From positions 1-45,930 of the IMG/VR virus record IMGVR_UViG_3300035698_005732: a DNA stretch of 45,930 nucleotides. One strand, 5' to 3'. Each line of letters begins with the position of its first letter. The stretch's first letter is position 1. The notes beneath the pieces are model-generated. The model was not told where the DNA came from, did no database searches, and was given only the letters and a program-made list of their open reading frames with translations. The DNA comes from a virus. Below are positions 1-45,930 of the stretch, piece by piece. The position numbers and the translations under genes are program-made.

Positions 1-127
1 CACCAAAACTCCATACTCTATGGAACTTGGTTCTGTTGACAACATTCGTATCCTTGAGACTCCTTATGCTAAGGTTTCTTCTGGCACATACGAAAACATT
101 GTCATTGCTGACAACGCTTACGGAGAG
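1..127. repeat. Terminal direct repeat, copy 1 (circular overlap)
   Basis: Bases 1-127 are identical to bases 45804-45930. The repeat lies inside the major capsid gene, and joining the two ends restores one uninterrupted reading frame. This is what an assembler leaves when it closes a circle with a 127-base word. It is very unlikely to be a biological terminal repeat, since such repeats are not normally placed inside the capsid gene. The unique length is 45,803 bp. Confidence 0.95.
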
Positions 128-292
128 ATCGACTTGACAGGTAATTCTTACAATGTCTATCGCCACGGCTTTGGTTCTGCTGGTACTGCTGATCCACATT
201 CGATGTTTATGACAGTCGGTTGGGACGCTTACTGGGCAGGAGTTATCAAGAATGATAACAATGTTGGTTCTTTACGTTGCATACACTCATAA
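2..292 (+). CDS. Major capsid protein, C-terminal part (continues from 45154)
   Basis: This is the 3' part of the major capsid gene that begins at 45154. Across the circular join the frame is continuous and gives a 313-residue protein. The segment carries the end of the N4-gp56-like capsid fold and stops with TAA. The ATG at base 20 is an internal methionine (PYSMELGS), not a start. The next gene follows after 18 bases with its own GGGAGA ribosome site. See the entry at 45154 for function. Confidence 0.92.
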   Translation, partial: TKTPYSMELGSVDNIRILETPYAKVSSGTYENIVIADNAYGEIDLTGNSYNVYRHGFGSAGTADPHSMFMTVGWDAYWAGVIKNDNNVGSLRCIHS

Positions 293-310
293 CAGGGAGA
301 AATATATATT

Positions 311-949
311 ATGGAAAACACATTTAGAAAATATGTTACTTCTACTGGGTCTGCGATAAACCTTGAATTAGGGTTTACTCCAAACTATGTACATGTAACG
401 AATATTACACAGATAAAAGCTACTAGCAAAAAGACAGAGCTATACTGGAACAGCCACATGGATGATGCGGCTTACTACGGATATGCTACACAGAGTACGT
501 TAACTGATGGTCTTCTACCTATCAGCGACACTACTAACGGTTTCACTCCTTACGACGAAGCTGGTATTACAGCACGTCAGAAGGTAATAAGTGGTGCTAC
601 TTCTGCTAATCCTTGTGTCATCACAAGCACTGGCCACGGTTATACTGCGGCTAATGACGGTGACACCATACACATAAGTATGATGGGAAGCGATAGCATG
701 GTAGAGCTTGGCGGAAACCAATACACGATGACTTATGTTGGTGCTGACTCATTCAGCATTGATGTTGATGCTACAGGTTTCACGACCTACAGTTCAACGA
801 TTCATGGTGGTATTGCTATCAACGAATCTACACGATATGTCGCTACTGGCTATAAAGGTATCACTCTTGGTACTGATATTGTCGGTTCGAATGCAGACCT
901 ACTTCTCGTTAAGGGAAGCTGGGAAGACTTCGGTATAGAAACAGCGTAG
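311..949 (+). CDS. Head/virion protein with FCCH-like beta domain
   Basis: A 212-residue virion-type protein placed directly after the capsid gene, probably a head decoration, head-fibre or completion protein. Residues about 92-160 (from VISGATSANP through TSTGHGYTAAND to FSIDVDATGFTTY) match the pattern of the small beta domain that databases label 'ubiquitin-activating enzyme E1 FCCH-like', which is common in phage structural proteins. The same domain type recurs in the fibre-region gene at 16810. No signal peptide or membrane segment is seen. It is followed by a terminator at 960-983, so it is probably co-transcribed with capsid at high level. The exact role is inferred from position only. 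Confidence 0.75.
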   Translation: MENTFRKYVTSTGSAINLELGFTPNYVHVTNITQIKATSKKTELYWNSHMDDAAYYGYATQSTLTDGLLPISDTTNGFTPYDEAGITARQKVISGATSANPCVITSTGHGYTAANDGDTIHISMMGSDSMVELGGNQYTMTYVGADSFSIDVDATGFTTYSSTIHGGIAINESTRYVATGYKGITLGTDIVGSNADLLLVKGSWEDFGIETA

Positions 950-959
950 TTTTAAACTT

Positions 960-983
960 GGGGAGGGGCTTGCGCCTCTTCCC
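960..983 (+). terminator. Rho-independent terminator after the capsid unit
   Basis: A 10-bp G/C-rich stem (GGGGAGGGGC pairing with GCCTCTTCCC, with three wobble G-T pairs) closes a TTGC loop and is followed by TTAATTTTA. It lies between the capsid/decoration genes and the connector genes. No new promoter is obvious downstream, so it probably attenuates rather than stops late transcription, giving more capsid than connector mRNA. Confidence 0.7.
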
Positions 984-1001
984 TTAATTTTAGGAGAAAA
1001 T

Positions 1002-1313
1002 ATGACAGTTACAACGAAAGAAAAAGAGAAAGTTAAAGAAGAAAAGAGAACCTACTACTTTGAGAACAAGCAGAATCCAGGTCAGGACGTAAAGTTCTTC
1101 GCTGGTAGTGTTCCATGTGAAGCAAATAGAGATAACTCAGTTGAAAGATACGAGTTAAAACATGGTAAGACCATAGAGCTTACCGAAAAGATGGCTCGCC
1201 ATATCCGTACGAAGGGTCTACAGCGTCCGATCCTTGATAAGGGACCTAATGGCGAAGTTATAAATACAGGCAAAACATATATAGAAAGACGATTCGACTT
1301 ACATGAGGTGTAA
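1002..1313 (+). CDS. Hypothetical small charged virion-region protein
   Basis: A 103-residue, very lysine/glutamate-rich protein of unknown function. The first ~20 residues are almost all K, E, T and V. The centre reads like a small beta protein (YYFENKQNPGQDVKFF). TAGGAGAA stands 5 bases before the ATG. It sits between the capsid unit and the connector gene, and the stop codon is two bases from the next start, so the two are translationally coupled. Position suggests a head completion or head-tail joining role, but no motif proves it. Confidence 0.7.
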   Translation: MTVTTKEKEKVKEEKRTYYFENKQNPGQDVKFFAGSVPCEANRDNSVERYELKHGKTIELTEKMARHIRTKGLQRPILDKGPNGEVINTGKTYIERRFDLHEV

Positions 1314-1315
1314 TT

Positions 1316-2182
1316 GTGGCTGAGACTATTTCGCAGATAACAACATTAATACGTGACGTAACGCAGCACCATGAGTTGTCGGACGACACTATTCTTGAGT
1401 ATGCGAACAGTTTCCTACAGAACCGCTTCTATGTCGATGTAAGCATGGACGAGATCGATGCGACGTGGAACTTTCAAACGATTGCGAATACTGACGAGTA
1501 TTCCATTCCCACGTCGTACCGACTTATTAATACTAACAACATCAGTATTGACAACAGCTATAGAGAGCTATACTTTGACAAGGAATTATTTGAAAGCACA
1601 TATTATGATTCCATGATACGTGATGAGAGTATAGGTACTGGCGATAGTTCTGAAGTAACATTTACTGGAACGCTAGATAATTACCCTGTTGCCCCGAAGG
1701 GTATGATTGTAAGCGACGGTGTCGAGACTTTTAAAGATGGCGGAAGTGGTGTGCTTACTGGATCACTTGGTGGCTCTGGTACTATCGTATACCTCACAGG
1801 AGTCTATTCCGTAACGTTTAACACTGCGCCTGTAACCGATGTAGATGTTTATTCCACTTACGGCACATACACTGCTACAGAGCCTACAGCGGCGTTATGC
1901 TATGGTGGTGTCATCAAGTTCCGTCCTATCCCTGATTCTACCTATGACATCAATTTATGTGTATCGAAGCGTCCTGCAACGCTAACGGCAGACAGTACGC
2001 TACCTAATCCCTCATGGGGAGATGCTATTGCCTTTGGTACTGCTGTTGATATCAATACACGATATGGCAACTACGAAGAGGCAAAGATTGCCGAAGCAAA
2101 CTACAAGAAGAAGCTAGGAATAGTTTTGAGATATATAGCTAAGATAAAAAGTTCAACACAACGTTCAAACCCGAGGTGGTAA
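1316..2182 (+). CDS. Head-tail adaptor (P22 gp4-like connector)
   Basis: A 288-residue putative connector that would bind beneath the portal. The N-terminus is helical (ISQITTLIRDV, ILEYANSFLQ) and the C-terminus has the typical INTRYGNYEEAKIAEANYKKKL helix (quoted in part), as in P22 gp4/tail-accessory type proteins. Residues about 105-184 look like an inserted beta-sandwich with the pattern VSDGVETFKDGGSG / SVTFNTAP. Two more copies of this module occur in the hub gene at 2880. The start is GTG, with GAGGTG overlapping the stop of the previous gene. The ATGs downstream lack ribosome sites. Confidence 0.7.
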   Translation: MAETISQITTLIRDVTQHHELSDDTILEYANSFLQNRFYVDVSMDEIDATWNFQTIANTDEYSIPTSYRLINTNNISIDNSYRELYFDKELFESTYYDSMIRDESIGTGDSSEVTFTGTLDNYPVAPKGMIVSDGVETFKDGGSGVLTGSLGGSGTIVYLTGVYSVTFNTAPVTDVDVYSTYGTYTATEPTAALCYGGVIKFRPIPDSTYDINLCVSKRPATLTADSTLPNPSWGDAIAFGTAVDINTRYGNYEEAKIAEANYKKKLGIVLRYIAKIKSSTQRSNPRW

Positions 2183-2185
2183 ATT

Positions 2186-2878
2186 ATGGCATTAACAATA
2201 ACGGCACCTGCTGATGACGGAAGTGAGATGCTTGTCGAGAACGCTAAGGTAAGAGCTAACTGGGCTATGCTTGAGACTACATTCTCAATGAATGCCACTA
2301 GCTGTAATTACGTTACTCTCTATGACAGTACAAATGCTAAGACTGGAAAAATATATGTAGATGATGTAGATGGTGCTACAGAGCTTTTTTACGAAGATGC
2401 TGCTGCTAATGAAGTACAGATAACTAATAGTAATGGTATTACTGGTTCTGGAATGGTATTACTAGAAGAAATAAACATTTCAGCTCCTGTGGCAGAGATA
2501 ACTTTTACTACTACTGTTACTGGTTACAGATCATATCATGTTGTATTTTCTGATATCGTTGGTGCAGGTCAAAATAATCTACGGATGGTTTTTTCTTTTG
2601 ATTCAGGTTCTACATGGGTAACAGCTGCTTATGTTGCGATAACTGGAGAATTTACAACTGGTCAAGCAGCGTTTGGTAAAATAGACGTCTGTCCTTTCAC
2701 ACCAAGCAATTATGTTGGATATGCTATTACTTCTATAACTAGCAGATCAAGTTCTTTAGATACTCAAGCAGTAATGAAGACAGCCCAAGCAGCAGCTGTT
2801 GATGGCATTAAAATATATCCTAATAGAGGAACCTTAACCGCTGGAAACTTTGCATTATATGGAATAGTTAAAACATAA
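2186..2878 (+). CDS. Virion protein with C-terminal domain shared with the long fibre
   Basis: A 230-residue protein with a helical N-terminus (residues 1-40), a short linker, and a 141-residue C-terminal beta domain (from MVLLEEINIS to the end). This domain is homologous to the last 141 residues of the 1481-residue fibre at 19079. At DNA level 2498-2633 differs from 23144-23279 at one base. Such C-terminal domains usually sit at fibre or spike tips, so the protein may be a short fibre or collar appendage displayed next to the connector. GAGGTGG precedes the start. The role is inferred. Confidence 0.75.
   Translation: MALTITAPADDGSEMLVENAKVRANWAMLETTFSMNATSCNYVTLYDSTNAKTGKIYVDDVDGATELFYEDAAANEVQITNSNGITGSGMVLLEEINISAPVAEITFTTTVTGYRSYHVVFSDIVGAGQNNLRMVFSFDSGSTWVTAAYVAITGEFTTGQAAFGKIDVCPFTPSNYVGYAITSITSRSSSLDTQAVMKTAQAAAVDGIKIYPNRGTLTAGNFALYGIVKT
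2453..2878 (+). repeat. Duplicated tip-domain coding segment, copy 1
   Basis: This 426-base segment matches 23099-23524 without length change. From 2498 to 2633 there is a single mismatch (at 2567), while the flanks are much more diverged. That gradient fits recent gene conversion between the two copies. Confidence 0.9.
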
Positions 2879-2879
2879 C

Positions 2880-5102
2880 ATGTCATACAAACCGTTTCTC
2901 ATAGCACCGTTCTCCGAGGGGGCTGACAAGTCGTTAGAGCCTTGGCTTACTCCTGACAAAGCCTTTACTGAGCTTACGAACGTCTATGTAGAGCGTGGTA
3001 TCATAAAGAAGCGTGGTGGTACGTCTGTGCTAGGTCAGTTAGGTACTCGTGTTGCTAGTGAGGCTTGGGATACTGGTGATGGCACTAAGGAATATAGTAA
3101 GAGTGGTGCTGCTGTAGACAATACTCCTATCATAGCTGGTAGTGTATCTATTGTTGAAGATGGTGCTAGTAAGACCCTCGTAGACGATGGTGATGGCACT
3201 CTTTCTGGTGACGGTACAGGGACTGTAGATTATGCTAAAGGACTTATAACTGCCGCTTTCACAGCTAACGTTGGCCTTGGTGTTGGTATAACGGTAAACT
3301 ACTACTACAGCGATGAGACAGCATCTAGGACAGTCCGTGGTATACACTACTTCAACCAAGACATTGGTACTTCACAGTTACTGGCATTTGACAAAGACTA
3401 CATGAACAAGTGGAATAGTACATACAAATATTTTGAACATGTTAGTGCTGGTACTGCAATATCTGCTGAAGCTTATGACACTGGTGATGGAGGAAAGGGT
3501 CCGTATACAAAGACTGTAGCAAAGAACCCAGTAATACCATTCACAGTAAGCGTTACCCATGCTGCATCATCACAGACATTATACGACAATGGTTATGGTG
3601 CTTTCATTGACTCTACAGGCAGTGCTGCTACAGGGACAGTGAACTATACTACAGGAGCGATGAGTGTCACTTTCAATGCTGATGCCGCAGCTTCTGCTAT
3701 AACGGTATCATATCGCCATAATGACACTCCTGTATATGATCTATGGGACGATGAAGAGCTAATATGGTCTAAAGACTGGATTAATCTAGCATGGTTTACA
3801 GACAATACTAGTAATATCCATGTATACAATGGCACATACGTCGTTGACATAACACCTAGGCTTGTAATTAACTCGTCTGGTCATGTTGTTACATCATGTA
3901 AGACTATTGAGATATTTAGAGAACGTCCTTTGCTATTCAACACTGTTGAGAATGGTACTAGGTATTCTAATAGGATACGTTCTCCTGCTCCTGGAAACTC
4001 ATTAACTGTTGATGCTTGGCGTACCGATGTCCTTGGTCAGGGATTTTACCTTGATATGACTACTAACGATGAGATCATCACAACGATGGCGTTGAAAGAC
4101 CGTATTATCATATTCCTTGAAAACGATATAGGTTTCTTAACATATACAGGAAACCCAGAATCTCCATTCCGTGTTGACATGCTAAACAGTAGGTTTTCCA
4201 CAGCTTCCACATTCGGATACTGGGACCTTGACGACTATGTTGTATCTACTGGAAAGTATGAGATGGTAGCTTGTGATGGTGTTAATGCTAAGAAAGCCAA
4301 TGAAAAGATACCTAATTTCACATTTGATATTGATTATGAAAATATAGACTTATGCTATGGTCATATCATACAAGAGAAGAAGCAGGCTTGGCTTGCGTAT
4401 CCTAGCAAAAGCAAGTTAGGATATTGTGATAAGGTTCTAGTATATAATTACGAAGACAATATAATCTCTACGCATAACTTTCTCGATAGTGCAGGAAGCC
4501 CACTTAATGTTGCATGCCTAGGGAGATTCGATTATGCTTCAGATGTTACTTATACTGATCTTAGTAACGTTACTTTTTGGAAGAGCGTACGTGATAAGAT
4601 AGAAAGAGATGGTCGTACTCCTCCTGCCTATTATTCCGATTATGCTGGGTATACTTACGAGCAATTATCACATCAGTCTGGTGAGCCTGTAACTGTCGCT
4701 GGAAGTTCAGATGGATATGTATATGTCATAGATGACGAGAATTCTAAGACTGACGATGGTTCCGAGTATAATTTCTCTATAAAAACAAAGAGATACAACC
4801 CATTTGTAGACCAAGGCCGTAAGGTTTCTTTAGGATATGTAGACTTCCTTACAACATCATCATTAGCTGAGATTGACATAGATTTCTATCTAGGTTTTAC
4901 AGACGAAGAGACAAGAACTTTTTCTTCAACGATAACATGTACAGGTTCTGGCGATAAAGCTATGCACCGTGTCTACTGCAATGCTATGGCTCCTGTTATC
5001 GCCTATGAGATATCAAACAAGTCTAATACTAGCACTAAGTCAAACGTCTTTGAGCTACATTCCCATTCACCAGCATTTAAGGTAGGAGATAGGATTATAT
5101 GA
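2880..5102 (+). CDS. Tail hub / stopper protein (P22 gp10-like)
   Basis: A 740-residue tail protein. The N-terminus (KPFLIAPFSEG, then LEPWLTPDKAF, then ERGIIKKRGG) is the hallmark of the large hub/packaged-DNA-stabilisation proteins of short-tailed phages: 'all-positions-fixed, then coordinates of the first propeller strand'. Residues about 60-144 and 196-280 are two copies of an inserted beta module (SIVEDG...DGTLSGDG...GTVDY and SVTH...GTVNYTTG...SVTFN) that also occurs once in the adaptor at 1316. The remaining ~450 residues are beta-rich, as expected for a propeller. The start lies one base after the previous stop with no strong ribosome site, so it is probably translated by coupling. 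It overlaps the next gene by four bases. Confidence 0.75.
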   Translation: MSYKPFLIAPFSEGADKSLEPWLTPDKAFTELTNVYVERGIIKKRGGTSVLGQLGTRVASEAWDTGDGTKEYSKSGAAVDNTPIIAGSVSIVEDGASKTLVDDGDGTLSGDGTGTVDYAKGLITAAFTANVGLGVGITVNYYYSDETASRTVRGIHYFNQDIGTSQLLAFDKDYMNKWNSTYKYFEHVSAGTAISAEAYDTGDGGKGPYTKTVAKNPVIPFTVSVTHAASSQTLYDNGYGAFIDSTGSAATGTVNYTTGAMSVTFNADAAASAITVSYRHNDTPVYDLWDDEELIWSKDWINLAWFTDNTSNIHVYNGTYVVDITPRLVINSSGHVVTSCKTIEIFRERPLLFNTVENGTRYSNRIRSPAPGNSLTVDAWRTDVLGQGFYLDMTTNDEIITTMALKDRIIIFLENDIGFLTYTGNPESPFRVDMLNSRFSTASTFGYWDLDDYVVSTGKYEMVACDGVNAKKANEKIPNFTFDIDYENIDLCYGHIIQEKKQAWLAYPSKSKLGYCDKVLVYNYEDNIISTHNFLDSAGSPLNVACLGRFDYASDVTYTDLSNVTFWKSVRDKIERDGRTPPAYYSDYAGYTYEQLSHQSGEPVTVAGSSDGYVYVIDDENSKTDDGSEYNFSIKTKRYNPFVDQGRKVSLGYVDFLTTSSLAEIDIDFYLGFTDEETRTFSSTITCTGSGDKAMHRVYCNAMAPVIAYEISNKSNTSTKSNVFELHSHSPAFKVGDRII

Positions 5103-5584
5103 CATTGCCATTAACTATTATCTTACCTGAAAACGATTACGATCTTAAGAATACCTTAACTGATATGTACAAGGATATTGCCAATGCTGTAAATGGTGAT
5201 CAAGGTTCTTGGACTCCCACAATAGAAGGTAGCACTACTGCTGGCACAGGGACATACACAGAGCAGTCTGGGATATACTATCGACAAGGGTTAATAGTGG
5301 ACTGTTGGTTTACGGTAACTACTACGGATCATACTGGTGCTGGCGATCTACGTATCAAGCTTCCACAGAAATTCAAAAAATATATTGACATCTGGGTAGG
5401 TGAAGTTATAGATTCTGAGATGACGTATCCTTCAGGTACTAATATTGTGCTAGAGGGTGTAAATGACACTTATTACGCTAACTGTATCGCTTGTGGTGAT
5501 GGCATAGCTGCTGCTGTTGTTCAGCTAGATGTAAACGCTGCAATAACAGTTGTAGGTCACATACGATATATAGGCATTGCTTAG
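5099..5584 (+). CDS. Tail needle/collar or receptor-binding protein
   Basis: A 161-residue protein starting inside the hub stop codon (ATGA). It has a short helical N-terminus (LKNTLTDMYKDIANAV) and then a beta domain with the phage adhesin pattern GSWTPTIEGSTTAGTGTY, followed by YYRQGLIVDCWFTV. That pattern is typical of trimeric spike or fibre head-binding/tip domains. It may be the needle or plug that closes the tail below the hub. No enzymatic motif is visible. Confidence 0.65.
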   Translation: MTLPLTIILPENDYDLKNTLTDMYKDIANAVNGDQGSWTPTIEGSTTAGTGTYTEQSGIYYRQGLIVDCWFTVTTTDHTGAGDLRIKLPQKFKKYIDIWVGEVIDSEMTYPSGTNIVLEGVNDTYYANCIACGDGIAAAVVQLDVNAAITVVGHIRYIGIA

Positions 5585-5592
5585 GAGGCGAT

Positions 5593-6000
5593 ATGAAGTT
5601 TGAGAGATGTACAAACGCACAATTTATTCCTAGGAATCTATTAGAGCAGTTACCTAATGAAGGTTTCAATGCTGACAACTTCTATGAGTTTATGTCTGTA
5701 GCATTGGAGAGTTCGACACAGTTTCTCTTTCTTCTAATATCAGATAGAAATGAGATCATGGGCTTTCTATGGTGCGAGATCAATGTGTTAGAGAAGATAT
5801 TGTTTATCAATCTTCTAAGTGTAGACAAGGAGTTATGGGGAGACGGGGAGATGGTAGATTTAGCTACGGACTTTCTAAAGAAGTATTTCGACCTTACGAA
5901 GTTCAGCGGTGTTTTATGGTCAACAGATAGACCTGCGCTCTTTGAAAAGAAAGGTTTTAAAAGATCAACAAATATTCTTATGGAATATACAGGAGAGTAA
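5593..6000 (+). CDS. GNAT-like acetyltransferase fold protein
   Basis: A 135-residue protein whose strand order resembles a small GNAT domain: FLFLLISDRNEIMGFLWCEI (beta2-beta3), then FINLLSVDKELWGDG (beta4 and the acetyl-CoA pyrophosphate loop region), then a helix, then GVLWSTDRPALFEKKGFKR (beta5 and the 'F.K.GF' element). GNAT-like genes within the virion operon are common in podovirus-type phages, and their substrate is generally unknown. AGGAGG lies four bases before the start. It is placed between the needle and ejection genes. Confidence 0.6.
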   Translation: MKFERCTNAQFIPRNLLEQLPNEGFNADNFYEFMSVALESSTQFLFLLISDRNEIMGFLWCEINVLEKILFINLLSVDKELWGDGEMVDLATDFLKKYFDLTKFSGVLWSTDRPALFEKKGFKRSTNILMEYTGE

Positions 6001-6001
6001 C

Positions 6002-6502
6002 ATGGGCGGCACAAAAGCAAGAGTTGAGCAAGACACTACAGTAACACCAGAACAGCAAGCTGTTATATCAAAACTATTGCAAGACTTCGATCCAGGACAA
6101 CTTACAGAGATGTTTCAGACATCAGTAGCAGACCCTGCAAGGCAACAGTTTCAACAGAGTACTTTGCCAGGGATACAGGAGCGTTTTATCGCTGGTGGGG
6201 CTCCTCGTAGCTCTGGTGCTAATCTAGCGGCTACAGGAGCAGGAGCAAACCTTGAGAGCGGTCTTGCTGGTCAACTGGCACAGCTTCTTGGTACATCACA
6301 AGAGAGCAATTTAAATAGACAAGCGAAATTATCCGTTGCACCGACTTTCGAGAACTCACGCATAAAAGGACAGAACCCAGTAGCTGATCTTCTTGGAATG
6401 GTAGCAACTGGTGTTGGTGCTGGTGTTGGTGGTCCTATTGTTGGTGGTATTACTGGTGGTGTTAGTAGTGCGCTTACTGGGAAGAATAAAGATGCAGGCT
6501 AG
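6002..6502 (+). CDS. Small ejection/internal virion protein
   Basis: A 166-residue protein started here because AGGAGAG lies just upstream of ATGGGCGGC. A longer open frame from 5909 has no ribosome site and would overlap the previous gene. It begins MGGTKARV, has a Q-rich helical middle, and ends with a glycine-rich hydrophobic stretch (about residues 125-160: GMVATGVGAGVGG, GGITGGVSSAL) that could insert in a membrane. Genes like this stand beside the portal and larger ejection proteins in P22-like phages. It probably leaves the capsid with the DNA. Confidence 0.65.
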   Translation: MGGTKARVEQDTTVTPEQQAVISKLLQDFDPGQLTEMFQTSVADPARQQFQQSTLPGIQERFIAGGAPRSSGANLAATGAGANLESGLAGQLAQLLGTSQESNLNRQAKLSVAPTFENSRIKGQNPVADLLGMVATGVGAGVGGPIVGGITGGVSSALTGKNKDAG

Positions 6503-6556
6503 TCTCCATTAACAAATAGCCACTCCATTACAAATATGAAATTCTAGGAGAATATC

Positions 6557-8626
6557 ATGCTTCGAGGAAAAGAAATAAAACGAGCTTCTGACGATAGATA
6601 TAGGCATAACAGTGAAAAGCTTTCTGGCTTGCAAGAGCAGTCTAGGATTGACACTGAGTTCTATCTTGGAAAGCAGTATACAGCACAGGAAGATGCTTAT
6701 CTAAAAGAGAACAACCGTTCTATCATTACGAGCAACAAGATACGTCGAGCTGTAAACGTTGTTTCTGGTGACCAACGTCTTAATCGTCTTTCTTCTATAG
6801 TTGTACCAATCAATGATAATAATCCTGCTATCGTTGAAGCAGCAGATCAGCATAGCAACATGGTACAGGCCATATTGCAGAATAGACATGGATATAATCA
6901 CATCTCTGATTGCTACACAGGAAGCCTTGTCTCTGGTATTAACTTTAGTGAGATATACATGGACTATACTCACGACCTAGATGATGGTGATATGGGATTC
7001 TTACGCATACCATACAACGCTATGCTATGGGACCCTTACTTTCAGAACATGGACTTAAGCGACTGTAATGATATACAGCGTCGTAAATACTTATCTAAAG
7101 AAGGAATGATTGGTCTATTACCTGACAGAGCATCGGAGATACGCAAACTAAAACCTCGTAGTCAGCCTGATGGAAAGTTCCCATTTTTACCTGGAACAAG
7201 CAATCATAACCGTTCTAAGTTATTTGCTTACGATGAGCTGTGGATGAGAGATACTCGTTCTGCATATCTTATGCTCAACATGATAACTAATAAGAAGAAG
7301 GAGTTTCCTAAAGGAACAAAGCGTAGTGACGCTAAGAATACTATCGATGAGATAAACAGAACTTTTGGAAGAGAAGTCGTGCGTCTTATACAGCAATATG
7401 TTCCTACTGTTAATCTTTACGTTCTTATTGACGATGAAGTGTTCTACGCAGGACAAGAGCCTAACAACATTGATGACTACCCTTTTACGGCGTCTATAGC
7501 GTTCTTCATGCCTGAGTATGATGATTTCAGCCTAAGCATACAATCGTTTGTACGTCCTGCTAGAGACCCACAATGTGAGCTTAACAGACGTGTTTCTAAG
7601 ATACTAGATATGATAGATAGCCGTGTCTATGGTGGTCATTACTTTAAGTCAGAGAAGATCATCGACATTGACGATCTCTATAAGGCTAGTAATAACGGTA
7701 ACATTGGTCTTACTGACGACGCTGTTATAGGTCAAGATATCGCTCCTATACAGTTGCCTGATGTACCAAACTCTATCTTTCAGATGAAAGAGGCTTTCGA
7801 TGCCGATATAATGAATGTTCTAAACCTTAACGATGCTATGTTTGGTGTCGTCGAGAAGGGCGACCAGTCAGGGTTTATGACGATGTTACAACAGAGTGCT
7901 TCCATGGTAGGTATAGAGCCTATCACTGACAATCTCAACAGATTCCAGCAGTTGCTAACGCTTAAGATAGCTAAGATGTCACAGAACTGGAGTGATGAGA
8001 AGATTGAGCGTATCAGTGGTAAACCTCCTGTAGAACTCTTCAGGGATAAGAACCTTACAAACTACCAGATGCTTTGCACACAAGGCGTACTCACCAATCA
8101 CCAGAAGCAGATGCGTTTCATGCAGATTGTCGAGCTACGAAAGCTTGGTGTCGAAGAGATCGACGGTGCTATGCTCGCAGAAGAAGCTCCTATACAAGGT
8201 AAGACAGAGTTCATCGCTAAGATCGAGCAGAAGCAAGAGGCAGCGGCAGAACAGCAACAGCAGATGGCACAGAGACAAGCACAAGCAGATGACCTTAATG
8301 CTGCTCTTATAGAGTCGCAGATAAAAGAGAACGATGCGGACACAGTACGTCAGACAGGAAGAGCTGTCGCTGACATAGGCCTTACCCAGGCGCATATCGC
8401 AGAAGCTGACCAGAAGAGAGCTAATGCTGTCCTTGACATGACTAAGGCTGCTGGCGAGATGCAGGACATTGATTCTAATAGATTCAAGACTTCCGTCGAG
8501 TTTATCGTAGGACTACAAGATAGATATCGTTTACAGAACCAAGAAGAGCTTCTTCTTGATAAAGCTGTTGTTGATTCGACAGTAGGAACTGTAACATCAA
8601 AGCCCGCACCAACAATAGGAGTATAA
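6557..8626 (+). CDS. Portal protein (P22-like family)
   Basis: A 689-residue portal that forms the dodecameric ring through which DNA enters and leaves. The N-terminal pattern SIITSNKIRRAVNVVSGDQR followed by IVVPINDNNP is typical of P22-type portals. The middle contains the stem/wing segments, and the C-terminus (about 560-640) is a long glutamine/alanine-rich helix, as in the P22 portal barrel. GGAG precedes the ATG. It is unusually far from the large terminase and comes after the connector genes. Confidence 0.85.
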   Translation: MLRGKEIKRASDDRYRHNSEKLSGLQEQSRIDTEFYLGKQYTAQEDAYLKENNRSIITSNKIRRAVNVVSGDQRLNRLSSIVVPINDNNPAIVEAADQHSNMVQAILQNRHGYNHISDCYTGSLVSGINFSEIYMDYTHDLDDGDMGFLRIPYNAMLWDPYFQNMDLSDCNDIQRRKYLSKEGMIGLLPDRASEIRKLKPRSQPDGKFPFLPGTSNHNRSKLFAYDELWMRDTRSAYLMLNMITNKKKEFPKGTKRSDAKNTIDEINRTFGREVVRLIQQYVPTVNLYVLIDDEVFYAGQEPNNIDDYPFTASIAFFMPEYDDFSLSIQSFVRPARDPQCELNRRVSKILDMIDSRVYGGHYFKSEKIIDIDDLYKASNNGNIGLTDDAVIGQDIAPIQLPDVPNSIFQMKEAFDADIMNVLNLNDAMFGVVEKGDQSGFMTMLQQSASMVGIEPITDNLNRFQQLLTLKIAKMSQNWSDEKIERISGKPPVELFRDKNLTNYQMLCTQGVLTNHQKQMRFMQIVELRKLGVEEIDGAMLAEEAPIQGKTEFIAKIEQKQEAAAEQQQQMAQRQAQADDLNAALIESQIKENDADTVRQTGRAVADIGLTQAHIAEADQKRANAVLDMTKAAGEMQDIDSNRFKTSVEFIVGLQDRYRLQNQEELLLDKAVVDSTVGTVTSKPAPTIGV

Positions 8627-8629
8627 GCA

Positions 8630-9685
8630 ATGCAAGAGTTTGAAGAAAAGAGTGGATTATCTCGTATACTAGGTGGTCTAGGAGCAGGCCTTGGTCCTTC
8701 TATTGGTACAGGAATACAGAGCCAAGTCTTAAAAGACATCCTTGGTAAACAAGATTTTACCAAAGACCCTGACGCTTTTATAAGAGAATTAATGGGTGCT
8801 CCTGTATCTCAAGAAATTAAAAAGCCATACCTAGACTACACTATGCAGTCAAGAGAGATAGACTATAACAAGCAGAAGGCACAAGTAGCGAGCATCACGA
8901 AGAATACTGAGATGAAGTTAAAGAGTGCAGCAGACCAACATAAGCTTACTGGTGGTGAGCCTTTACGCCTAGCACAAGAGGCAATATGGGATGAACATAA
9001 TGCTGCGTTGTCACAGATCAATGCTCCTGCACAGTCTGGTGGAGATAGACCATCAGTAGATGATTTCTTTAGTGGTACTGGAGGAGGAGGAGAAACTATC
9101 AAAGTACCAGAGAGGAACTTTGGTACTCCTAAAGGTCAGGAAGACTCAATAAAAAAACTATCTAAAGAGGCGTTGAAGTTTGAAGGCACACAAGAGCAAT
9201 TTCAGAATACTATTAATGCTGATGGCGCAGGATATACACCAGAAGATGTTGAACAAGCATATAATATAATTGCAGAAGAAAAAGCTGCAAAAGAGGAAAA
9301 GAAACAAGGTGACATTGAAAATACACGTTTCCAATATGTTATGGGTAATATGGCAGAAAAGGATGTGCGTAAAAAACTAGACGATTTAAAGATTTCATCT
9401 GATGAGAGAGAAGCCTTACTATCGGAATGGCATCCACAGTCAATAGAGAAAAAAGGCCGTGCTAAAAATGTAATTAAAAGACAGGTAAATACAGCTGAAC
9501 GTATTTATAAGAAAACAGGGTCAGAGAAAAAGGTCCGTAATTATTTAACTGGAAATGGTTATGATAAAGACCAGGTAAATGCTGTATTACGTGAGATAGG
9601 AGTTGAAGCACCAATGCCAGAAGACCCGGCTCAAAACAACAATCCTTTAATTAACTTTGTTACTGAACTTTTTGGTGGAGTATAA
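8630..9685 (+). CDS. Putative ejection protein (351 aa)
   Basis: A highly charged, mostly helical protein encoded between the portal and the very large internal protein. The N-terminus has a glycine-rich segment (ILGGLGAGLGPSIGTGI). Residues about 70-140 and 200-300 are coiled-coil-like (EKAAKEEKKQGD). No enzymatic motif is visible. Gene order and composition match the set of three ejection proteins found in P22-like phages. The gene has close spacing on both sides (3 bp and 3 bp). Confidence 0.65.
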   Translation: MQEFEEKSGLSRILGGLGAGLGPSIGTGIQSQVLKDILGKQDFTKDPDAFIRELMGAPVSQEIKKPYLDYTMQSREIDYNKQKAQVASITKNTEMKLKSAADQHKLTGGEPLRLAQEAIWDEHNAALSQINAPAQSGGDRPSVDDFFSGTGGGGETIKVPERNFGTPKGQEDSIKKLSKEALKFEGTQEQFQNTINADGAGYTPEDVEQAYNIIAEEKAAKEEKKQGDIENTRFQYVMGNMAEKDVRKKLDDLKISSDEREALLSEWHPQSIEKKGRAKNVIKRQVNTAERIYKKTGSEKKVRNYLTGNGYDKDQVNAVLREIGVEAPMPEDPAQNNNPLINFVTELFGGV

Positions 9686-9688
9686 CGT

Positions 9689-12600
9689 GTGGCAAACGAT
9701 ATTGAACAACGTATTAAGGCTGCTAAGGATGCTGGGTATAGTGACTCCGAAATAAACGACGCTATAAACAAGTCTAGGACAGTTGAATATAACGCTAATG
9801 ATACACGATCATTCAGCGAACGTCTATCTACCCTTCCATCTATCTTTGGTCAAGGACTACGACAATCGTCACTAGGCATACTCGTAGGTCAAGGACAGAC
9901 CTTTGATGAGATGAGACAGCAAGGTGTAGAAGACTACAACTGGCTTCAACGTAGTGTTCTTGGTGCTGGTCAGGTAGCTGGTGACCTTCCTATATTCGCT
10001 GCTGGTAGTACCGCAGGAACTGCTGTAGGAAGTCCTATCGCTGGAGGTACATTAGCTTTCGGAATGGCAGGTGCTATACGTGAGGGGTGGAATCAATATC
10101 AAGAGTTTAAGCATGAAAACCCAGGTAATGATTTTACCTTCGCTGACTTTATAGACCGTGCTCCTGCTATAGCTAAAGAGAGTGGAAAAGAAGCTCTCAT
10201 TGGTTTCGTCACTGGTTCTTCTGGTAAGTTCTTACGTGCTGCATTACCTAAGATGGGAAAAGCATTCGCAGTGACAACACTTGATGCTCTTGGAAATGAG
10301 ATGTCAGCGTTGACAAAGGCAGGTACTGCTGCGGCATCAGTCGGCGAGATCAGCGCATTGACGACATCGAGTTCTGTTATAAAGAAAGGAGAGCTTCCAA
10401 CAATACAAGACTTCATTGACAACGCAATTGTTCTTCTTGGAGTTAAGGTCGGAGAGCGTGTAGCAGGTCGTATCATTGACGTAGCGAAGAAGACTGGAAA
10501 GAACCCATACGAGATTGCTAAAGAGGTTCCAAAAGAACACCTAGAGTCAGACGACGTACAGCAGGTGATGACTGACATAGAGAAGGTCAGAGGTCCACAG
10601 CGTGAAGAGGCAGCAGAGAAAGGGACAGCAGAAGTAGAGAAGGCATTAGTCTCAAAGAAAGCACAGGCCGCTAGAGAGATAAAGGAAGGTTTAGATAAAG
10701 AGATAGGCAAGCTAGAGAAGGATCGCCAACAAGAAGCTCGTGAGGACATACATGAGGTAAAGAAAACTGAGTCAGAGCTTAAGAAGCTTTATGATAAAGA
10801 GACATCAAAATCTGAACTATCGAAAGAAGAACTGTTAAAGAAGCAGAAAGACAAACTTAAGGTTCTTGAAGAGAAGCGTGCCAAAGAACATGCTGAGAAA
10901 GAAATCGAGATAGCAAAGTCAGAAGAAAAGATAGATAAGGCTTTGAAGGAAGAGATCGAATATAAACGCCAAAAGAGTGCCGAGAAGATAGATAAGGTAG
11001 AGAGTAAAGCTGCTAACAAGGTAAAGAGTGAACTTGCTAAGAAACTAGATACTTATGACAAACAACTAGAGCGCAAGGAAATCCGTGGTGCAGTAAGAAA
11101 CAAAATTGAACAGCGACGTGAAAATGCTGTAAAGAAGGCCAAGAATGATATAGCTAAGGTATTCAAGTCTAAAGAGTTAGCACCTGTACTTGACAATGCG
11201 AAGACATCGTTGAAAGAATCTATAGCAAAAGCTAAAGATAAAGCAAAAGCAGAAAAGCTAAAGTTCAGTGAGAAAGCTACATCTGAAATCGAGAAAGCAC
11301 ATGATAAGCGTGTTGCAGAACTATTGAAGAAGACTGGTATTAAAGACCGAAAGATCGGTAGAGAGCTTTCTTCTATACAGAAGTCTGTAGAAGGGAAGTC
11401 ACAGAAGCTCGTATCGAAATATGGAGTAGAGACAGCAAAGAAGACTGCAAAGCATGAGACAAAGGTTCAGAAAGCGAAGAGTGCTGCTGTAATTAAGTTC
11501 GGAAAAGCAAAAGACAAGATACAGGCTGGCTATACTGCTATAGGCTCATCACGAGAAGGTACAATCTTAATAAAGGACAAACCATCAGCGTCACAAGACT
11601 ATGGCATGTCAAATGGCAAGCTTAAGACAAACCGCATAGCTGACGAGAACTCTGCTACACTACTTGAACATTCTAGTGATGTAGAGAGTATTGAGAAAGG
11701 ATTTGAGACAACAGAGCAAGAAGCATCATGGTATGAGAAAGTAAACAAGATGTTCAATGGCTGGGGAGCGAAGATGTTCGTCGAGGCTCCATTCGAGTCT
11801 GTAGGTGCTACTGAGACAGGATTCCAGGTGAAGAACTATTTCTCTTCTATGGAGAAGATAAAGCAAGAAGCTATCGCAGTGAAACGAAAGATGCCAAAGA
11901 TGAAGACTCCAGCAGAAGAACTTGCAGTTGTTCTTTCTTCAGAGCTAGACGATGCTAGCTTTGCTAAGTTGCCAAAAGAGATGCAAGAACGTACTGCCGA
12001 AGGACGAAAAGTATTAAGAGAATATACTGATAAGTATGGTCAGCAACTAGAAGACCTAGGTGCTTTTAAACATCAGTTTCCACAGTCACGGATTTCTATC
12101 AACGAGACAAACATAGAACTTATAAAAGAACGTCTTGCCAGTGAAATACCAAAGGCTGAAATAGCAAAACTATCTAAAGAGCTTAAGCAACTTGTCTCTG
12201 ATAATGATATGCTAAAGACTGTTAAGTTTACTCACATACCTACAGCGATATGGTGGGAGTCTCACTATAATAATAATCCTCAGCTAGGAAATAAGTCATT
12301 ACGGCTGATGAGTAACAAGCAGAGAAAGAACCTGACGATAAATGACCTAGTACAAAAAGGTAAGGTAAGCTCTGAATTGGTCACTGTAGATAGCATACTA
12401 GCGAGCTATGCTTCAAAGGCAGCACATGACATCGGTGTTCTTAACATAACGAATGCTGCTATAGCAGATGGCTTGGCCATAAAGAAAGGTACAGGAACTA
12501 AAGGGATACATGATAATTATGTACCTATCTCACCATTCCGATCACCTGTACTTGCAGGGTATGAGGCACATCCTATCTTTGCTGAATGGATGAGCAACTA

Positions 12601-13906
12601 TACAGCGAGCAACCAACAAGGTTTCATATCACGTATGATTGGTATGACGAAGGGTCTAGCGTTCTACAACCCTGTAATACTTCCTATGTATGACTTCTTC
12701 CAAAGCATACAACTTGGTGGCATAAAACCATTCTTGAAGCTTGGTAAAGCATGGAAAGGCGTAAGCGAATATTCTCTTGAGTTCCAGAAGGCTCTTGAGG
12801 GCAACCTCTCCTCTTCTCCATTCGATAGTACATATGCAGACTTTAGATCATCTATAGCAAATGCTTCTAGCAATCCTTTCGTTGAGTTCTCAAGAGACTT
12901 CTTCTCTACAGCAAACTATAAGACTCTTGGTCTCAAATCATTCTATAATACATCATCACGTCTGGCTTGGCATCTTGACAGGGTAGTACGCTTCTCTTCG
13001 TATCTACATCTACGAGAGAAAGGTTTCAGCTCACGAGATGCAGCACAACTAGCTGCCCGTTTCCACGGTGACTATGCCTCTGTACAGCCTAAGCTTCGTC
13101 GTACTCTTAACAACTTCTTCTTCACCCCTACTTTTAAGATCATAATGGGTAAAGCTCAGTATGACATGGTAAAGAATGCTGGCAAACTTGCTTTCGGTAA
13201 AGTTCCTAATGATCCTATTGCTAAAGCAAAGATGAAGGTCATGGCGAAAGGAACATTCAACAGTGCTGCTATACTTATCGGTACTGATATGTTTATGCAA
13301 TGGATGGGCTTTGATAGACAGCAATTCGGTCGTAAGTATTACAAGAAGATAGAGAATGAAGACGGAGAGAAAGAACTCGCTGTAACATTTTCAACCCCTG
13401 TTACGACATGGCTAAAAGCCGCATATAGAGGAAAGGAATCGTTAAGTGACCTTAATGGTAATGCACTCGAATCGTTTGTTAAGATGTCATCATGGGAGCT
13501 ACATCCTATGTGGCGTGTTGCTAACGAGATCATATCAAACAAGAATTATGAGAACGAACCTATCTTCTCGTCGTTAGGAGACTCATCAGTACAGAAACTT
13601 GCCAAGTCTACAAAGTATATGCTTAAGCGTATCGTCGCAGTATCACAATACTTCACCGAAGAAGGAGAGATGACAATAAAGTCTCGTGCTGCTGTATACC
13701 ATGACCTGAATGTATTCTCAGCGTTTATAATAGACCGCTTTGGGTTTAACTATATTCGTAATACTAAAGACCGTAGAACAGCATTCCAGATACAACGTCT
13801 CGTTAATGATTTCAAGCAACAGGCTCGTAAGGGGAACCTTAATGAGCGACAGCTTCGTGATGGAACTGCACGTATTAATGCCATCGTAGACAAATATTCA
13901 AAATAA
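9689..13906 (+). CDS. Large internal virion / DNA ejection protein (1405 aa)
   Basis: This is the second largest protein of the genome. Residues 1-75 contain a short N-terminal domain (IEQRIKAAKDAGYSDSEIND). Residues about 90-135 are glycine-rich and hydrophobic. Residues about 270-620 are a very long lysine/glutamate coiled coil. The C-terminal ~700 residues are mixed alpha helical with hydrophobic stretches near 965-1000 and 1170-1200. The start is GTG with GGTGGAG upstream. The size and location after the portal match the large ejection proteins that form a channel through the cell envelope. No lysozyme or transglycosylase motif could be recognised. It is the last gene before the fibre block. 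Confidence 0.7.
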   Translation: MANDIEQRIKAAKDAGYSDSEINDAINKSRTVEYNANDTRSFSERLSTLPSIFGQGLRQSSLGILVGQGQTFDEMRQQGVEDYNWLQRSVLGAGQVAGDLPIFAAGSTAGTAVGSPIAGGTLAFGMAGAIREGWNQYQEFKHENPGNDFTFADFIDRAPAIAKESGKEALIGFVTGSSGKFLRAALPKMGKAFAVTTLDALGNEMSALTKAGTAAASVGEISALTTSSSVIKKGELPTIQDFIDNAIVLLGVKVGERVAGRIIDVAKKTGKNPYEIAKEVPKEHLESDDVQQVMTDIEKVRGPQREEAAEKGTAEVEKALVSKKAQAAREIKEGLDKEIGKLEKDRQQEAREDIHEVKKTESELKKLYDKETSKSELSKEELLKKQKDKLKVLEEKRAKEHAEKEIEIAKSEEKIDKALKEEIEYKRQKSAEKIDKVESKAANKVKSELAKKLDTYDKQLERKEIRGAVRNKIEQRRENAVKKAKNDIAKVFKSKELAPVLDNAKTSLKESIAKAKDKAKAEKLKFSEKATSEIEKAHDKRVAELLKKTGIKDRKIGRELSSIQKSVEGKSQKLVSKYGVETAKKTAKHETKVQKAKSAAVIKFGKAKDKIQAGYTAIGSSREGTILIKDKPSASQDYGMSNGKLKTNRIADENSATLLEHSSDVESIEKGFETTEQEASWYEKVNKMFNGWGAKMFVEAPFESVGATETGFQVKNYFSSMEKIKQEAIAVKRKMPKMKTPAEELAVVLSSELDDASFAKLPKEMQERTAEGRKVLREYTDKYGQQLEDLGAFKHQFPQSRISINETNIELIKERLASEIPKAEIAKLSKELKQLVSDNDMLKTVKFTHIPTAIWWESHYNNNPQLGNKSLRLMSNKQRKNLTINDLVQKGKVSSELVTVDSILASYASKAAHDIGVLNITNAAIADGLAIKKGTGTKGIHDNYVPISPFRSPVLAGYEAHPIFAEWMSNYTASNQQGFISRMIGMTKGLAFYNPVILPMYDFFQSIQLGGIKPFLKLGKAWKGVSEYSLEFQKALEGNLSSSPFDSTYADFRSSIANASSNPFVEFSRDFFSTANYKTLGLKSFYNTSSRLAWHLDRVVRFSSYLHLREKGFSSRDAAQLAARFHGDYASVQPKLRRTLNNFFFTPTFKIIMGKAQYDMVKNAGKLAFGKVPNDPIAKAKMKVMAKGTFNSAAILIGTDMFMQWMGFDRQQFGRKYYKKIENEDGEKELAVTFSTPVTTWLKAAYRGKESLSDLNGNALESFVKMSSWELHPMWRVANEIISNKNYENEPIFSSLGDSSVQKLAKSTKYMLKRIVAVSQYFTEEGEMTIKSRAAVYHDLNVFSAFIIDRFGFNYIRNTKDRRTAFQIQRLVNDFKQQARKGNLNERQLRDGTARINAIVDKYSK

Positions 13907-13920
13907 TTCTTTTAATATAG

Positions 13921-13939
13921 TATTAAAAATTTTACTATG
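13921..13939 (+). promoter_or_regulatory. AT palindrome element upstream of first fibre gene
   Basis: TATTAAAAATTTTACTATG matches TACTAAAAATTTTAGTATG at 16736-16754 at 17 of 19 positions, and both stand 50-92 bases before a fibre gene. A related core (TTAAAATTTTAA) is at 44316-44327 before the scaffold gene. This may be a late promoter or activator site. No canonical -35/-10 pair is obvious. Confidence 0.45.
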
Positions 13940-13952
13940 ACTTCTATAAGCG

Positions 13953-14008
13953 TATAGGATTGTCCTATAGCGCAGAGACCCTAAGCGGTATCAGGGTTAT
14001 TAATCCGC
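13953..14008 (+). promoter_or_regulatory. Structured leader: hairpin plus possible H-type pseudoknot
   Basis: TATAGGA and TCCTATA form a 7-bp hairpin (13953-13969). Downstream, ACCCT (13978-13982) can pair with AGGGT (13993-13997), while GCGG inside that loop (13985-13988) can pair with CCGC (14005-14008), the arrangement of an H-type pseudoknot. It ends about 15 bases before the AAAGGAG ribosome site of the fibre gene, so it could affect translation or mRNA life. Confidence 0.4.
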
Positions 14009-14030
14009 ATATTTTTAAAGGAGAATTATT

Positions 14031-16094
14031 ATGACTACGACACGAGGGACTGTACAAGTCTTTAGGTCTACTAGAGCACCGACTTCAGCAGACCACAATG
14101 CCTTTCCAGGCGACGTCTGGGTAAACCTAGACACAGAACTAGCTTACATGTTTATGAAGCAGACCGACCTTGTTGCCACATGGGACGAATTAGGAGGTGG
14201 CTCAGTACCATCAGCCTCAACAACTGTTGAAGGGACTTCTCGTCTTACAACTGTTGCAGAAGCACAAGCAGGAACTTCAGAGACTCTCGCAGTAACGCCT
14301 GCTGGACTGGCCGCTGTTGCCATTGCAGGATCACCTGACTGGAGTGAAACCGTAAAAGGTATCGGACAGATATCTACTACAGCAGAAGCCGTTGCTTTGA
14401 CTCTTGATACCGTAGTAATTACTCCTAGCAAGCTTGCAGACGTATTCGCTGCTCCTGCAGCTTTTGGAACTGGTACACCTGCTGCTGGTGCTTTCACAAC
14501 ACTGTCAACTACAGGTCTCGCTTCTCTTGGAGCTTCTGCTACCATAGTAACAGGTGCTGCAGCGTTGAACCTTGGTGCTGATGCATCAACAGGTGCTGTC
14601 AATATAGGTTCTGGAGCTGGAGCAAGGATTCTAACATTGGGTAACATCACTGGAGCTACTCAGGTTGTTATTAATTCAGGTACTGCTGGTATGACATTCA
14701 CTTCGACAGGTGCTGGCGATATAAGTCTAGTTGGCGGAGACAAAGTTGTTATTGGTGCTGCTGGAACAGTTGACATCAACTCTTCTGCTGCTGCAATTAA
14801 CATTGGTGATGATGATATCGACCAAGCAATTAATATAGGAACTGATGGCGAACGAACAATAACTATTGGTTCATCGAACGGCGCAGCTGCTATTGCAATT
14901 GAGTCTGGAACAGGTGCAATTAACATCGGTGTTAATGCCATTGCTCACAGCACTACAATCGGCAACAAAACTGGTGCTAGTGCAATAGCTATAGAAGTTG
15001 GAACAGGAAATTACACGCTAGACGGTGTAGCTTCGTCAACATTCACAGTTGGAACTTCTACTACTACTGGTACGATATCAATAGGTGGTACTGCTGCAAC
15101 TGGTACAATGACTTTCGGAGACAGCTCTGGAATAAATATAGTCGAAATTGGTGCTGGAGAAGGTGCTACGACAGTAAACATAGCAGGAGGCGCGACTGCT
15201 GGTAAAGCAGTAAATATCGCAACAGGAGCTGTTGCTAACGTTGTAACTATCGGATCGGTATCTGGTGCTTCTAGTCTTGACTTACTAGTTGGAACAGGAA
15301 ACTTCACACTCGAAGGAGCTGTTACTTCTACATACGGTATATCAGCTACTGGTGCGAATACAGGTACAATCTCTATAGGAACAGGAACAGGAGCTCAGAC
15401 TCTTAACCTAATGACAGGCGGGACTGGCGTTAAAACTGTAAACATAGCTACAGGAGCAATCGGTAATATTATAACAATGGGAAGCGTTACTGCGGCTTCT
15501 TCTCTTGACTTTCTCGTCGGTACAGGGAACTTTACACTAGAAGGAGATACTACTTCTACATACGATATATCTAGCACAGGCGTTAATACAGGAACGGTAA
15601 CGATCGCTTCAGGAACTGGTGCTCGCACAGTCGAGATTGCTGGTGGTGGAACTGGTATTAAGACAATAAACATTGGTGCTGCTGCAACAGCAGACGTCAT
15701 CACTATTGGTACGACTACTGCTGCTGGTGCGACTACTATTTCTGCTGGTTCTGGGGGACTTACTCTTGATGCCTCTGGTATCGTTGATATGGTTCCTGCG
15801 ACAGATAGCGGAGCTGCTGCTACTGGTACTGTGAATGCTAACGTCGGCGTTACAACTCATACAGGGTTGACAACTGCTTCCGCTGCTTCTCAGGTATTTA
15901 CTATCACTAACAGTGTATGTGGTGTTGGTAGTGCTATCCTTGTTAGTGCTTCAAATCTTGGGGCCAATGATGCACAAATGACCGTGACACGTGTGACACC
16001 TGGAGCAGGAAGCTTCGAGGTAACACTAACGAACAACGGTGCTGCTTCACTTAATGGGGATGTAATCATCACGTTCTGGATCATTGCTGCATAA
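14031..16094 (+). CDS. Repeat-rich tail fibre protein (687 aa)
   Basis: The N-terminus (STRAPTSADHNAFPGDVWVN, then AYMFMKQTDLVATWDELGGG) looks like a fibre attachment domain. It is followed by KGIGQISTTAEA-type fibre repeats, then ~450 residues of short beta repeats around INIG, ITIG, AIAIESGTG and ANVVTIGSVSGASSLDLLVG, as expected for an intertwined trimeric beta shaft. The last ~80 residues are a different, valine-rich tip. AAAGGAG stands before the ATG. It is the first gene of the fibre block, with its own leader, and a strong terminator follows at 16126-16155. Confidence 0.8.
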   Translation: MTTTRGTVQVFRSTRAPTSADHNAFPGDVWVNLDTELAYMFMKQTDLVATWDELGGGSVPSASTTVEGTSRLTTVAEAQAGTSETLAVTPAGLAAVAIAGSPDWSETVKGIGQISTTAEAVALTLDTVVITPSKLADVFAAPAAFGTGTPAAGAFTTLSTTGLASLGASATIVTGAAALNLGADASTGAVNIGSGAGARILTLGNITGATQVVINSGTAGMTFTSTGAGDISLVGGDKVVIGAAGTVDINSSAAAINIGDDDIDQAINIGTDGERTITIGSSNGAAAIAIESGTGAINIGVNAIAHSTTIGNKTGASAIAIEVGTGNYTLDGVASSTFTVGTSTTTGTISIGGTAATGTMTFGDSSGINIVEIGAGEGATTVNIAGGATAGKAVNIATGAVANVVTIGSVSGASSLDLLVGTGNFTLEGAVTSTYGISATGANTGTISIGTGTGAQTLNLMTGGTGVKTVNIATGAIGNIITMGSVTAASSLDFLVGTGNFTLEGDTTSTYDISSTGVNTGTVTIASGTGARTVEIAGGGTGIKTINIGAAATADVITIGTTTAAGATTISAGSGGLTLDASGIVDMVPATDSGAAATGTVNANVGVTTHTGLTTASAASQVFTITNSVCGVGSAILVSASNLGANDAQMTVTRVTPGAGSFEVTLTNNGAASLNGDVIITFWIIAA

Positions 16095-16102
16095 ATGAGA
16101 TA

Positions 16103-16117
16103 GTGACAATTTGTCAC
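16103..16117. promoter_or_regulatory. Perfect 7-bp inverted repeat (operator-like)
   Basis: GTGACAATTTGTCAC is a perfect dyad with a single central base, placed between a fibre stop codon and the terminator. The spacing suits a dimeric repressor or simply an accessory hairpin. The function is unproven. Confidence 0.35.
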
Positions 16118-16125
16118 CGACTAAA

Positions 16126-16155
16126 AAAGGCCTTCCTAGAAATAGGAGGGCCTTT
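16126..16155. terminator. Strong bidirectional terminator
   Basis: Two 13-base arms (AAAGGCCTTCCTA and TAGGAGGGCCTTT, one G-T pair) close a GAAA tetraloop. A runs precede and T-rich sequence follows, so it can work in both directions. It separates the rightward fibre gene (ends 16094) from the leftward cassette with the tRNA-like gene and the 16327 gene. Confidence 0.88.
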
Positions 16156-16169
16156 ATATTACATTAAAA

Positions 16170-16268
16170 GGCTGACAACGGGAGTCGAACCCACTATCTT
16201 ACGATTACAGTTCGAAAAGTGCGACTCTTGACAGTAATCGTATGCTTAACCGTTTAGCTTGGCCAGCC
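16170..16268 (-). tRNA. tRNA-like gene with abnormal anticodon region
   Basis: On the minus strand this 99-nt segment has a 7-bp acceptor pair (GGCTGGC with GTCAGCC, one G-T), a D arm (GCT-AAACGGTTA-AGC) and a T arm (GTGGG-TTCGACT-CCCGT). There is one extra unpaired base before the 3' acceptor strand if the T stem is 5 bp. The middle does not fold normally: TACGATTAC and GTAATCGTA (16200-16208 and 16234-16242) form a 9-bp helix around a 25-base loop. ACTGT is repeated at both edges of the loop. One alternative reads a CTGTCAA loop (anticodon GUC, Asp) but with a mismatched stem and a 28-base variable region. It may be an odd long-arm tRNA, a tRNA with a short insertion, or a decayed gene. The isoacceptor is not assigned. 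CCA is not encoded. Confidence 0.6.
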
Positions 16269-16326
16269 ATATAAATCCCCCAAAACGCAGAGGAAAATAG
16301 AGAAACTCTGCGCCTGGAGGTATCCG

Positions 16327-16605
16327 CTACATAGGAGATGTATCTTCCGTCGGCAGACTTTCTTCTTTCTTATCAATTTCTTTGTCAATTATACGCTGTC
16401 TTTCGTCAAGGATTTGCTTGAAGACGTTTAGTATCTCAGCTGCTTGTACAAAGCTTGTCTCTAGTGGGAATAGCACCTCAGCACCGTTTTCTAGTGCAAG
16501 GCTATGCTTCTGTGAAGTCATGTACTTGACTTGTTGCTTTTCTGCTACTTCTTTAGATTTCTTAGTTTTCTTTGTCTTTTTCATATTAACTTTAGGACTT
16601 TTCAT
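16327..16605 (-). CDS. Small basic protein of unknown function
   Basis: A 92-residue protein read leftward inside the rightward fibre block. The first 25 residues are very lysine-rich (KMKKTKKTKKSKE-like), followed by a short beta/helix region and a C-terminal coiled-coil-like helix (ILDERQRIIDKEIDKKEES). CACAGGAGAAAAT precedes the ATG on the minus strand, a good ribosome site, so I prefer this strand over the overlapping forward ORF. It probably forms one leftward unit with the tRNA-like gene, ending at the 16126-16155 terminator. Confidence 0.7.
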   Translation of the reverse strand: MKSPKVNMKKTKKTKKSKEVAEKQQVKYMTSQKHSLALENGAEVLFPLETSFVQAAEILNVFKQILDERQRIIDKEIDKKEESLPTEDTSPM

Positions 16606-16735
16606 ATTTTCTCCTGTGTTTTTAGCAGAATATATACTGATCTGCTAGATTTTCTCAAATATATATTACATATCTTTTTACGACAATGAAATATTTTACT
16701 TGATAGTATCCAAATAAAGATTTATACATAAGGTC

Positions 16736-16785
16736 TACTAAAAATTTTAGTATGCTGTTTTACAAACAAGCCACCCTTCAGGGTG
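16736..16785 (+). promoter_or_regulatory. Control region of the second fibre unit
   Basis: 16736-16754 is the second copy of the AT palindrome seen at 13921. It is followed by a hairpin CACCC-TTCA-GGGTG at 16772-16785 and then the CGGAG ribosome site. The same order (AT palindrome, GC hairpin, ribosome site) precedes 14031 and 44409. Transcription must restart here because the strong terminator upstream separates the units. Confidence 0.45.
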
Positions 16786-16809
16786 TGACAAATCTCGGAG
16801 AAGATGAAT

Positions 16810-17358
16810 ATGTCAAGATTTTATAGACCACAACAAGTAAGAGATTCACAGGGCAATACTCTTTTGCTCGATGCAGACGATTTAAATATGCGTGTATCAT
16901 TTGCTGGAACAGATAATGCAAGATACAAAGCAACTGCCAGACCAGGTGTAGCTATTACTGAAGCAGGTTGGAAGATTAAAGAGTATATCGCAAATGCTAC
17001 TGATAGCACTGTAATAATTCTTACAGCTACAGATAACAGCTTAGCAGACTTTAACAATATCTGGGATGATAGCACTGCCATTGCGATAACTGGCATTGAT
17101 AAAGCAAGTCCAGGAGTTGTCACAGCGGCAGACCACGGATATGTTTCAGGAGACTGGATAGAGATAGTGTCTTCAGACATGACAGAGGTCAACGGAGATG
17201 GCTACGGAAGTGTAGTATATGAAGTGGTAAAGATTGACACAGCGACCTTTTCATTAAAAGATGTTGATGGTGTTGCAGTTAATACGTCTGGTTTTGCAGC
17301 TGTTGGAACAACAGGAAGCGCATACAAGAGAAGTTATCTTAACGCAGATTATCAATAA
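16810..17358 (+). CDS. FCCH-domain fibre-region structural protein
   Basis: A 182-residue protein. Two in-frame ATGs exist (16804 and 16810). CGGAG is nine bases before the second and only three before the first, so 16810 is favoured. The C-terminal half (KASPGVVTAADHGYVSGD, then MTEVNGDGYG, then FSLKDVDGVAVNTSGF) matches the FCCH-like beta domain found also at 311. The N-terminal part begins MSRFYRPQQVRDSQGN. It probably acts as an adaptor linking fibres to the tail or as a small chaperone-like fibre subunit. Confidence 0.7.
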   Translation: MSRFYRPQQVRDSQGNTLLLDADDLNMRVSFAGTDNARYKATARPGVAITEAGWKIKEYIANATDSTVIILTATDNSLADFNNIWDDSTAIAITGIDKASPGVVTAADHGYVSGDWIEIVSSDMTEVNGDGYGSVVYEVVKIDTATFSLKDVDGVAVNTSGFAAVGTTGSAYKRSYLNADYQ

Positions 17359-17370
17359 AAGGGGTCATAA

Positions 17371-19068
17371 ATGCCTAATGTATTTAACCCTCTTAGCAAT
17401 CGTTTTGACAAAGTAGGGATACGTTTTTTAATAAGAGAAGAGATTCCAACTGTTGATGATGACGGCTTGCCTATTGGTTCTGAAATTTATAGTTCTGATG
17501 TCGATAAGATATATAAGCTCTTTGACAATACTGATGGAGCTGCTGACTGGAGAGAATTAGCTCCCGCTAACATAGATTTTCAGGATAGTGTATTATCTAT
17601 AGCAGACGCATCTTCTGCGCCACCTACTGAGGTTGAAGGTGCTCGTTATATCCTTGACACGTCAACACCTGTTCATGCTGACTGGGATGGAGCATCGAAT
17701 CAGTCTATAGTACAATTTATTGGTACTGAATGGGCAGAGACCGTTCCTACATCAGGAACACTATGTTATGTATCTGATGTATCTGATTTATATGTTTTCG
17801 ATACAACATGGAAGTCTTTAAGTGCAGCGATTCCTGATGCTTCTGAAACTGTTAAAGGGGTGACTCGTTATTCTACTGGCGCAGAGACTACGACAGGAAC
17901 TTCAGAAACTACAGCTATTCACCCTAAAGACCTTAATATAAAACTAGGTACTCAGACATTACACGGTGTAATAATTGGAGCTGGAGGGATTAACAGTAAT
18001 CTTGCTACTACATCGGCAGGGACAGCGACGCAACTATTACAGTCTGGTGGTGCTAGTGCAGACCCTGTATGGAGTACATTCACGATACAAAGTACTACAG
18101 TCCAGGGAGACCTTCTCTATTCTTCTGCTAATAATGTAGTTGTAGGTTTAACTAAGAGTACCGATGCAACACGCTATCTTTCTAATACTGGAGCTGATAA
18201 CAGTCCAGCGTGGTCACAGATAGCATTATCTACAGGAGTATCAGGAACTCTTCCAGTAGCTAACGGTGGGACTGGTGCTGTAACTCATACTATCCACGGC
18301 GTGCTAATAGGACAGACTACTGGAGCTATAGCGACTACTTCTGCTGGTGCTGCTACACAGATTCTACAGAGTGGTGGAGCATCGGCTGATCCTGTGTGGT
18401 CAACGTTTACTATACCAGGGACTCTTGCGCAAGGAGACCTTCTCCTAGCAAGTACAACTAATACTGTAACGGCTGTTACTAAGAGTACAGACGCTACACG
18501 ATACCTAAGTAATACTGGAGCTAATAATAACGCTCAATGGGATCAAGTAGCTCTTGCTACTGGTGTTACAGGAACGCTTCCTGTTGCTAATGGTGGAACT
18601 GGTGCTGCAAGTTATACTGACGGACAGATACTAGTCGGTAATACTACTGGAGGCGCTCTTGTTGCGACAACGATAACTCAAGGTTCTGGAATAGTAGTTA
18701 CCAATGGTCCTGGTTCTATTACTCTTTCAGCATCTGCTGGAGGTATTACATGGGAAGTAGTAACTGATGCCACTAAAACAGGAACTTCAGGTTATGGATA
18801 TATCTGTAATCGTGCTGGTGGTGTAACGTTAACGCTTCCTGATACTGCTATTGTAGGTGACACAATAAAAATATGTAGCATAGATGGCTTATGGACTATA
18901 GCGCAGAACGCTGGAGAGACAATCTACTATGGAAGCACTAATACGACTACTGGTGTTACAGGGTCTATTGTAGCGACAAATGTCGGTGATACTGTTGAAA
19001 TCGTTTGTGTAGTAGAAAATACAGACTGGCGATCGTTTGCTCCATTTGGGAACCTAACTATTAATTAG
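17371..19068 (+). CDS. Tail fibre protein (565 aa)
   Basis: The N-terminus MPNVFNPLSNRFDKVG is an attachment-type sequence. It is followed by a domain ending in a VKGVTRYST fibre motif, then two ~90-residue repeats built around LQSGGASADPVWSTFT, KSTDATRYLSNTGA and GTLPVANGGTGA. The last ~110 residues (WEVVTDATKTGTSGYGYICN onward) form a beta tip of the kind that often binds receptor or carries a trimerisation cap. The central repeat is homologous to one in the fibre at 23531. It is translated from AAAAGGGG just before the ATG. Confidence 0.82.
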   Translation: MPNVFNPLSNRFDKVGIRFLIREEIPTVDDDGLPIGSEIYSSDVDKIYKLFDNTDGAADWRELAPANIDFQDSVLSIADASSAPPTEVEGARYILDTSTPVHADWDGASNQSIVQFIGTEWAETVPTSGTLCYVSDVSDLYVFDTTWKSLSAAIPDASETVKGVTRYSTGAETTTGTSETTAIHPKDLNIKLGTQTLHGVIIGAGGINSNLATTSAGTATQLLQSGGASADPVWSTFTIQSTTVQGDLLYSSANNVVVGLTKSTDATRYLSNTGADNSPAWSQIALSTGVSGTLPVANGGTGAVTHTIHGVLIGQTTGAIATTSAGAATQILQSGGASADPVWSTFTIPGTLAQGDLLLASTTNTVTAVTKSTDATRYLSNTGANNNAQWDQVALATGVTGTLPVANGGTGAASYTDGQILVGNTTGGALVATTITQGSGIVVTNGPGSITLSASAGGITWEVVTDATKTGTSGYGYICNRAGGVTLTLPDTAIVGDTIKICSIDGLWTIAQNAGETIYYGSTNTTTGVTGSIVATNVGDTVEIVCVVENTDWRSFAPFGNLTIN

Positions 19069-19078
19069 GAAATAAAAT

Positions 19079-22000
19079 ATGGCCACTCGCAATATACTAA
19101 ACACAGGTATTCCAATAGAGGCTTCTTATGGTGGTACTGGTGCTGTTTCGTTAACCTCTCATGGAGTCCTAATAGGAAATGCTACAGGAGCCATCACAGC
19201 TACAGCTGAAGGTGCTACTGGCAAAATTCTAACAGGCGTTACTGGTGAAGAGCCAACATGGCAAGATGCTTATTCTCTACCTACTGATCTCCAAAGTATC
19301 ACAGACAATACAGGAACTGCAGCAGACAAGGCTATTTACTATACAGCAGAGAATGTAGCAGCCGAGTTCACACTAACTTCTGCAGGCAGAGCAATACTTG
19401 ATGATGCTAATGCTTTAGCACAACGAAGCACTCTTGGCCTTGGTACAATGTCAACACAGGTATCAACCAATGTATCAATAACTGGTGGAACGATAACAGG
19501 CATTACCGATATTACTGTTGCTGATGGTGGCACAGGTGCTTCAACGCTCACCGACCACGGAGTTCTTCTTGGAAATGGAACTGATGCCGTAACAGCGACA
19601 GCCGAGGGAGCCACAGGGAAAGTATTGACAGGTGTCACAGGTAGCGATCCGACATGGCAAGATGCAGCAGGATACTCTCTACCTGCCGACTTACAATCTA
19701 TCACAGACAACACAGGAACAGCTGCTGATAAAGCTATCTATTATACAGCTGCTAACGTCGCAGCAGAGTTCACTCTTACAGCTGCTGGCAGAGCAATACT
19801 AGACGACGCTGATGCTTCAACACAGAGAGGAACTCTTGGTCTTGGTACGATAGCAACGCAAGATACTGATAGCGTATCTATCACTGGCGGAACGATAACA
19901 GGAATCACAGACCTTGCTATCGCTGATGGTGGTACAGGAGCTGGTACAGCTACAGCAGCATTTGATGCTTTAGCTCCTACTACAACAGAAGGCGATATAA
20001 TATATAGTGATGAGTTTAACAATGTACGTCTAGCTAAAGGTACAGCAAACCAGTTACTAGCAATGAATGCTGGTGCTACCGCTCCAGAATGGATAGCTCC
20101 ATACAGCTATTCTCTACCTGCTGACTTACAGAGCATAACTGACAACACGGGAACTGCTGCTGATAAGGCTATCTATTATACTGCCGAGAACGTAGCCGCA
20201 GAGTTTGATCTTACAGCGGCTGGTAGAGCGATACTTGATGACGCTGACGCATCTACACAGCGTAGTACTCTAGGCCTCGGAACTATAGCAACACAAGCAT
20301 CAGACAGCGTTTCTATAACTGGTGGGTCTATCACAGGGATCACAGACCTTGCTATTGCAGATGGTGGAACAAATTCATCGACTGCTTTGGATAACGGATT
20401 TATGATGGTGTCATCTGCTGGTGCTATTATTGAAAGCGCTATTGAAGAATCAGAGCTTGAGACTTTAACAGACGGTTCTGATGCAGGAGCTCTTCATATC
20501 CATGATGCTCGATACTATACTGAGACTGAGTTAAGTGCTACTGCTTCTGGTTCAGCAGGGTGTGAGCTTATGGGAACATCATGTATTGGAACTCCGACAT
20601 ATACAACACAGTGTGAGTGGAATAATTTCTTCGGAAGCGCAGGGCAATCTTCTGGCGGTCTTATAACAGACGCAGGCGGAGAAACGCTTGATGTTGCTGC
20701 TGGAACTGGATTCATAAAAGCTACAGATAGTGATGATGCAGAACTTTTATCTTTTGACTGGGATGCAAGTAGTGGAATAGCAATACCTACGAACACAACA
20801 CGATTTATCGGTGTAAAATATGATGGTGGTACTCCTGTAATAGACACAAGAGTATCGCAGAACTGGGACTTAGATACAGAGTTTCCTTTAGGTAGTGTCA
20901 TTAATATGAATAGCACTCTGTATATCTTAAATAATCCATGGTGGGTTACAGACGGTATAACAAATCTTATCGAAAAGAGTATTGGACTAGGAGGATATCT
21001 AGCAAGAGATAGCTTCGTTGGCGGATTGATATTAGGAGTTACAGGAACAAGAAATCCTACGATGACCTCAGGTACAGTATGGGGAAGAACGAACGAATTT
21101 AAGATGCGTGCTGTAGACTATAGCGCAGCAAATATAACATCGCATTCAGCAGTGTTTGACGTTAATAATGGTTCATCAAAAGGAACGATAACAGCAAGCG
21201 CAGGGACTCCATATACAACGTTGCAAAAAGGAGAAGATGTCGTTATTGGTGGTACTGGTGATAATGATGGTACCTACGTTATTGATACCGTAACTGGTGG
21301 CAATGTCATCACGATGACAACGGTTATAGCAGGTACTGATGGAACAGAAGCCGCTACTACTATATCGGTGACTTTCTCAAGCTACTGGTTTGAATCTGAT
21401 GGTACTGTACATGAAACCCTTGCTCTATTGCAATATCCTGTGACGCAGTGGAATGATATAGCTAATGACACGCTAACTAATCTACTTCCTAATAAATACG
21501 CTAACTGGTGGGTGATATTAAACATCACAAATAACGAGCTTTCGTTCATATATCCGTCTGCTTATTATTCTAGTTCAGCAAGAGCAGAAGCAGAAGCTGT
21601 TCCTTCTCATATACCAGGAGATTGGTATCTTGAAGGTATACTTATTGGTAGAGTGATTATAAAAACTAGTACAGATACTCCTATTGAAACTCAGTCTGTA
21701 TTTAATACTACTTTTTCAGCTTCTCTTGCAGCAGATCATGGTAATCTAGCAGGTCTTTCTGACGACGATCATGTTCAATATCTTCTCGTAGATGGAACTC
21801 GTGCTCTAGGTGGCGCTTGGGATATGGATAGCCAGATACTTACTAATGTCAACATTGACAGTGGTGTTATCACTGGAATAACTGATCTCGCAATAGCCGA
21901 CGGTGGAACTGCTGCAGGAACTGCTACGGCGGCTTTCGACAATCTATCACCTGTCACTACAGAAGGTGATATAATATATCGTGATGCTACTAACAATGTT

Positions 22001-23524
22001 AGACTAGCCAAGGGTACAGCAAATCAAGTTCTAACAATGAACGCAGGTGCAACTGCTCCAGAGTGGAAAGCCGATGCAGGCTACTCTCTTCCTGCCGACT
22101 TACAGTCTATTACAGACAATACTGGAACAGCAGCAGATAAAGCTATTTACTATACTGCGGAGAATGTAGCGGCAGAGTTTGATCTTACAGCGGCAGGACG
22201 TGCTATACTTGATGATGCTAATGCTGAGGCGCAACGTGGTACTCTAGGCCTTGGTACGATAGCAACGCAAGCCTCTGATAGTGTATCCATTACTGGCGGA
22301 AGTGTAACTGGAATAACCGATATTGCAATAGCCGACGGTGGAACTGCTGCTGGGACAGCAACTGCTGCGTTTGATAATCTATCACCTGTAACGACTGAAG
22401 GCGATATAATATATCGTAATGCTACTAATAACGTTAGACTAGCAAAAGGAACATCCGCACAAGTCTTAACAATGAACGCAGGAGCAACTGCTCCAGAGTG
22501 GGCTGCTGCTGGGGCTTATTCATTACCTGCCGATCTACAGAGCATTACTGATAATACTGGAACAGCAGCAGACAAAGGAATCTATTACACAGCTGAGAAT
22601 GTAGCAGCTGAATTTAGCTTTACTGCGGCAGGGCGTGCTATACTTGACGACGCTGACGCTTCTACACAACGTGGTACTCTAGGCCTTGGAACTATAGCAA
22701 CTCAAGCAGCAGATAGTGTAAATATTGATGGTGGCAATATAGATGGATGTACAATGGCGACGTCTAATATTACTGTAGGAGCTGCTAAGACACTAGACGT
22801 ATCAGTTGGAACCCTTACCCTAGCAGACAACCAGATTAGCGGTGATAAGGTCGAGGGCGGCACTATAGCTGCTATTACGATTACAGCTGCAACGATTAAT
22901 GGTGGAACAATCACAGGGATCACAGACCTTGTTGTTGCTGATGGAGGAACTGGTGCAGGGACATTCACAGACCACGGAGTGTTGCTTGGCTCAGGAACTG
23001 ATGCCGTAACAGCGACAGCCGAGGGAGCCACAGGGAAAGTATTGACAGGTGTCACAGGTAGCGATCCGACATGGCAAGATGCTGCTTCTGCTGGTGGCAT
23101 GTCTTTACTAGAAGAGGTAAACATTTCGACTGCTGTATCAAATATAACTTTTACTACTACTGTTACTGGTTACAGATCATATCATGTTGTATTTTCTGAT
23201 ATCGTTGGTGCAAGTCAAAATAATCTACGGATGGTTTTTTCTTTTGATTCAGGTTCTACATGGGTAACAGCTGCTTATGCTACGATAACTGGAGAATTTA
23301 CATCTGGTCAATCAGCATCTGGTAAAGTTGATATCTATCCTTTAACAACAAACAATTATGTCGGATATGCTATTGCTTCTATAACTAGCAGAGGAAGTGC
23401 ACAAGCAAATCAAGCGGCAACTTCTTCAACACAATCAGACCCTGTTGATGGCATTAAAATATATCCAAATACAGGAACTATGACAGCTGGCAATTTTTCA
23501 CTATACGGAATAACTAAGGAATAA
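19079..23524 (+). CDS. Long tail fibre protein (1481 aa)
   Basis: This is the largest gene. The N-terminus (NILNTGIPIEASYGGTGAVS) is shared with the next fibre gene, suggesting the same attachment point. The shaft contains five ~65-residue repeats of the type YSLPADLQSITDNTGTAADK followed by AGRAILDDADASTQRGTLGL, interleaved with ITGITDLAIADGGT linkers. A unique globular insertion lies at about 480-890. The DHGNLAGLSDDDHVQYL motif is a common fibre element. The last 141 residues are the tip domain also found at 2186. TAGGAAA precedes the ATG. It probably forms the main receptor-binding fibre. Confidence 0.85.
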   Translation: MATRNILNTGIPIEASYGGTGAVSLTSHGVLIGNATGAITATAEGATGKILTGVTGEEPTWQDAYSLPTDLQSITDNTGTAADKAIYYTAENVAAEFTLTSAGRAILDDANALAQRSTLGLGTMSTQVSTNVSITGGTITGITDITVADGGTGASTLTDHGVLLGNGTDAVTATAEGATGKVLTGVTGSDPTWQDAAGYSLPADLQSITDNTGTAADKAIYYTAANVAAEFTLTAAGRAILDDADASTQRGTLGLGTIATQDTDSVSITGGTITGITDLAIADGGTGAGTATAAFDALAPTTTEGDIIYSDEFNNVRLAKGTANQLLAMNAGATAPEWIAPYSYSLPADLQSITDNTGTAADKAIYYTAENVAAEFDLTAAGRAILDDADASTQRSTLGLGTIATQASDSVSITGGSITGITDLAIADGGTNSSTALDNGFMMVSSAGAIIESAIEESELETLTDGSDAGALHIHDARYYTETELSATASGSAGCELMGTSCIGTPTYTTQCEWNNFFGSAGQSSGGLITDAGGETLDVAAGTGFIKATDSDDAELLSFDWDASSGIAIPTNTTRFIGVKYDGGTPVIDTRVSQNWDLDTEFPLGSVINMNSTLYILNNPWWVTDGITNLIEKSIGLGGYLARDSFVGGLILGVTGTRNPTMTSGTVWGRTNEFKMRAVDYSAANITSHSAVFDVNNGSSKGTITASAGTPYTTLQKGEDVVIGGTGDNDGTYVIDTVTGGNVITMTTVIAGTDGTEAATTISVTFSSYWFESDGTVHETLALLQYPVTQWNDIANDTLTNLLPNKYANWWVILNITNNELSFIYPSAYYSSSARAEAEAVPSHIPGDWYLEGILIGRVIIKTSTDTPIETQSVFNTTFSASLAADHGNLAGLSDDDHVQYLLVDGTRALGGAWDMDSQILTNVNIDSGVITGITDLAIADGGTAAGTATAAFDNLSPVTTEGDIIYRDATNNVRLAKGTANQVLTMNAGATAPEWKADAGYSLPADLQSITDNTGTAADKAIYYTAENVAAEFDLTAAGRAILDDANAEAQRGTLGLGTIATQASDSVSITGGSVTGITDIAIADGGTAAGTATAAFDNLSPVTTEGDIIYRNATNNVRLAKGTSAQVLTMNAGATAPEWAAAGAYSLPADLQSITDNTGTAADKGIYYTAENVAAEFSFTAAGRAILDDADASTQRGTLGLGTIATQAADSVNIDGGNIDGCTMATSNITVGAAKTLDVSVGTLTLADNQISGDKVEGGTIAAITITAATINGGTITGITDLVVADGGTGAGTFTDHGVLLGSGTDAVTATAEGATGKVLTGVTGSDPTWQDAASAGGMSLLEEVNISTAVSNITFTTTVTGYRSYHVVFSDIVGASQNNLRMVFSFDSGSTWVTAAYATITGEFTSGQSASGKVDIYPLTTNNYVGYAIASITSRGSAQANQAATSSTQSDPVDGIKIYPNTGTMTAGNFSLYGITKE
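19577..19665 (+). repeat. 89-bp exact intragenic repeat, copy 1
   Basis: Identical to 22994-23082 within the same fibre gene. It encodes a GTDAVTATAEGATGKVLTG-type unit. Other protein repeats in this gene differ at many synonymous sites, so this exact match is recent. Confidence 0.9.
22994..23082 (+). repeat. 89-bp exact intragenic repeat, copy 2
   Basis: Second copy of the 19577-19665 sequence, just before the tip domain. Recombination between the copies would delete about 3.4 kb in frame and produce a short fibre that keeps the tip. Confidence 0.9.
23099..23524 (+). repeat. Duplicated tip-domain coding segment, copy 2
   Basis: Second copy of the 426-base segment at 2453-2878, forming the C-terminal end of the long fibre. 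The best conserved part is 23144-23279. Confidence 0.9.
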
Positions 23525-23530
23525 TAAGCA

Positions 23531-25582
23531 ATGACACATAATGCGTTAAATACTGGAATCCCCATAGAAGTAATCTACGGTGGAACGCAAGCTACATCGC
23601 TTACTGACCACGGAATACTCGTAGGGTCAGGAACAGGAGCTATCACAGCTTTAACTGTAGCGACAGACGGACAGCTATGCCTAGGTTCCACGGGGAACGA
23701 CCCTGTGTTTGCTACGCCAGGCTCTTCTGACAGCACGATAACATGGACGCTAGGTGCTGGTTCTCTTACAGCACAAGTAAGGCCTGCATCAGACATAGCA
23801 ACGGGAGTTATAGAGATAGGTATTGCAGCAGAGATAACTACTGGTACTTCTCTCTCTTTAGCAGTAACACCTGGCACTCTTAACACACGCCTTGGTACAC
23901 AGACTAACCACGGAGTAATGATAACTACTGGTGGGGCTGGTAGCAACCTAACCTCTACTACAGCAGGAACAGCAACACAGCTACTACAATCTGGTGGTGC
24001 TAGTGCTGATCCTCTCTGGTCAACGTTTGTCTTTCCTACGACTACAGCACAGGGTGACCTGTTAGTTTCTACTGCTGCTAATACCGTAACGGCTCTTGCC
24101 AAGAGTACCGATGCCACACGTTATCTATCGAATACTGGAGCTGACAATAATGCCGCATGGTCACAGATAGCTTTATCTACAGGAGTATCAGGAGTATTGC
24201 TAGTAGCTAACGGCGGGACAGCGTCTTCTTCTGCCCTTGCGAGCGGTCTAATGATGGTGTCATCAGGTGGAGCTATCGTAGAAGGCACTCCAACAGTCGT
24301 AGCTGGTGCTATAGGTGCCGTAACAACACTTACTGCATCGGGTCTTATAACAGGCCTCGGATACGATGCACTTGAAGGTAACATCGTTAATGTCGGTTCT
24401 ATAGACCTAGATACTATCCGTGCTGATGCTGCTGACGGAACGATAACGATAGAGCTCGATAACGCTGTCGGTGCTGATCTTCTCGTTGGTAATAATAATG
24501 CCCTCGTCGTAACAGGCGATGATGATAGCGTTGGTGTCGGTATTGCCGCACCAGTAGCGAAACTGCATGTTGAGGGTGTGGGAACAGCAGCAGTAGCGGC
24601 GGCGGAGGAGACTATAGCGTATTTCAAACAGACGACAGCTTCAATACACTCGATGATTACTGTTGATGCTCTTACTGGCTATGATGCAGGCATATTTTTT
24701 GCAGAAAATGGTGTCTACAAATGGGCAACTCGGAATGATTATGCTGGCGGTGATAACGAATATCAGGTTCGCAATGAAGATAATGATATCCAATTTCGGG
24801 TTACACAAGACAACGGTACAGTATCTACTGAAAGCCATCTCGCAAAAAAGGGAAATGTTGGGCTTGGGGATATTAGCGGGCTTATGATGCTATATGCCAA
24901 TGCAGGCTATGGCAGCCTAAAAATAGGCGAGGGCTATTGCGAGGCTAACGGGGAATATTATGAGCTAACTAGCACGGTTGACGCAACTCCCACAAGTATC
25001 GGCTCAAGCGCTGACATGTACTATCTCTATATTGATGATTCAGCGTCTACACCACCAACACCAACTTTTATTTTTAATACGACAACGCCTTCGTGGAGTG
25101 CATCTAAAAATGGCTTTTATAACGGAAGCGACCGTTGCATTGGCTGTATTCATGGAGACGATAGTAATTTACTCGGATTCTATGGATATCCTTCTTTTTC
25201 AAACAGTGGTGGAGCAGGAAGGGAATATGAGATTCGCTATTTTTCAGATCAAAAATTAGGAGAAGATATGTCTCCTAATGGGAATTGGCAGTATCCCGAT
25301 ACCCGTGTAGCTACCTTTGTAGGAGTAATGGGAAGTGCCGCTCTAGTTGATATTTTTGAGTTCGATACAGGAGTAGCAGCGTGTGCTGTTATGCCTGCAG
25401 AAATAGCAACGCTATATGGAGTTGATTATAAGAAAGGCGATATATCAGCTCGTGGGGACGGCGGCTGCTATGGAGCGGGCTGGGTTTCTCTCGACGCATC
25501 GAATGAGCTGAAATGGAGTGGTGACAATAACGATGACAATGCGACAGATTTATACTTAATTGCATGTAGAATACGGAGATAA
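23531..25582 (+). CDS. Tail fibre protein (683 aa)
   Basis: The N-terminus (NALNTGIPIEVIYGGTQATS) is paralogous to the 19079 fibre. Residues about 130-230 repeat the LQSGGASADPLWSTFVF and KSTDATRYLSNTGADNN module of the 17371 fibre, so this gene looks like a mosaic of its neighbours. Around residues 325-480 is a VEGVGTAAVAAAEETIAYFK segment with fibre-like character. The C-terminal ~200 residues are unique (CIGCIHGDDSNLLGFYGYPS and GDGGCYGAGWVSLD) and probably form a distinct receptor-binding tip. Base composition rises slightly in GC towards this tip, which may mark exchange. It ends three bases before the next small gene. Confidence 0.82.
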   Translation: MTHNALNTGIPIEVIYGGTQATSLTDHGILVGSGTGAITALTVATDGQLCLGSTGNDPVFATPGSSDSTITWTLGAGSLTAQVRPASDIATGVIEIGIAAEITTGTSLSLAVTPGTLNTRLGTQTNHGVMITTGGAGSNLTSTTAGTATQLLQSGGASADPLWSTFVFPTTTAQGDLLVSTAANTVTALAKSTDATRYLSNTGADNNAAWSQIALSTGVSGVLLVANGGTASSSALASGLMMVSSGGAIVEGTPTVVAGAIGAVTTLTASGLITGLGYDALEGNIVNVGSIDLDTIRADAADGTITIELDNAVGADLLVGNNNALVVTGDDDSVGVGIAAPVAKLHVEGVGTAAVAAAEETIAYFKQTTASIHSMITVDALTGYDAGIFFAENGVYKWATRNDYAGGDNEYQVRNEDNDIQFRVTQDNGTVSTESHLAKKGNVGLGDISGLMMLYANAGYGSLKIGEGYCEANGEYYELTSTVDATPTSIGSSADMYYLYIDDSASTPPTPTFIFNTTTPSWSASKNGFYNGSDRCIGCIHGDDSNLLGFYGYPSFSNSGGAGREYEIRYFSDQKLGEDMSPNGNWQYPDTRVATFVGVMGSAALVDIFEFDTGVAACAVMPAEIATLYGVDYKKGDISARGDGGCYGAGWVSLDASNELKWSGDNNDDNATDLYLIACRIRR

Positions 25583-25584
25583 TA

Positions 25585-25806
25585 ATGGCAGACCAATATC
25601 TTATACAATTTCTTGAAGACGGAACGCTGATAAAGCAACACGAGATAACAGAGCAGTGTCCATTTCGTGAAAATGTACCAGAAGGGCGTACGCAGATAAT
25701 AATCGACGACAAAGAGACCTTCGAGTTCCTCGTGGAACAATACCGCCTACACAAGCAGAAGGTGAAATTCAACGTAGACTGCACTATCAAGGAAATAATT
25801 GAATGA
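25585..25806 (+). CDS. Hypothetical small protein, fibre-linked
   Basis: A 73-residue protein starting two bases after the last fibre stop, so it is translated with it. It begins MADQYLIQFLEDGTLIKQHE and reads as a small alpha/beta protein with no known motif. Its position at the end of the fibre block would suit a fibre assembly chaperone, but nothing in the sequence proves that. Confidence 0.6.
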   Translation: MADQYLIQFLEDGTLIKQHEITEQCPFRENVPEGRTQIIIDDKETFEFLVEQYRLHKQKVKFNVDCTIKEIIE

Positions 25807-26030
25807 AGATATACATAGAGACACGCATCGAAAAATGTAAGAGTATAATATGCCCAGTATGCGATACAGCAAAGCTACTGTGCAAGCTGACAGGAAGAGA
25901 TTACTTCGAGAAGAAAGACCTTGTAGTCTTGCGTAAGGTTGGCTATGTTATATGTACAGGAGTTCCTGTAGTAGTAGAGGATGAGCCTGTTGTTATAACG
26001 GTAAAGAAGAGTCGTAAAGATATAAGATGA
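25803..26030 (+). CDS. Hypothetical small protein with CPVC motif
   Basis: A 75-residue protein overlapping the previous gene by ATGA. Near residue 18 it has IICPVCDTAKLLCKL, with a CxxC pair reminiscent of thioredoxin/glutaredoxin or of half a zinc site, but the rest does not show a clear thioredoxin fold. The C-terminus is basic (KKSRKDIR). Confidence 0.6.
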   Translation: MKIYIETRIEKCKSIICPVCDTAKLLCKLTGRDYFEKKDLVVLRKVGYVICTGVPVVVEDEPVVITVKKSRKDIR

Positions 26031-26113
26031 AGAGGTTTAGCGGAGACCCTATGGCCTTGTCGTTATGTTCCTGTGTAATTCTCATCGTTGTTTTGTACAA
26101 GATTTTTTACTAG
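26027..26113 (+). CDS. 28-residue single-pass membrane peptide
   Basis: A short ORF starting within the stop of the previous gene (ATGA). It encodes a charged start (MKRFSGD) and a hydrophobic stretch (ALSLCSCVILIVVLYKIFY). It could be a small holin-type or regulatory membrane peptide. Tight coupling on both sides favours it being real. Confidence 0.45.
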   Translation: MKRFSGDPMALSLCSCVILIVVLYKIFY

Positions 26114-26121
26114 GAGGAATG

Positions 26122-26307
26122 ATGAAATTCTTTGAGATAGGCACTTTAATAATTGTTGCTATTGTTCTTGCTGCTGGTGGTTATGTTATAACTAAGAAGA
26201 TTAAGCCTGATATCTGCGAAGATGATTGCTTTGTAGAGCAGACTATTGAAAGTCTTATTGAAGATAAGCTTGGCATTTCTGTTGATCTATCGCCCGATGT
26301 ATTATAA
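26122..26307 (+). CDS. Small membrane-anchored protein (61 aa)
   Basis: Starts MKFFEIGTLIIVAIVLAAGG, a single N-terminal membrane helix, then KKIKP and an acidic tail ending in DLSPDVL. AGGAGG is four bases before this ATG and only one base before the alternative at 26119. Small N-anchored proteins ending in a 'D(V/L)DLSP' tail are frequent in phage lysis or host-takeover regions. It is a candidate for holin/spanin-like work or membrane remodelling. Confidence 0.65.
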   Translation: MKFFEIGTLIIVAIVLAAGGYVITKKIKPDICEDDCFVEQTIESLIEDKLGISVDLSPDVL

Positions 26308-26383
26308 AGATAATGAGCCATACGATTGGCAAATCATTGGAGTGATACTCATCTTGTTGCTGATGATATATCTAGTGAATTAA
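26297..26383 (+). CDS. 28-residue membrane peptide
   Basis: Overlaps the end of the preceding gene by 11 bases. It encodes MYYKDNEPYDWQIIG followed by a hydrophobic stretch (VILILLLMIYLVN) to the stop. No independent ribosome site is seen, so it would depend on coupling. It is the last rightward ORF before the convergent leftward genes. Confidence 0.4.
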   Translation: MYYKDNEPYDWQIIGVILILLLMIYLVN

Positions 26384-26452
26384 AACCCCCACACCAACGA
26401 TGCGCTGCCGATGCAAGGGTAAAATAGCAATAAATATGAATAACAGTATAAT

Positions 26453-27094
26453 CTATATATGCCCTCCTCGGTTATTTAAGTCAATAGTTGTTACGGGATT
26501 CACATGTTTGTAGTCGCCGTCTAGTAGTGATACGTTCCTAAACTCTATGCCCCATAAGCATGATGAGCCATGCGATTCATGTATGTGTCCTACGATATGA
26601 TACTGCGGTGCTATATCTCTAATTGCCTTGCGAAGAGACGTAGAACCACAACGTCGTATATTATATGTAGTATCAAGTATTCCGTATGGCGGAGCATGAG
26701 TTACCAATATGTCAATATCTTTATCTTTAAACTCTTCCCATATCTTCGCAAGCTCATCTTCTTCTTTCATAAAATACCAATTATTAAAAACAGGAGTATA
26801 TGGACTTCCTGCGATGCGTATACCGTCTATTTCAATGATGTCATTGATAAGTATATGCGCCCGTGTTTCTATTTGCTTATAGTCGTTACACGAGAATACT
26901 CGGTCGTGATTCCCAGGAACAAATACTATATGCTTATGTGGAACGTTATCAATGTCGTCGAATACACATTTAGCTTCTAGCATAGTTTCATAGTTCGATA
27001 CGTCCCCTGCTATGATAAGAATTTCGGCATCGCTGAACTCGATATCTTTGAAAGCTATCTGTGCATGAGTATCTGAAATGCAATCTATCTTCAT
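26453..27094 (-). CDS. Calcineurin-like metallophosphoesterase
   Basis: A 213-residue phosphoesterase with the complete metal-site signature in order: SDTHAQ (D8, H10), GDVSN (D31), GNHD (near residue 62), THAPP (near 132) and GHIHE (near 168). The closest pattern is the small single-domain phosphoesterases that act on nucleotides or nucleic-acid ends. The substrate here is unknown. It is the last gene of the leftward recombination unit. It could trim DNA ends or degrade cyclic nucleotides, which would fit with the putative Acb2-like gene, but that is speculation. Confidence 0.85.
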   Translation of the reverse strand: MKIDCISDTHAQIAFKDIEFSDAEILIIAGDVSNYETMLEAKCVFDDIDNVPHKHIVFVPGNHDRVFSCNDYKQIETRAHILINDIIEIDGIRIAGSPYTPVFNNWYFMKEEDELAKIWEEFKDKDIDILVTHAPPYGILDTTYNIRRCGSTSLRKAIRDIAPQYHIVGHIHESHGSSCLWGIEFRNVSLLDGDYKHVNPVTTIDLNNRGGHI

Positions 27095-27095
27095 A

Positions 27096-27335
27096 TCAGT
27101 GTTCCTCTTCTGTTAATAAATAATTTGAAAGTGTCTCTCTTATTTCATCCATGGCAACAAGTGCTGAGTTGTGTTCCGCATGTATGCAGTTAAGCTGATG
27201 CTCAAGCTCTCTAATGGCATCAATGAGGTCATAACGTGTATAATCATCATAACACTCGTATTGCTCTTCTAGGGCTTCGTATAGAATACTATGGCCTTCT
27301 GAATAAAGGCCGTCTTCTAACTCTTCGTAGTTCAT
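27096..27335 (-). CDS. Hypothetical acidic protein (79 aa)
   Basis: A helical, acidic, tyrosine-rich protein (ALEEQYECYDDYTRYD). AGAGGAGC stands six bases before the ATG on the minus strand. Its first 47 bases overlap the end of the upstream HTH gene in another frame. No known domain is recognised. Confidence 0.6.
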   Translation of the reverse strand: MNYEELEDGLYSEGHSILYEALEEQYECYDDYTRYDLIDAIRELEHQLNCIHAEHNSALVAMDEIRETLSNYLLTEEEH

Positions 27336-27534
27336 TAAAATGCTCCTCTGGATATAAAAGTTCTAATCGTGAAACCTTTCCGTCAGTTCTTGCTTCTATC
27401 TTCTTAGCTAATTTGGGACTACATCTAGCTTTCATAGATATTATCATTATAATGTGTGTTATAGAAACATCCATCTCTATAGCAAACTCTTCTTGTGATA
27501 TGTGCTCATCGTATAAATAGTCGTATAGTGTCAT
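27289..27534 (-). CDS. HTH DNA-binding protein (Cro/YdaS-like)
   Basis: An 81-residue protein with a helix-turn-helix at about residues 12-35 (ISQEEFAIEMDVSITHIIMI) followed by CSPKLAKKIEARTDGKV, the typical end of a Cro/C1-type domain where 'the operon ends with a choice of start helix 5'. The C-terminal tail is strongly basic (ELRRVRRRPLFRRP). It could be the repressor or switch acting on the dyad sites in this genome. It overlaps the start of the previous exonuclease gene's stop by four bases. Confidence 0.7.
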   Translation of the reverse strand: MTLYDYLYDEHISQEEFAIEMDVSITHIIMIISMKARCSPKLAKKIEARTDGKVSRLELLYPEEHFNELRRVRRRPLFRRP

Positions 27535-28424
27535 TCTAGGTCTCCTCTCATTGTTACTTTATAGAAACCTAAGGTTTCGGATTTATATGGGACAATATCA
27601 ACAAGATTCTCTATACATGCTTTCTTGTAGTCGTATCGTATTCCACCTTTAGTGCGCTTGAACTGTAGATTACCTGCTATAAAATCGCCATCATCGGCCA
27701 TATCAATTAGATCGTCACGAAGCTCTTTTTCACGCTCTTTAAGGACTTTTAGCTTGTCAATGACAATTGATAGCTCCGAGGCTCTTGTCGTCGCCTCAGG
27801 GGTGGTTAATGTGATTATAGTAGGCTCTGGCGGAACTTTAGCTAAGACGTTGTTGTACCAGAAGTCCGTAGCTTTAATAACCATATCTTGTATGAACGCC
27901 TCATTTCGTGGAATAATCAATGATAAAACAGAACCATCATAATAGTTGTATGTTGCTATCGTCGCCTCGCTGGCATCTGCTAGAAACATAAACCATGAAA
28001 CCTGAGAATAATATGAAGGATATGTTTCCTTAAGATGCTCGACATCTTGCTCAAGCAAGCATTTCGTAAGCTTAGGCCACTTTGAGGCTTTTATCTCAAG
28101 AATGCTGTTAGTAGCTTCATCATATCCATCGAACGAACATCTTATAAAATCTAAAGTGTCGTGAATAGCGCAAACAGGTTTATGGTTTGTCCCCATAAGC
28201 TCGTTATAGCTATCTCGGACGAAAGGTTCATTGTCCCTACCGAACTTCATATCTTCGTTATCAGGCTGAGGAAAGCTTAAACCAAGCTTATCTTGGTATA
28301 CTTCCTCTGCTGTCTTATATTGATTCATGTCTATTATAGCACTTACGTCTGACGAGCCAAGACCGAGTGCTCTGAATCTATGCCAAGCTTCCGATCCCTG
28401 TTCTAATTCTTCAATTATCTTCAT
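27531..28424 (-). CDS. YqaJ-type viral recombinase exonuclease
   Basis: A 297-residue protein of the YqaJ / lambda-exonuclease family, a 5'-3' dsDNA exonuclease that makes ssDNA for annealing. Signature parts are QGSEAWHRFRALGLGSSDVS near the start, FGRDNEPFVR, then SFDGYDEATNSILEIKAS, containing the PD-(D/E)XK metal residues (D, E, K). The C-terminal ~90 residues form a coiled coil (LKVLKEREKELRDDLIDMAD) plus a substrate-binding end. It works with the ERF annealing protein encoded upstream on the same strand. Confidence 0.88.
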   Translation of the reverse strand: MKIIEELEQGSEAWHRFRALGLGSSDVSAIIDMNQYKTAEEVYQDKLGLSFPQPDNEDMKFGRDNEPFVRDSYNELMGTNHKPVCAIHDTLDFIRCSFDGYDEATNSILEIKASKWPKLTKCLLEQDVEHLKETYPSYYSQVSWFMFLADASEATIATYNYYDGSVLSLIIPRNEAFIQDMVIKATDFWYNNVLAKVPPEPTIITLTTPEATTRASELSIVIDKLKVLKEREKELRDDLIDMADDGDFIAGNLQFKRTKGGIRYDYKKACIENLVDIVPYKSETLGFYKVTMRGDLE

Positions 28425-28635
28425 CTTTCTTCTCCTTTTCTTTTAAAAAGAGATCATAGCGTTCAACTAAATCTATATCGGAAAACATGTTGCTTGTCTC
28501 CTTAGTTTGATTCTCTAGCAAGTCTATCGCTGTCCTAAATGCAGGGAAGGCCATTTCTATACATGCGTCAAATCCAGCCTTAAAGCTACTAGCTTTTGTT
28601 AATAACAATTGTTTTTCAAATTCTTCTATCATCAT
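28411..28635 (-). CDS. Hypothetical helical protein (74 aa)
   Basis: A mostly helical protein (MIEEFEKQLLLTKASSFKAG, then RTAIDLLENQTKETSNMFSD) ending in a lysine/glutamate tail. AAGGAGAAG precedes the ATGATG. The start could be either ATG. It overlaps the exonuclease gene by 14 bases, so the two are coupled. It may be an exonuclease partner or inhibitor; no motif is known. Confidence 0.6.
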   Translation of the reverse strand: MMIEEFEKQLLLTKASSFKAGFDACIEMAFPAFRTAIDLLENQTKETSNMFSDIDLVERYDLFLKEKEKKDEDN

Positions 28636-28652
28636 TCTTCTCCTTTTCTGTT

Positions 28653-28678
28653 AAAAAACTCCCCCGTTCCCGAGGGAG
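28653..28678 (-). terminator. Leftward Rho-independent terminator
   Basis: Read leftward, CTCCCTC pairs with GGGGGAG (7 bp, one G-T) around GGGAAC and is followed by TTTTTT. It lies in the gap between the 28778 gene and the 28635 gene, so it splits the leftward operon into an ERF-containing upstream part and an exonuclease-containing downstream part. Confidence 0.75.
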
Positions 28679-28692
28679 AACTCACGTTTTTA

Positions 28693-28710
28693 CTCGATGA
28701 TTTAATCGAG
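28693..28710. promoter_or_regulatory. 6-bp inverted repeat in the leftward operon gap
   Basis: CTCGAT-GATTTA-ATCGAG is a perfect hairpin or dyad just upstream of the leftward terminator. Together they could form an antitermination site or regulator site. The 28636-28777 gap holds no ORF that I can support. Confidence 0.35.
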
Positions 28711-28777
28711 AAGAGCATGCAGTACATTACGCAATAAGGGCGCTAGAGGGCTACATGCCCCGATAATCCCCTCTATA

Positions 28778-29503
28778 TTACCTTGGCATATCTTCAGGAT
28801 TTATACCTTTTGCATCCCACGTATAGCAGTATGCGTCTACTACGTGTGAATGCTCAGGCAGTCCCCTGTTTGACGTGCCTTCTTTTATGCTTCTGAGAGT
28901 GCCTTGGGAAGAACCATATACTTTAGCTAGAGCGTTAAGCTCAGATACGTCATTAATAACAGCTTCTCGTATCTCACGAATGTCGTGAAGAGAAAGACGA
29001 TGATAGCCTCTCTTCCTATTAGGCTGCTTACGGGATTTCGTATTCTTCGCTGGCTCAGCCTTAAGGTCTTTTATCCTCTGCTTTATTTTCGCTCTTTCTT
29101 CTTCAGCTAGAGTAAAGATACTCTTATCTTTAGGCTTTATCTCTGTAATATCTGTTATTAAATATACGTCTTCAGGAGTATCTATAATATCGAGAGCATC
29201 TTCTCCGTCAACATAGCAGTATTTACCGTCTTTGAGGAAATCCTCCTTGACTGGCCTGTTTGTTCCCCACTCACGATAGACACGCTTTGCGTACTTTATA
29301 GCATCGCATAATGTAAAGAAGTCTTCGTTATCTACATCTTCAAATGTTTTGAGGTAGATATGTTTCGTTTTCTTGCCTTCAAACTCTGCTATATTAATAA
29401 AGATGCTGAATAAGCTTTCCTTGCTATCTGATATTTCCATATGAGAACTAAATTGTTCTTCACCGTTTATTATTCCACTCTGACATGAGGTTAATATTTT
29501 CAT
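28778..29503 (-). CDS. Hypothetical protein with C-terminal HTH repeat
   Basis: A 241-residue protein. The N-terminal ~120 residues are an unrecognised alpha/beta domain. A basic linker (KNTKSRKQPNRKRGYHR) is followed by an HTH-like unit (LSLHDIREIREAVIN, then LNALAKVYGSSQGTLRSIKEG), which resembles the DNA-binding modules at the ends of homing endonucleases and phage regulators. It starts in the stop codon of the ERF gene (TAATG), so it is probably a partner of recombination or a regulator. Confidence 0.6.
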   Translation of the reverse strand: MKILTSCQSGIINGEEQFSSHMEISDSKESLFSIFINIAEFEGKKTKHIYLKTFEDVDNEDFFTLCDAIKYAKRVYREWGTNRPVKEDFLKDGKYCYVDGEDALDIIDTPEDVYLITDITEIKPKDKSIFTLAEEERAKIKQRIKDLKAEPAKNTKSRKQPNRKRGYHRLSLHDIREIREAVINDVSELNALAKVYGSSQGTLRSIKEGTSNRGLPEHSHVVDAYCYTWDAKGINPEDMPR

Positions 29504-30141
29504 TATTTCTTTACCTCTATTGTTTTCTTGATGGCAGCTACGATAGTCTCGTACTTCGCTATCGGGATTAATTCAAGTTTTTTGTATGTACTTAGTAGGC
29601 GGATTCTAAGGTCTTTCTCGTCGATAACAAGCGCTTCAAGAGACTTTACCTGCGTTGGTGAGATGTATACGGAACTGTTACCGTCATCGTCGATCTCACT
29701 GTTAATTCCTAAAAGAGAACTCATTGAGTATCTTTTGAGGTAGCTAGAAATTGAACCTTGCTGTTGAACATCCATTTTGGCAGGCTTTGAGCTTACAGAA
29801 GACTCTATCCACTGACCAGAAGAGTGCATAATCCTAGAAACTACAGTGACAAGCTCGTGCGTTCCTTGTATGAACTGCATTAATACAAGCCCTTGGCTTG
29901 AAAGTGCGTCTCTCGTTGATGATATTATGTTATCAAGAGACAAGAAACGGCTCTTAAAGAACGGATTCACTGCGTCTTTAGTAAGCTTTGTAAAGTTTAG
30001 TTGTGCTTTTGCTAAAGCAACTACGAGAGCACCTGTTTCTGTTGATGCTGTAACACCAGACGCTGTGACATAGTAAGCGCTGACGTCCTTGATCTCTTTA
30101 TTCGTAACTTTGATATTTTTTTCTTTGTTTTCATTATCCAT
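29503..30141 (-). CDS. erf: ERF-family ssDNA annealing protein
   Basis: A 212-residue single-strand annealing protein of the ERF family, used in phage recombination and genome circularisation. The hallmark parts are LAKAQLNFTKLTKDAVNPFF followed by KSRFLSLDNII, then LSSQGLVLMQF, HSSGQWIES and GSISSYLKRYSMSSLLGINS, with DDDGN at its end. The C-terminal third is a separate helical tail. AGAGGAAGAG precedes the ATG. It pairs functionally with the YqaJ exonuclease of the same operon. Confidence 0.9.
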   Translation of the reverse strand: MDNENKEKNIKVTNKEIKDVSAYYVTASGVTASTETGALVVALAKAQLNFTKLTKDAVNPFFKSRFLSLDNIISSTRDALSSQGLVLMQFIQGTHELVTVVSRIMHSSGQWIESSVSSKPAKMDVQQQGSISSYLKRYSMSSLLGINSEIDDDGNSSVYISPTQVKSLEALVIDEKDLRIRLLSTYKKLELIPIAKYETIVAAIKKTIEVKK

Positions 30142-30151
30142 TACTCTTCCT

Positions 30152-30298
30152 CTATTTATTTTTGAAATATATTGATGATAGTATGAGACAACCCAGTGTT
30201 ATCTCTATAGACTGCTTTGTATATACAGTTAGAAGTGCCATAGCTGAGAAAAATATCCCAGCGAAAAGCTCTAACGATCTTATCTGATCTTTATCCAT
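30152..30298 (-). CDS. 48-residue two-helix membrane peptide
   Basis: First gene of the leftward operon. It starts MDKDQIRSLELFAG and contains two hydrophobic segments (IFFSAMALLTVY and ITLGCLILSSIYF) separated by KQSIE, so it would be a hairpin in the inner membrane. The ribosome site (TAGAG) is weak. The role is unknown. Possibilities include superinfection exclusion or an early host-membrane effector. Confidence 0.5.
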   Translation of the reverse strand: MDKDQIRSLELFAGIFFSAMALLTVYTKQSIEITLGCLILSSIYFKNK

Positions 30299-30688
30299 AG
30301 CTCTATTTGTGTTGTGTTAAAGAACATGCGTGAGTATATACTAAAGTAGTTATTTATGCAAAGGGAAAAATGACTTTAATGTAAGATAATCTTGAACCCA
30401 CTATGAATAAGTGGCTTATAAATTAATGTTTTTATATGCAATAAAATCTTTGCTTGTAATGTTTTATAGGTGTAGTGTCTATAGAGAAAAAGAGTAGAAG
30501 TTGAACGCTTCTACCCTTGAGATATAAAAGAGATAGGGGCATCGGAAATGCCCCCCAAAGATGAAACTTACAATAGATTCATCACCATCTTACAACAACT
30601 CTCTTTTATACACCAACACAAATCCGCCTTCATCACATAAAAGTAATCTTTATGTAGTTGAGGCAAAAATGTTTAAAGGAGTTATTAT
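30299..30688. promoter_or_regulatory. Divergent control region 1
   Basis: About 390 bp separate the leftward recombination operon from the rightward replication operon. GTTATTTATGCAAA (30349-30362) and CACTATGAATAA (30399-30410) both recur in the other divergent region (39307-39320, 39351-39362). Read leftward, the first gives TTTGCATAAATAAC, which resembles an extended -10 (TGnTATAAT). No ORF in the gap is convincing. The rightward leader contains two hairpins, listed separately. Confidence 0.6.
30494..30554 (+). promoter_or_regulatory. Two tandem hairpins in the replication operon leader
   Basis: GTAGAAG-TTGAACG-CTTCTAC (30494-30514) and GGGGCAT-CGGAA-ATGCCCC (30536-30554) are perfect 7-bp stems. 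Neither is followed by a T run, so attenuation is less likely than mRNA protection or binding of an antitermination or regulatory protein. They lie 135-195 bases before the first replication gene. Confidence 0.45.
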
Positions 30689-31420
30689 ATGACACTTTGT
30701 TACTCACACAAGAAAGAAGACCCATTCGTAAGGTTCGATAAGAACATAGTAATGGATAGCAGACTTAGCTGGAAGGCTACGGGAATACTAGTTTACGCTT
30801 TTTCACGTCCGCCAAAATGGAAGTTCTATAAAGAAGAGATGATATCAAGGAAGACCGACGGCGAGGCGGCATTTGACTCAGGTCTAAAAGAGTTGGAGAG
30901 CCTTGGATATCTGTACAGAAAAATAAAGCAAGATAAAGAGACTGGTAGGCTAGATGGATGGGAGTGGCACTTCTTTGAAACACCTATCACAGAAGAACAA
31001 TTCAAATTATTTCTCCTACAAGGTGGTTTTCACTCCGACGGTGAAATCCCCCCGAAGGTGAAACCCGACCCTACTAAGAAAGAAGAAGAGACTAAGAAAG
31101 AAAAGAAGGATATATCGCGCGAGGCTGAAGCCTGCGCTTCTCCCCCAAAGATTCTTTTCATGGATTTTGTACATCTCACCAAAGATGAACATGACAAGCT
31201 CGTAAAGAGCTACCATTCACAATATCAAGAATACATCGAGCGTCTCAACATCTACATCGGACAGACTGGCAAGAAATACAAGTCTCACTACTTCACAATT
31301 CTTTCCTGGATACGCAAAGACGGACAGAAGAAGCACGAAGATGAGGCAGAGCCAGAGATAAATCCAGAGACTTTAAAAATCATACGAGAGAACCAAAAAA
31401 GGAGAGAGAGGCATGTATAG
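30689..31420 (+). CDS. Replication organizer (winged HTH, DnaD/O-like)
   Basis: A 243-residue protein. The N-terminal domain (FVRFDKNIVMDSRLSWKATG, then YKEEMISRKTDGEAAFDSGL, then LESLGYLYR) is a winged-helix of the phage replication initiator type, where a 'resting' helix and a DNA-binding helix are followed by a YLYR wing. The middle is a charged linker (PTKKEEETKKEKKD). The C-terminal part (YQEYIERLNIYIGQTGKKYK, then HYFTILSWIRKD) matches the motif that contacts the helicase in such proteins. It overlaps the helicase gene by eight bases. AAAGGAG precedes the ATG. Confidence 0.75.
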   Translation: MTLCYSHKKEDPFVRFDKNIVMDSRLSWKATGILVYAFSRPPKWKFYKEEMISRKTDGEAAFDSGLKELESLGYLYRKIKQDKETGRLDGWEWHFFETPITEEQFKLFLLQGGFHSDGEIPPKVKPDPTKKEEETKKEKKDISREAEACASPPKILFMDFVHLTKDEHDKLVKSYHSQYQEYIERLNIYIGQTGKKYKSHYFTILSWIRKDGQKKHEDEAEPEINPETLKIIRENQKRRERHV

Positions 31421-32837
31421 TCCAATTTTTTATGACAAGAAACAAAGCCTAAAAGGAAACAGCAACGCCTACATTGCAATCGAAAGAAGCATATTTCCAG
31501 ACATAGCCGTAGACTGCGGAGTGTCAGGAGATGACGAGTACATACGCTTTCTGTACAAGATTTTGGATGATGGACGTCATCTCTACAAGCAACGAAGCAT
31601 AACGAACAAGAAAGACCAATCGTGGAACCTGCATACTCAGCAGTTACCAGATGATTTTGTAAGACCCTGCTTCAACCAGCGCAACTTCACAGACAAGTCG
31701 TATATAATAATCTTTGAAGGAGAGCTAGATGCTATCGCAGGATGTATGCTCGGATATCAAAACTCTGTATCGCTACCAAACGGAGCGAATCACTCGGCAG
31801 TGCAGCAAAACTTTAATTATTTTCAGCAGTTTGACGATATATATGTGTGTACCGACATGGATGAGCACGGTATAAAAACAGCTGATGGAATAATGAAATT
31901 ATTCCCTGAGCGATACCGTCGCATCAAGCTACCATGTAAAGACCTAAACGACTTCATATCAAGTAGAATTGAAGATTATACAGTAGAGCATATCAGCAAT
32001 GACTTTGGACTATTCTTCGACGATGCCGAGAAGGTATCTTGTGATTATTGCATCAGTATCGGAGACGTTGAGGACAAATACTTCGACACAATCGACATAG
32101 GAGCTCCGCTACAATGGAACGCTTTATCAAGCATTTTAGGAGGGATCAGACCTGGAGAGATAACAACAATCACAGGAGACACTGGGTGTGGTAAAAGCTC
32201 GTTTGTCTGCAATCTAATATACCAGATTTCAAGCTTCGGTGCCTCGTGGATAAACAGCTATGAGATGATATCAGGAATGACGATGAGGAAGATGGCTTCT
32301 TTGGTTTTACGAGACAATCTTAGGCTGAAAGAGTTTACGCTCGAGCAAAAGAGTGAGTTCAAGAAATGGGCAACATCAGCAAAATGCAAGATAAATCCAA
32401 TGTATTCCTCTGTTGAGCTCGTAGATATCATCAAACAAATTGAAAAGACCTCAAGAGTGTTCGGTGTAAAATATATCGTTATTGACCACCTCGACTACGT
32501 ATCAATTTCAGACACTGACATGTCGGATGACAAGCGAATAAAAGAGATTATGAGACAGCTGCATTCAGCAGCGTTGATTTACAAAGTCCATATTTTCTTA
32601 GTAGCACACGTCAAGCAAGGCTCATCCCATTCTGAAGAAATAACACCAAGCTCGATAAAGGGGTCATCATCAATCCGCCAATACAGCGATAACATCATCG
32701 TATTGAGCAGAATGAGCAGGAAAGACCAAGACGATAGGCGTGTGCGAGTAAGGGTCTGGAAAAATCGCCTTCTCGGAACAGAAGGCTCTACGTTTATGAT
32801 GTTCGATGAAAATTATGGAGAATATTTCACGCTATGA
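31413..32837 (+). CDS. TOPRIM-DnaB-type replicative helicase (Twinkle/T7 gp4-like)
   Basis: A 474-residue protein combining a TOPRIM-like region (FEGELDA at 101-107, DMDEHG at 148-153) with a RecA/DnaB helicase core (Walker A GDTGCGKS at 255-262, Walker B YIVIDHLD at 354-361, FLVAHVKQ near 395-402, SIRQYSDNIIVL near 420-431). There is no N-terminal Cys4 zinc-binding domain, and the primase core is shorter than in T7 gp4, so it may unwind DNA without priming. It follows the organizer gene, which probably loads it. The phage has no polymerase of its own. Confidence 0.88.
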   Translation: MYSPIFYDKKQSLKGNSNAYIAIERSIFPDIAVDCGVSGDDEYIRFLYKILDDGRHLYKQRSITNKKDQSWNLHTQQLPDDFVRPCFNQRNFTDKSYIIIFEGELDAIAGCMLGYQNSVSLPNGANHSAVQQNFNYFQQFDDIYVCTDMDEHGIKTADGIMKLFPERYRRIKLPCKDLNDFISSRIEDYTVEHISNDFGLFFDDAEKVSCDYCISIGDVEDKYFDTIDIGAPLQWNALSSILGGIRPGEITTITGDTGCGKSSFVCNLIYQISSFGASWINSYEMISGMTMRKMASLVLRDNLRLKEFTLEQKSEFKKWATSAKCKINPMYSSVELVDIIKQIEKTSRVFGVKYIVIDHLDYVSISDTDMSDDKRIKEIMRQLHSAALIYKVHIFLVAHVKQGSSHSEEITPSSIKGSSSIRQYSDNIIVLSRMSRKDQDDRRVRVRVWKNRLLGTEGSTFMMFDENYGEYFTL

Positions 32838-33040
32838 GAGAATTAAAAGAAATACTTGACGATTATGAAGAAGAATATACATTTTTAGAGTGTCTCGATA
32901 AAAGAATCGAGCACTACCTAAAAATAAAAAAGTATCAGGATACTGGTGCAACAGCTAAAAAACCTTCACAAGATATCTGTAACGGTGCTATACTAGTTAC
33001 AAGTAATCAACAACGCTGGAGGACAAATGGAAAATACTAA
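32834..33040 (+). CDS. Hypothetical helical protein (68 aa)
   Basis: Starts in the helicase stop codon (ATGA). The N-terminal half is an acidic helix (ELKEILDDYEEEYTFLECLD), and the C-terminal half is basic and low in structure. No known motif is seen. It overlaps the next gene by 14 bases. It may be a small helicase accessory protein. Confidence 0.6.
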   Translation: MRELKEILDDYEEEYTFLECLDKRIEHYLKIKKYQDTGATAKKPSQDICNGAILVTSNQQRWRTNGKY

Positions 33041-33344
33041 GCATAAGTGGGTAACAGGACATAGGTTTTTGCCTGAGCTAAACAGATCGTGTGGGCCTAA
33101 GACTATGGCGGTCATCGAAGAGATAGAGGAAGAGATAAATAATCTCCTTATCGAGCTAAACGAGCATAAGCTTGGTAACTTCTCATCTGGCCAGCGAGCT
33201 AGGGTACACTCACACTGTGTACTTACGCCGATTTTGAAAAAGTATCGCAAGGTCTCAGTGCAAGAGCATCTTGAGACGTCAGCAGAGAATAGAAGACGAA
33301 GAAAGCTAGGATTAATACACCCAAGGGAGACAGACGAACTATGA
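33027..33344 (+). CDS. Hypothetical basic protein (105 aa)
   Basis: A protein with a GHRFLPEL start (HKWVTGHRFLPELNRSCGPK), a central acidic helix, and a basic arginine-rich end (AENRRRRKLGLIHPRE). GGAGG is five bases before the ATG. It lies in the replication operon between the helicase and the SpoVG-like gene. Its function is not recognised. Confidence 0.65.
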   Translation: MENTKHKWVTGHRFLPELNRSCGPKTMAVIEEIEEEINNLLIELNEHKLGNFSSGQRARVHSHCVLTPILKKYRKVSVQEHLETSAENRRRRKLGLIHPRETDEL

Positions 33345-33709
33345 ATGTAACGATTAAGAGACTACACGAGTTAGAAGGCGGAGCAACAAAAGCAATCGCA
33401 ACAATATCACTAGACGATATAGGCCTCGTCATATCAGGGTGCCGTATAATCTCTGGTAAGAATGGTCTATTCGTCTCTATGCCACAGGAGAAGGAGCCGT
33501 ACACAGATAGGCAAGGTGTAAAGAGATATGCATCTCATTGCTATTTTGCAGAGAAGGATAAGAGCTTTGCTTTCAATGCTTCAGTTCTCAAGGCTTACGA
33601 ATCATGGGGACACTCTGTACACGACGATATAAAGCGTGACGTACAGCGTGATGATATCGTTGAAGGAACTCAAGTAAACTTCAAACGTGAAGATAATTTA
33701 CCTTTCTAG
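33341..33709 (+). CDS. SpoVG-family protein
   Basis: A 122-residue protein with the SpoVG core: VTIKRLHEL, then ATISLDDIGLVISGCRII, then GKNGLFVSMPQEKEP, a hallmark loop of the family. SpoVG-type proteins bind DNA or RNA sequence-specifically and appear in many phage replication modules, often next to recombination genes. The C-terminus is charged and not conserved. It overlaps the previous gene by ATGA and lies eight bases before the methyltransferase pair. Confidence 0.8.
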   Translation: MNVTIKRLHELEGGATKAIATISLDDIGLVISGCRIISGKNGLFVSMPQEKEPYTDRQGVKRYASHCYFAEKDKSFAFNASVLKAYESWGHSVHDDIKRDVQRDDIVEGTQVNFKREDNLPF

Positions 33710-33717
33710 GAGATAAA

Positions 33718-34749
33718 ATGTGGATTTACTTTCAGGACTTGATCTTTTCAGTGGAATCGGAGGCATCTCGAAAGCACTCGAACCTTGGGTGCGACCAGTT
33801 GCCTATTGTGAGCAAGATAGATTCTGCCAAGGCGTACTACTGTCTAGAATGTCAACAGGTGACATTGATAAAGCTCCAATCTGGGACGACGTTACCACTC
33901 TCAAAGGAGACATGTTGCCAAAAATCGACATCATCTTCGGAGGATTTCCCTGTCAGGATATCAGTGTTGCAGGGCATGGCAAAGGCTTGGAAGGAGAGCG
34001 AAGCGGACTATTTTTCGAGATCATGCGCTTGGCCGAAGAAATCAAGCCCTCTTACATATTCCTTGAAAACGTCCCAGCTATCACTGGGAGAGGCGGGCTT
34101 CGAGTTGTTAGAGAAATTACCTCGTTGGGGTATGATTGTCGATGGGGTATGTTATCCGCTAAAGAAGTGGGAGCATTGCACAAAAGAGAGCGATGGTTTC
34201 TGTTGGGCTACTCCGAACACAATGGAACATCTACCGCCAAAAAGTTACGAGAGAAGCTTGACGAGAGGGAAGACAGACCCGAGACCACGGAAGAGACCAG
34301 GGAATCTGAGGGAACAGGTGGCATACGAACACATGATACCGACTCCGTCAGCCTCGGACTCGGCGAGAGGGCCAGGGAAGCATTACAATCCGAAGAGCAA
34401 GAGGCAGTCAGACAGGACGCTGGTGACGTATGCGATGAAGGCGAAGTTTCCGACACCGACAGCATCGGACTACAGGCGTCGTGGCCCGAACAGCAAGCAA
34501 CAGGGACTATCGGAGGTTTGTCACAATCTTCCGACACCGAAGGCGAGAGACCATCAAGACAAAGGAACTCCTGCGGACATGAAGAGGCACAGTCCTTCCC
34601 TTGCTTCGATCTCGATACGGAACAGTGGCAAGAAGCTGTGTCCGAAATTTGTCGCACTTCTTCTAGGGTATCCGACTACGTGGCTAGAATTAAGTGCCTC
34701 GGCAACAGCGTGGTACCAATCTGTGTCAGGGAAGCGTTCGAAATGTTAA
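33718..34749 (+). CDS. Second full-length ORF overlapping the methyltransferase (PTPxASD family)
   Basis: A 343-residue frame that overlaps the methyltransferase almost end to end. ATG at 33718 and GTG at 33720 share one AGGAG site (spacing 5 and 7). From about residue 75 on, this frame has features of a protein family I recall beside or inside phage dcm genes: SYSLKTSQ-like text (YSLKTSQLSLG), LPRWGMIVDGVCYPL, ATPNTMEHLPP, three PTPxASD/ARD units at 208, 245 and 272, and an end CPKFVALLLGYPTTW. The function is unknown. It may be a methyltransferase partner. The first ~70 residues look less constrained. I cannot run the comparison, so homology is from memory. Confidence 0.6.
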   Translation: MWIYFQDLIFSVESEASRKHSNLGCDQLPIVSKIDSAKAYYCLECQQVTLIKLQSGTTLPLSKETCCQKSTSSSEDFPVRISVLQGMAKAWKESEADYFSRSCAWPKKSSPLTYSLKTSQLSLGEAGFELLEKLPRWGMIVDGVCYPLKKWEHCTKESDGFCWATPNTMEHLPPKSYERSLTRGKTDPRPRKRPGNLREQVAYEHMIPTPSASDSARGPGKHYNPKSKRQSDRTLVTYAMKAKFPTPTASDYRRRGPNSKQQGLSEVCHNLPTPKARDHQDKGTPADMKRHSPSLASISIRNSGKKLCPKFVALLLGYPTTWLELSASATAWYQSVSGKRSKC

Positions 34750-34760
34750 GTGGAGTTTAG
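33720..34760 (+). CDS. dcm-like: C5 cytosine DNA methyltransferase
   Basis: A 346-residue DNA (cytosine-5) methyltransferase, probably protecting phage DNA from restriction. Motif I is GLDLFSGIGG (6-15). The catalytic motif IV is GGFPCQD (74-80, Cys78). Motif VI is ENVPA (116-120). Motif VIII is HKRERWF (154-160). The C-terminal GNSVVP (about 328-333) is motif X. Residues about 170-310, the target recognition region, are low in hydrophobic residues and rich in E, R, S, Q and D (SDTDSIGL, DTDSVSLGLG). This bias fits constraint by the overlapping frame. The start is GTG, two bases inside the ATG of the other frame. Confidence 0.9.
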   Translation: MDLLSGLDLFSGIGGISKALEPWVRPVAYCEQDRFCQGVLLSRMSTGDIDKAPIWDDVTTLKGDMLPKIDIIFGGFPCQDISVAGHGKGLEGERSGLFFEIMRLAEEIKPSYIFLENVPAITGRGGLRVVREITSLGYDCRWGMLSAKEVGALHKRERWFLLGYSEHNGTSTAKKLREKLDEREDRPETTEETRESEGTGGIRTHDTDSVSLGLGERAREALQSEEQEAVRQDAGDVCDEGEVSDTDSIGLQASWPEQQATGTIGGLSQSSDTEGERPSRQRNSCGHEEAQSFPCFDLDTEQWQEAVSEICRTSSRVSDYVARIKCLGNSVVPICVREAFEMLSGV

Positions 34761-34859
34761 AATAGCCGTATATCGCACAGAAACACACCTCTACGGCAAT
34801 AGTAGGGTAGGGGTGGTATCTTTTTACGAATAAACAAAACAGAGGCTTAGAGAGGACGT

Positions 34860-35090
34860 ATGGAAATAAAAGAAATAATAAATATGATATTCGTTTTTAT
34901 TGCTATTGGAACAATTATATATATAGCACTATCTTTAATATCAAAATTTTACAATTTATTTGAGATTGTAAAGATGAATGAAAGATCAATTAAAAGTCTT
35001 GATGGATATTTGCAAGTTTTATGTAAAAGAATTGATGGTCTTAACGTTATCGTTGTAGAACACGCAAAAAGATTAAAAAAAGAAGATTAA
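34860..35090 (+). CDS. Small membrane protein with helical tail (76 aa)
   Basis: One N-terminal membrane helix (MIFVFIAIGTIIYIALSLI) is followed by ~45 residues that look like an amphipathic coil (IDGLNVIVVEHAKRLKKED). AGAGAGGA precedes the ATG. This architecture is found in phage holin-like or spanin-like proteins and in membrane-bound accessory factors. The 100-bp gap before it has no other gene. Confidence 0.6.
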   Translation: MEIKEIINMIFVFIAIGTIIYIALSLISKFYNLFEIVKMNERSIKSLDGYLQVLCKRIDGLNVIVVEHAKRLKKED

Positions 35091-35094
35091 AAAT

Positions 35095-35385
35095 ATGATT
35101 ACAATACAAGACGTTGAAGAGGCTTTAAAATTTAATCGTTCTAATCAAACTTGGGACAGTCCAAGTCTAACTATAACGATAGCCGAGTATCTCATAGAGC
35201 GTGACAAGCCTGAGGAAGAGCCTGAGGAAGAGCTTTTGCCATGCCCCTTCTGCGAAGGAAAGGCTGTTTATGATTGTTGTGGTACTGAATATCGTTTAGG
35301 GTGCAATAGATGTTATGTTCGTCATGTATTTTGTAAAACAAAAGCCGAGGCGATAGCCGTTTGGAACAGGAGGGCTGACAAGTAA
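35095..35385 (+). CDS. Lar-like zinc ribbon protein, copy 1
   Basis: A 96-residue protein. The N-terminal helix is followed by an acidic linker (PEEEPEEE) and a zinc ribbon LLPCPFCEGKAV then CGTEYRLGCNRC and AEAIAVWNRRAD. The CPFC...GC..C...AI..WN+R arrangement is the Lar family (restriction alleviation in Rac/lambdoid elements). In Lar the protein modulates type I restriction-modification. Here the role is inferred. The last 10 bases fall in the 23-bp repeat at 35376. Confidence 0.75.
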   Translation: MITIQDVEEALKFNRSNQTWDSPSLTITIAEYLIERDKPEEEPEEELLPCPFCEGKAVYDCCGTEYRLGCNRCYVRHVFCKTKAEAIAVWNRRADK

Positions 35386-35398
35386 ATACTTTAAAGGT
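35376..35398 (+). repeat. 23-bp direct repeat, copy 1
   Basis: The sequence begins TGACAAGTAAATACTTTAAA and continues with GGT. It is identical to 36537-36559. Here it spans the stop codon of the first Lar-like gene (in frame GAC AAG TAA) and contains a ribosome-site-like AAAGG. It bounds the small-gene block 35408-36539. Confidence 0.95.
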
Positions 35399-35407
35399 AA
35401 AAAGACG

Positions 35408-35518
35408 ATGATTGATAGATACAAGGATCACTATCGATACACAAAAGCTGAGTTGATAGCGCATATCGAAAAGCTTTATGAGGATAACGATAAGATGGAG
35501 ATTAATGTAAATGATTGA
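35408..35518 (+). CDS. 36-residue charged peptide
   Basis: Starts 9 bases after the repeat with AAAGG upstream (MIDRYKDHYRYTKAELIAHI) and ends in an acidic tail. It reads as one amphipathic helix with no known motif. It overlaps the next ORF by eight bases. Confidence 0.5.
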   Translation: MIDRYKDHYRYTKAELIAHIEKLYEDNDKMEINVND

Positions 35519-35648
35519 GCAATTCTTCATATGGTTCTTCGGTGAGAATGTGGCAGAGCCCGCTGGTATTGTGTTGGTTATTCTTACTATATCAGTGTCA
35601 TTTATGGTTCTTATAAAATACTTGATTAAGGCTGATTGGATAAAATGA
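35511..35648 (+). CDS. 45-residue membrane peptide
   Basis: One hydrophobic segment (AGIVLVILTISVSFMVLIKY) preceded by an aromatic start (MIEQFFIWFFGE) and followed by a basic end. It resembles a small single-helix holin-type or membrane effector peptide. It overlaps its upstream neighbour by eight bases. Confidence 0.5.
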   Translation: MIEQFFIWFFGENVAEPAGIVLVILTISVSFMVLIKYLIKADWIK

Positions 35649-35649
35649 C

Positions 35650-35817
35650 ATGCTACACGGCATATACCGATTCAAACAGAGATTAACTGATAAAGCATAC
35701 AAAGATAAGACTATACGAAAGATTGTGAAGGGTGGTGTCACCTATGATCCTGATTGTTGCCTTGGTAATTATAAGATGAAGTTGAAACAGAGAAGGGGAG
35801 AGTATATTTATGAATAA
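35650..35817 (+). CDS. 55-residue basic peptide
   Basis: Starts one base after the previous stop. It is rich in lysine and arginine (YRFKQRLTDKAYKDKTIRKI) with a short GGVTYDPDCCLGN turn and a basic end. It could bind nucleic acid. No known motif is seen. Confidence 0.45.
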   Translation: MLHGIYRFKQRLTDKAYKDKTIRKIVKGGVTYDPDCCLGNYKMKLKQRRGEYIYE

Positions 35818-35834
35818 CGAAAGTAGTTTTAACG

Positions 35835-36026
35835 ATGAGTGAAGAAGTAGAATTAGCACAATGCCCCTTCTGTGGCTCTACAAAGATACAGATATACGAA
35901 GAACAAGACATAGGTGAAGATATGATGTACGGTATTATGTGTCTCGGTTGCTGCGCTTCGAACGCAGCGAGATATGACAAGGAATTCGCTATACAATTTT
36001 GGAACACGAGGGCTGTCGATGAGTGA
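35835..36026 (+). CDS. Lar-like zinc ribbon protein, copy 2
   Basis: A 63-residue protein that is almost only the zinc ribbon: LAQCPFCGSTKIQI, then MCLGCCAS, then KEFAIQFWNTRA. It is only distantly similar to the copy at 35095, so it is not a recent duplicate. Lar-type proteins modulate type I restriction, and the role here is inferred. Its end overlaps the start of the next gene (ATGAGTGA). Confidence 0.72.
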   Translation: MSEEVELAQCPFCGSTKIQIYEEQDIGEDMMYGIMCLGCCASNAARYDKEFAIQFWNTRAVDE

Positions 36027-36393
36027 AGATATAAAAACAAAGCTACTAGAGTATATGGTAAATATAGAAGCTTTCGCTTGCGAGCAGTTGCCCGACGCTT
36101 TTCAGCAGTTTGTGAAATATAAGATTGTAGATCATTTATTTTATTCGTTGATGTGGCTTGTTGTTGTGTTAATCTTGGCTTTAGTGTCTAAGACTTTTCA
36201 TAAAAGAGCAAAGAACTTTGTAGTAGAAGGTTATGCTAAAGGCGAGCATCTTTGGTTTGGCTGTATTCTTACGGGCATTCTTTCGCTTTCCTCTTTTATG
36301 GGCTTTATATATCAGATAAAACAGACAATACTCGTATATGTAGCGCCGAAGGCGTATCTTATAGAGATGCTGTTGGACAAGGGTAAATATTAA
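36019..36393 (+). CDS. Two-helix membrane protein (holin-like candidate)
   Basis: A 124-residue protein started here because MSEDIKTK is the first start compatible with the overlap. A longer frame from 35974 lies inside the Lar-like gene. Two hydrophobic segments (SLMWLVVVLILALVS and GCILTGILSLSSFMGFI) are separated by a basic loop. An amphipathic N-terminus precedes them. It is a candidate for the holin, but without a neighbouring endolysin. Confidence 0.6.
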   Translation: MSEDIKTKLLEYMVNIEAFACEQLPDAFQQFVKYKIVDHLFYSLMWLVVVLILALVSKTFHKRAKNFVVEGYAKGEHLWFGCILTGILSLSSFMGFIYQIKQTILVYVAPKAYLIEMLLDKGKY

Positions 36394-36539
36394 TGAGCAA
36401 GGCGATGAGTGACTTTTCTCAATTTAAGACAGGCTATAGGATACTTATAATGCTACATCGTCACAAAGATGGAGGTAGTACGAGAGCGGACTATCATGCG
36501 TACAAGTACATCACTAAGAATCCTGTCACTCCGGTTTGA
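36393..36539 (+). CDS. 48-residue peptide
   Basis: Starts in the stop codon of the previous gene (TAATG). It reads MSKAMSDFSQFKTGYRILIM followed by HRHKDGG and a TRADYHAYKYI stretch. No motif is recognised. Its stop codon lies in the second 23-bp repeat. Confidence 0.45.
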   Translation: MSKAMSDFSQFKTGYRILIMLHRHKDGGSTRADYHAYKYITKNPVTPV

Positions 36540-36559
36540 CAAGTAAATACTTTAAAGGT
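36537..36559 (+). repeat. 23-bp direct repeat, copy 2
   Basis: Exact second copy of the repeat at 35376-35398. Here its first bases form the TGA stop of the 36393 gene in another frame, and its AAAGG lies 7-10 bases before the nuclease start. The two copies enclose about 1.14 kb of small genes. Confidence 0.95.
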
Positions 36560-36566
36560 TAATAGC

Positions 36567-36872
36567 ATGATTAACTCAAGAGATAAAGGCGCAAGAGGTG
36601 AAAGAGAGTGGGCAGCATGGCTGAGAGATCACGGGCATGAAGCACATAGAGGGCAACAGTTCGCAGGTGGTACAGACTCGCCAGACGTAGTAACAGATAT
36701 GCCCGACTATCACTGCGAAGTAAAGAGAGTACAAGCGCTGTCTATATACAAAGCTATGGAACAGGCAATAAGAGACGCAGGGGAAAGAATCCCCTACGTA
36801 GTTCATAGAAAGAACAACCACGAATGGCTTGTCATTATGAAGGCTGAAGATTGGATTAAGAGGATATCTTAG
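36567..36872 (+). CDS. PD-(D/E)XK endonuclease / Holliday-junction-resolvase-like
   Basis: A 101-residue nuclease fold: KGARGEREWAAWLRDHGHEA gives the N-terminal helix with E, GGTDSPDVV holds the active-site D, and HCEVKRVQAL holds the E-x-K pair. This arrangement matches archaeal-type Hjc resolvases and phage nucleases of the same family. It probably resolves branched replication or recombination DNA before packaging. Its last 17 bases overlap the end of the convergent gene at 36856. Confidence 0.8.
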   Translation: MINSRDKGARGEREWAAWLRDHGHEAHRGQQFAGGTDSPDVVTDMPDYHCEVKRVQALSIYKAMEQAIRDAGERIPYVVHRKNNHEWLVIMKAEDWIKRIS

Positions 36873-37143
36873 ATTTAATATCTTCTACAATCATACGCTT
36901 TATGCGCTCCTCCATTTTAAGCAAAGACTTCTCACGCTCGTTAAGAGTATCACGCCATGTATTAAATTCAATATCACGTGCATGTAATGTTTTAATGAAT
37001 CCTTGTAAATGATCTAATATCTCATCCTGTATCTTGTCAGCAGTTTTTTGCGATTTATATATTTTATAACTTATAAATATAAACCAAAATGGGGTTATTA
37101 TTATTATTATAACGTTTATTGCGAGTTTACAGAATTCAATCAT
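36856..37143 (-). CDS. Membrane-anchored coiled-coil protein (95 aa)
   Basis: An N-terminal membrane helix (LAINVIIIIITPFWFIFISY) is followed by a basic stretch and a long helical coil (NTWRDTLNEREKSLLKMEER). Last gene of the leftward small-gene cluster. AGAGAGA precedes the start. It could be an i-spanin-like or membrane exclusion protein. It overlaps its upstream neighbour by eight bases. Confidence 0.6.
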   Translation of the reverse strand: MIEFCKLAINVIIIIITPFWFIFISYKIYKSQKTADKIQDEILDHLQGFIKTLHARDIEFNTWRDTLNEREKSLLKMEERIKRMIVEDIKSKISS

Positions 37144-37390
37144 TTATTTCTCTCTCTATTGCTCTTTTATACATGTCTTTCATAATCTTTTGTAGCACCT
37201 TCTGTGCTTCTTTCTCGTCTTCGGTAAGCGTAATAATCATTCTACACAAAGCAAAAGCCATTGATGCAGCGACCCCGCTTAATGTTTTAAATAACTCTGT
37301 AATATTTTGTGTTTTATTAGAGCTTTCTATTAAAAGATTCTGCAAATCTTCGGTGAATTTAATTATGTTTCTGTCGATAGCATCTTCCAT
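37136..37390 (-). CDS. Hypothetical helical protein (84 aa)
   Basis: An all-helical protein with a mid-protein hydrophobic patch (LSGVAASMAFALCRMIITL) and a lysine/glutamate helix at the end. It overlaps the next gene by eight bases. No known domain is recognised. Confidence 0.6.
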   Translation of the reverse strand: MEDAIDRNIIKFTEDLQNLLIESSNKTQNITELFKTLSGVAASMAFALCRMIITLTEDEKEAQKVLQKIMKDMYKRAIEREIND

Positions 37391-37401
37391 TTATATTTCC
37401 C

Positions 37402-37575
37402 CTATAGCGTAGGCGTTACGACCTCAACGTCGTAGCCCAGCGCCTTTATTGTTGTTATGTTATCACGGGATAGTGTCTTTCCACCTACAAGCTCTATGAA
37501 GAGCCTAGATGTATCGCATGCTGGGTATATGCATTCGTTACCGTATACGGTTTTTATCTCTACTTTTATTATCAT
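37402..37575 (-). CDS. Hypothetical small protein (57 aa)
   Basis: An ORF below the usual length threshold, read as MIIKVEIKTVYGNECIYPAC followed by an SRLFIELVGGKTLSRDNI turn and EVVTPTL. GAATAGAGAT precedes the start. The alternation of strands and one helix looks like a folded mini-protein. The neighbours on both sides are on the same strand with tight spacing. Confidence 0.6.
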   Translation of the reverse strand: MIIKVEIKTVYGNECIYPACDTSRLFIELVGGKTLSRDNITTIKALGYDVEVVTPTL

Positions 37576-37579
37576 ATCT

Positions 37580-37771
37580 CTATTCCTGTTCTCTCATTTT
37601 AATATACTTCTTTTCAAGGCTAGGGTGTAAAATTATAGGAGTTCCTACAATAGCACCAGATACCTTTTCAACTATATAATCTATACTTGGATTTTTAACT
37701 GTGTTTAGAAGACACCACAGCTTTAAAAGCTCAGCGCGATGGCTCTCGAAAATGTTGCTAGGTTCTATCAT
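37580..37771 (-). CDS. Hypothetical small protein (63 aa)
   Basis: The start at 37771 is chosen because AAAGGAGAAATAGAG lies directly before ATGATAGAACC. A longer frame to 37816 would run into the upstream gene. It begins MIEPSNIFESHRAELLKLWC and ends in a basic tail. No known motif is recognised. Confidence 0.6.
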   Translation of the reverse strand: MIEPSNIFESHRAELLKLWCLLNTVKNPSIDYIVEKVSGAIVGTPIILHPSLEKKYIKMREQE

Positions 37772-37773
37772 CT

Positions 37774-38001
37774 CTATTTCTCCTTTGTTATGGTTTCGCT
37801 TATAACAACACAGCAATACTCAGACTTACGAGGGAGCTTTTCGTTTACGAATACTGTTAGTGTAGAGCCGTTTTTAATCTCAATTTTATGAAGACCAGCT
37901 TTATAACAATCATCTGTAATCATATCTGTAATTACATACGCATAGTCACCAATACGGCTATTCATAAGCTTTATAAGATTAATAAGTGTTTTATCTATCA
38001 T
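37774..38001 (-). CDS. Hypothetical small protein (75 aa)
   Basis: A small alpha/beta protein starting MIDKTLINLIKLMNSRIGDY and containing NGSTLTVFVNEKLPRKS. GGAGTAGAGAG precedes the start. No motif is recognised. It ends two bases before the ATG of the next gene. Confidence 0.6.
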   Translation of the reverse strand: MIDKTLINLIKLMNSRIGDYAYVITDMITDDCYKAGLHKIEIKNGSTLTVFVNEKLPRKSEYCCVVISETITKEK

Positions 38002-38023
38002 CTCTCTACTCCTTGGTTGTTAA

Positions 38024-38200
38024 TTAATCTTCTATTTTTTTCCAATCGTAGGTAGTGTCGTCACTATCGGGTGTAGTGTTATATAAATTATTTTCATCTA
38101 TATATTCGATAAGCTTCTCTTTAGCATCTTGTAAGCTTGTAGCGTCCCATATCGTCACGTTGTATTCCTTTGTTAGTGTTATTGTTACATCGTAATCCAT
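38024..38200 (-). CDS. Hypothetical small acidic protein (58 aa)
   Basis: An ORF below the usual length threshold. It reads MDYDVTITLTKEYNVTIWDA, then SLQDAKEKLIEYIDENN and an acidic tail DSDDTTYDWKK. AAAGGAGAAT lies six bases before the ATG. The beta-helix-acidic tail pattern is common among phage small inhibitors and DNA mimics, but no family is recognised. Confidence 0.6.
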   Translation of the reverse strand: MDYDVTITLTKEYNVTIWDATSLQDAKEKLIEYIDENNLYNTTPDSDDTTYDWKKIED

Positions 38201-38236
38201 GTCTATTCTCCTTTGTTATTAGTGCTAGTTTCTCTA

Positions 38237-38509
38237 CTATTCTTTAACTACATAGAAATTTTCAGCTTTTGAAGTATCGTAATCCATAATAGTATCTTTA
38301 ATGAAATCTATGAATTTTGGGTCAATGTCTTCAAATTGATACGCATAAGCAAAGATTTCCTCCTCTTCGTCTCCCTGTTCATATTCTATAAATACAGTGG
38401 CACTTCCGCCGTTCTGTATACATTTATCATACAGTTCTTCAACTGTCATATCGCTATTTTCGAATATAACAGCTGAAAAATCATCGCCTGTTACGTGTAA
38501 AATCTTCAT
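38237..38509 (-). CDS. Hypothetical acidic protein (90 aa)
   Basis: Starts MKILHVTGDDFSAVIFENSD and has a very acidic middle (YEQGDEEEEIFAYAYQFED). The overall charge is strongly negative, as in DNA-mimic anti-restriction proteins, but no direct similarity is seen. GGAGTAGAAA precedes the start. Confidence 0.62.
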   Translation of the reverse strand: MKILHVTGDDFSAVIFENSDMTVEELYDKCIQNGGSATVFIEYEQGDEEEEIFAYAYQFEDIDPKFIDFIKDTIMDYDTSKAENFYVVKE

Positions 38510-38530
38510 TTTTCTACTCCTTGTTGTTTG

Positions 38531-39001
38531 TTAAATCTTGCCAGCGCTTTTTAATAACGATAGGAAAAGATTTATTGTTCTATACATTAAATCTACACCG
38601 TTTTTTGCACACACAGCTTTTTGATAACCGAATCCTATATATTTTTCTATTGAATCGAAAAAAAGACGCTCTGCATTTCTTACATCACTTTTAGCAGTCA
38701 AATATGGACAACAGCCATTTTCAAGATATTGGAAGCCATTATTGAAAAACTTGTCGTTTGATAATGAAGCGCATTTTTCTACGTCCTCAGTTGAGCATAA
38801 ATAAAGATGCTCCCAGTTAGATAGCTCTTTCTTATCTCTTGTCTTTATCGGCTTTAATTCCTCCAAGACCTCTTTATGTATCCTATCAGCATAAGTCTTT
38901 ACATACTCTAATGATGATCTGCGCTTAAGAAGATATTTTGCGTTATTGATAACATCGTTATCGAATGTCGATTTTTTAAGCGTTTCTACTGTTATCGTCA
39001 T
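38531..39001 (-). CDS. Hypothetical protein (156 aa)
   Basis: The largest gene of the leftward cluster, mostly helical, with an N-terminal TVETLKKSTFDNDVINNAKY segment and four cysteines in non-canonical spacing (CSTEDVEKC, CCPY). No family is recognised. GGAGAATAGAAG precedes the start. Confidence 0.62.
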   Translation of the reverse strand: MTITVETLKKSTFDNDVINNAKYLLKRRSSLEYVKTYADRIHKEVLEELKPIKTRDKKELSNWEHLYLCSTEDVEKCASLSNDKFFNNGFQYLENGCCPYLTAKSDVRNAERLFFDSIEKYIGFGYQKAVCAKNGVDLMYRTINLFLSLLKSAGKI

Positions 39002-39004
39002 CTT

Positions 39005-39208
39005 CTATTCTCCTCGTTGTTGTTTAAGCTCTGCAAGGTCTTCCTCTAAGTCATTTAAAAGAAAACTCTCTTGCTCTGTATTGAAAATGAACTCATCTTT
39101 TAAATCTTCTATAAAACTATTGCTAAACCGTTGGTAGTATAGTCGAGCTGTATTGAAAACTATTATGGATAATTCCCTATCGTTATAGTGTGTTAAATCT
39201 TGTCGCAT
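39005..39208 (-). CDS. Hypothetical helical protein (67 aa)
   Basis: First gene of the leftward cluster, starting MRQDLTHYNDRELSIIVFNT and ending in a coiled-coil-like ELKQQRGE segment. AGAGGT precedes the start. No known motif is recognised. Confidence 0.6.
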   Translation of the reverse strand: MRQDLTHYNDRELSIIVFNTARLYYQRFSNSFIEDLKDEFIFNTEQESFLLNDLEEDLAELKQQRGE

Positions 39209-39392
39209 CTTATTACCTCTATTTATATTGTTATTATAACCTTAACACATACACTGTGTTTAAGATATGCTGAGAGTATAGCATACACTTATACTTTATA
39301 CCTAACGTTATTTATGCAAATATTACAAAAAAAGAATTGACAACATCATACACTATGAATAATCATGATGACATAACATGAGGAACTACAAT
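39209..39392. promoter_or_regulatory. Divergent control region 2
   Basis: Separates the leftward small-gene cluster from the rightward packaging operon. GTTATTTATGCAAA (39307-39320) and CACTATGAATAA (39351-39362) are the same pair, in the same order and orientation, as in the divergent region at 30349/30399. TTGACA occurs at 39337-39342, but a good -10 at the usual spacing is not evident. Confidence 0.6.
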
Positions 39393-39830
39393 ATGGCAGC
39401 AGCTAAAGGTAATAAATATGCGTGTAAATATACTGAAAAACAAGTTAATGCTCTATGTGCTAAGCTGTTAAAATGGGCTTATACATCTGACGCTATTCAT
39501 CTGTCAACATTCGCATATCAAGAGATTAAACATACAAAATCATATCTATATCAAATGGCCGAACACTATCCGCAAATGGCTAAGGCTCTAGCAGAAGCGA
39601 AGGAATTACTAGCACAGAAAATGGTAAACGCTTGCTATAACTCTAATGCTAAAGACTCTACAGTCAACCCTGTATTCGCAGAGAAGTATTTACCTATATA
39701 CGATGTAGACTACGAGGCACAGCGTATTAAAATGAAGACTCTAGATGAGAGAGCGCAAGAGCAATCACAAGCTAATGCAATGAAAGCATGTAGTGATCTT
39801 ATACAAGATGAGATAGCGAAGAAGTCATAG
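39393..39830 (+). CDS. Small terminase subunit
   Basis: A 145-residue protein beginning MAAAKGNKYACKYTEKQVNA. GAGGA stands before this ATG, while an upstream ATG at 39378 contains the ribosome site itself, so the shorter start is preferred. The N-terminal helix-turn-helix-like part, a middle helical part with LAEAKELLAQKMVNACYN, and the C-terminal basic end fit the usual small terminase layout (DNA recognition, oligomerisation, large-subunit contact). It lies 355 bases upstream of the large subunit. Confidence 0.7.
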   Translation: MAAAKGNKYACKYTEKQVNALCAKLLKWAYTSDAIHLSTFAYQEIKHTKSYLYQMAEHYPQMAKALAEAKELLAQKMVNACYNSNAKDSTVNPVFAEKYLPIYDVDYEAQRIKMKTLDERAQEQSQANAMKACSDLIQDEIAKKS

Positions 39831-39871
39831 CTCGTAGGTATAAATCCCGCTTCTCGCGTGATTTAATAAAA

Positions 39872-39895
39872 GAAAGAGAAAAGAAAGTCTCTTTC
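39872..39895. repeat. 8-bp inverted repeat after small terminase
   Basis: GAAAGAGA-AAAGAAAG-TCTCTTTC could be a weak terminator or mRNA end structure, with a short T stretch at the arm only. The rest of the 110-bp gap shows nothing else I can support. Confidence 0.35.
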
Positions 39896-39940
39896 TAACC
39901 GTTAAATAAAATAGTTGTCAACAAATAAAATAGAGGTTAC

Positions 39941-40165
39941 ATGAAAGTCATAGTTGAATACGATACAGACGAGAATAGGGGCGAGTACGATATATATCTT
40001 ATAGCCGAGCATATGTACACTGCTATCGATAGACTATCGCAACTACTACGCACTGTCGAGAAGTACGATGGAGGCGGGGAGAGGCTAAAAGATTGCTACC
40101 ATGAGGCTTTCTTCGAAGACCTGCATGATATCGTCTTAGAGAGCCGTATTGAGGATGTAATGTAG
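39941..40165 (+). CDS. Hypothetical acidic protein (74 aa)
   Basis: Lies between the two terminase genes. It begins MKVIVEYDTDENRGEYDIYL and continues with helices (MYTAIDRLSQLLRTVEKYD). TAGAGGTTAC precedes the start. Similar short acidic proteins are seen in phage packaging or replication regions without a known role. Confidence 0.65.
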   Translation: MKVIVEYDTDENRGEYDIYLIAEHMYTAIDRLSQLLRTVEKYDGGGERLKDCYHEAFFEDLHDIVLESRIEDVM

Positions 40166-40184
40166 TTTAAAAATAGGGGCTGTG

Positions 40185-41705
40185 ATGACTGAAGACGTAA
40201 CACGCACGATAGCCAGACAGCTTGCAGACGTAGATTACAGGCGTACTCATCTATATCGTGCTAAAGACAAGTGGGGCAAGGTGCGCACTCTTATCCCCAA
40301 TAATGCTCAACAGTTCCTGTTGGACAATGCCCATAATCGTAACATCATACCAAAGAGCCGACAGCGCGGTATCTCTACTGCTGTTCTTATATGGGTGCTA
40401 CTAGACAATAGCTTGTTCAAGCCAAACACCAAGGCAGCAGTCATAGCGCACAGAGAGAGCGATGCGTTGAAGTTATTCGCCTCGAAGATACTATTCCCTT
40501 ATGATCAGATACCCCAATGCTATAAAGATGCTGGTTTCGTCCCTACTGCTACCCGTCGAACTAGCAGTATCATTGAGTTTAGCAACGGTAGCATTATAAG
40601 CGCCGATACCATGGTACGAAGCGACACTTTACAGTACTTGCATGTAAGTGAGCTTGCCAAGATGTATGCTCAGTTCCCTAGCAAGGCAGAGGAGGTGATG
40701 ACTGGTGCGCTTCCTGCTTCTGAGAAGGGGCAGGTATTCATTGAGAGTACGATGGAAGGCCGTTATGGCCCTATGTACGACATAAGCGAGAAGGCATACT
40801 CTATACACAACGAGGGGACGCCTCTTACTGAGAAGGACTTCAAGTTTTTTTTCTTCCCATGGTGGGGTTGCGATGAGTATGTATTGGATACAGAGGTAGC
40901 TATCGACCCAGACATGTCTAAGTACTTCGATGGCTTGCGTAACGAGTATGGTATCGAGCTTACAGAACCGCAGAAGTGGTGGTACATCAAAGAAAACGAA
41001 ATACAAGATGACAAGATGAAGCAAGAGTATCCTGCAACGTATGAAGAGAGCACTGAGGTAGCTACTGAGAGCATGTTCTTTGGCAAGCAGATTGTTACAG
41101 CACGCAAAGAAGGCCGTATATCGTTTGTACCGTACGATAGTCACTCTTTGGTGTATGCGGCCATGGATATCGGCTTTAAGGATTCTACTGCTGTATGGAC
41201 GTTCCAAATGATAGGTAATGAGCGGCATTTCTTGGACTACTTCGAACACGATGGCGAGCACCCTGTATATTATCACAACTGGCTTGCTTCTTTGCCCTAC
41301 AAGATAGCTATCTTGGGCTTGCCTCACGATGCAGATGCTAAGATTCTTGGAAGACCAAAAACAATAGAACAGCAGTTTAGGGCCTTCGGCTATGATACGC
41401 ACATTGTCCCCCGTGATGCTCACGAGATACTTACTGTTAACGAGGTTCGCAGTGCTTTCAATACTGTATGGATAGATAAGACGAAGTGTAAGCGTGGTAT
41501 TTCGTGTATAGACAAGTTTCGTAAGGAGTGGGACGAGAAACACTCTTGTCATCGTAGTACTAGCGTACACGACGAATATTCCGATGGTGCAAAAGGCTTC
41601 ATGTATGCTATACAGTTCGGTAACTGGCTAAGAGGGCATCAAAAGAACAAGATGTCGCTTGAGGAGTATCGTAAGTACAAGCACAAAAACAGAAGGATAG
41701 TATAA
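40185..41705 (+). CDS. terL: Large terminase subunit
   Basis: A 506-residue DNA packaging motor. ATPase signature: KSRQRGISTAVLI (variant Walker A), HVSELAKMY (Walker B and catalytic acidic residue), then ESTMEGRYGPMYD (coupling motif). The nuclease domain includes YAAMDIGFKDSTAVW, GLPHDADAKILGRP and HDEYSDGAKG with the conserved aspartates. AGGGG lies just before the ATG at 40185, so this start is preferred over the GTG one codon earlier. The last 20 bases lie inside the 23-bp repeat at 41679. Confidence 0.9.
   Translation: MTEDVTRTIARQLADVDYRRTHLYRAKDKWGKVRTLIPNNAQQFLLDNAHNRNIIPKSRQRGISTAVLIWVLLDNSLFKPNTKAAVIAHRESDALKLFASKILFPYDQIPQCYKDAGFVPTATRRTSSIIEFSNGSIISADTMVRSDTLQYLHVSELAKMYAQFPSKAEEVMTGALPASEKGQVFIESTMEGRYGPMYDISEKAYSIHNEGTPLTEKDFKFFFFPWWGCDEYVLDTEVAIDPDMSKYFDGLRNEYGIELTEPQKWWYIKENEIQDDKMKQEYPATYEESTEVATESMFFGKQIVTARKEGRISFVPYDSHSLVYAAMDIGFKDSTAVWTFQMIGNERHFLDYFEHDGEHPVYYHNWLASLPYKIAILGLPHDADAKILGRPKTIEQQFRAFGYDTHIVPRDAHEILTVNEVRSAFNTVWIDKTKCKRGISCIDKFRKEWDEKHSCHRSTSVHDEYSDGAKGFMYAIQFGNWLRGHQKNKMSLEEYRKYKHKNRRIV
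41679..41701 (+). repeat. 23-bp direct repeat, copy 1 (Acb2-like cassette, left edge)
   Basis: AAGCACAAAAACAGAAGGAT followed by AGT is identical to 42048-42070. Here it encodes the end of the terminase (KHKNRRIV region) and provides the AGAAGGA ribosome site of the 41708 gene. With the second copy it exactly encloses one gene. Confidence 0.95.
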
Positions 41706-41707
41706 TT

Positions 41708-42043
41708 ATGAGACACGTTGAAAAAGCACTAGAATCAATGAAAGATAGCGGTAATGAACTTTGTAAGTATATCGAAATATTAAATCATGATAATGTAGCA
41801 GGTGTTGCGCCTGTTGTTCATTTCGCGATACAATCAGACCTAATTGGCGAGGTCGGCGTAAACGGTTGCCAAGCTAGGGATATGCTAGAGTATTTAATAT
41901 ATCTTTTTAGTTCATTAAATGAATGTCATCCATGTAGAGAAAACGCTATAACTATTACAAAGCTAGAAGAGGCTTTGCACTGGCAAGACGCTCGTACAAA
42001 GGACAGGGAAAGTCGTGGCGTAGAAGGGAGTAACATACTTTAG
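41708..42043 (+). CDS. Acb2/Tad1-like protein (putative cyclic-nucleotide sponge)
   Basis: A 111-residue protein. The C-terminal half carries the pattern of the Acb2/Tad1 hairpin family: VGVNGCQARDML (49-60), LNECHPCRENAITITKLEEA (70-89), then LHWQDARTK and RGVEG (103-107). Acb2 proteins form hexamers that bind cyclic di- and tri-nucleotides and so block CBASS. Tad1 proteins bind gcADPR and block Thoeris. Which ligand this one binds cannot be told from sequence. It directly follows the terminase gene and is bounded by exact 23-bp repeats, as if inserted as a cassette. Confidence 0.72.
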   Translation: MRHVEKALESMKDSGNELCKYIEILNHDNVAGVAPVVHFAIQSDLIGEVGVNGCQARDMLEYLIYLFSSLNECHPCRENAITITKLEEALHWQDARTKDRESRGVEGSNIL

Positions 42044-42047
42044 CATA

Positions 42048-42070
42048 AAGCACAAAAACAGAAGGATAGT
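42048..42070 (+). repeat. 23-bp direct repeat, copy 2 (Acb2-like cassette, right edge)
   Basis: Second copy of 41679-41701. It gives the next gene the same ribosome site as the Acb2-like gene. Removing one repeat plus the enclosed gene would restore a plausible ancestral terminase-42074 junction. Confidence 0.95.
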
Positions 42071-42073
42071 GTG

Positions 42074-42511
42074 ATGAATTTAGAGAAAGAGCTGCTAGCA
42101 TTAGAGGTAAAGGAGCGAAAGGAATGCCTAGAGAAAGGTATTCTTCGTCAGCGTCTTATTGTAATAAACGATAGAGGTTTTGACATATCTACTAATAATG
42201 ATATGTTTATGAGTACTATGGAGAGGATAGAGCGGTATAAGAAATACATTTTAAAGGACTACGGTGACCGTCTTATAGGCTTTGAGATAGTTCTTCCTTA
42301 TACATTAGACTCGATGAACAGGCGTTCTATTGTATATATAACCCGCACTATAGGCGAGAAGTCTAGGGAGTTAATAGAGGCTGCCATTGAGGACCTAGAG
42401 AGACGTATTAAAGGCCCTCAAGTTGATATAATCAATTACGGTAATCTTACTGGTGTTTCCGAGGAGACCGCAAGAGAGGCTTTGGGCTTGGGAAGGTCAG
42501 AATGGACGTAA
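42074..42511 (+). CDS. Hypothetical protein (145 aa)
   Basis: Started at the ATG rather than the GTG one codon earlier because AAGGA is then correctly spaced. A charged N-terminal helix (LEKELLALEVKERKECLEKG) is followed by an alpha/beta part with YKKYILKDYGDRLIGFEIVL and AAIEDLERRIKG, and an end (SEETAREALGLGRSEWT) resembling a small helix-turn-helix. No family is recognised. It overlaps the next ORF by ten bases. Confidence 0.6.
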   Translation: MNLEKELLALEVKERKECLEKGILRQRLIVINDRGFDISTNNDMFMSTMERIERYKKYILKDYGDRLIGFEIVLPYTLDSMNRRSIVYITRTIGEKSRELIEAAIEDLERRIKGPQVDIINYGNLTGVSEETAREALGLGRSEWT

Positions 42512-42669
42512 AAGAGTTAAAATCTTTACTCAAAGCCTTACCCGACGATGCTAAGATTAGTATTCTAAGTAACTCTTGTGTATATGGCATATACAATAAT
42601 GAAAAACCTTACGAAGTATATTATGATGAAGAAATAAAAGCTTTAGTGTTCGAAATAGAAATAGGATAG
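42502..42669 (+). CDS. Hypothetical small protein (55 aa)
   Basis: An ORF below the usual length threshold, MDVKELKSLLKALPDDAKIS followed by LSNSCVYGIYNNEKPYEVYY. Its form (a short helix, then 'LPDDAKI.' strands) is common in small phage proteins of unknown role. GGAAGG precedes the start. Confidence 0.6.
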   Translation: MDVKELKSLLKALPDDAKISILSNSCVYGIYNNEKPYEVYYDEEIKALVFEIEIG

Positions 42670-42673
42670 TTAT

Positions 42674-43006
42674 ATGAAAACAATAGACGATATTACAAAG
42701 CAAGATGGCTCGACGCCTACACCTTATGAATTGGCGTTGATGAACGATAAAATAGCTAAGCGAGAGGGTTGGACGCCTATGTCAGAGGGTCTTCCTAAAG
42801 ATGCATTGTATTTTAATTATCATGTTTTGTGTCCTGATTCTTTTAAGAGTTACAACGTTACCACAGCGATGTTTTCTGGCGGTCTTTTCTATAAAGATTT
42901 CTATGACCAGCATCAATGTATTAGCCTTCCAGTAGTGGTTGACTATTGGATGGAGATACCCAGAGTTCCCGAGATAAATGATTCTGATATAAAGTGGTTA
43001 ATATAA
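42674..43006 (+). CDS. DUF551-like protein (110 aa)
   Basis: The second half follows the DUF551 pattern: GWTPMSEGLPKD, then FNYHVLCPD, then VTTAMFSGGLFYKDF and VVVDYWMEIPRVPE. Such proteins are frequent accessory proteins of phages with unknown role. The 'WTPMSEGLP... YWMEIP' ends correspond to the family's first and last strands. AGGATAG lies before the ATG. Confidence 0.7.
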   Translation: MKTIDDITKQDGSTPTPYELALMNDKIAKREGWTPMSEGLPKDALYFNYHVLCPDSFKSYNVTTAMFSGGLFYKDFYDQHQCISLPVVVDYWMEIPRVPEINDSDIKWLI

Positions 43007-43008
43007 AA

Positions 43009-43254
43009 ATGCATAACGTACAATGGATAGATGTAGAATACCAGACGCCAGCGACATACACGTTCATGGTAACGGATAGCAAGACTGGCAAGAAGAATGA
43101 GAAGCTCAAAGATATGAAGTATGACCTTGTACCAGTGAAGTTTGCTAGTGGAGCAACGCAGCTAGGGTGGTATAACGGTGCAACATGGGACTTTGGCAAG
43201 AGAAAGTCCAAGAGCAGAGTAGTAGCGTGGAAACCGACAAAGCAGGATATATGA
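43009..43254 (+). CDS. DUF551-like protein, second copy (81 aa)
   Basis: Begins MHNVQWIDVEYQTPATYTFM and ends with WYNGATWDFGKRKSKSRVV then AWKPTKQDI, again a W-x-V start and V-x-W-x-P end as in DUF551. A GTG at 42994 gives five extra residues but would overlap the previous gene by 13 bases. Neither start has a clear ribosome site. It ends in the ATG of the next gene. Confidence 0.6.
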   Translation: MHNVQWIDVEYQTPATYTFMVTDSKTGKKNEKLKDMKYDLVPVKFASGATQLGWYNGATWDFGKRKSKSRVVAWKPTKQDI

Positions 43255-43517
43255 TGGCTAAGCTAACAGAAAATCAGATATGGAAACTACAGCAGAAGAT
43301 GGACCTTGCTATCGTAATAGATTCCTTTGAAGAAGACTATAGTCATCTTGAGCTTGAGGGGAACTTCTACAAGTGCCCTTCTTGCGGTAACTACAATAAC
43401 ACAACATGTTTCCTTATGAGCGAGCGAAAGATGTCGTTCATGGAGGCTATGGAGTATTTAAACGGTCTTTTCTATGTAGAAGATGATGACGAAGAGATAG
43501 TGACTATAGATGTATAA
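43251..43517 (+). CDS. Small zinc-finger protein (88 aa)
   Basis: Started at ATGATG (43251 or 43254), since the longer frame from 43185 lies inside the previous gene. FYKCPSCGNYNNTTCFLMSE, then SFMEAMEYLNGLF resembles the second half of a primase CHC2 zinc ribbon (F-x-C-x-x-C-G ... SF-x-EA-x-x-YL). The first Cys/His pair of that domain is missing, so the zinc site would be partial. It is followed immediately by tRNA-Ser. Confidence 0.6.
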   Translation: MMAKLTENQIWKLQQKMDLAIVIDSFEEDYSHLELEGNFYKCPSCGNYNNTTCFLMSERKMSFMEAMEYLNGLFYVEDDDEEIVTIDV

Positions 43518-43526
43518 TCTTTATTT

Positions 43527-43611
43527 GGAAGGTTGGCTGAGAGGCTTAAGGCGCATCATTGCTAATGATGAGTGTGTAAAAGCACCATAGGTTCGAATCC
43601 TATACTTTCCG
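43527..43611 (+). tRNA. tRNA-Ser(GCU)
   Basis: An 85-nt class II tRNA: acceptor GGAAGGT with ACTTTCC (one G-T), D arm GGCTGAGAGGCTTAAGGC, anticodon stem ATCAT/ATGAT with loop TTGCTAA (anticodon GCU, reading AGC/AGU), long variable arm with GTG/CAC, and T arm ATAGG-TTCGAAT-CCTAT. Discriminator G is correct for serine. CCA is not encoded. It may aid translation of serine-AGC/AGU codons. Confidence 0.93.
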
Positions 43612-43639
43612 TATTACTCATCATCAGGTAGCTCTTTAA

Positions 43640-43921
43640 TCATTGCTTACTCTTGTTTTCACTAAGCATCTTATAAACACCAGTGTTTTTACAATCAGTA
43701 GTCATCAGCACCCTAGATCGTTCTTGTTCTCTTTTAGCCCTTACCTTCTCTTTAAGCTCTTCTAACAAAATCTTAATATCAACGCCACCGTCACTCTCAA
43801 TAACGCAACCTGTGGGCTTGTATGTCAATCGTATGCCGTAATCATCAAGTCCTATGCCATAGCCTTTCTTGTGAATCTTGAAAGTGTCAACTTGCACGTC
43901 TTTTATATCGAAGTCACTCAT
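43640..43921 (-). CDS. Hypothetical protein, weakly release-factor-like
   Basis: A 93-residue protein read leftward between the tRNA and the late control region. IRLTYKPTGCVIE resembles the strand after the GGQ loop in class I release factors (RLTH.PTG.VV), and a helix with KEKVRAKREQERSR follows, as in small phage release-factor-like proteins. The catalytic GGQ itself is absent, so ordinary peptide release is not expected. AAGGATAATT precedes the start. It may instead be unrelated. Confidence 0.55.
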   Translation of the reverse strand: MSDFDIKDVQVDTFKIHKKGYGIGLDDYGIRLTYKPTGCVIESDGGVDIKILLEELKEKVRAKREQERSRVLMTTDCKNTGVYKMLSENKSKQ

Positions 43922-44058
43922 AATTATCCTTCTTTTAAAATAACCGCCTGTCGGTTTTGTTCCGACAATTCCGACAGGTCTATCGGTGTTTATATCAAGT
44001 TATATAGTGTTATAGCAGATTCCCGCTATAACTTCATCGCCTTTTTTATAATGCTCTA

Positions 44059-44075
44059 TTTAAAATATTTCCTTG
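44059..44075. repeat. 17-bp direct repeat, copy 1
   Basis: TTTAAAATATTTCCTTG is repeated exactly at 44292-44308, 233 bases downstream in the same orientation, inside the late control region. Confidence 0.9.
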
Positions 44076-44291
44076 ATAGTGTATAACCTGTCAGTATCTT
44101 GATGATAGCTGTTGATATATGTCAGTAAGCTGTTATTTATCGCCATCTATCGACAGTCGTAGACAGAATGTCGACAGCTGTTTCCATAGTGTTGTGAACA
44201 CTTCCACACTCTCTGAAGAAGAAGAGTATCTTATATATATAAGTTCTTTATCCTCGAATATTGTGGGAAACCTCGATATCTATTTATCTTC

Positions 44292-44308
44292 TTTAAAATA
44301 TTTCCTTG
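44292..44308. repeat. 17-bp direct repeat, copy 2
   Basis: Second copy of TTTAAAATATTTCCTTG. It lies eight bases before the AT palindrome that precedes the scaffold gene, so it could be an activator or repressor site of the late promoter. Confidence 0.9.
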
Positions 44309-44408
44309 TTATCAATTAAAATTTTAAGTTTAATGAAGCTAGTGCATAAATATGCGCCTTCGTTAAATGTGTAAACATAAACCCACTCGTAATGGGAAGT
44401 GAGAATAA

Positions 44409-45125
44409 ATGGAAGAGTTCAATGACGTAGAGCCAGTCGTCGAGGCTAATGACGTAGCGGATGTCGTCTCCCCACCTGCTGATGAGCAAGTCACGGATAA
44501 AGAGTTTAACTTTAGAACGGTGCAAGCGGAACGCGATCGCTACCGAGAAGAGGTAGAACAACTTCGTGCTTCTAATCAGGAAAAAGAAACGCAAGCAAGT
44601 ATTAACAGGGCTTTACAGCAACAAGCGCAACAGACTCAACAAACAGACAACACAGCATCTATTAATTTTAATGGAGCAGTTGACGAGGAGCAGTTAAACA
44701 CGTTGCACGGTATTTATAGTTCTGAAGCGTCTAGGTTATCCAAGACCGCAGCAGATCAAGATCGCCGTATGGAAGAGCTGGAATTGAAGATGCTTGATAA
44801 AGATTATAATAAAACGATTAAAAAATACTTACCTAAGATATTACAAGACCACCCTGAACGGATGCGTAACTTAGAAGGTTCTAGGACACCGTTAAAGGAC
44901 GCATACTACGAGGCTACTCATAGTATCGACTACATACTGGATAATCACGCACAGAAGACTAACAAGCAGGCTGAGAAGGCGTACGATAACGCTATGAAGC
45001 CTAAGACGCTTGGGACTACTGGTAGTGCACAGCCCAATGTTAATGGCGGTGTTGATATAAAATCACTTTCTGCTGAGGATTTTGCAGCAGTCAAGCATAA
45101 GTTAAGGACAACGGGTTCATTGTAG
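44409..45125 (+). CDS. Capsid scaffolding protein
   Basis: A 238-residue acidic, helical protein directly upstream of the capsid gene, the usual place of the scaffold. Residues 1-35 are acidic and disordered-like (EPVVEANDVADVVSPPADEQ). Residues 40-85 form a coiled coil (QAERDRYREEVEQLRASNQE), followed by a Q-rich stretch, another helix bundle and a C-terminal helix (LSAEDFAAVKHKLRTTGSL). That basic C-terminal helix is the likely capsid-binding element. AAGTGAGAATAA precedes the start. Confidence 0.82.
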   Translation: MEEFNDVEPVVEANDVADVVSPPADEQVTDKEFNFRTVQAERDRYREEVEQLRASNQEKETQASINRALQQQAQQTQQTDNTASINFNGAVDEEQLNTLHGIYSSEASRLSKTAADQDRRMEELELKMLDKDYNKTIKKYLPKILQDHPERMRNLEGSRTPLKDAYYEATHSIDYILDNHAQKTNKQAEKAYDNAMKPKTLGTTGSAQPNVNGGVDIKSLSAEDFAAVKHKLRTTGSL

Positions 45126-45153
45126 TGCTTAGGTATCACATATAGGAGTTTAT

Positions 45154-45930
45154 ATGTCTGGTATCGTAACACAAAATGATATCTTGCCAGCAGTAAGGGA
45201 CGTTTATCAACGTACAATGATGGAAGAGTCAACGCAGACTCTCTGTTACCGCCTTTTCTCTGACAAAGATAGCATCGCTACAAATAACGGCGATGGAATG
45301 GAATGGTTTATTTATGACGACTATGAAGTTGTCACTACTGAACTTACCGATGGTGTCTATGGCCCTCCACGTATGCCTACAAGAAGGACTATCTCAGCCC
45401 GTCTTGGCGTATATGGTGACTATGGTAAATACACCAAGAAAATGGTTAACACTAACCTTGAAGCATTCACAAGCATTCAGGTCGATAAATTCGCACGTCA
45501 AGCGGCTCGTACGTTTGATCAGCTTATGCGTGATGTCCTTTGCGCTGGTGTTTCATATATCAACTGTACTAATGGCGTTGCAGGAACTCCTGGAACTCTT
45601 ACAGAGATGACAGCGAAAGACTGTGCATACTTTGCTAAGACCCTACGTACAAACGAAGCGCAATACATAACACCTATGATCGGAGCATCTACGAAAGTTG
45701 GAACAGGAGCAGTATCACCTGCCTATTTCATGATCGTTCATACCGACCTACGTGACGATGTACGTGCTATGAAAGACTTCCGTGATGTTAAAGATTACGG
45801 TAACACCAAAACTCCATACTCTATGGAACTTGGTTCTGTTGACAACATTCGTATCCTTGAGACTCCTTATGCTAAGGTTTCTTCTGGCACATACGAAAAC
45901 ATTGTCATTGCTGACAACGCTTACGGAGAG
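45154..45930 (+). CDS. Major capsid protein (N4-gp56 family), 5' part
   Basis: First 259 residues of the major capsid protein. The rest is at 2-292. The start MSGIVTQNDILPAVRDVYQR then MMEESTQTLCYRLFSDKDSI matches the N-arm of N4-gp56 type capsid proteins, and TELTDGVYGPPRMPTRRTIS is the following P-loop/E-loop hallmark (LT.G..P....). The full 313-residue size suits a T=7-type podovirus head. TAGGAG is seven bases before the ATG, and the gene is 28 bases downstream of the scaffold. The protein is joined to a circle only if the ends are merged. Confidence 0.9.
   Translation, partial: MSGIVTQNDILPAVRDVYQRTMMEESTQTLCYRLFSDKDSIATNNGDGMEWFIYDDYEVVTTELTDGVYGPPRMPTRRTISARLGVYGDYGKYTKKMVNTNLEAFTSIQVDKFARQAARTFDQLMRDVLCAGVSYINCTNGVAGTPGTLTEMTAKDCAYFAKTLRTNEAQYITPMIGASTKVGTGAVSPAYFMIVHTDLRDDVRAMKDFRDVKDYGNTKTPYSMELGSVDNIRILETPYAKVSSGTYENIVIADNAYGE
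45804..45930. repeat. Terminal direct repeat, copy 2 (circular overlap)
   Basis: Identical to bases 1-127. It shows that the window is a closed circle written with a 127-base overlap, consistent with a circularly permuted or circularising phage genome. Confidence 0.95.

Follow-up and report, generated by a model that had tools for sequence, protein, structure and literature searches.

In the window, a stretch of viral DNA of 45,930 nucleotides (IMG/VR record IMGVR_UViG_3300035698_005732), one piece of DNA read in two frames very probably encodes both subunits of a C5-cytosine DNA methyltransferase, an explanation to which we assign a probability of about 0.83. One chain, here called alpha, is a C5-cytosine methyltransferase of 346 codons that runs from GTG 33720 to 34760 on the + strand. 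The other, beta, is an open reading frame of 343 codons in the +1 frame relative to alpha and extends from ATG 33718 to 34749 on the same strand. Both frames are open and under selection in relatives, and beta is homologous to the part of single-chain methylases that contains the recognition region and motif IX. From these computations we infer that both chains are translated, that they form an active heterodimer and that this enzyme has a protective role.

Alpha and beta overlap almost completely over ~1 kb, with a single Shine-Dalgarno sequence upstream of both and the start string AGGAGataaaATGTG. The two start codons overlap in ATGTG (33718..33722, +), in which the ATG of beta begins at 33718 and the GTG of alpha at 33720. 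The Shine-Dalgarno-like site within TAGGAGATAAA (33709..33713, +) could serve both starts, and the free energy of its duplex with the anti-Shine-Dalgarno sequence is -7.3 kcal/mol compared with a background mean of -2.4. Due to a TAA two codons 5' of the GTG, this GTG is the only plausible start of alpha ahead of motif I. A preliminary description of this DNA, made from the letters alone, had placed both frames at exactly these starts and had pointed to one ribosome site at ATGTG and an overlap almost end to end, all of which the sequence bears out.

Separate profile searches with the two proteins, as suggested in that description, gave a clear assignment for alpha and a single matching family for beta. 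Alpha matches PF00145 with an E-value of 1.7e-38 over residues 6-240 and also, among others, TIGR00675 (above its cut-off) and phrog_363. The methylase motifs named earlier were all located in alpha on the + strand, namely motif I (LDLFSGIGG, 33738-33764), motif IV with PCQ (GGFPCQDIS, 33939-33965), motif VI with ENV (IFLENVP, 34056-34076), motif VIII (KRERWFLL, 34182-34205) and motif X (LGNSVVP, 34698-34718). With these motifs alpha belongs to the C5-methylases, and it is the putative large subunit carrying motifs I-VIII and X. Neither a clear motif IX nor a recognition domain was found within the alpha chain, and the IX-like segment sits in beta. Between motifs VIII and X alpha is variable, of low complexity and close to the null expectation given beta.

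Beta matched nothing in Pfam or NCBIfam. It matches phrog_1008, a phage family labelled "DNA methyltransferase", with an E-value of 5.4e-19 over residues 65-330, and 40/40 beta proteins tested match this family. The features listed earlier for this frame, which are KTSQ, LPRWGM, TPNTM, three PTPxASD/ARD units and CPKFVALLLGYPTTW, are all present. The LPRWGMIVDGVCYPL segment (34117..34161, +), a conserved hairpin opposite GYDCRWGM of alpha, has a +1-frame similarity z of 9.5 and is locally more confident within an otherwise poor single-chain AlphaFold model of beta (mean pLDDT 54.7, pTM 0.22). The repeats PTPSASD, PTPTASD and PTPKARD (34336..34551, +) form the putative target-recognition region, lie opposite DTDS, SDTDS and SDTEG of alpha and reach a z of 14.4. 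The PTPTASD unit at 34447-34470 and SDTDSIG of alpha at 34446-34469 are read from the same bases, in agreement with the earlier remark that PTPTASD lies opposite SDTDS. A motif IX-like segment follows with KKLCPKFVALLLGYPTTWLEL (34630..34692, +), for which relatives have LNPxWVEWLMGYPxGWT; beta of the window has diverged here and has CPKFVALLLGYPTTW instead. A profile headed by beta of the window aligned with a profile of fused methylases at an hhalign probability of 98.3 and an E-value of 2e-14, onto residues 224-383, where the fused profile has its recognition region and motif IX. The beta profile matched no solved structure among PDB sequences, and phmmer searches of PDB with C-terminal pieces of fused methylases gave a weak, irrelevant pilin match or none. 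In the model of a fused relative, the catalytic domain matches M.HhaI and M.HaeIII, and the recognition region is of low confidence. Judged by profile homology, beta is the predicted counterpart of the methylase recognition region and motif IX and not an unexplained second protein.

The openness of the beta frame was compared with a null in which the synonymous codons of alpha were permuted 20,000 times, which keeps the codon composition. The permuted +1 frames contained 11.0 +/- 2.1 stops, and their longest open run was at most 265 codons, while the observed +1 frame of alpha is open for 342 codons and its sole stop is that of beta itself. Resampling alpha with the codon usage of the window resulted in ~19 stops in this frame. 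The +2 frame of alpha is normal, with 20 stops compared with 20.5 under the null, and the +1 frames of the other long open reading frames tested in the window are open for <=96 codons at a stretch.

Relatives were gathered by alpha alone and are hence unselected for beta. In almost all loci a long +1 frame is present that contains PTPxA units, and ~60/85 have a strict WVEWLMG-type end. Counted strictly inside beta, from alpha codon 9 up to the motif IX segment, stops number 2 in the clade of the window (11 loci with a mean alpha identity of 54%), where 77.7 +/- 5.7 are expected from codon permutation; both lie within the first 13 codons of a single locus, L008. The sister clade (45 loci) has 0 beta stops, with 213 +/- 11.9 expected by the same procedure. 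Stops in the +2 control were at or above expectation in both clades (170 vs 157 and 766 vs 645, respectively). Stops or neutral drift in the frame at 33718 had been named beforehand as the result that would speak against dual coding, and across the 56 loci there are almost no beta stops. The similarity of +1-frame residues also exceeded the permutation null, with z of 34.6 and 101 in the two clades compared with 17.6 and 62 for the +2 control. The similarity in the control is raised by wobble bases that relatives have in common through descent, and therefore the stop counts and the codon-position test weigh more than the similarity z. In the phage collection, 116 and 454 records match the betas of two groups; a scan of genome contigs with beta of ArV1 returned no relatives. 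The two-frame methylase arrangement is conserved across many unrelated phages. At L010:2160-2280 (IMGVR 3300035122_000006), a 6-base insertion in motif IV of alpha introduces an in-frame TGA (GGFP*PCQ) and beta stays open; this variant is either real or was introduced by the assembly. At L052:1920-2897, the WVEWLMGWPIGWT segment lies in the frame of alpha and not in that of beta, either through a natural indel or through a sequencing error.

As no sequence close to the window was found among the relatives, the codon-position test relies on the sister clade. In 29 close pairs of this clade, substitutions at alpha codon positions 1/2/3 number 512/263/1113 over motifs I-VIII and 274/136/145 over the recognition region, where position 1 of alpha is the wobble base of beta. 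The difference between the two regions has a Fisher p of 4e-36, although the pairs share sequences and are non-independent. Among the cleanest pairs, L001/L021 has 4/0/12 over motifs I-VIII compared with 23/5/0 over the recognition region, and L036/L050 has 13/8/30 compared with 36/2/3. In a stretch of 67 residues of L001/L021, beta differs at 3 residues and alpha at 17. The per-frame comparison of substitutions proposed in the preliminary description thus yields a recognition region dominated by beta-synonymous changes. In the reverse test, with beta given, the constraint on alpha is strong outside the recognition region; inside it alpha is near the null, though nearly stop-free. Both frames are selected, each mainly in its own half, alpha over motifs I-VIII and beta over the recognition region, and selection passes from the alpha protein to the beta protein roughly where motif VIII ends. 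Dual coding, as first proposed, is strongly supported by these comparative tests. The SDTDS units, which the preliminary description assigned to the target-recognition region of the methylase itself, lie in a part of alpha that is near the null given beta; these units are better seen as a frame-shadow of the PTPTASD units of beta than as a conserved recognition domain of alpha. In the pair L001/L024, two near-identical Acinetobacter-type methylase genes, one recognition segment of ~95 bases is replaced at about alpha bases 480-580 between near-identical flanks, which suggests a cassette exchange of the recognition region.

The same parts occur in fused and split forms. Among the actinophage-type loci scanned, 41 are fused, with motifs I-VIII, PTPxASD and an EWMMGWP-like segment in one open reading frame, and motif X was recognised in 40/41. 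Single-ORF actinophage C5-methylases such as Mycobacterium phage prophi104-2 gp17 and MilanaBonita gp59 resemble the window in the catalytic domain, the PTPxASD repeats and EWMMGWP, but they have everything in one frame and lack a long overlapping +1 frame. In a compact fused relative, L141, the PF00145 match covers residues 3-329, a span that includes the motif IX-like segment. Arthrobacter and Mycobacterium phages have a separately annotated beta that overlaps alpha or follows its end (Firecracker gp6/gp5, ArV1 067a/067b, TaylorSipht 40/41), and beta is in the +1 frame of alpha in 20/22 split loci. The actinophage split forms L002, L088 and L096 carry motifs IX and X both in beta, while the overlapped clades, including the type of the window, have motif X in the frame of alpha. 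Paenibacillus phage Diva (gp49/gp50) has a nested alpha and beta like the window, and its depositors annotated two genes with the remark "g49 internal gene"; in contrast to the window, beta of Diva begins inside alpha and not at its start. At L030:1764-2813, alpha stops just past motif VIII, motif X is in the next open reading frame and beta is intact, so that this locus looks intermediate between overlapped and split forms.

A passive open frame that arises from the sequence and codon use of alpha and never functions would have in its favour that openness can stem from composition, since the GC content of alpha (51%) is higher than that of the window (41%), and that fused methylases, too, are mildly depleted of +1 stops (128 vs 177 expected). 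However, the null retains codon use and this control is only mildly affected, which rules out an artefact of composition, and codon permutation together with the stop depletion in relatives rules out chance. As in addition beta-synonymous substitutions dominate the recognition region and the actinophage beta continues as its own gene for hundreds of bases past the end of alpha, we give this explanation practically no weight. It is also improbable that beta is a real second protein with another role, for instance as a regulator of the methylase or as an accessory protein to it. The model of beta lacks a confident fold and nothing in the fused enzymes corresponds to the N-terminal part of beta, as such a role would allow, but the conserved C-terminal half of beta shares homology with fused methylases over their recognition region and motif IX, and alpha is without the motif IX that C5-methylases otherwise carry.

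Programmed +1 ribosomal frameshifting, which would fuse motifs I-VIII of alpha to the recognition region and motif IX of beta with no independent start of beta, would fit the +1 position of beta in nearly all split loci and the existence of single-ORF fusions of both parts. Frameshifting does not require, however, that beta be free of stops up to a conserved ATG a few bases from the start of alpha, and the +1 product of the overlapped clades would lack motif X, which lies in the frame of alpha. In the sister clade, the ATG of beta is fixed 4 nt after the start of alpha (NTG-A-ATG-AG), where the codon at the start of alpha is ATG 25 times, GTG 16 times, TTG 7 times and another one 4 times. The shared starts are preceded by Shine-Dalgarno-like sites with a mean dG of -7.0 compared with a background of -2.4. 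Betas that start inside alpha have Shine-Dalgarno-like sites of their own before the candidate starts, e.g. gaacgtgagaggggcctacaGTG, with the bias that these starts were chosen by the best such site. Due to the upstream complementarity, the fixed ATG of beta and the sites before internal starts, independent initiation of beta is preferred and frameshifting appears unlikely.

With independent initiation, we propose that one Shine-Dalgarno sequence recruits ribosomes that would start either at ATG 33718 to make beta or at GTG 33720 to make alpha. Alpha would fold as the catalytic and AdoMet-binding part with motifs I-VIII plus motif X, and beta would contribute the two elements missing from alpha, motif IX and the PTPxASD recognition region. 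On its own, neither chain would methylate; together they would form one enzyme for a specific DNA site, and its methylation probably protects the phage against host restriction. For the family as a whole, we rate it slightly above even odds that in a large group of phages one ribosome-binding site launches both obligate subunits, with selection split by domain, a recognition specificity that local cassette exchange can change and a catalytic half that stays the same.

To our knowledge, there are few long overlaps between genes of one strand for which both products can be assigned. The gene for alpha of M.EcoHK31I (309 aa) also contains beta (176 aa) in a different reading frame, and the putative small subunit of the window is likewise read from a second frame within the gene for the large subunit. 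M.EcoHK31I (YGGCCR) is a C5-methyltransferase made of two polypeptides (Lee, Kam and Shaw 1995, as cited in PMC3404938), the large one with motifs I-VIII and X and the smaller one with motif IX, the same division that the motifs predict for the window. Unlike this enzyme, whose predicted recognition domain is placed in the large subunit by PMC3404938, the window appears to have its recognition region in beta, and its beta has 343 codons, co-initiates with alpha at ATGTG and overlaps it nearly totally. M.AquI (CYCGRG), with catalytic and recognition/C-terminal parts on separate alpha and beta polypeptides (PMC3404938), is a side-by-side analogue; its small subunit holds both motif IX and motif X, like that of L002, L088 and L096, whereas the window has motif X in alpha and a nearly complete overlap. 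The preliminary description named no functional account of such an overlap; for a C5-methylase divided in this way between two polypeptides there is one, M.EcoHK31I (PMC3404938). A two-polypeptide C5-methylase is therefore already known, and the nested internal gene was noticed by annotators of Paenibacillus phages. Co-initiation, near-total overlap and the spread over many phage groups seem undescribed; a literature search found no paper on a family-wide overlap, which is weak evidence given the limited library.

Both overlapping products would be halves of one enzyme, and nature offers a series of fused, split with partial overlap and fully nested forms for comparison. The results suggest that many phage "dcm" annotations cover half an enzyme only and that DTDS-like low-complexity stretches in these methylases are a shadow cast by the partner subunit. 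If alpha is cloned as annotated and the start of beta is left out, the enzyme may be inactive. The locus would be a clean model for one start site that divides ribosomes between two frames.

The genes around the methylase are a primase-helicase-like gene and a SpoVG-like gene upstream and a Lar-like restriction-alleviation gene downstream. The SpoVG-like gene (33341-33709; PF04026, E 4.8e-11) lies directly 5' of the methylase, and the shared Shine-Dalgarno sequence overlaps its end. The Lar-like protein (35095-35385; PF14354, E 1.7e-7) is encoded shortly 3' of the methylase, and the small CxxC protein at 35835-36026, which resembles it, may be another of this kind. It is possible that the methylase and the Lar-like gene or genes form an anti-restriction cluster.
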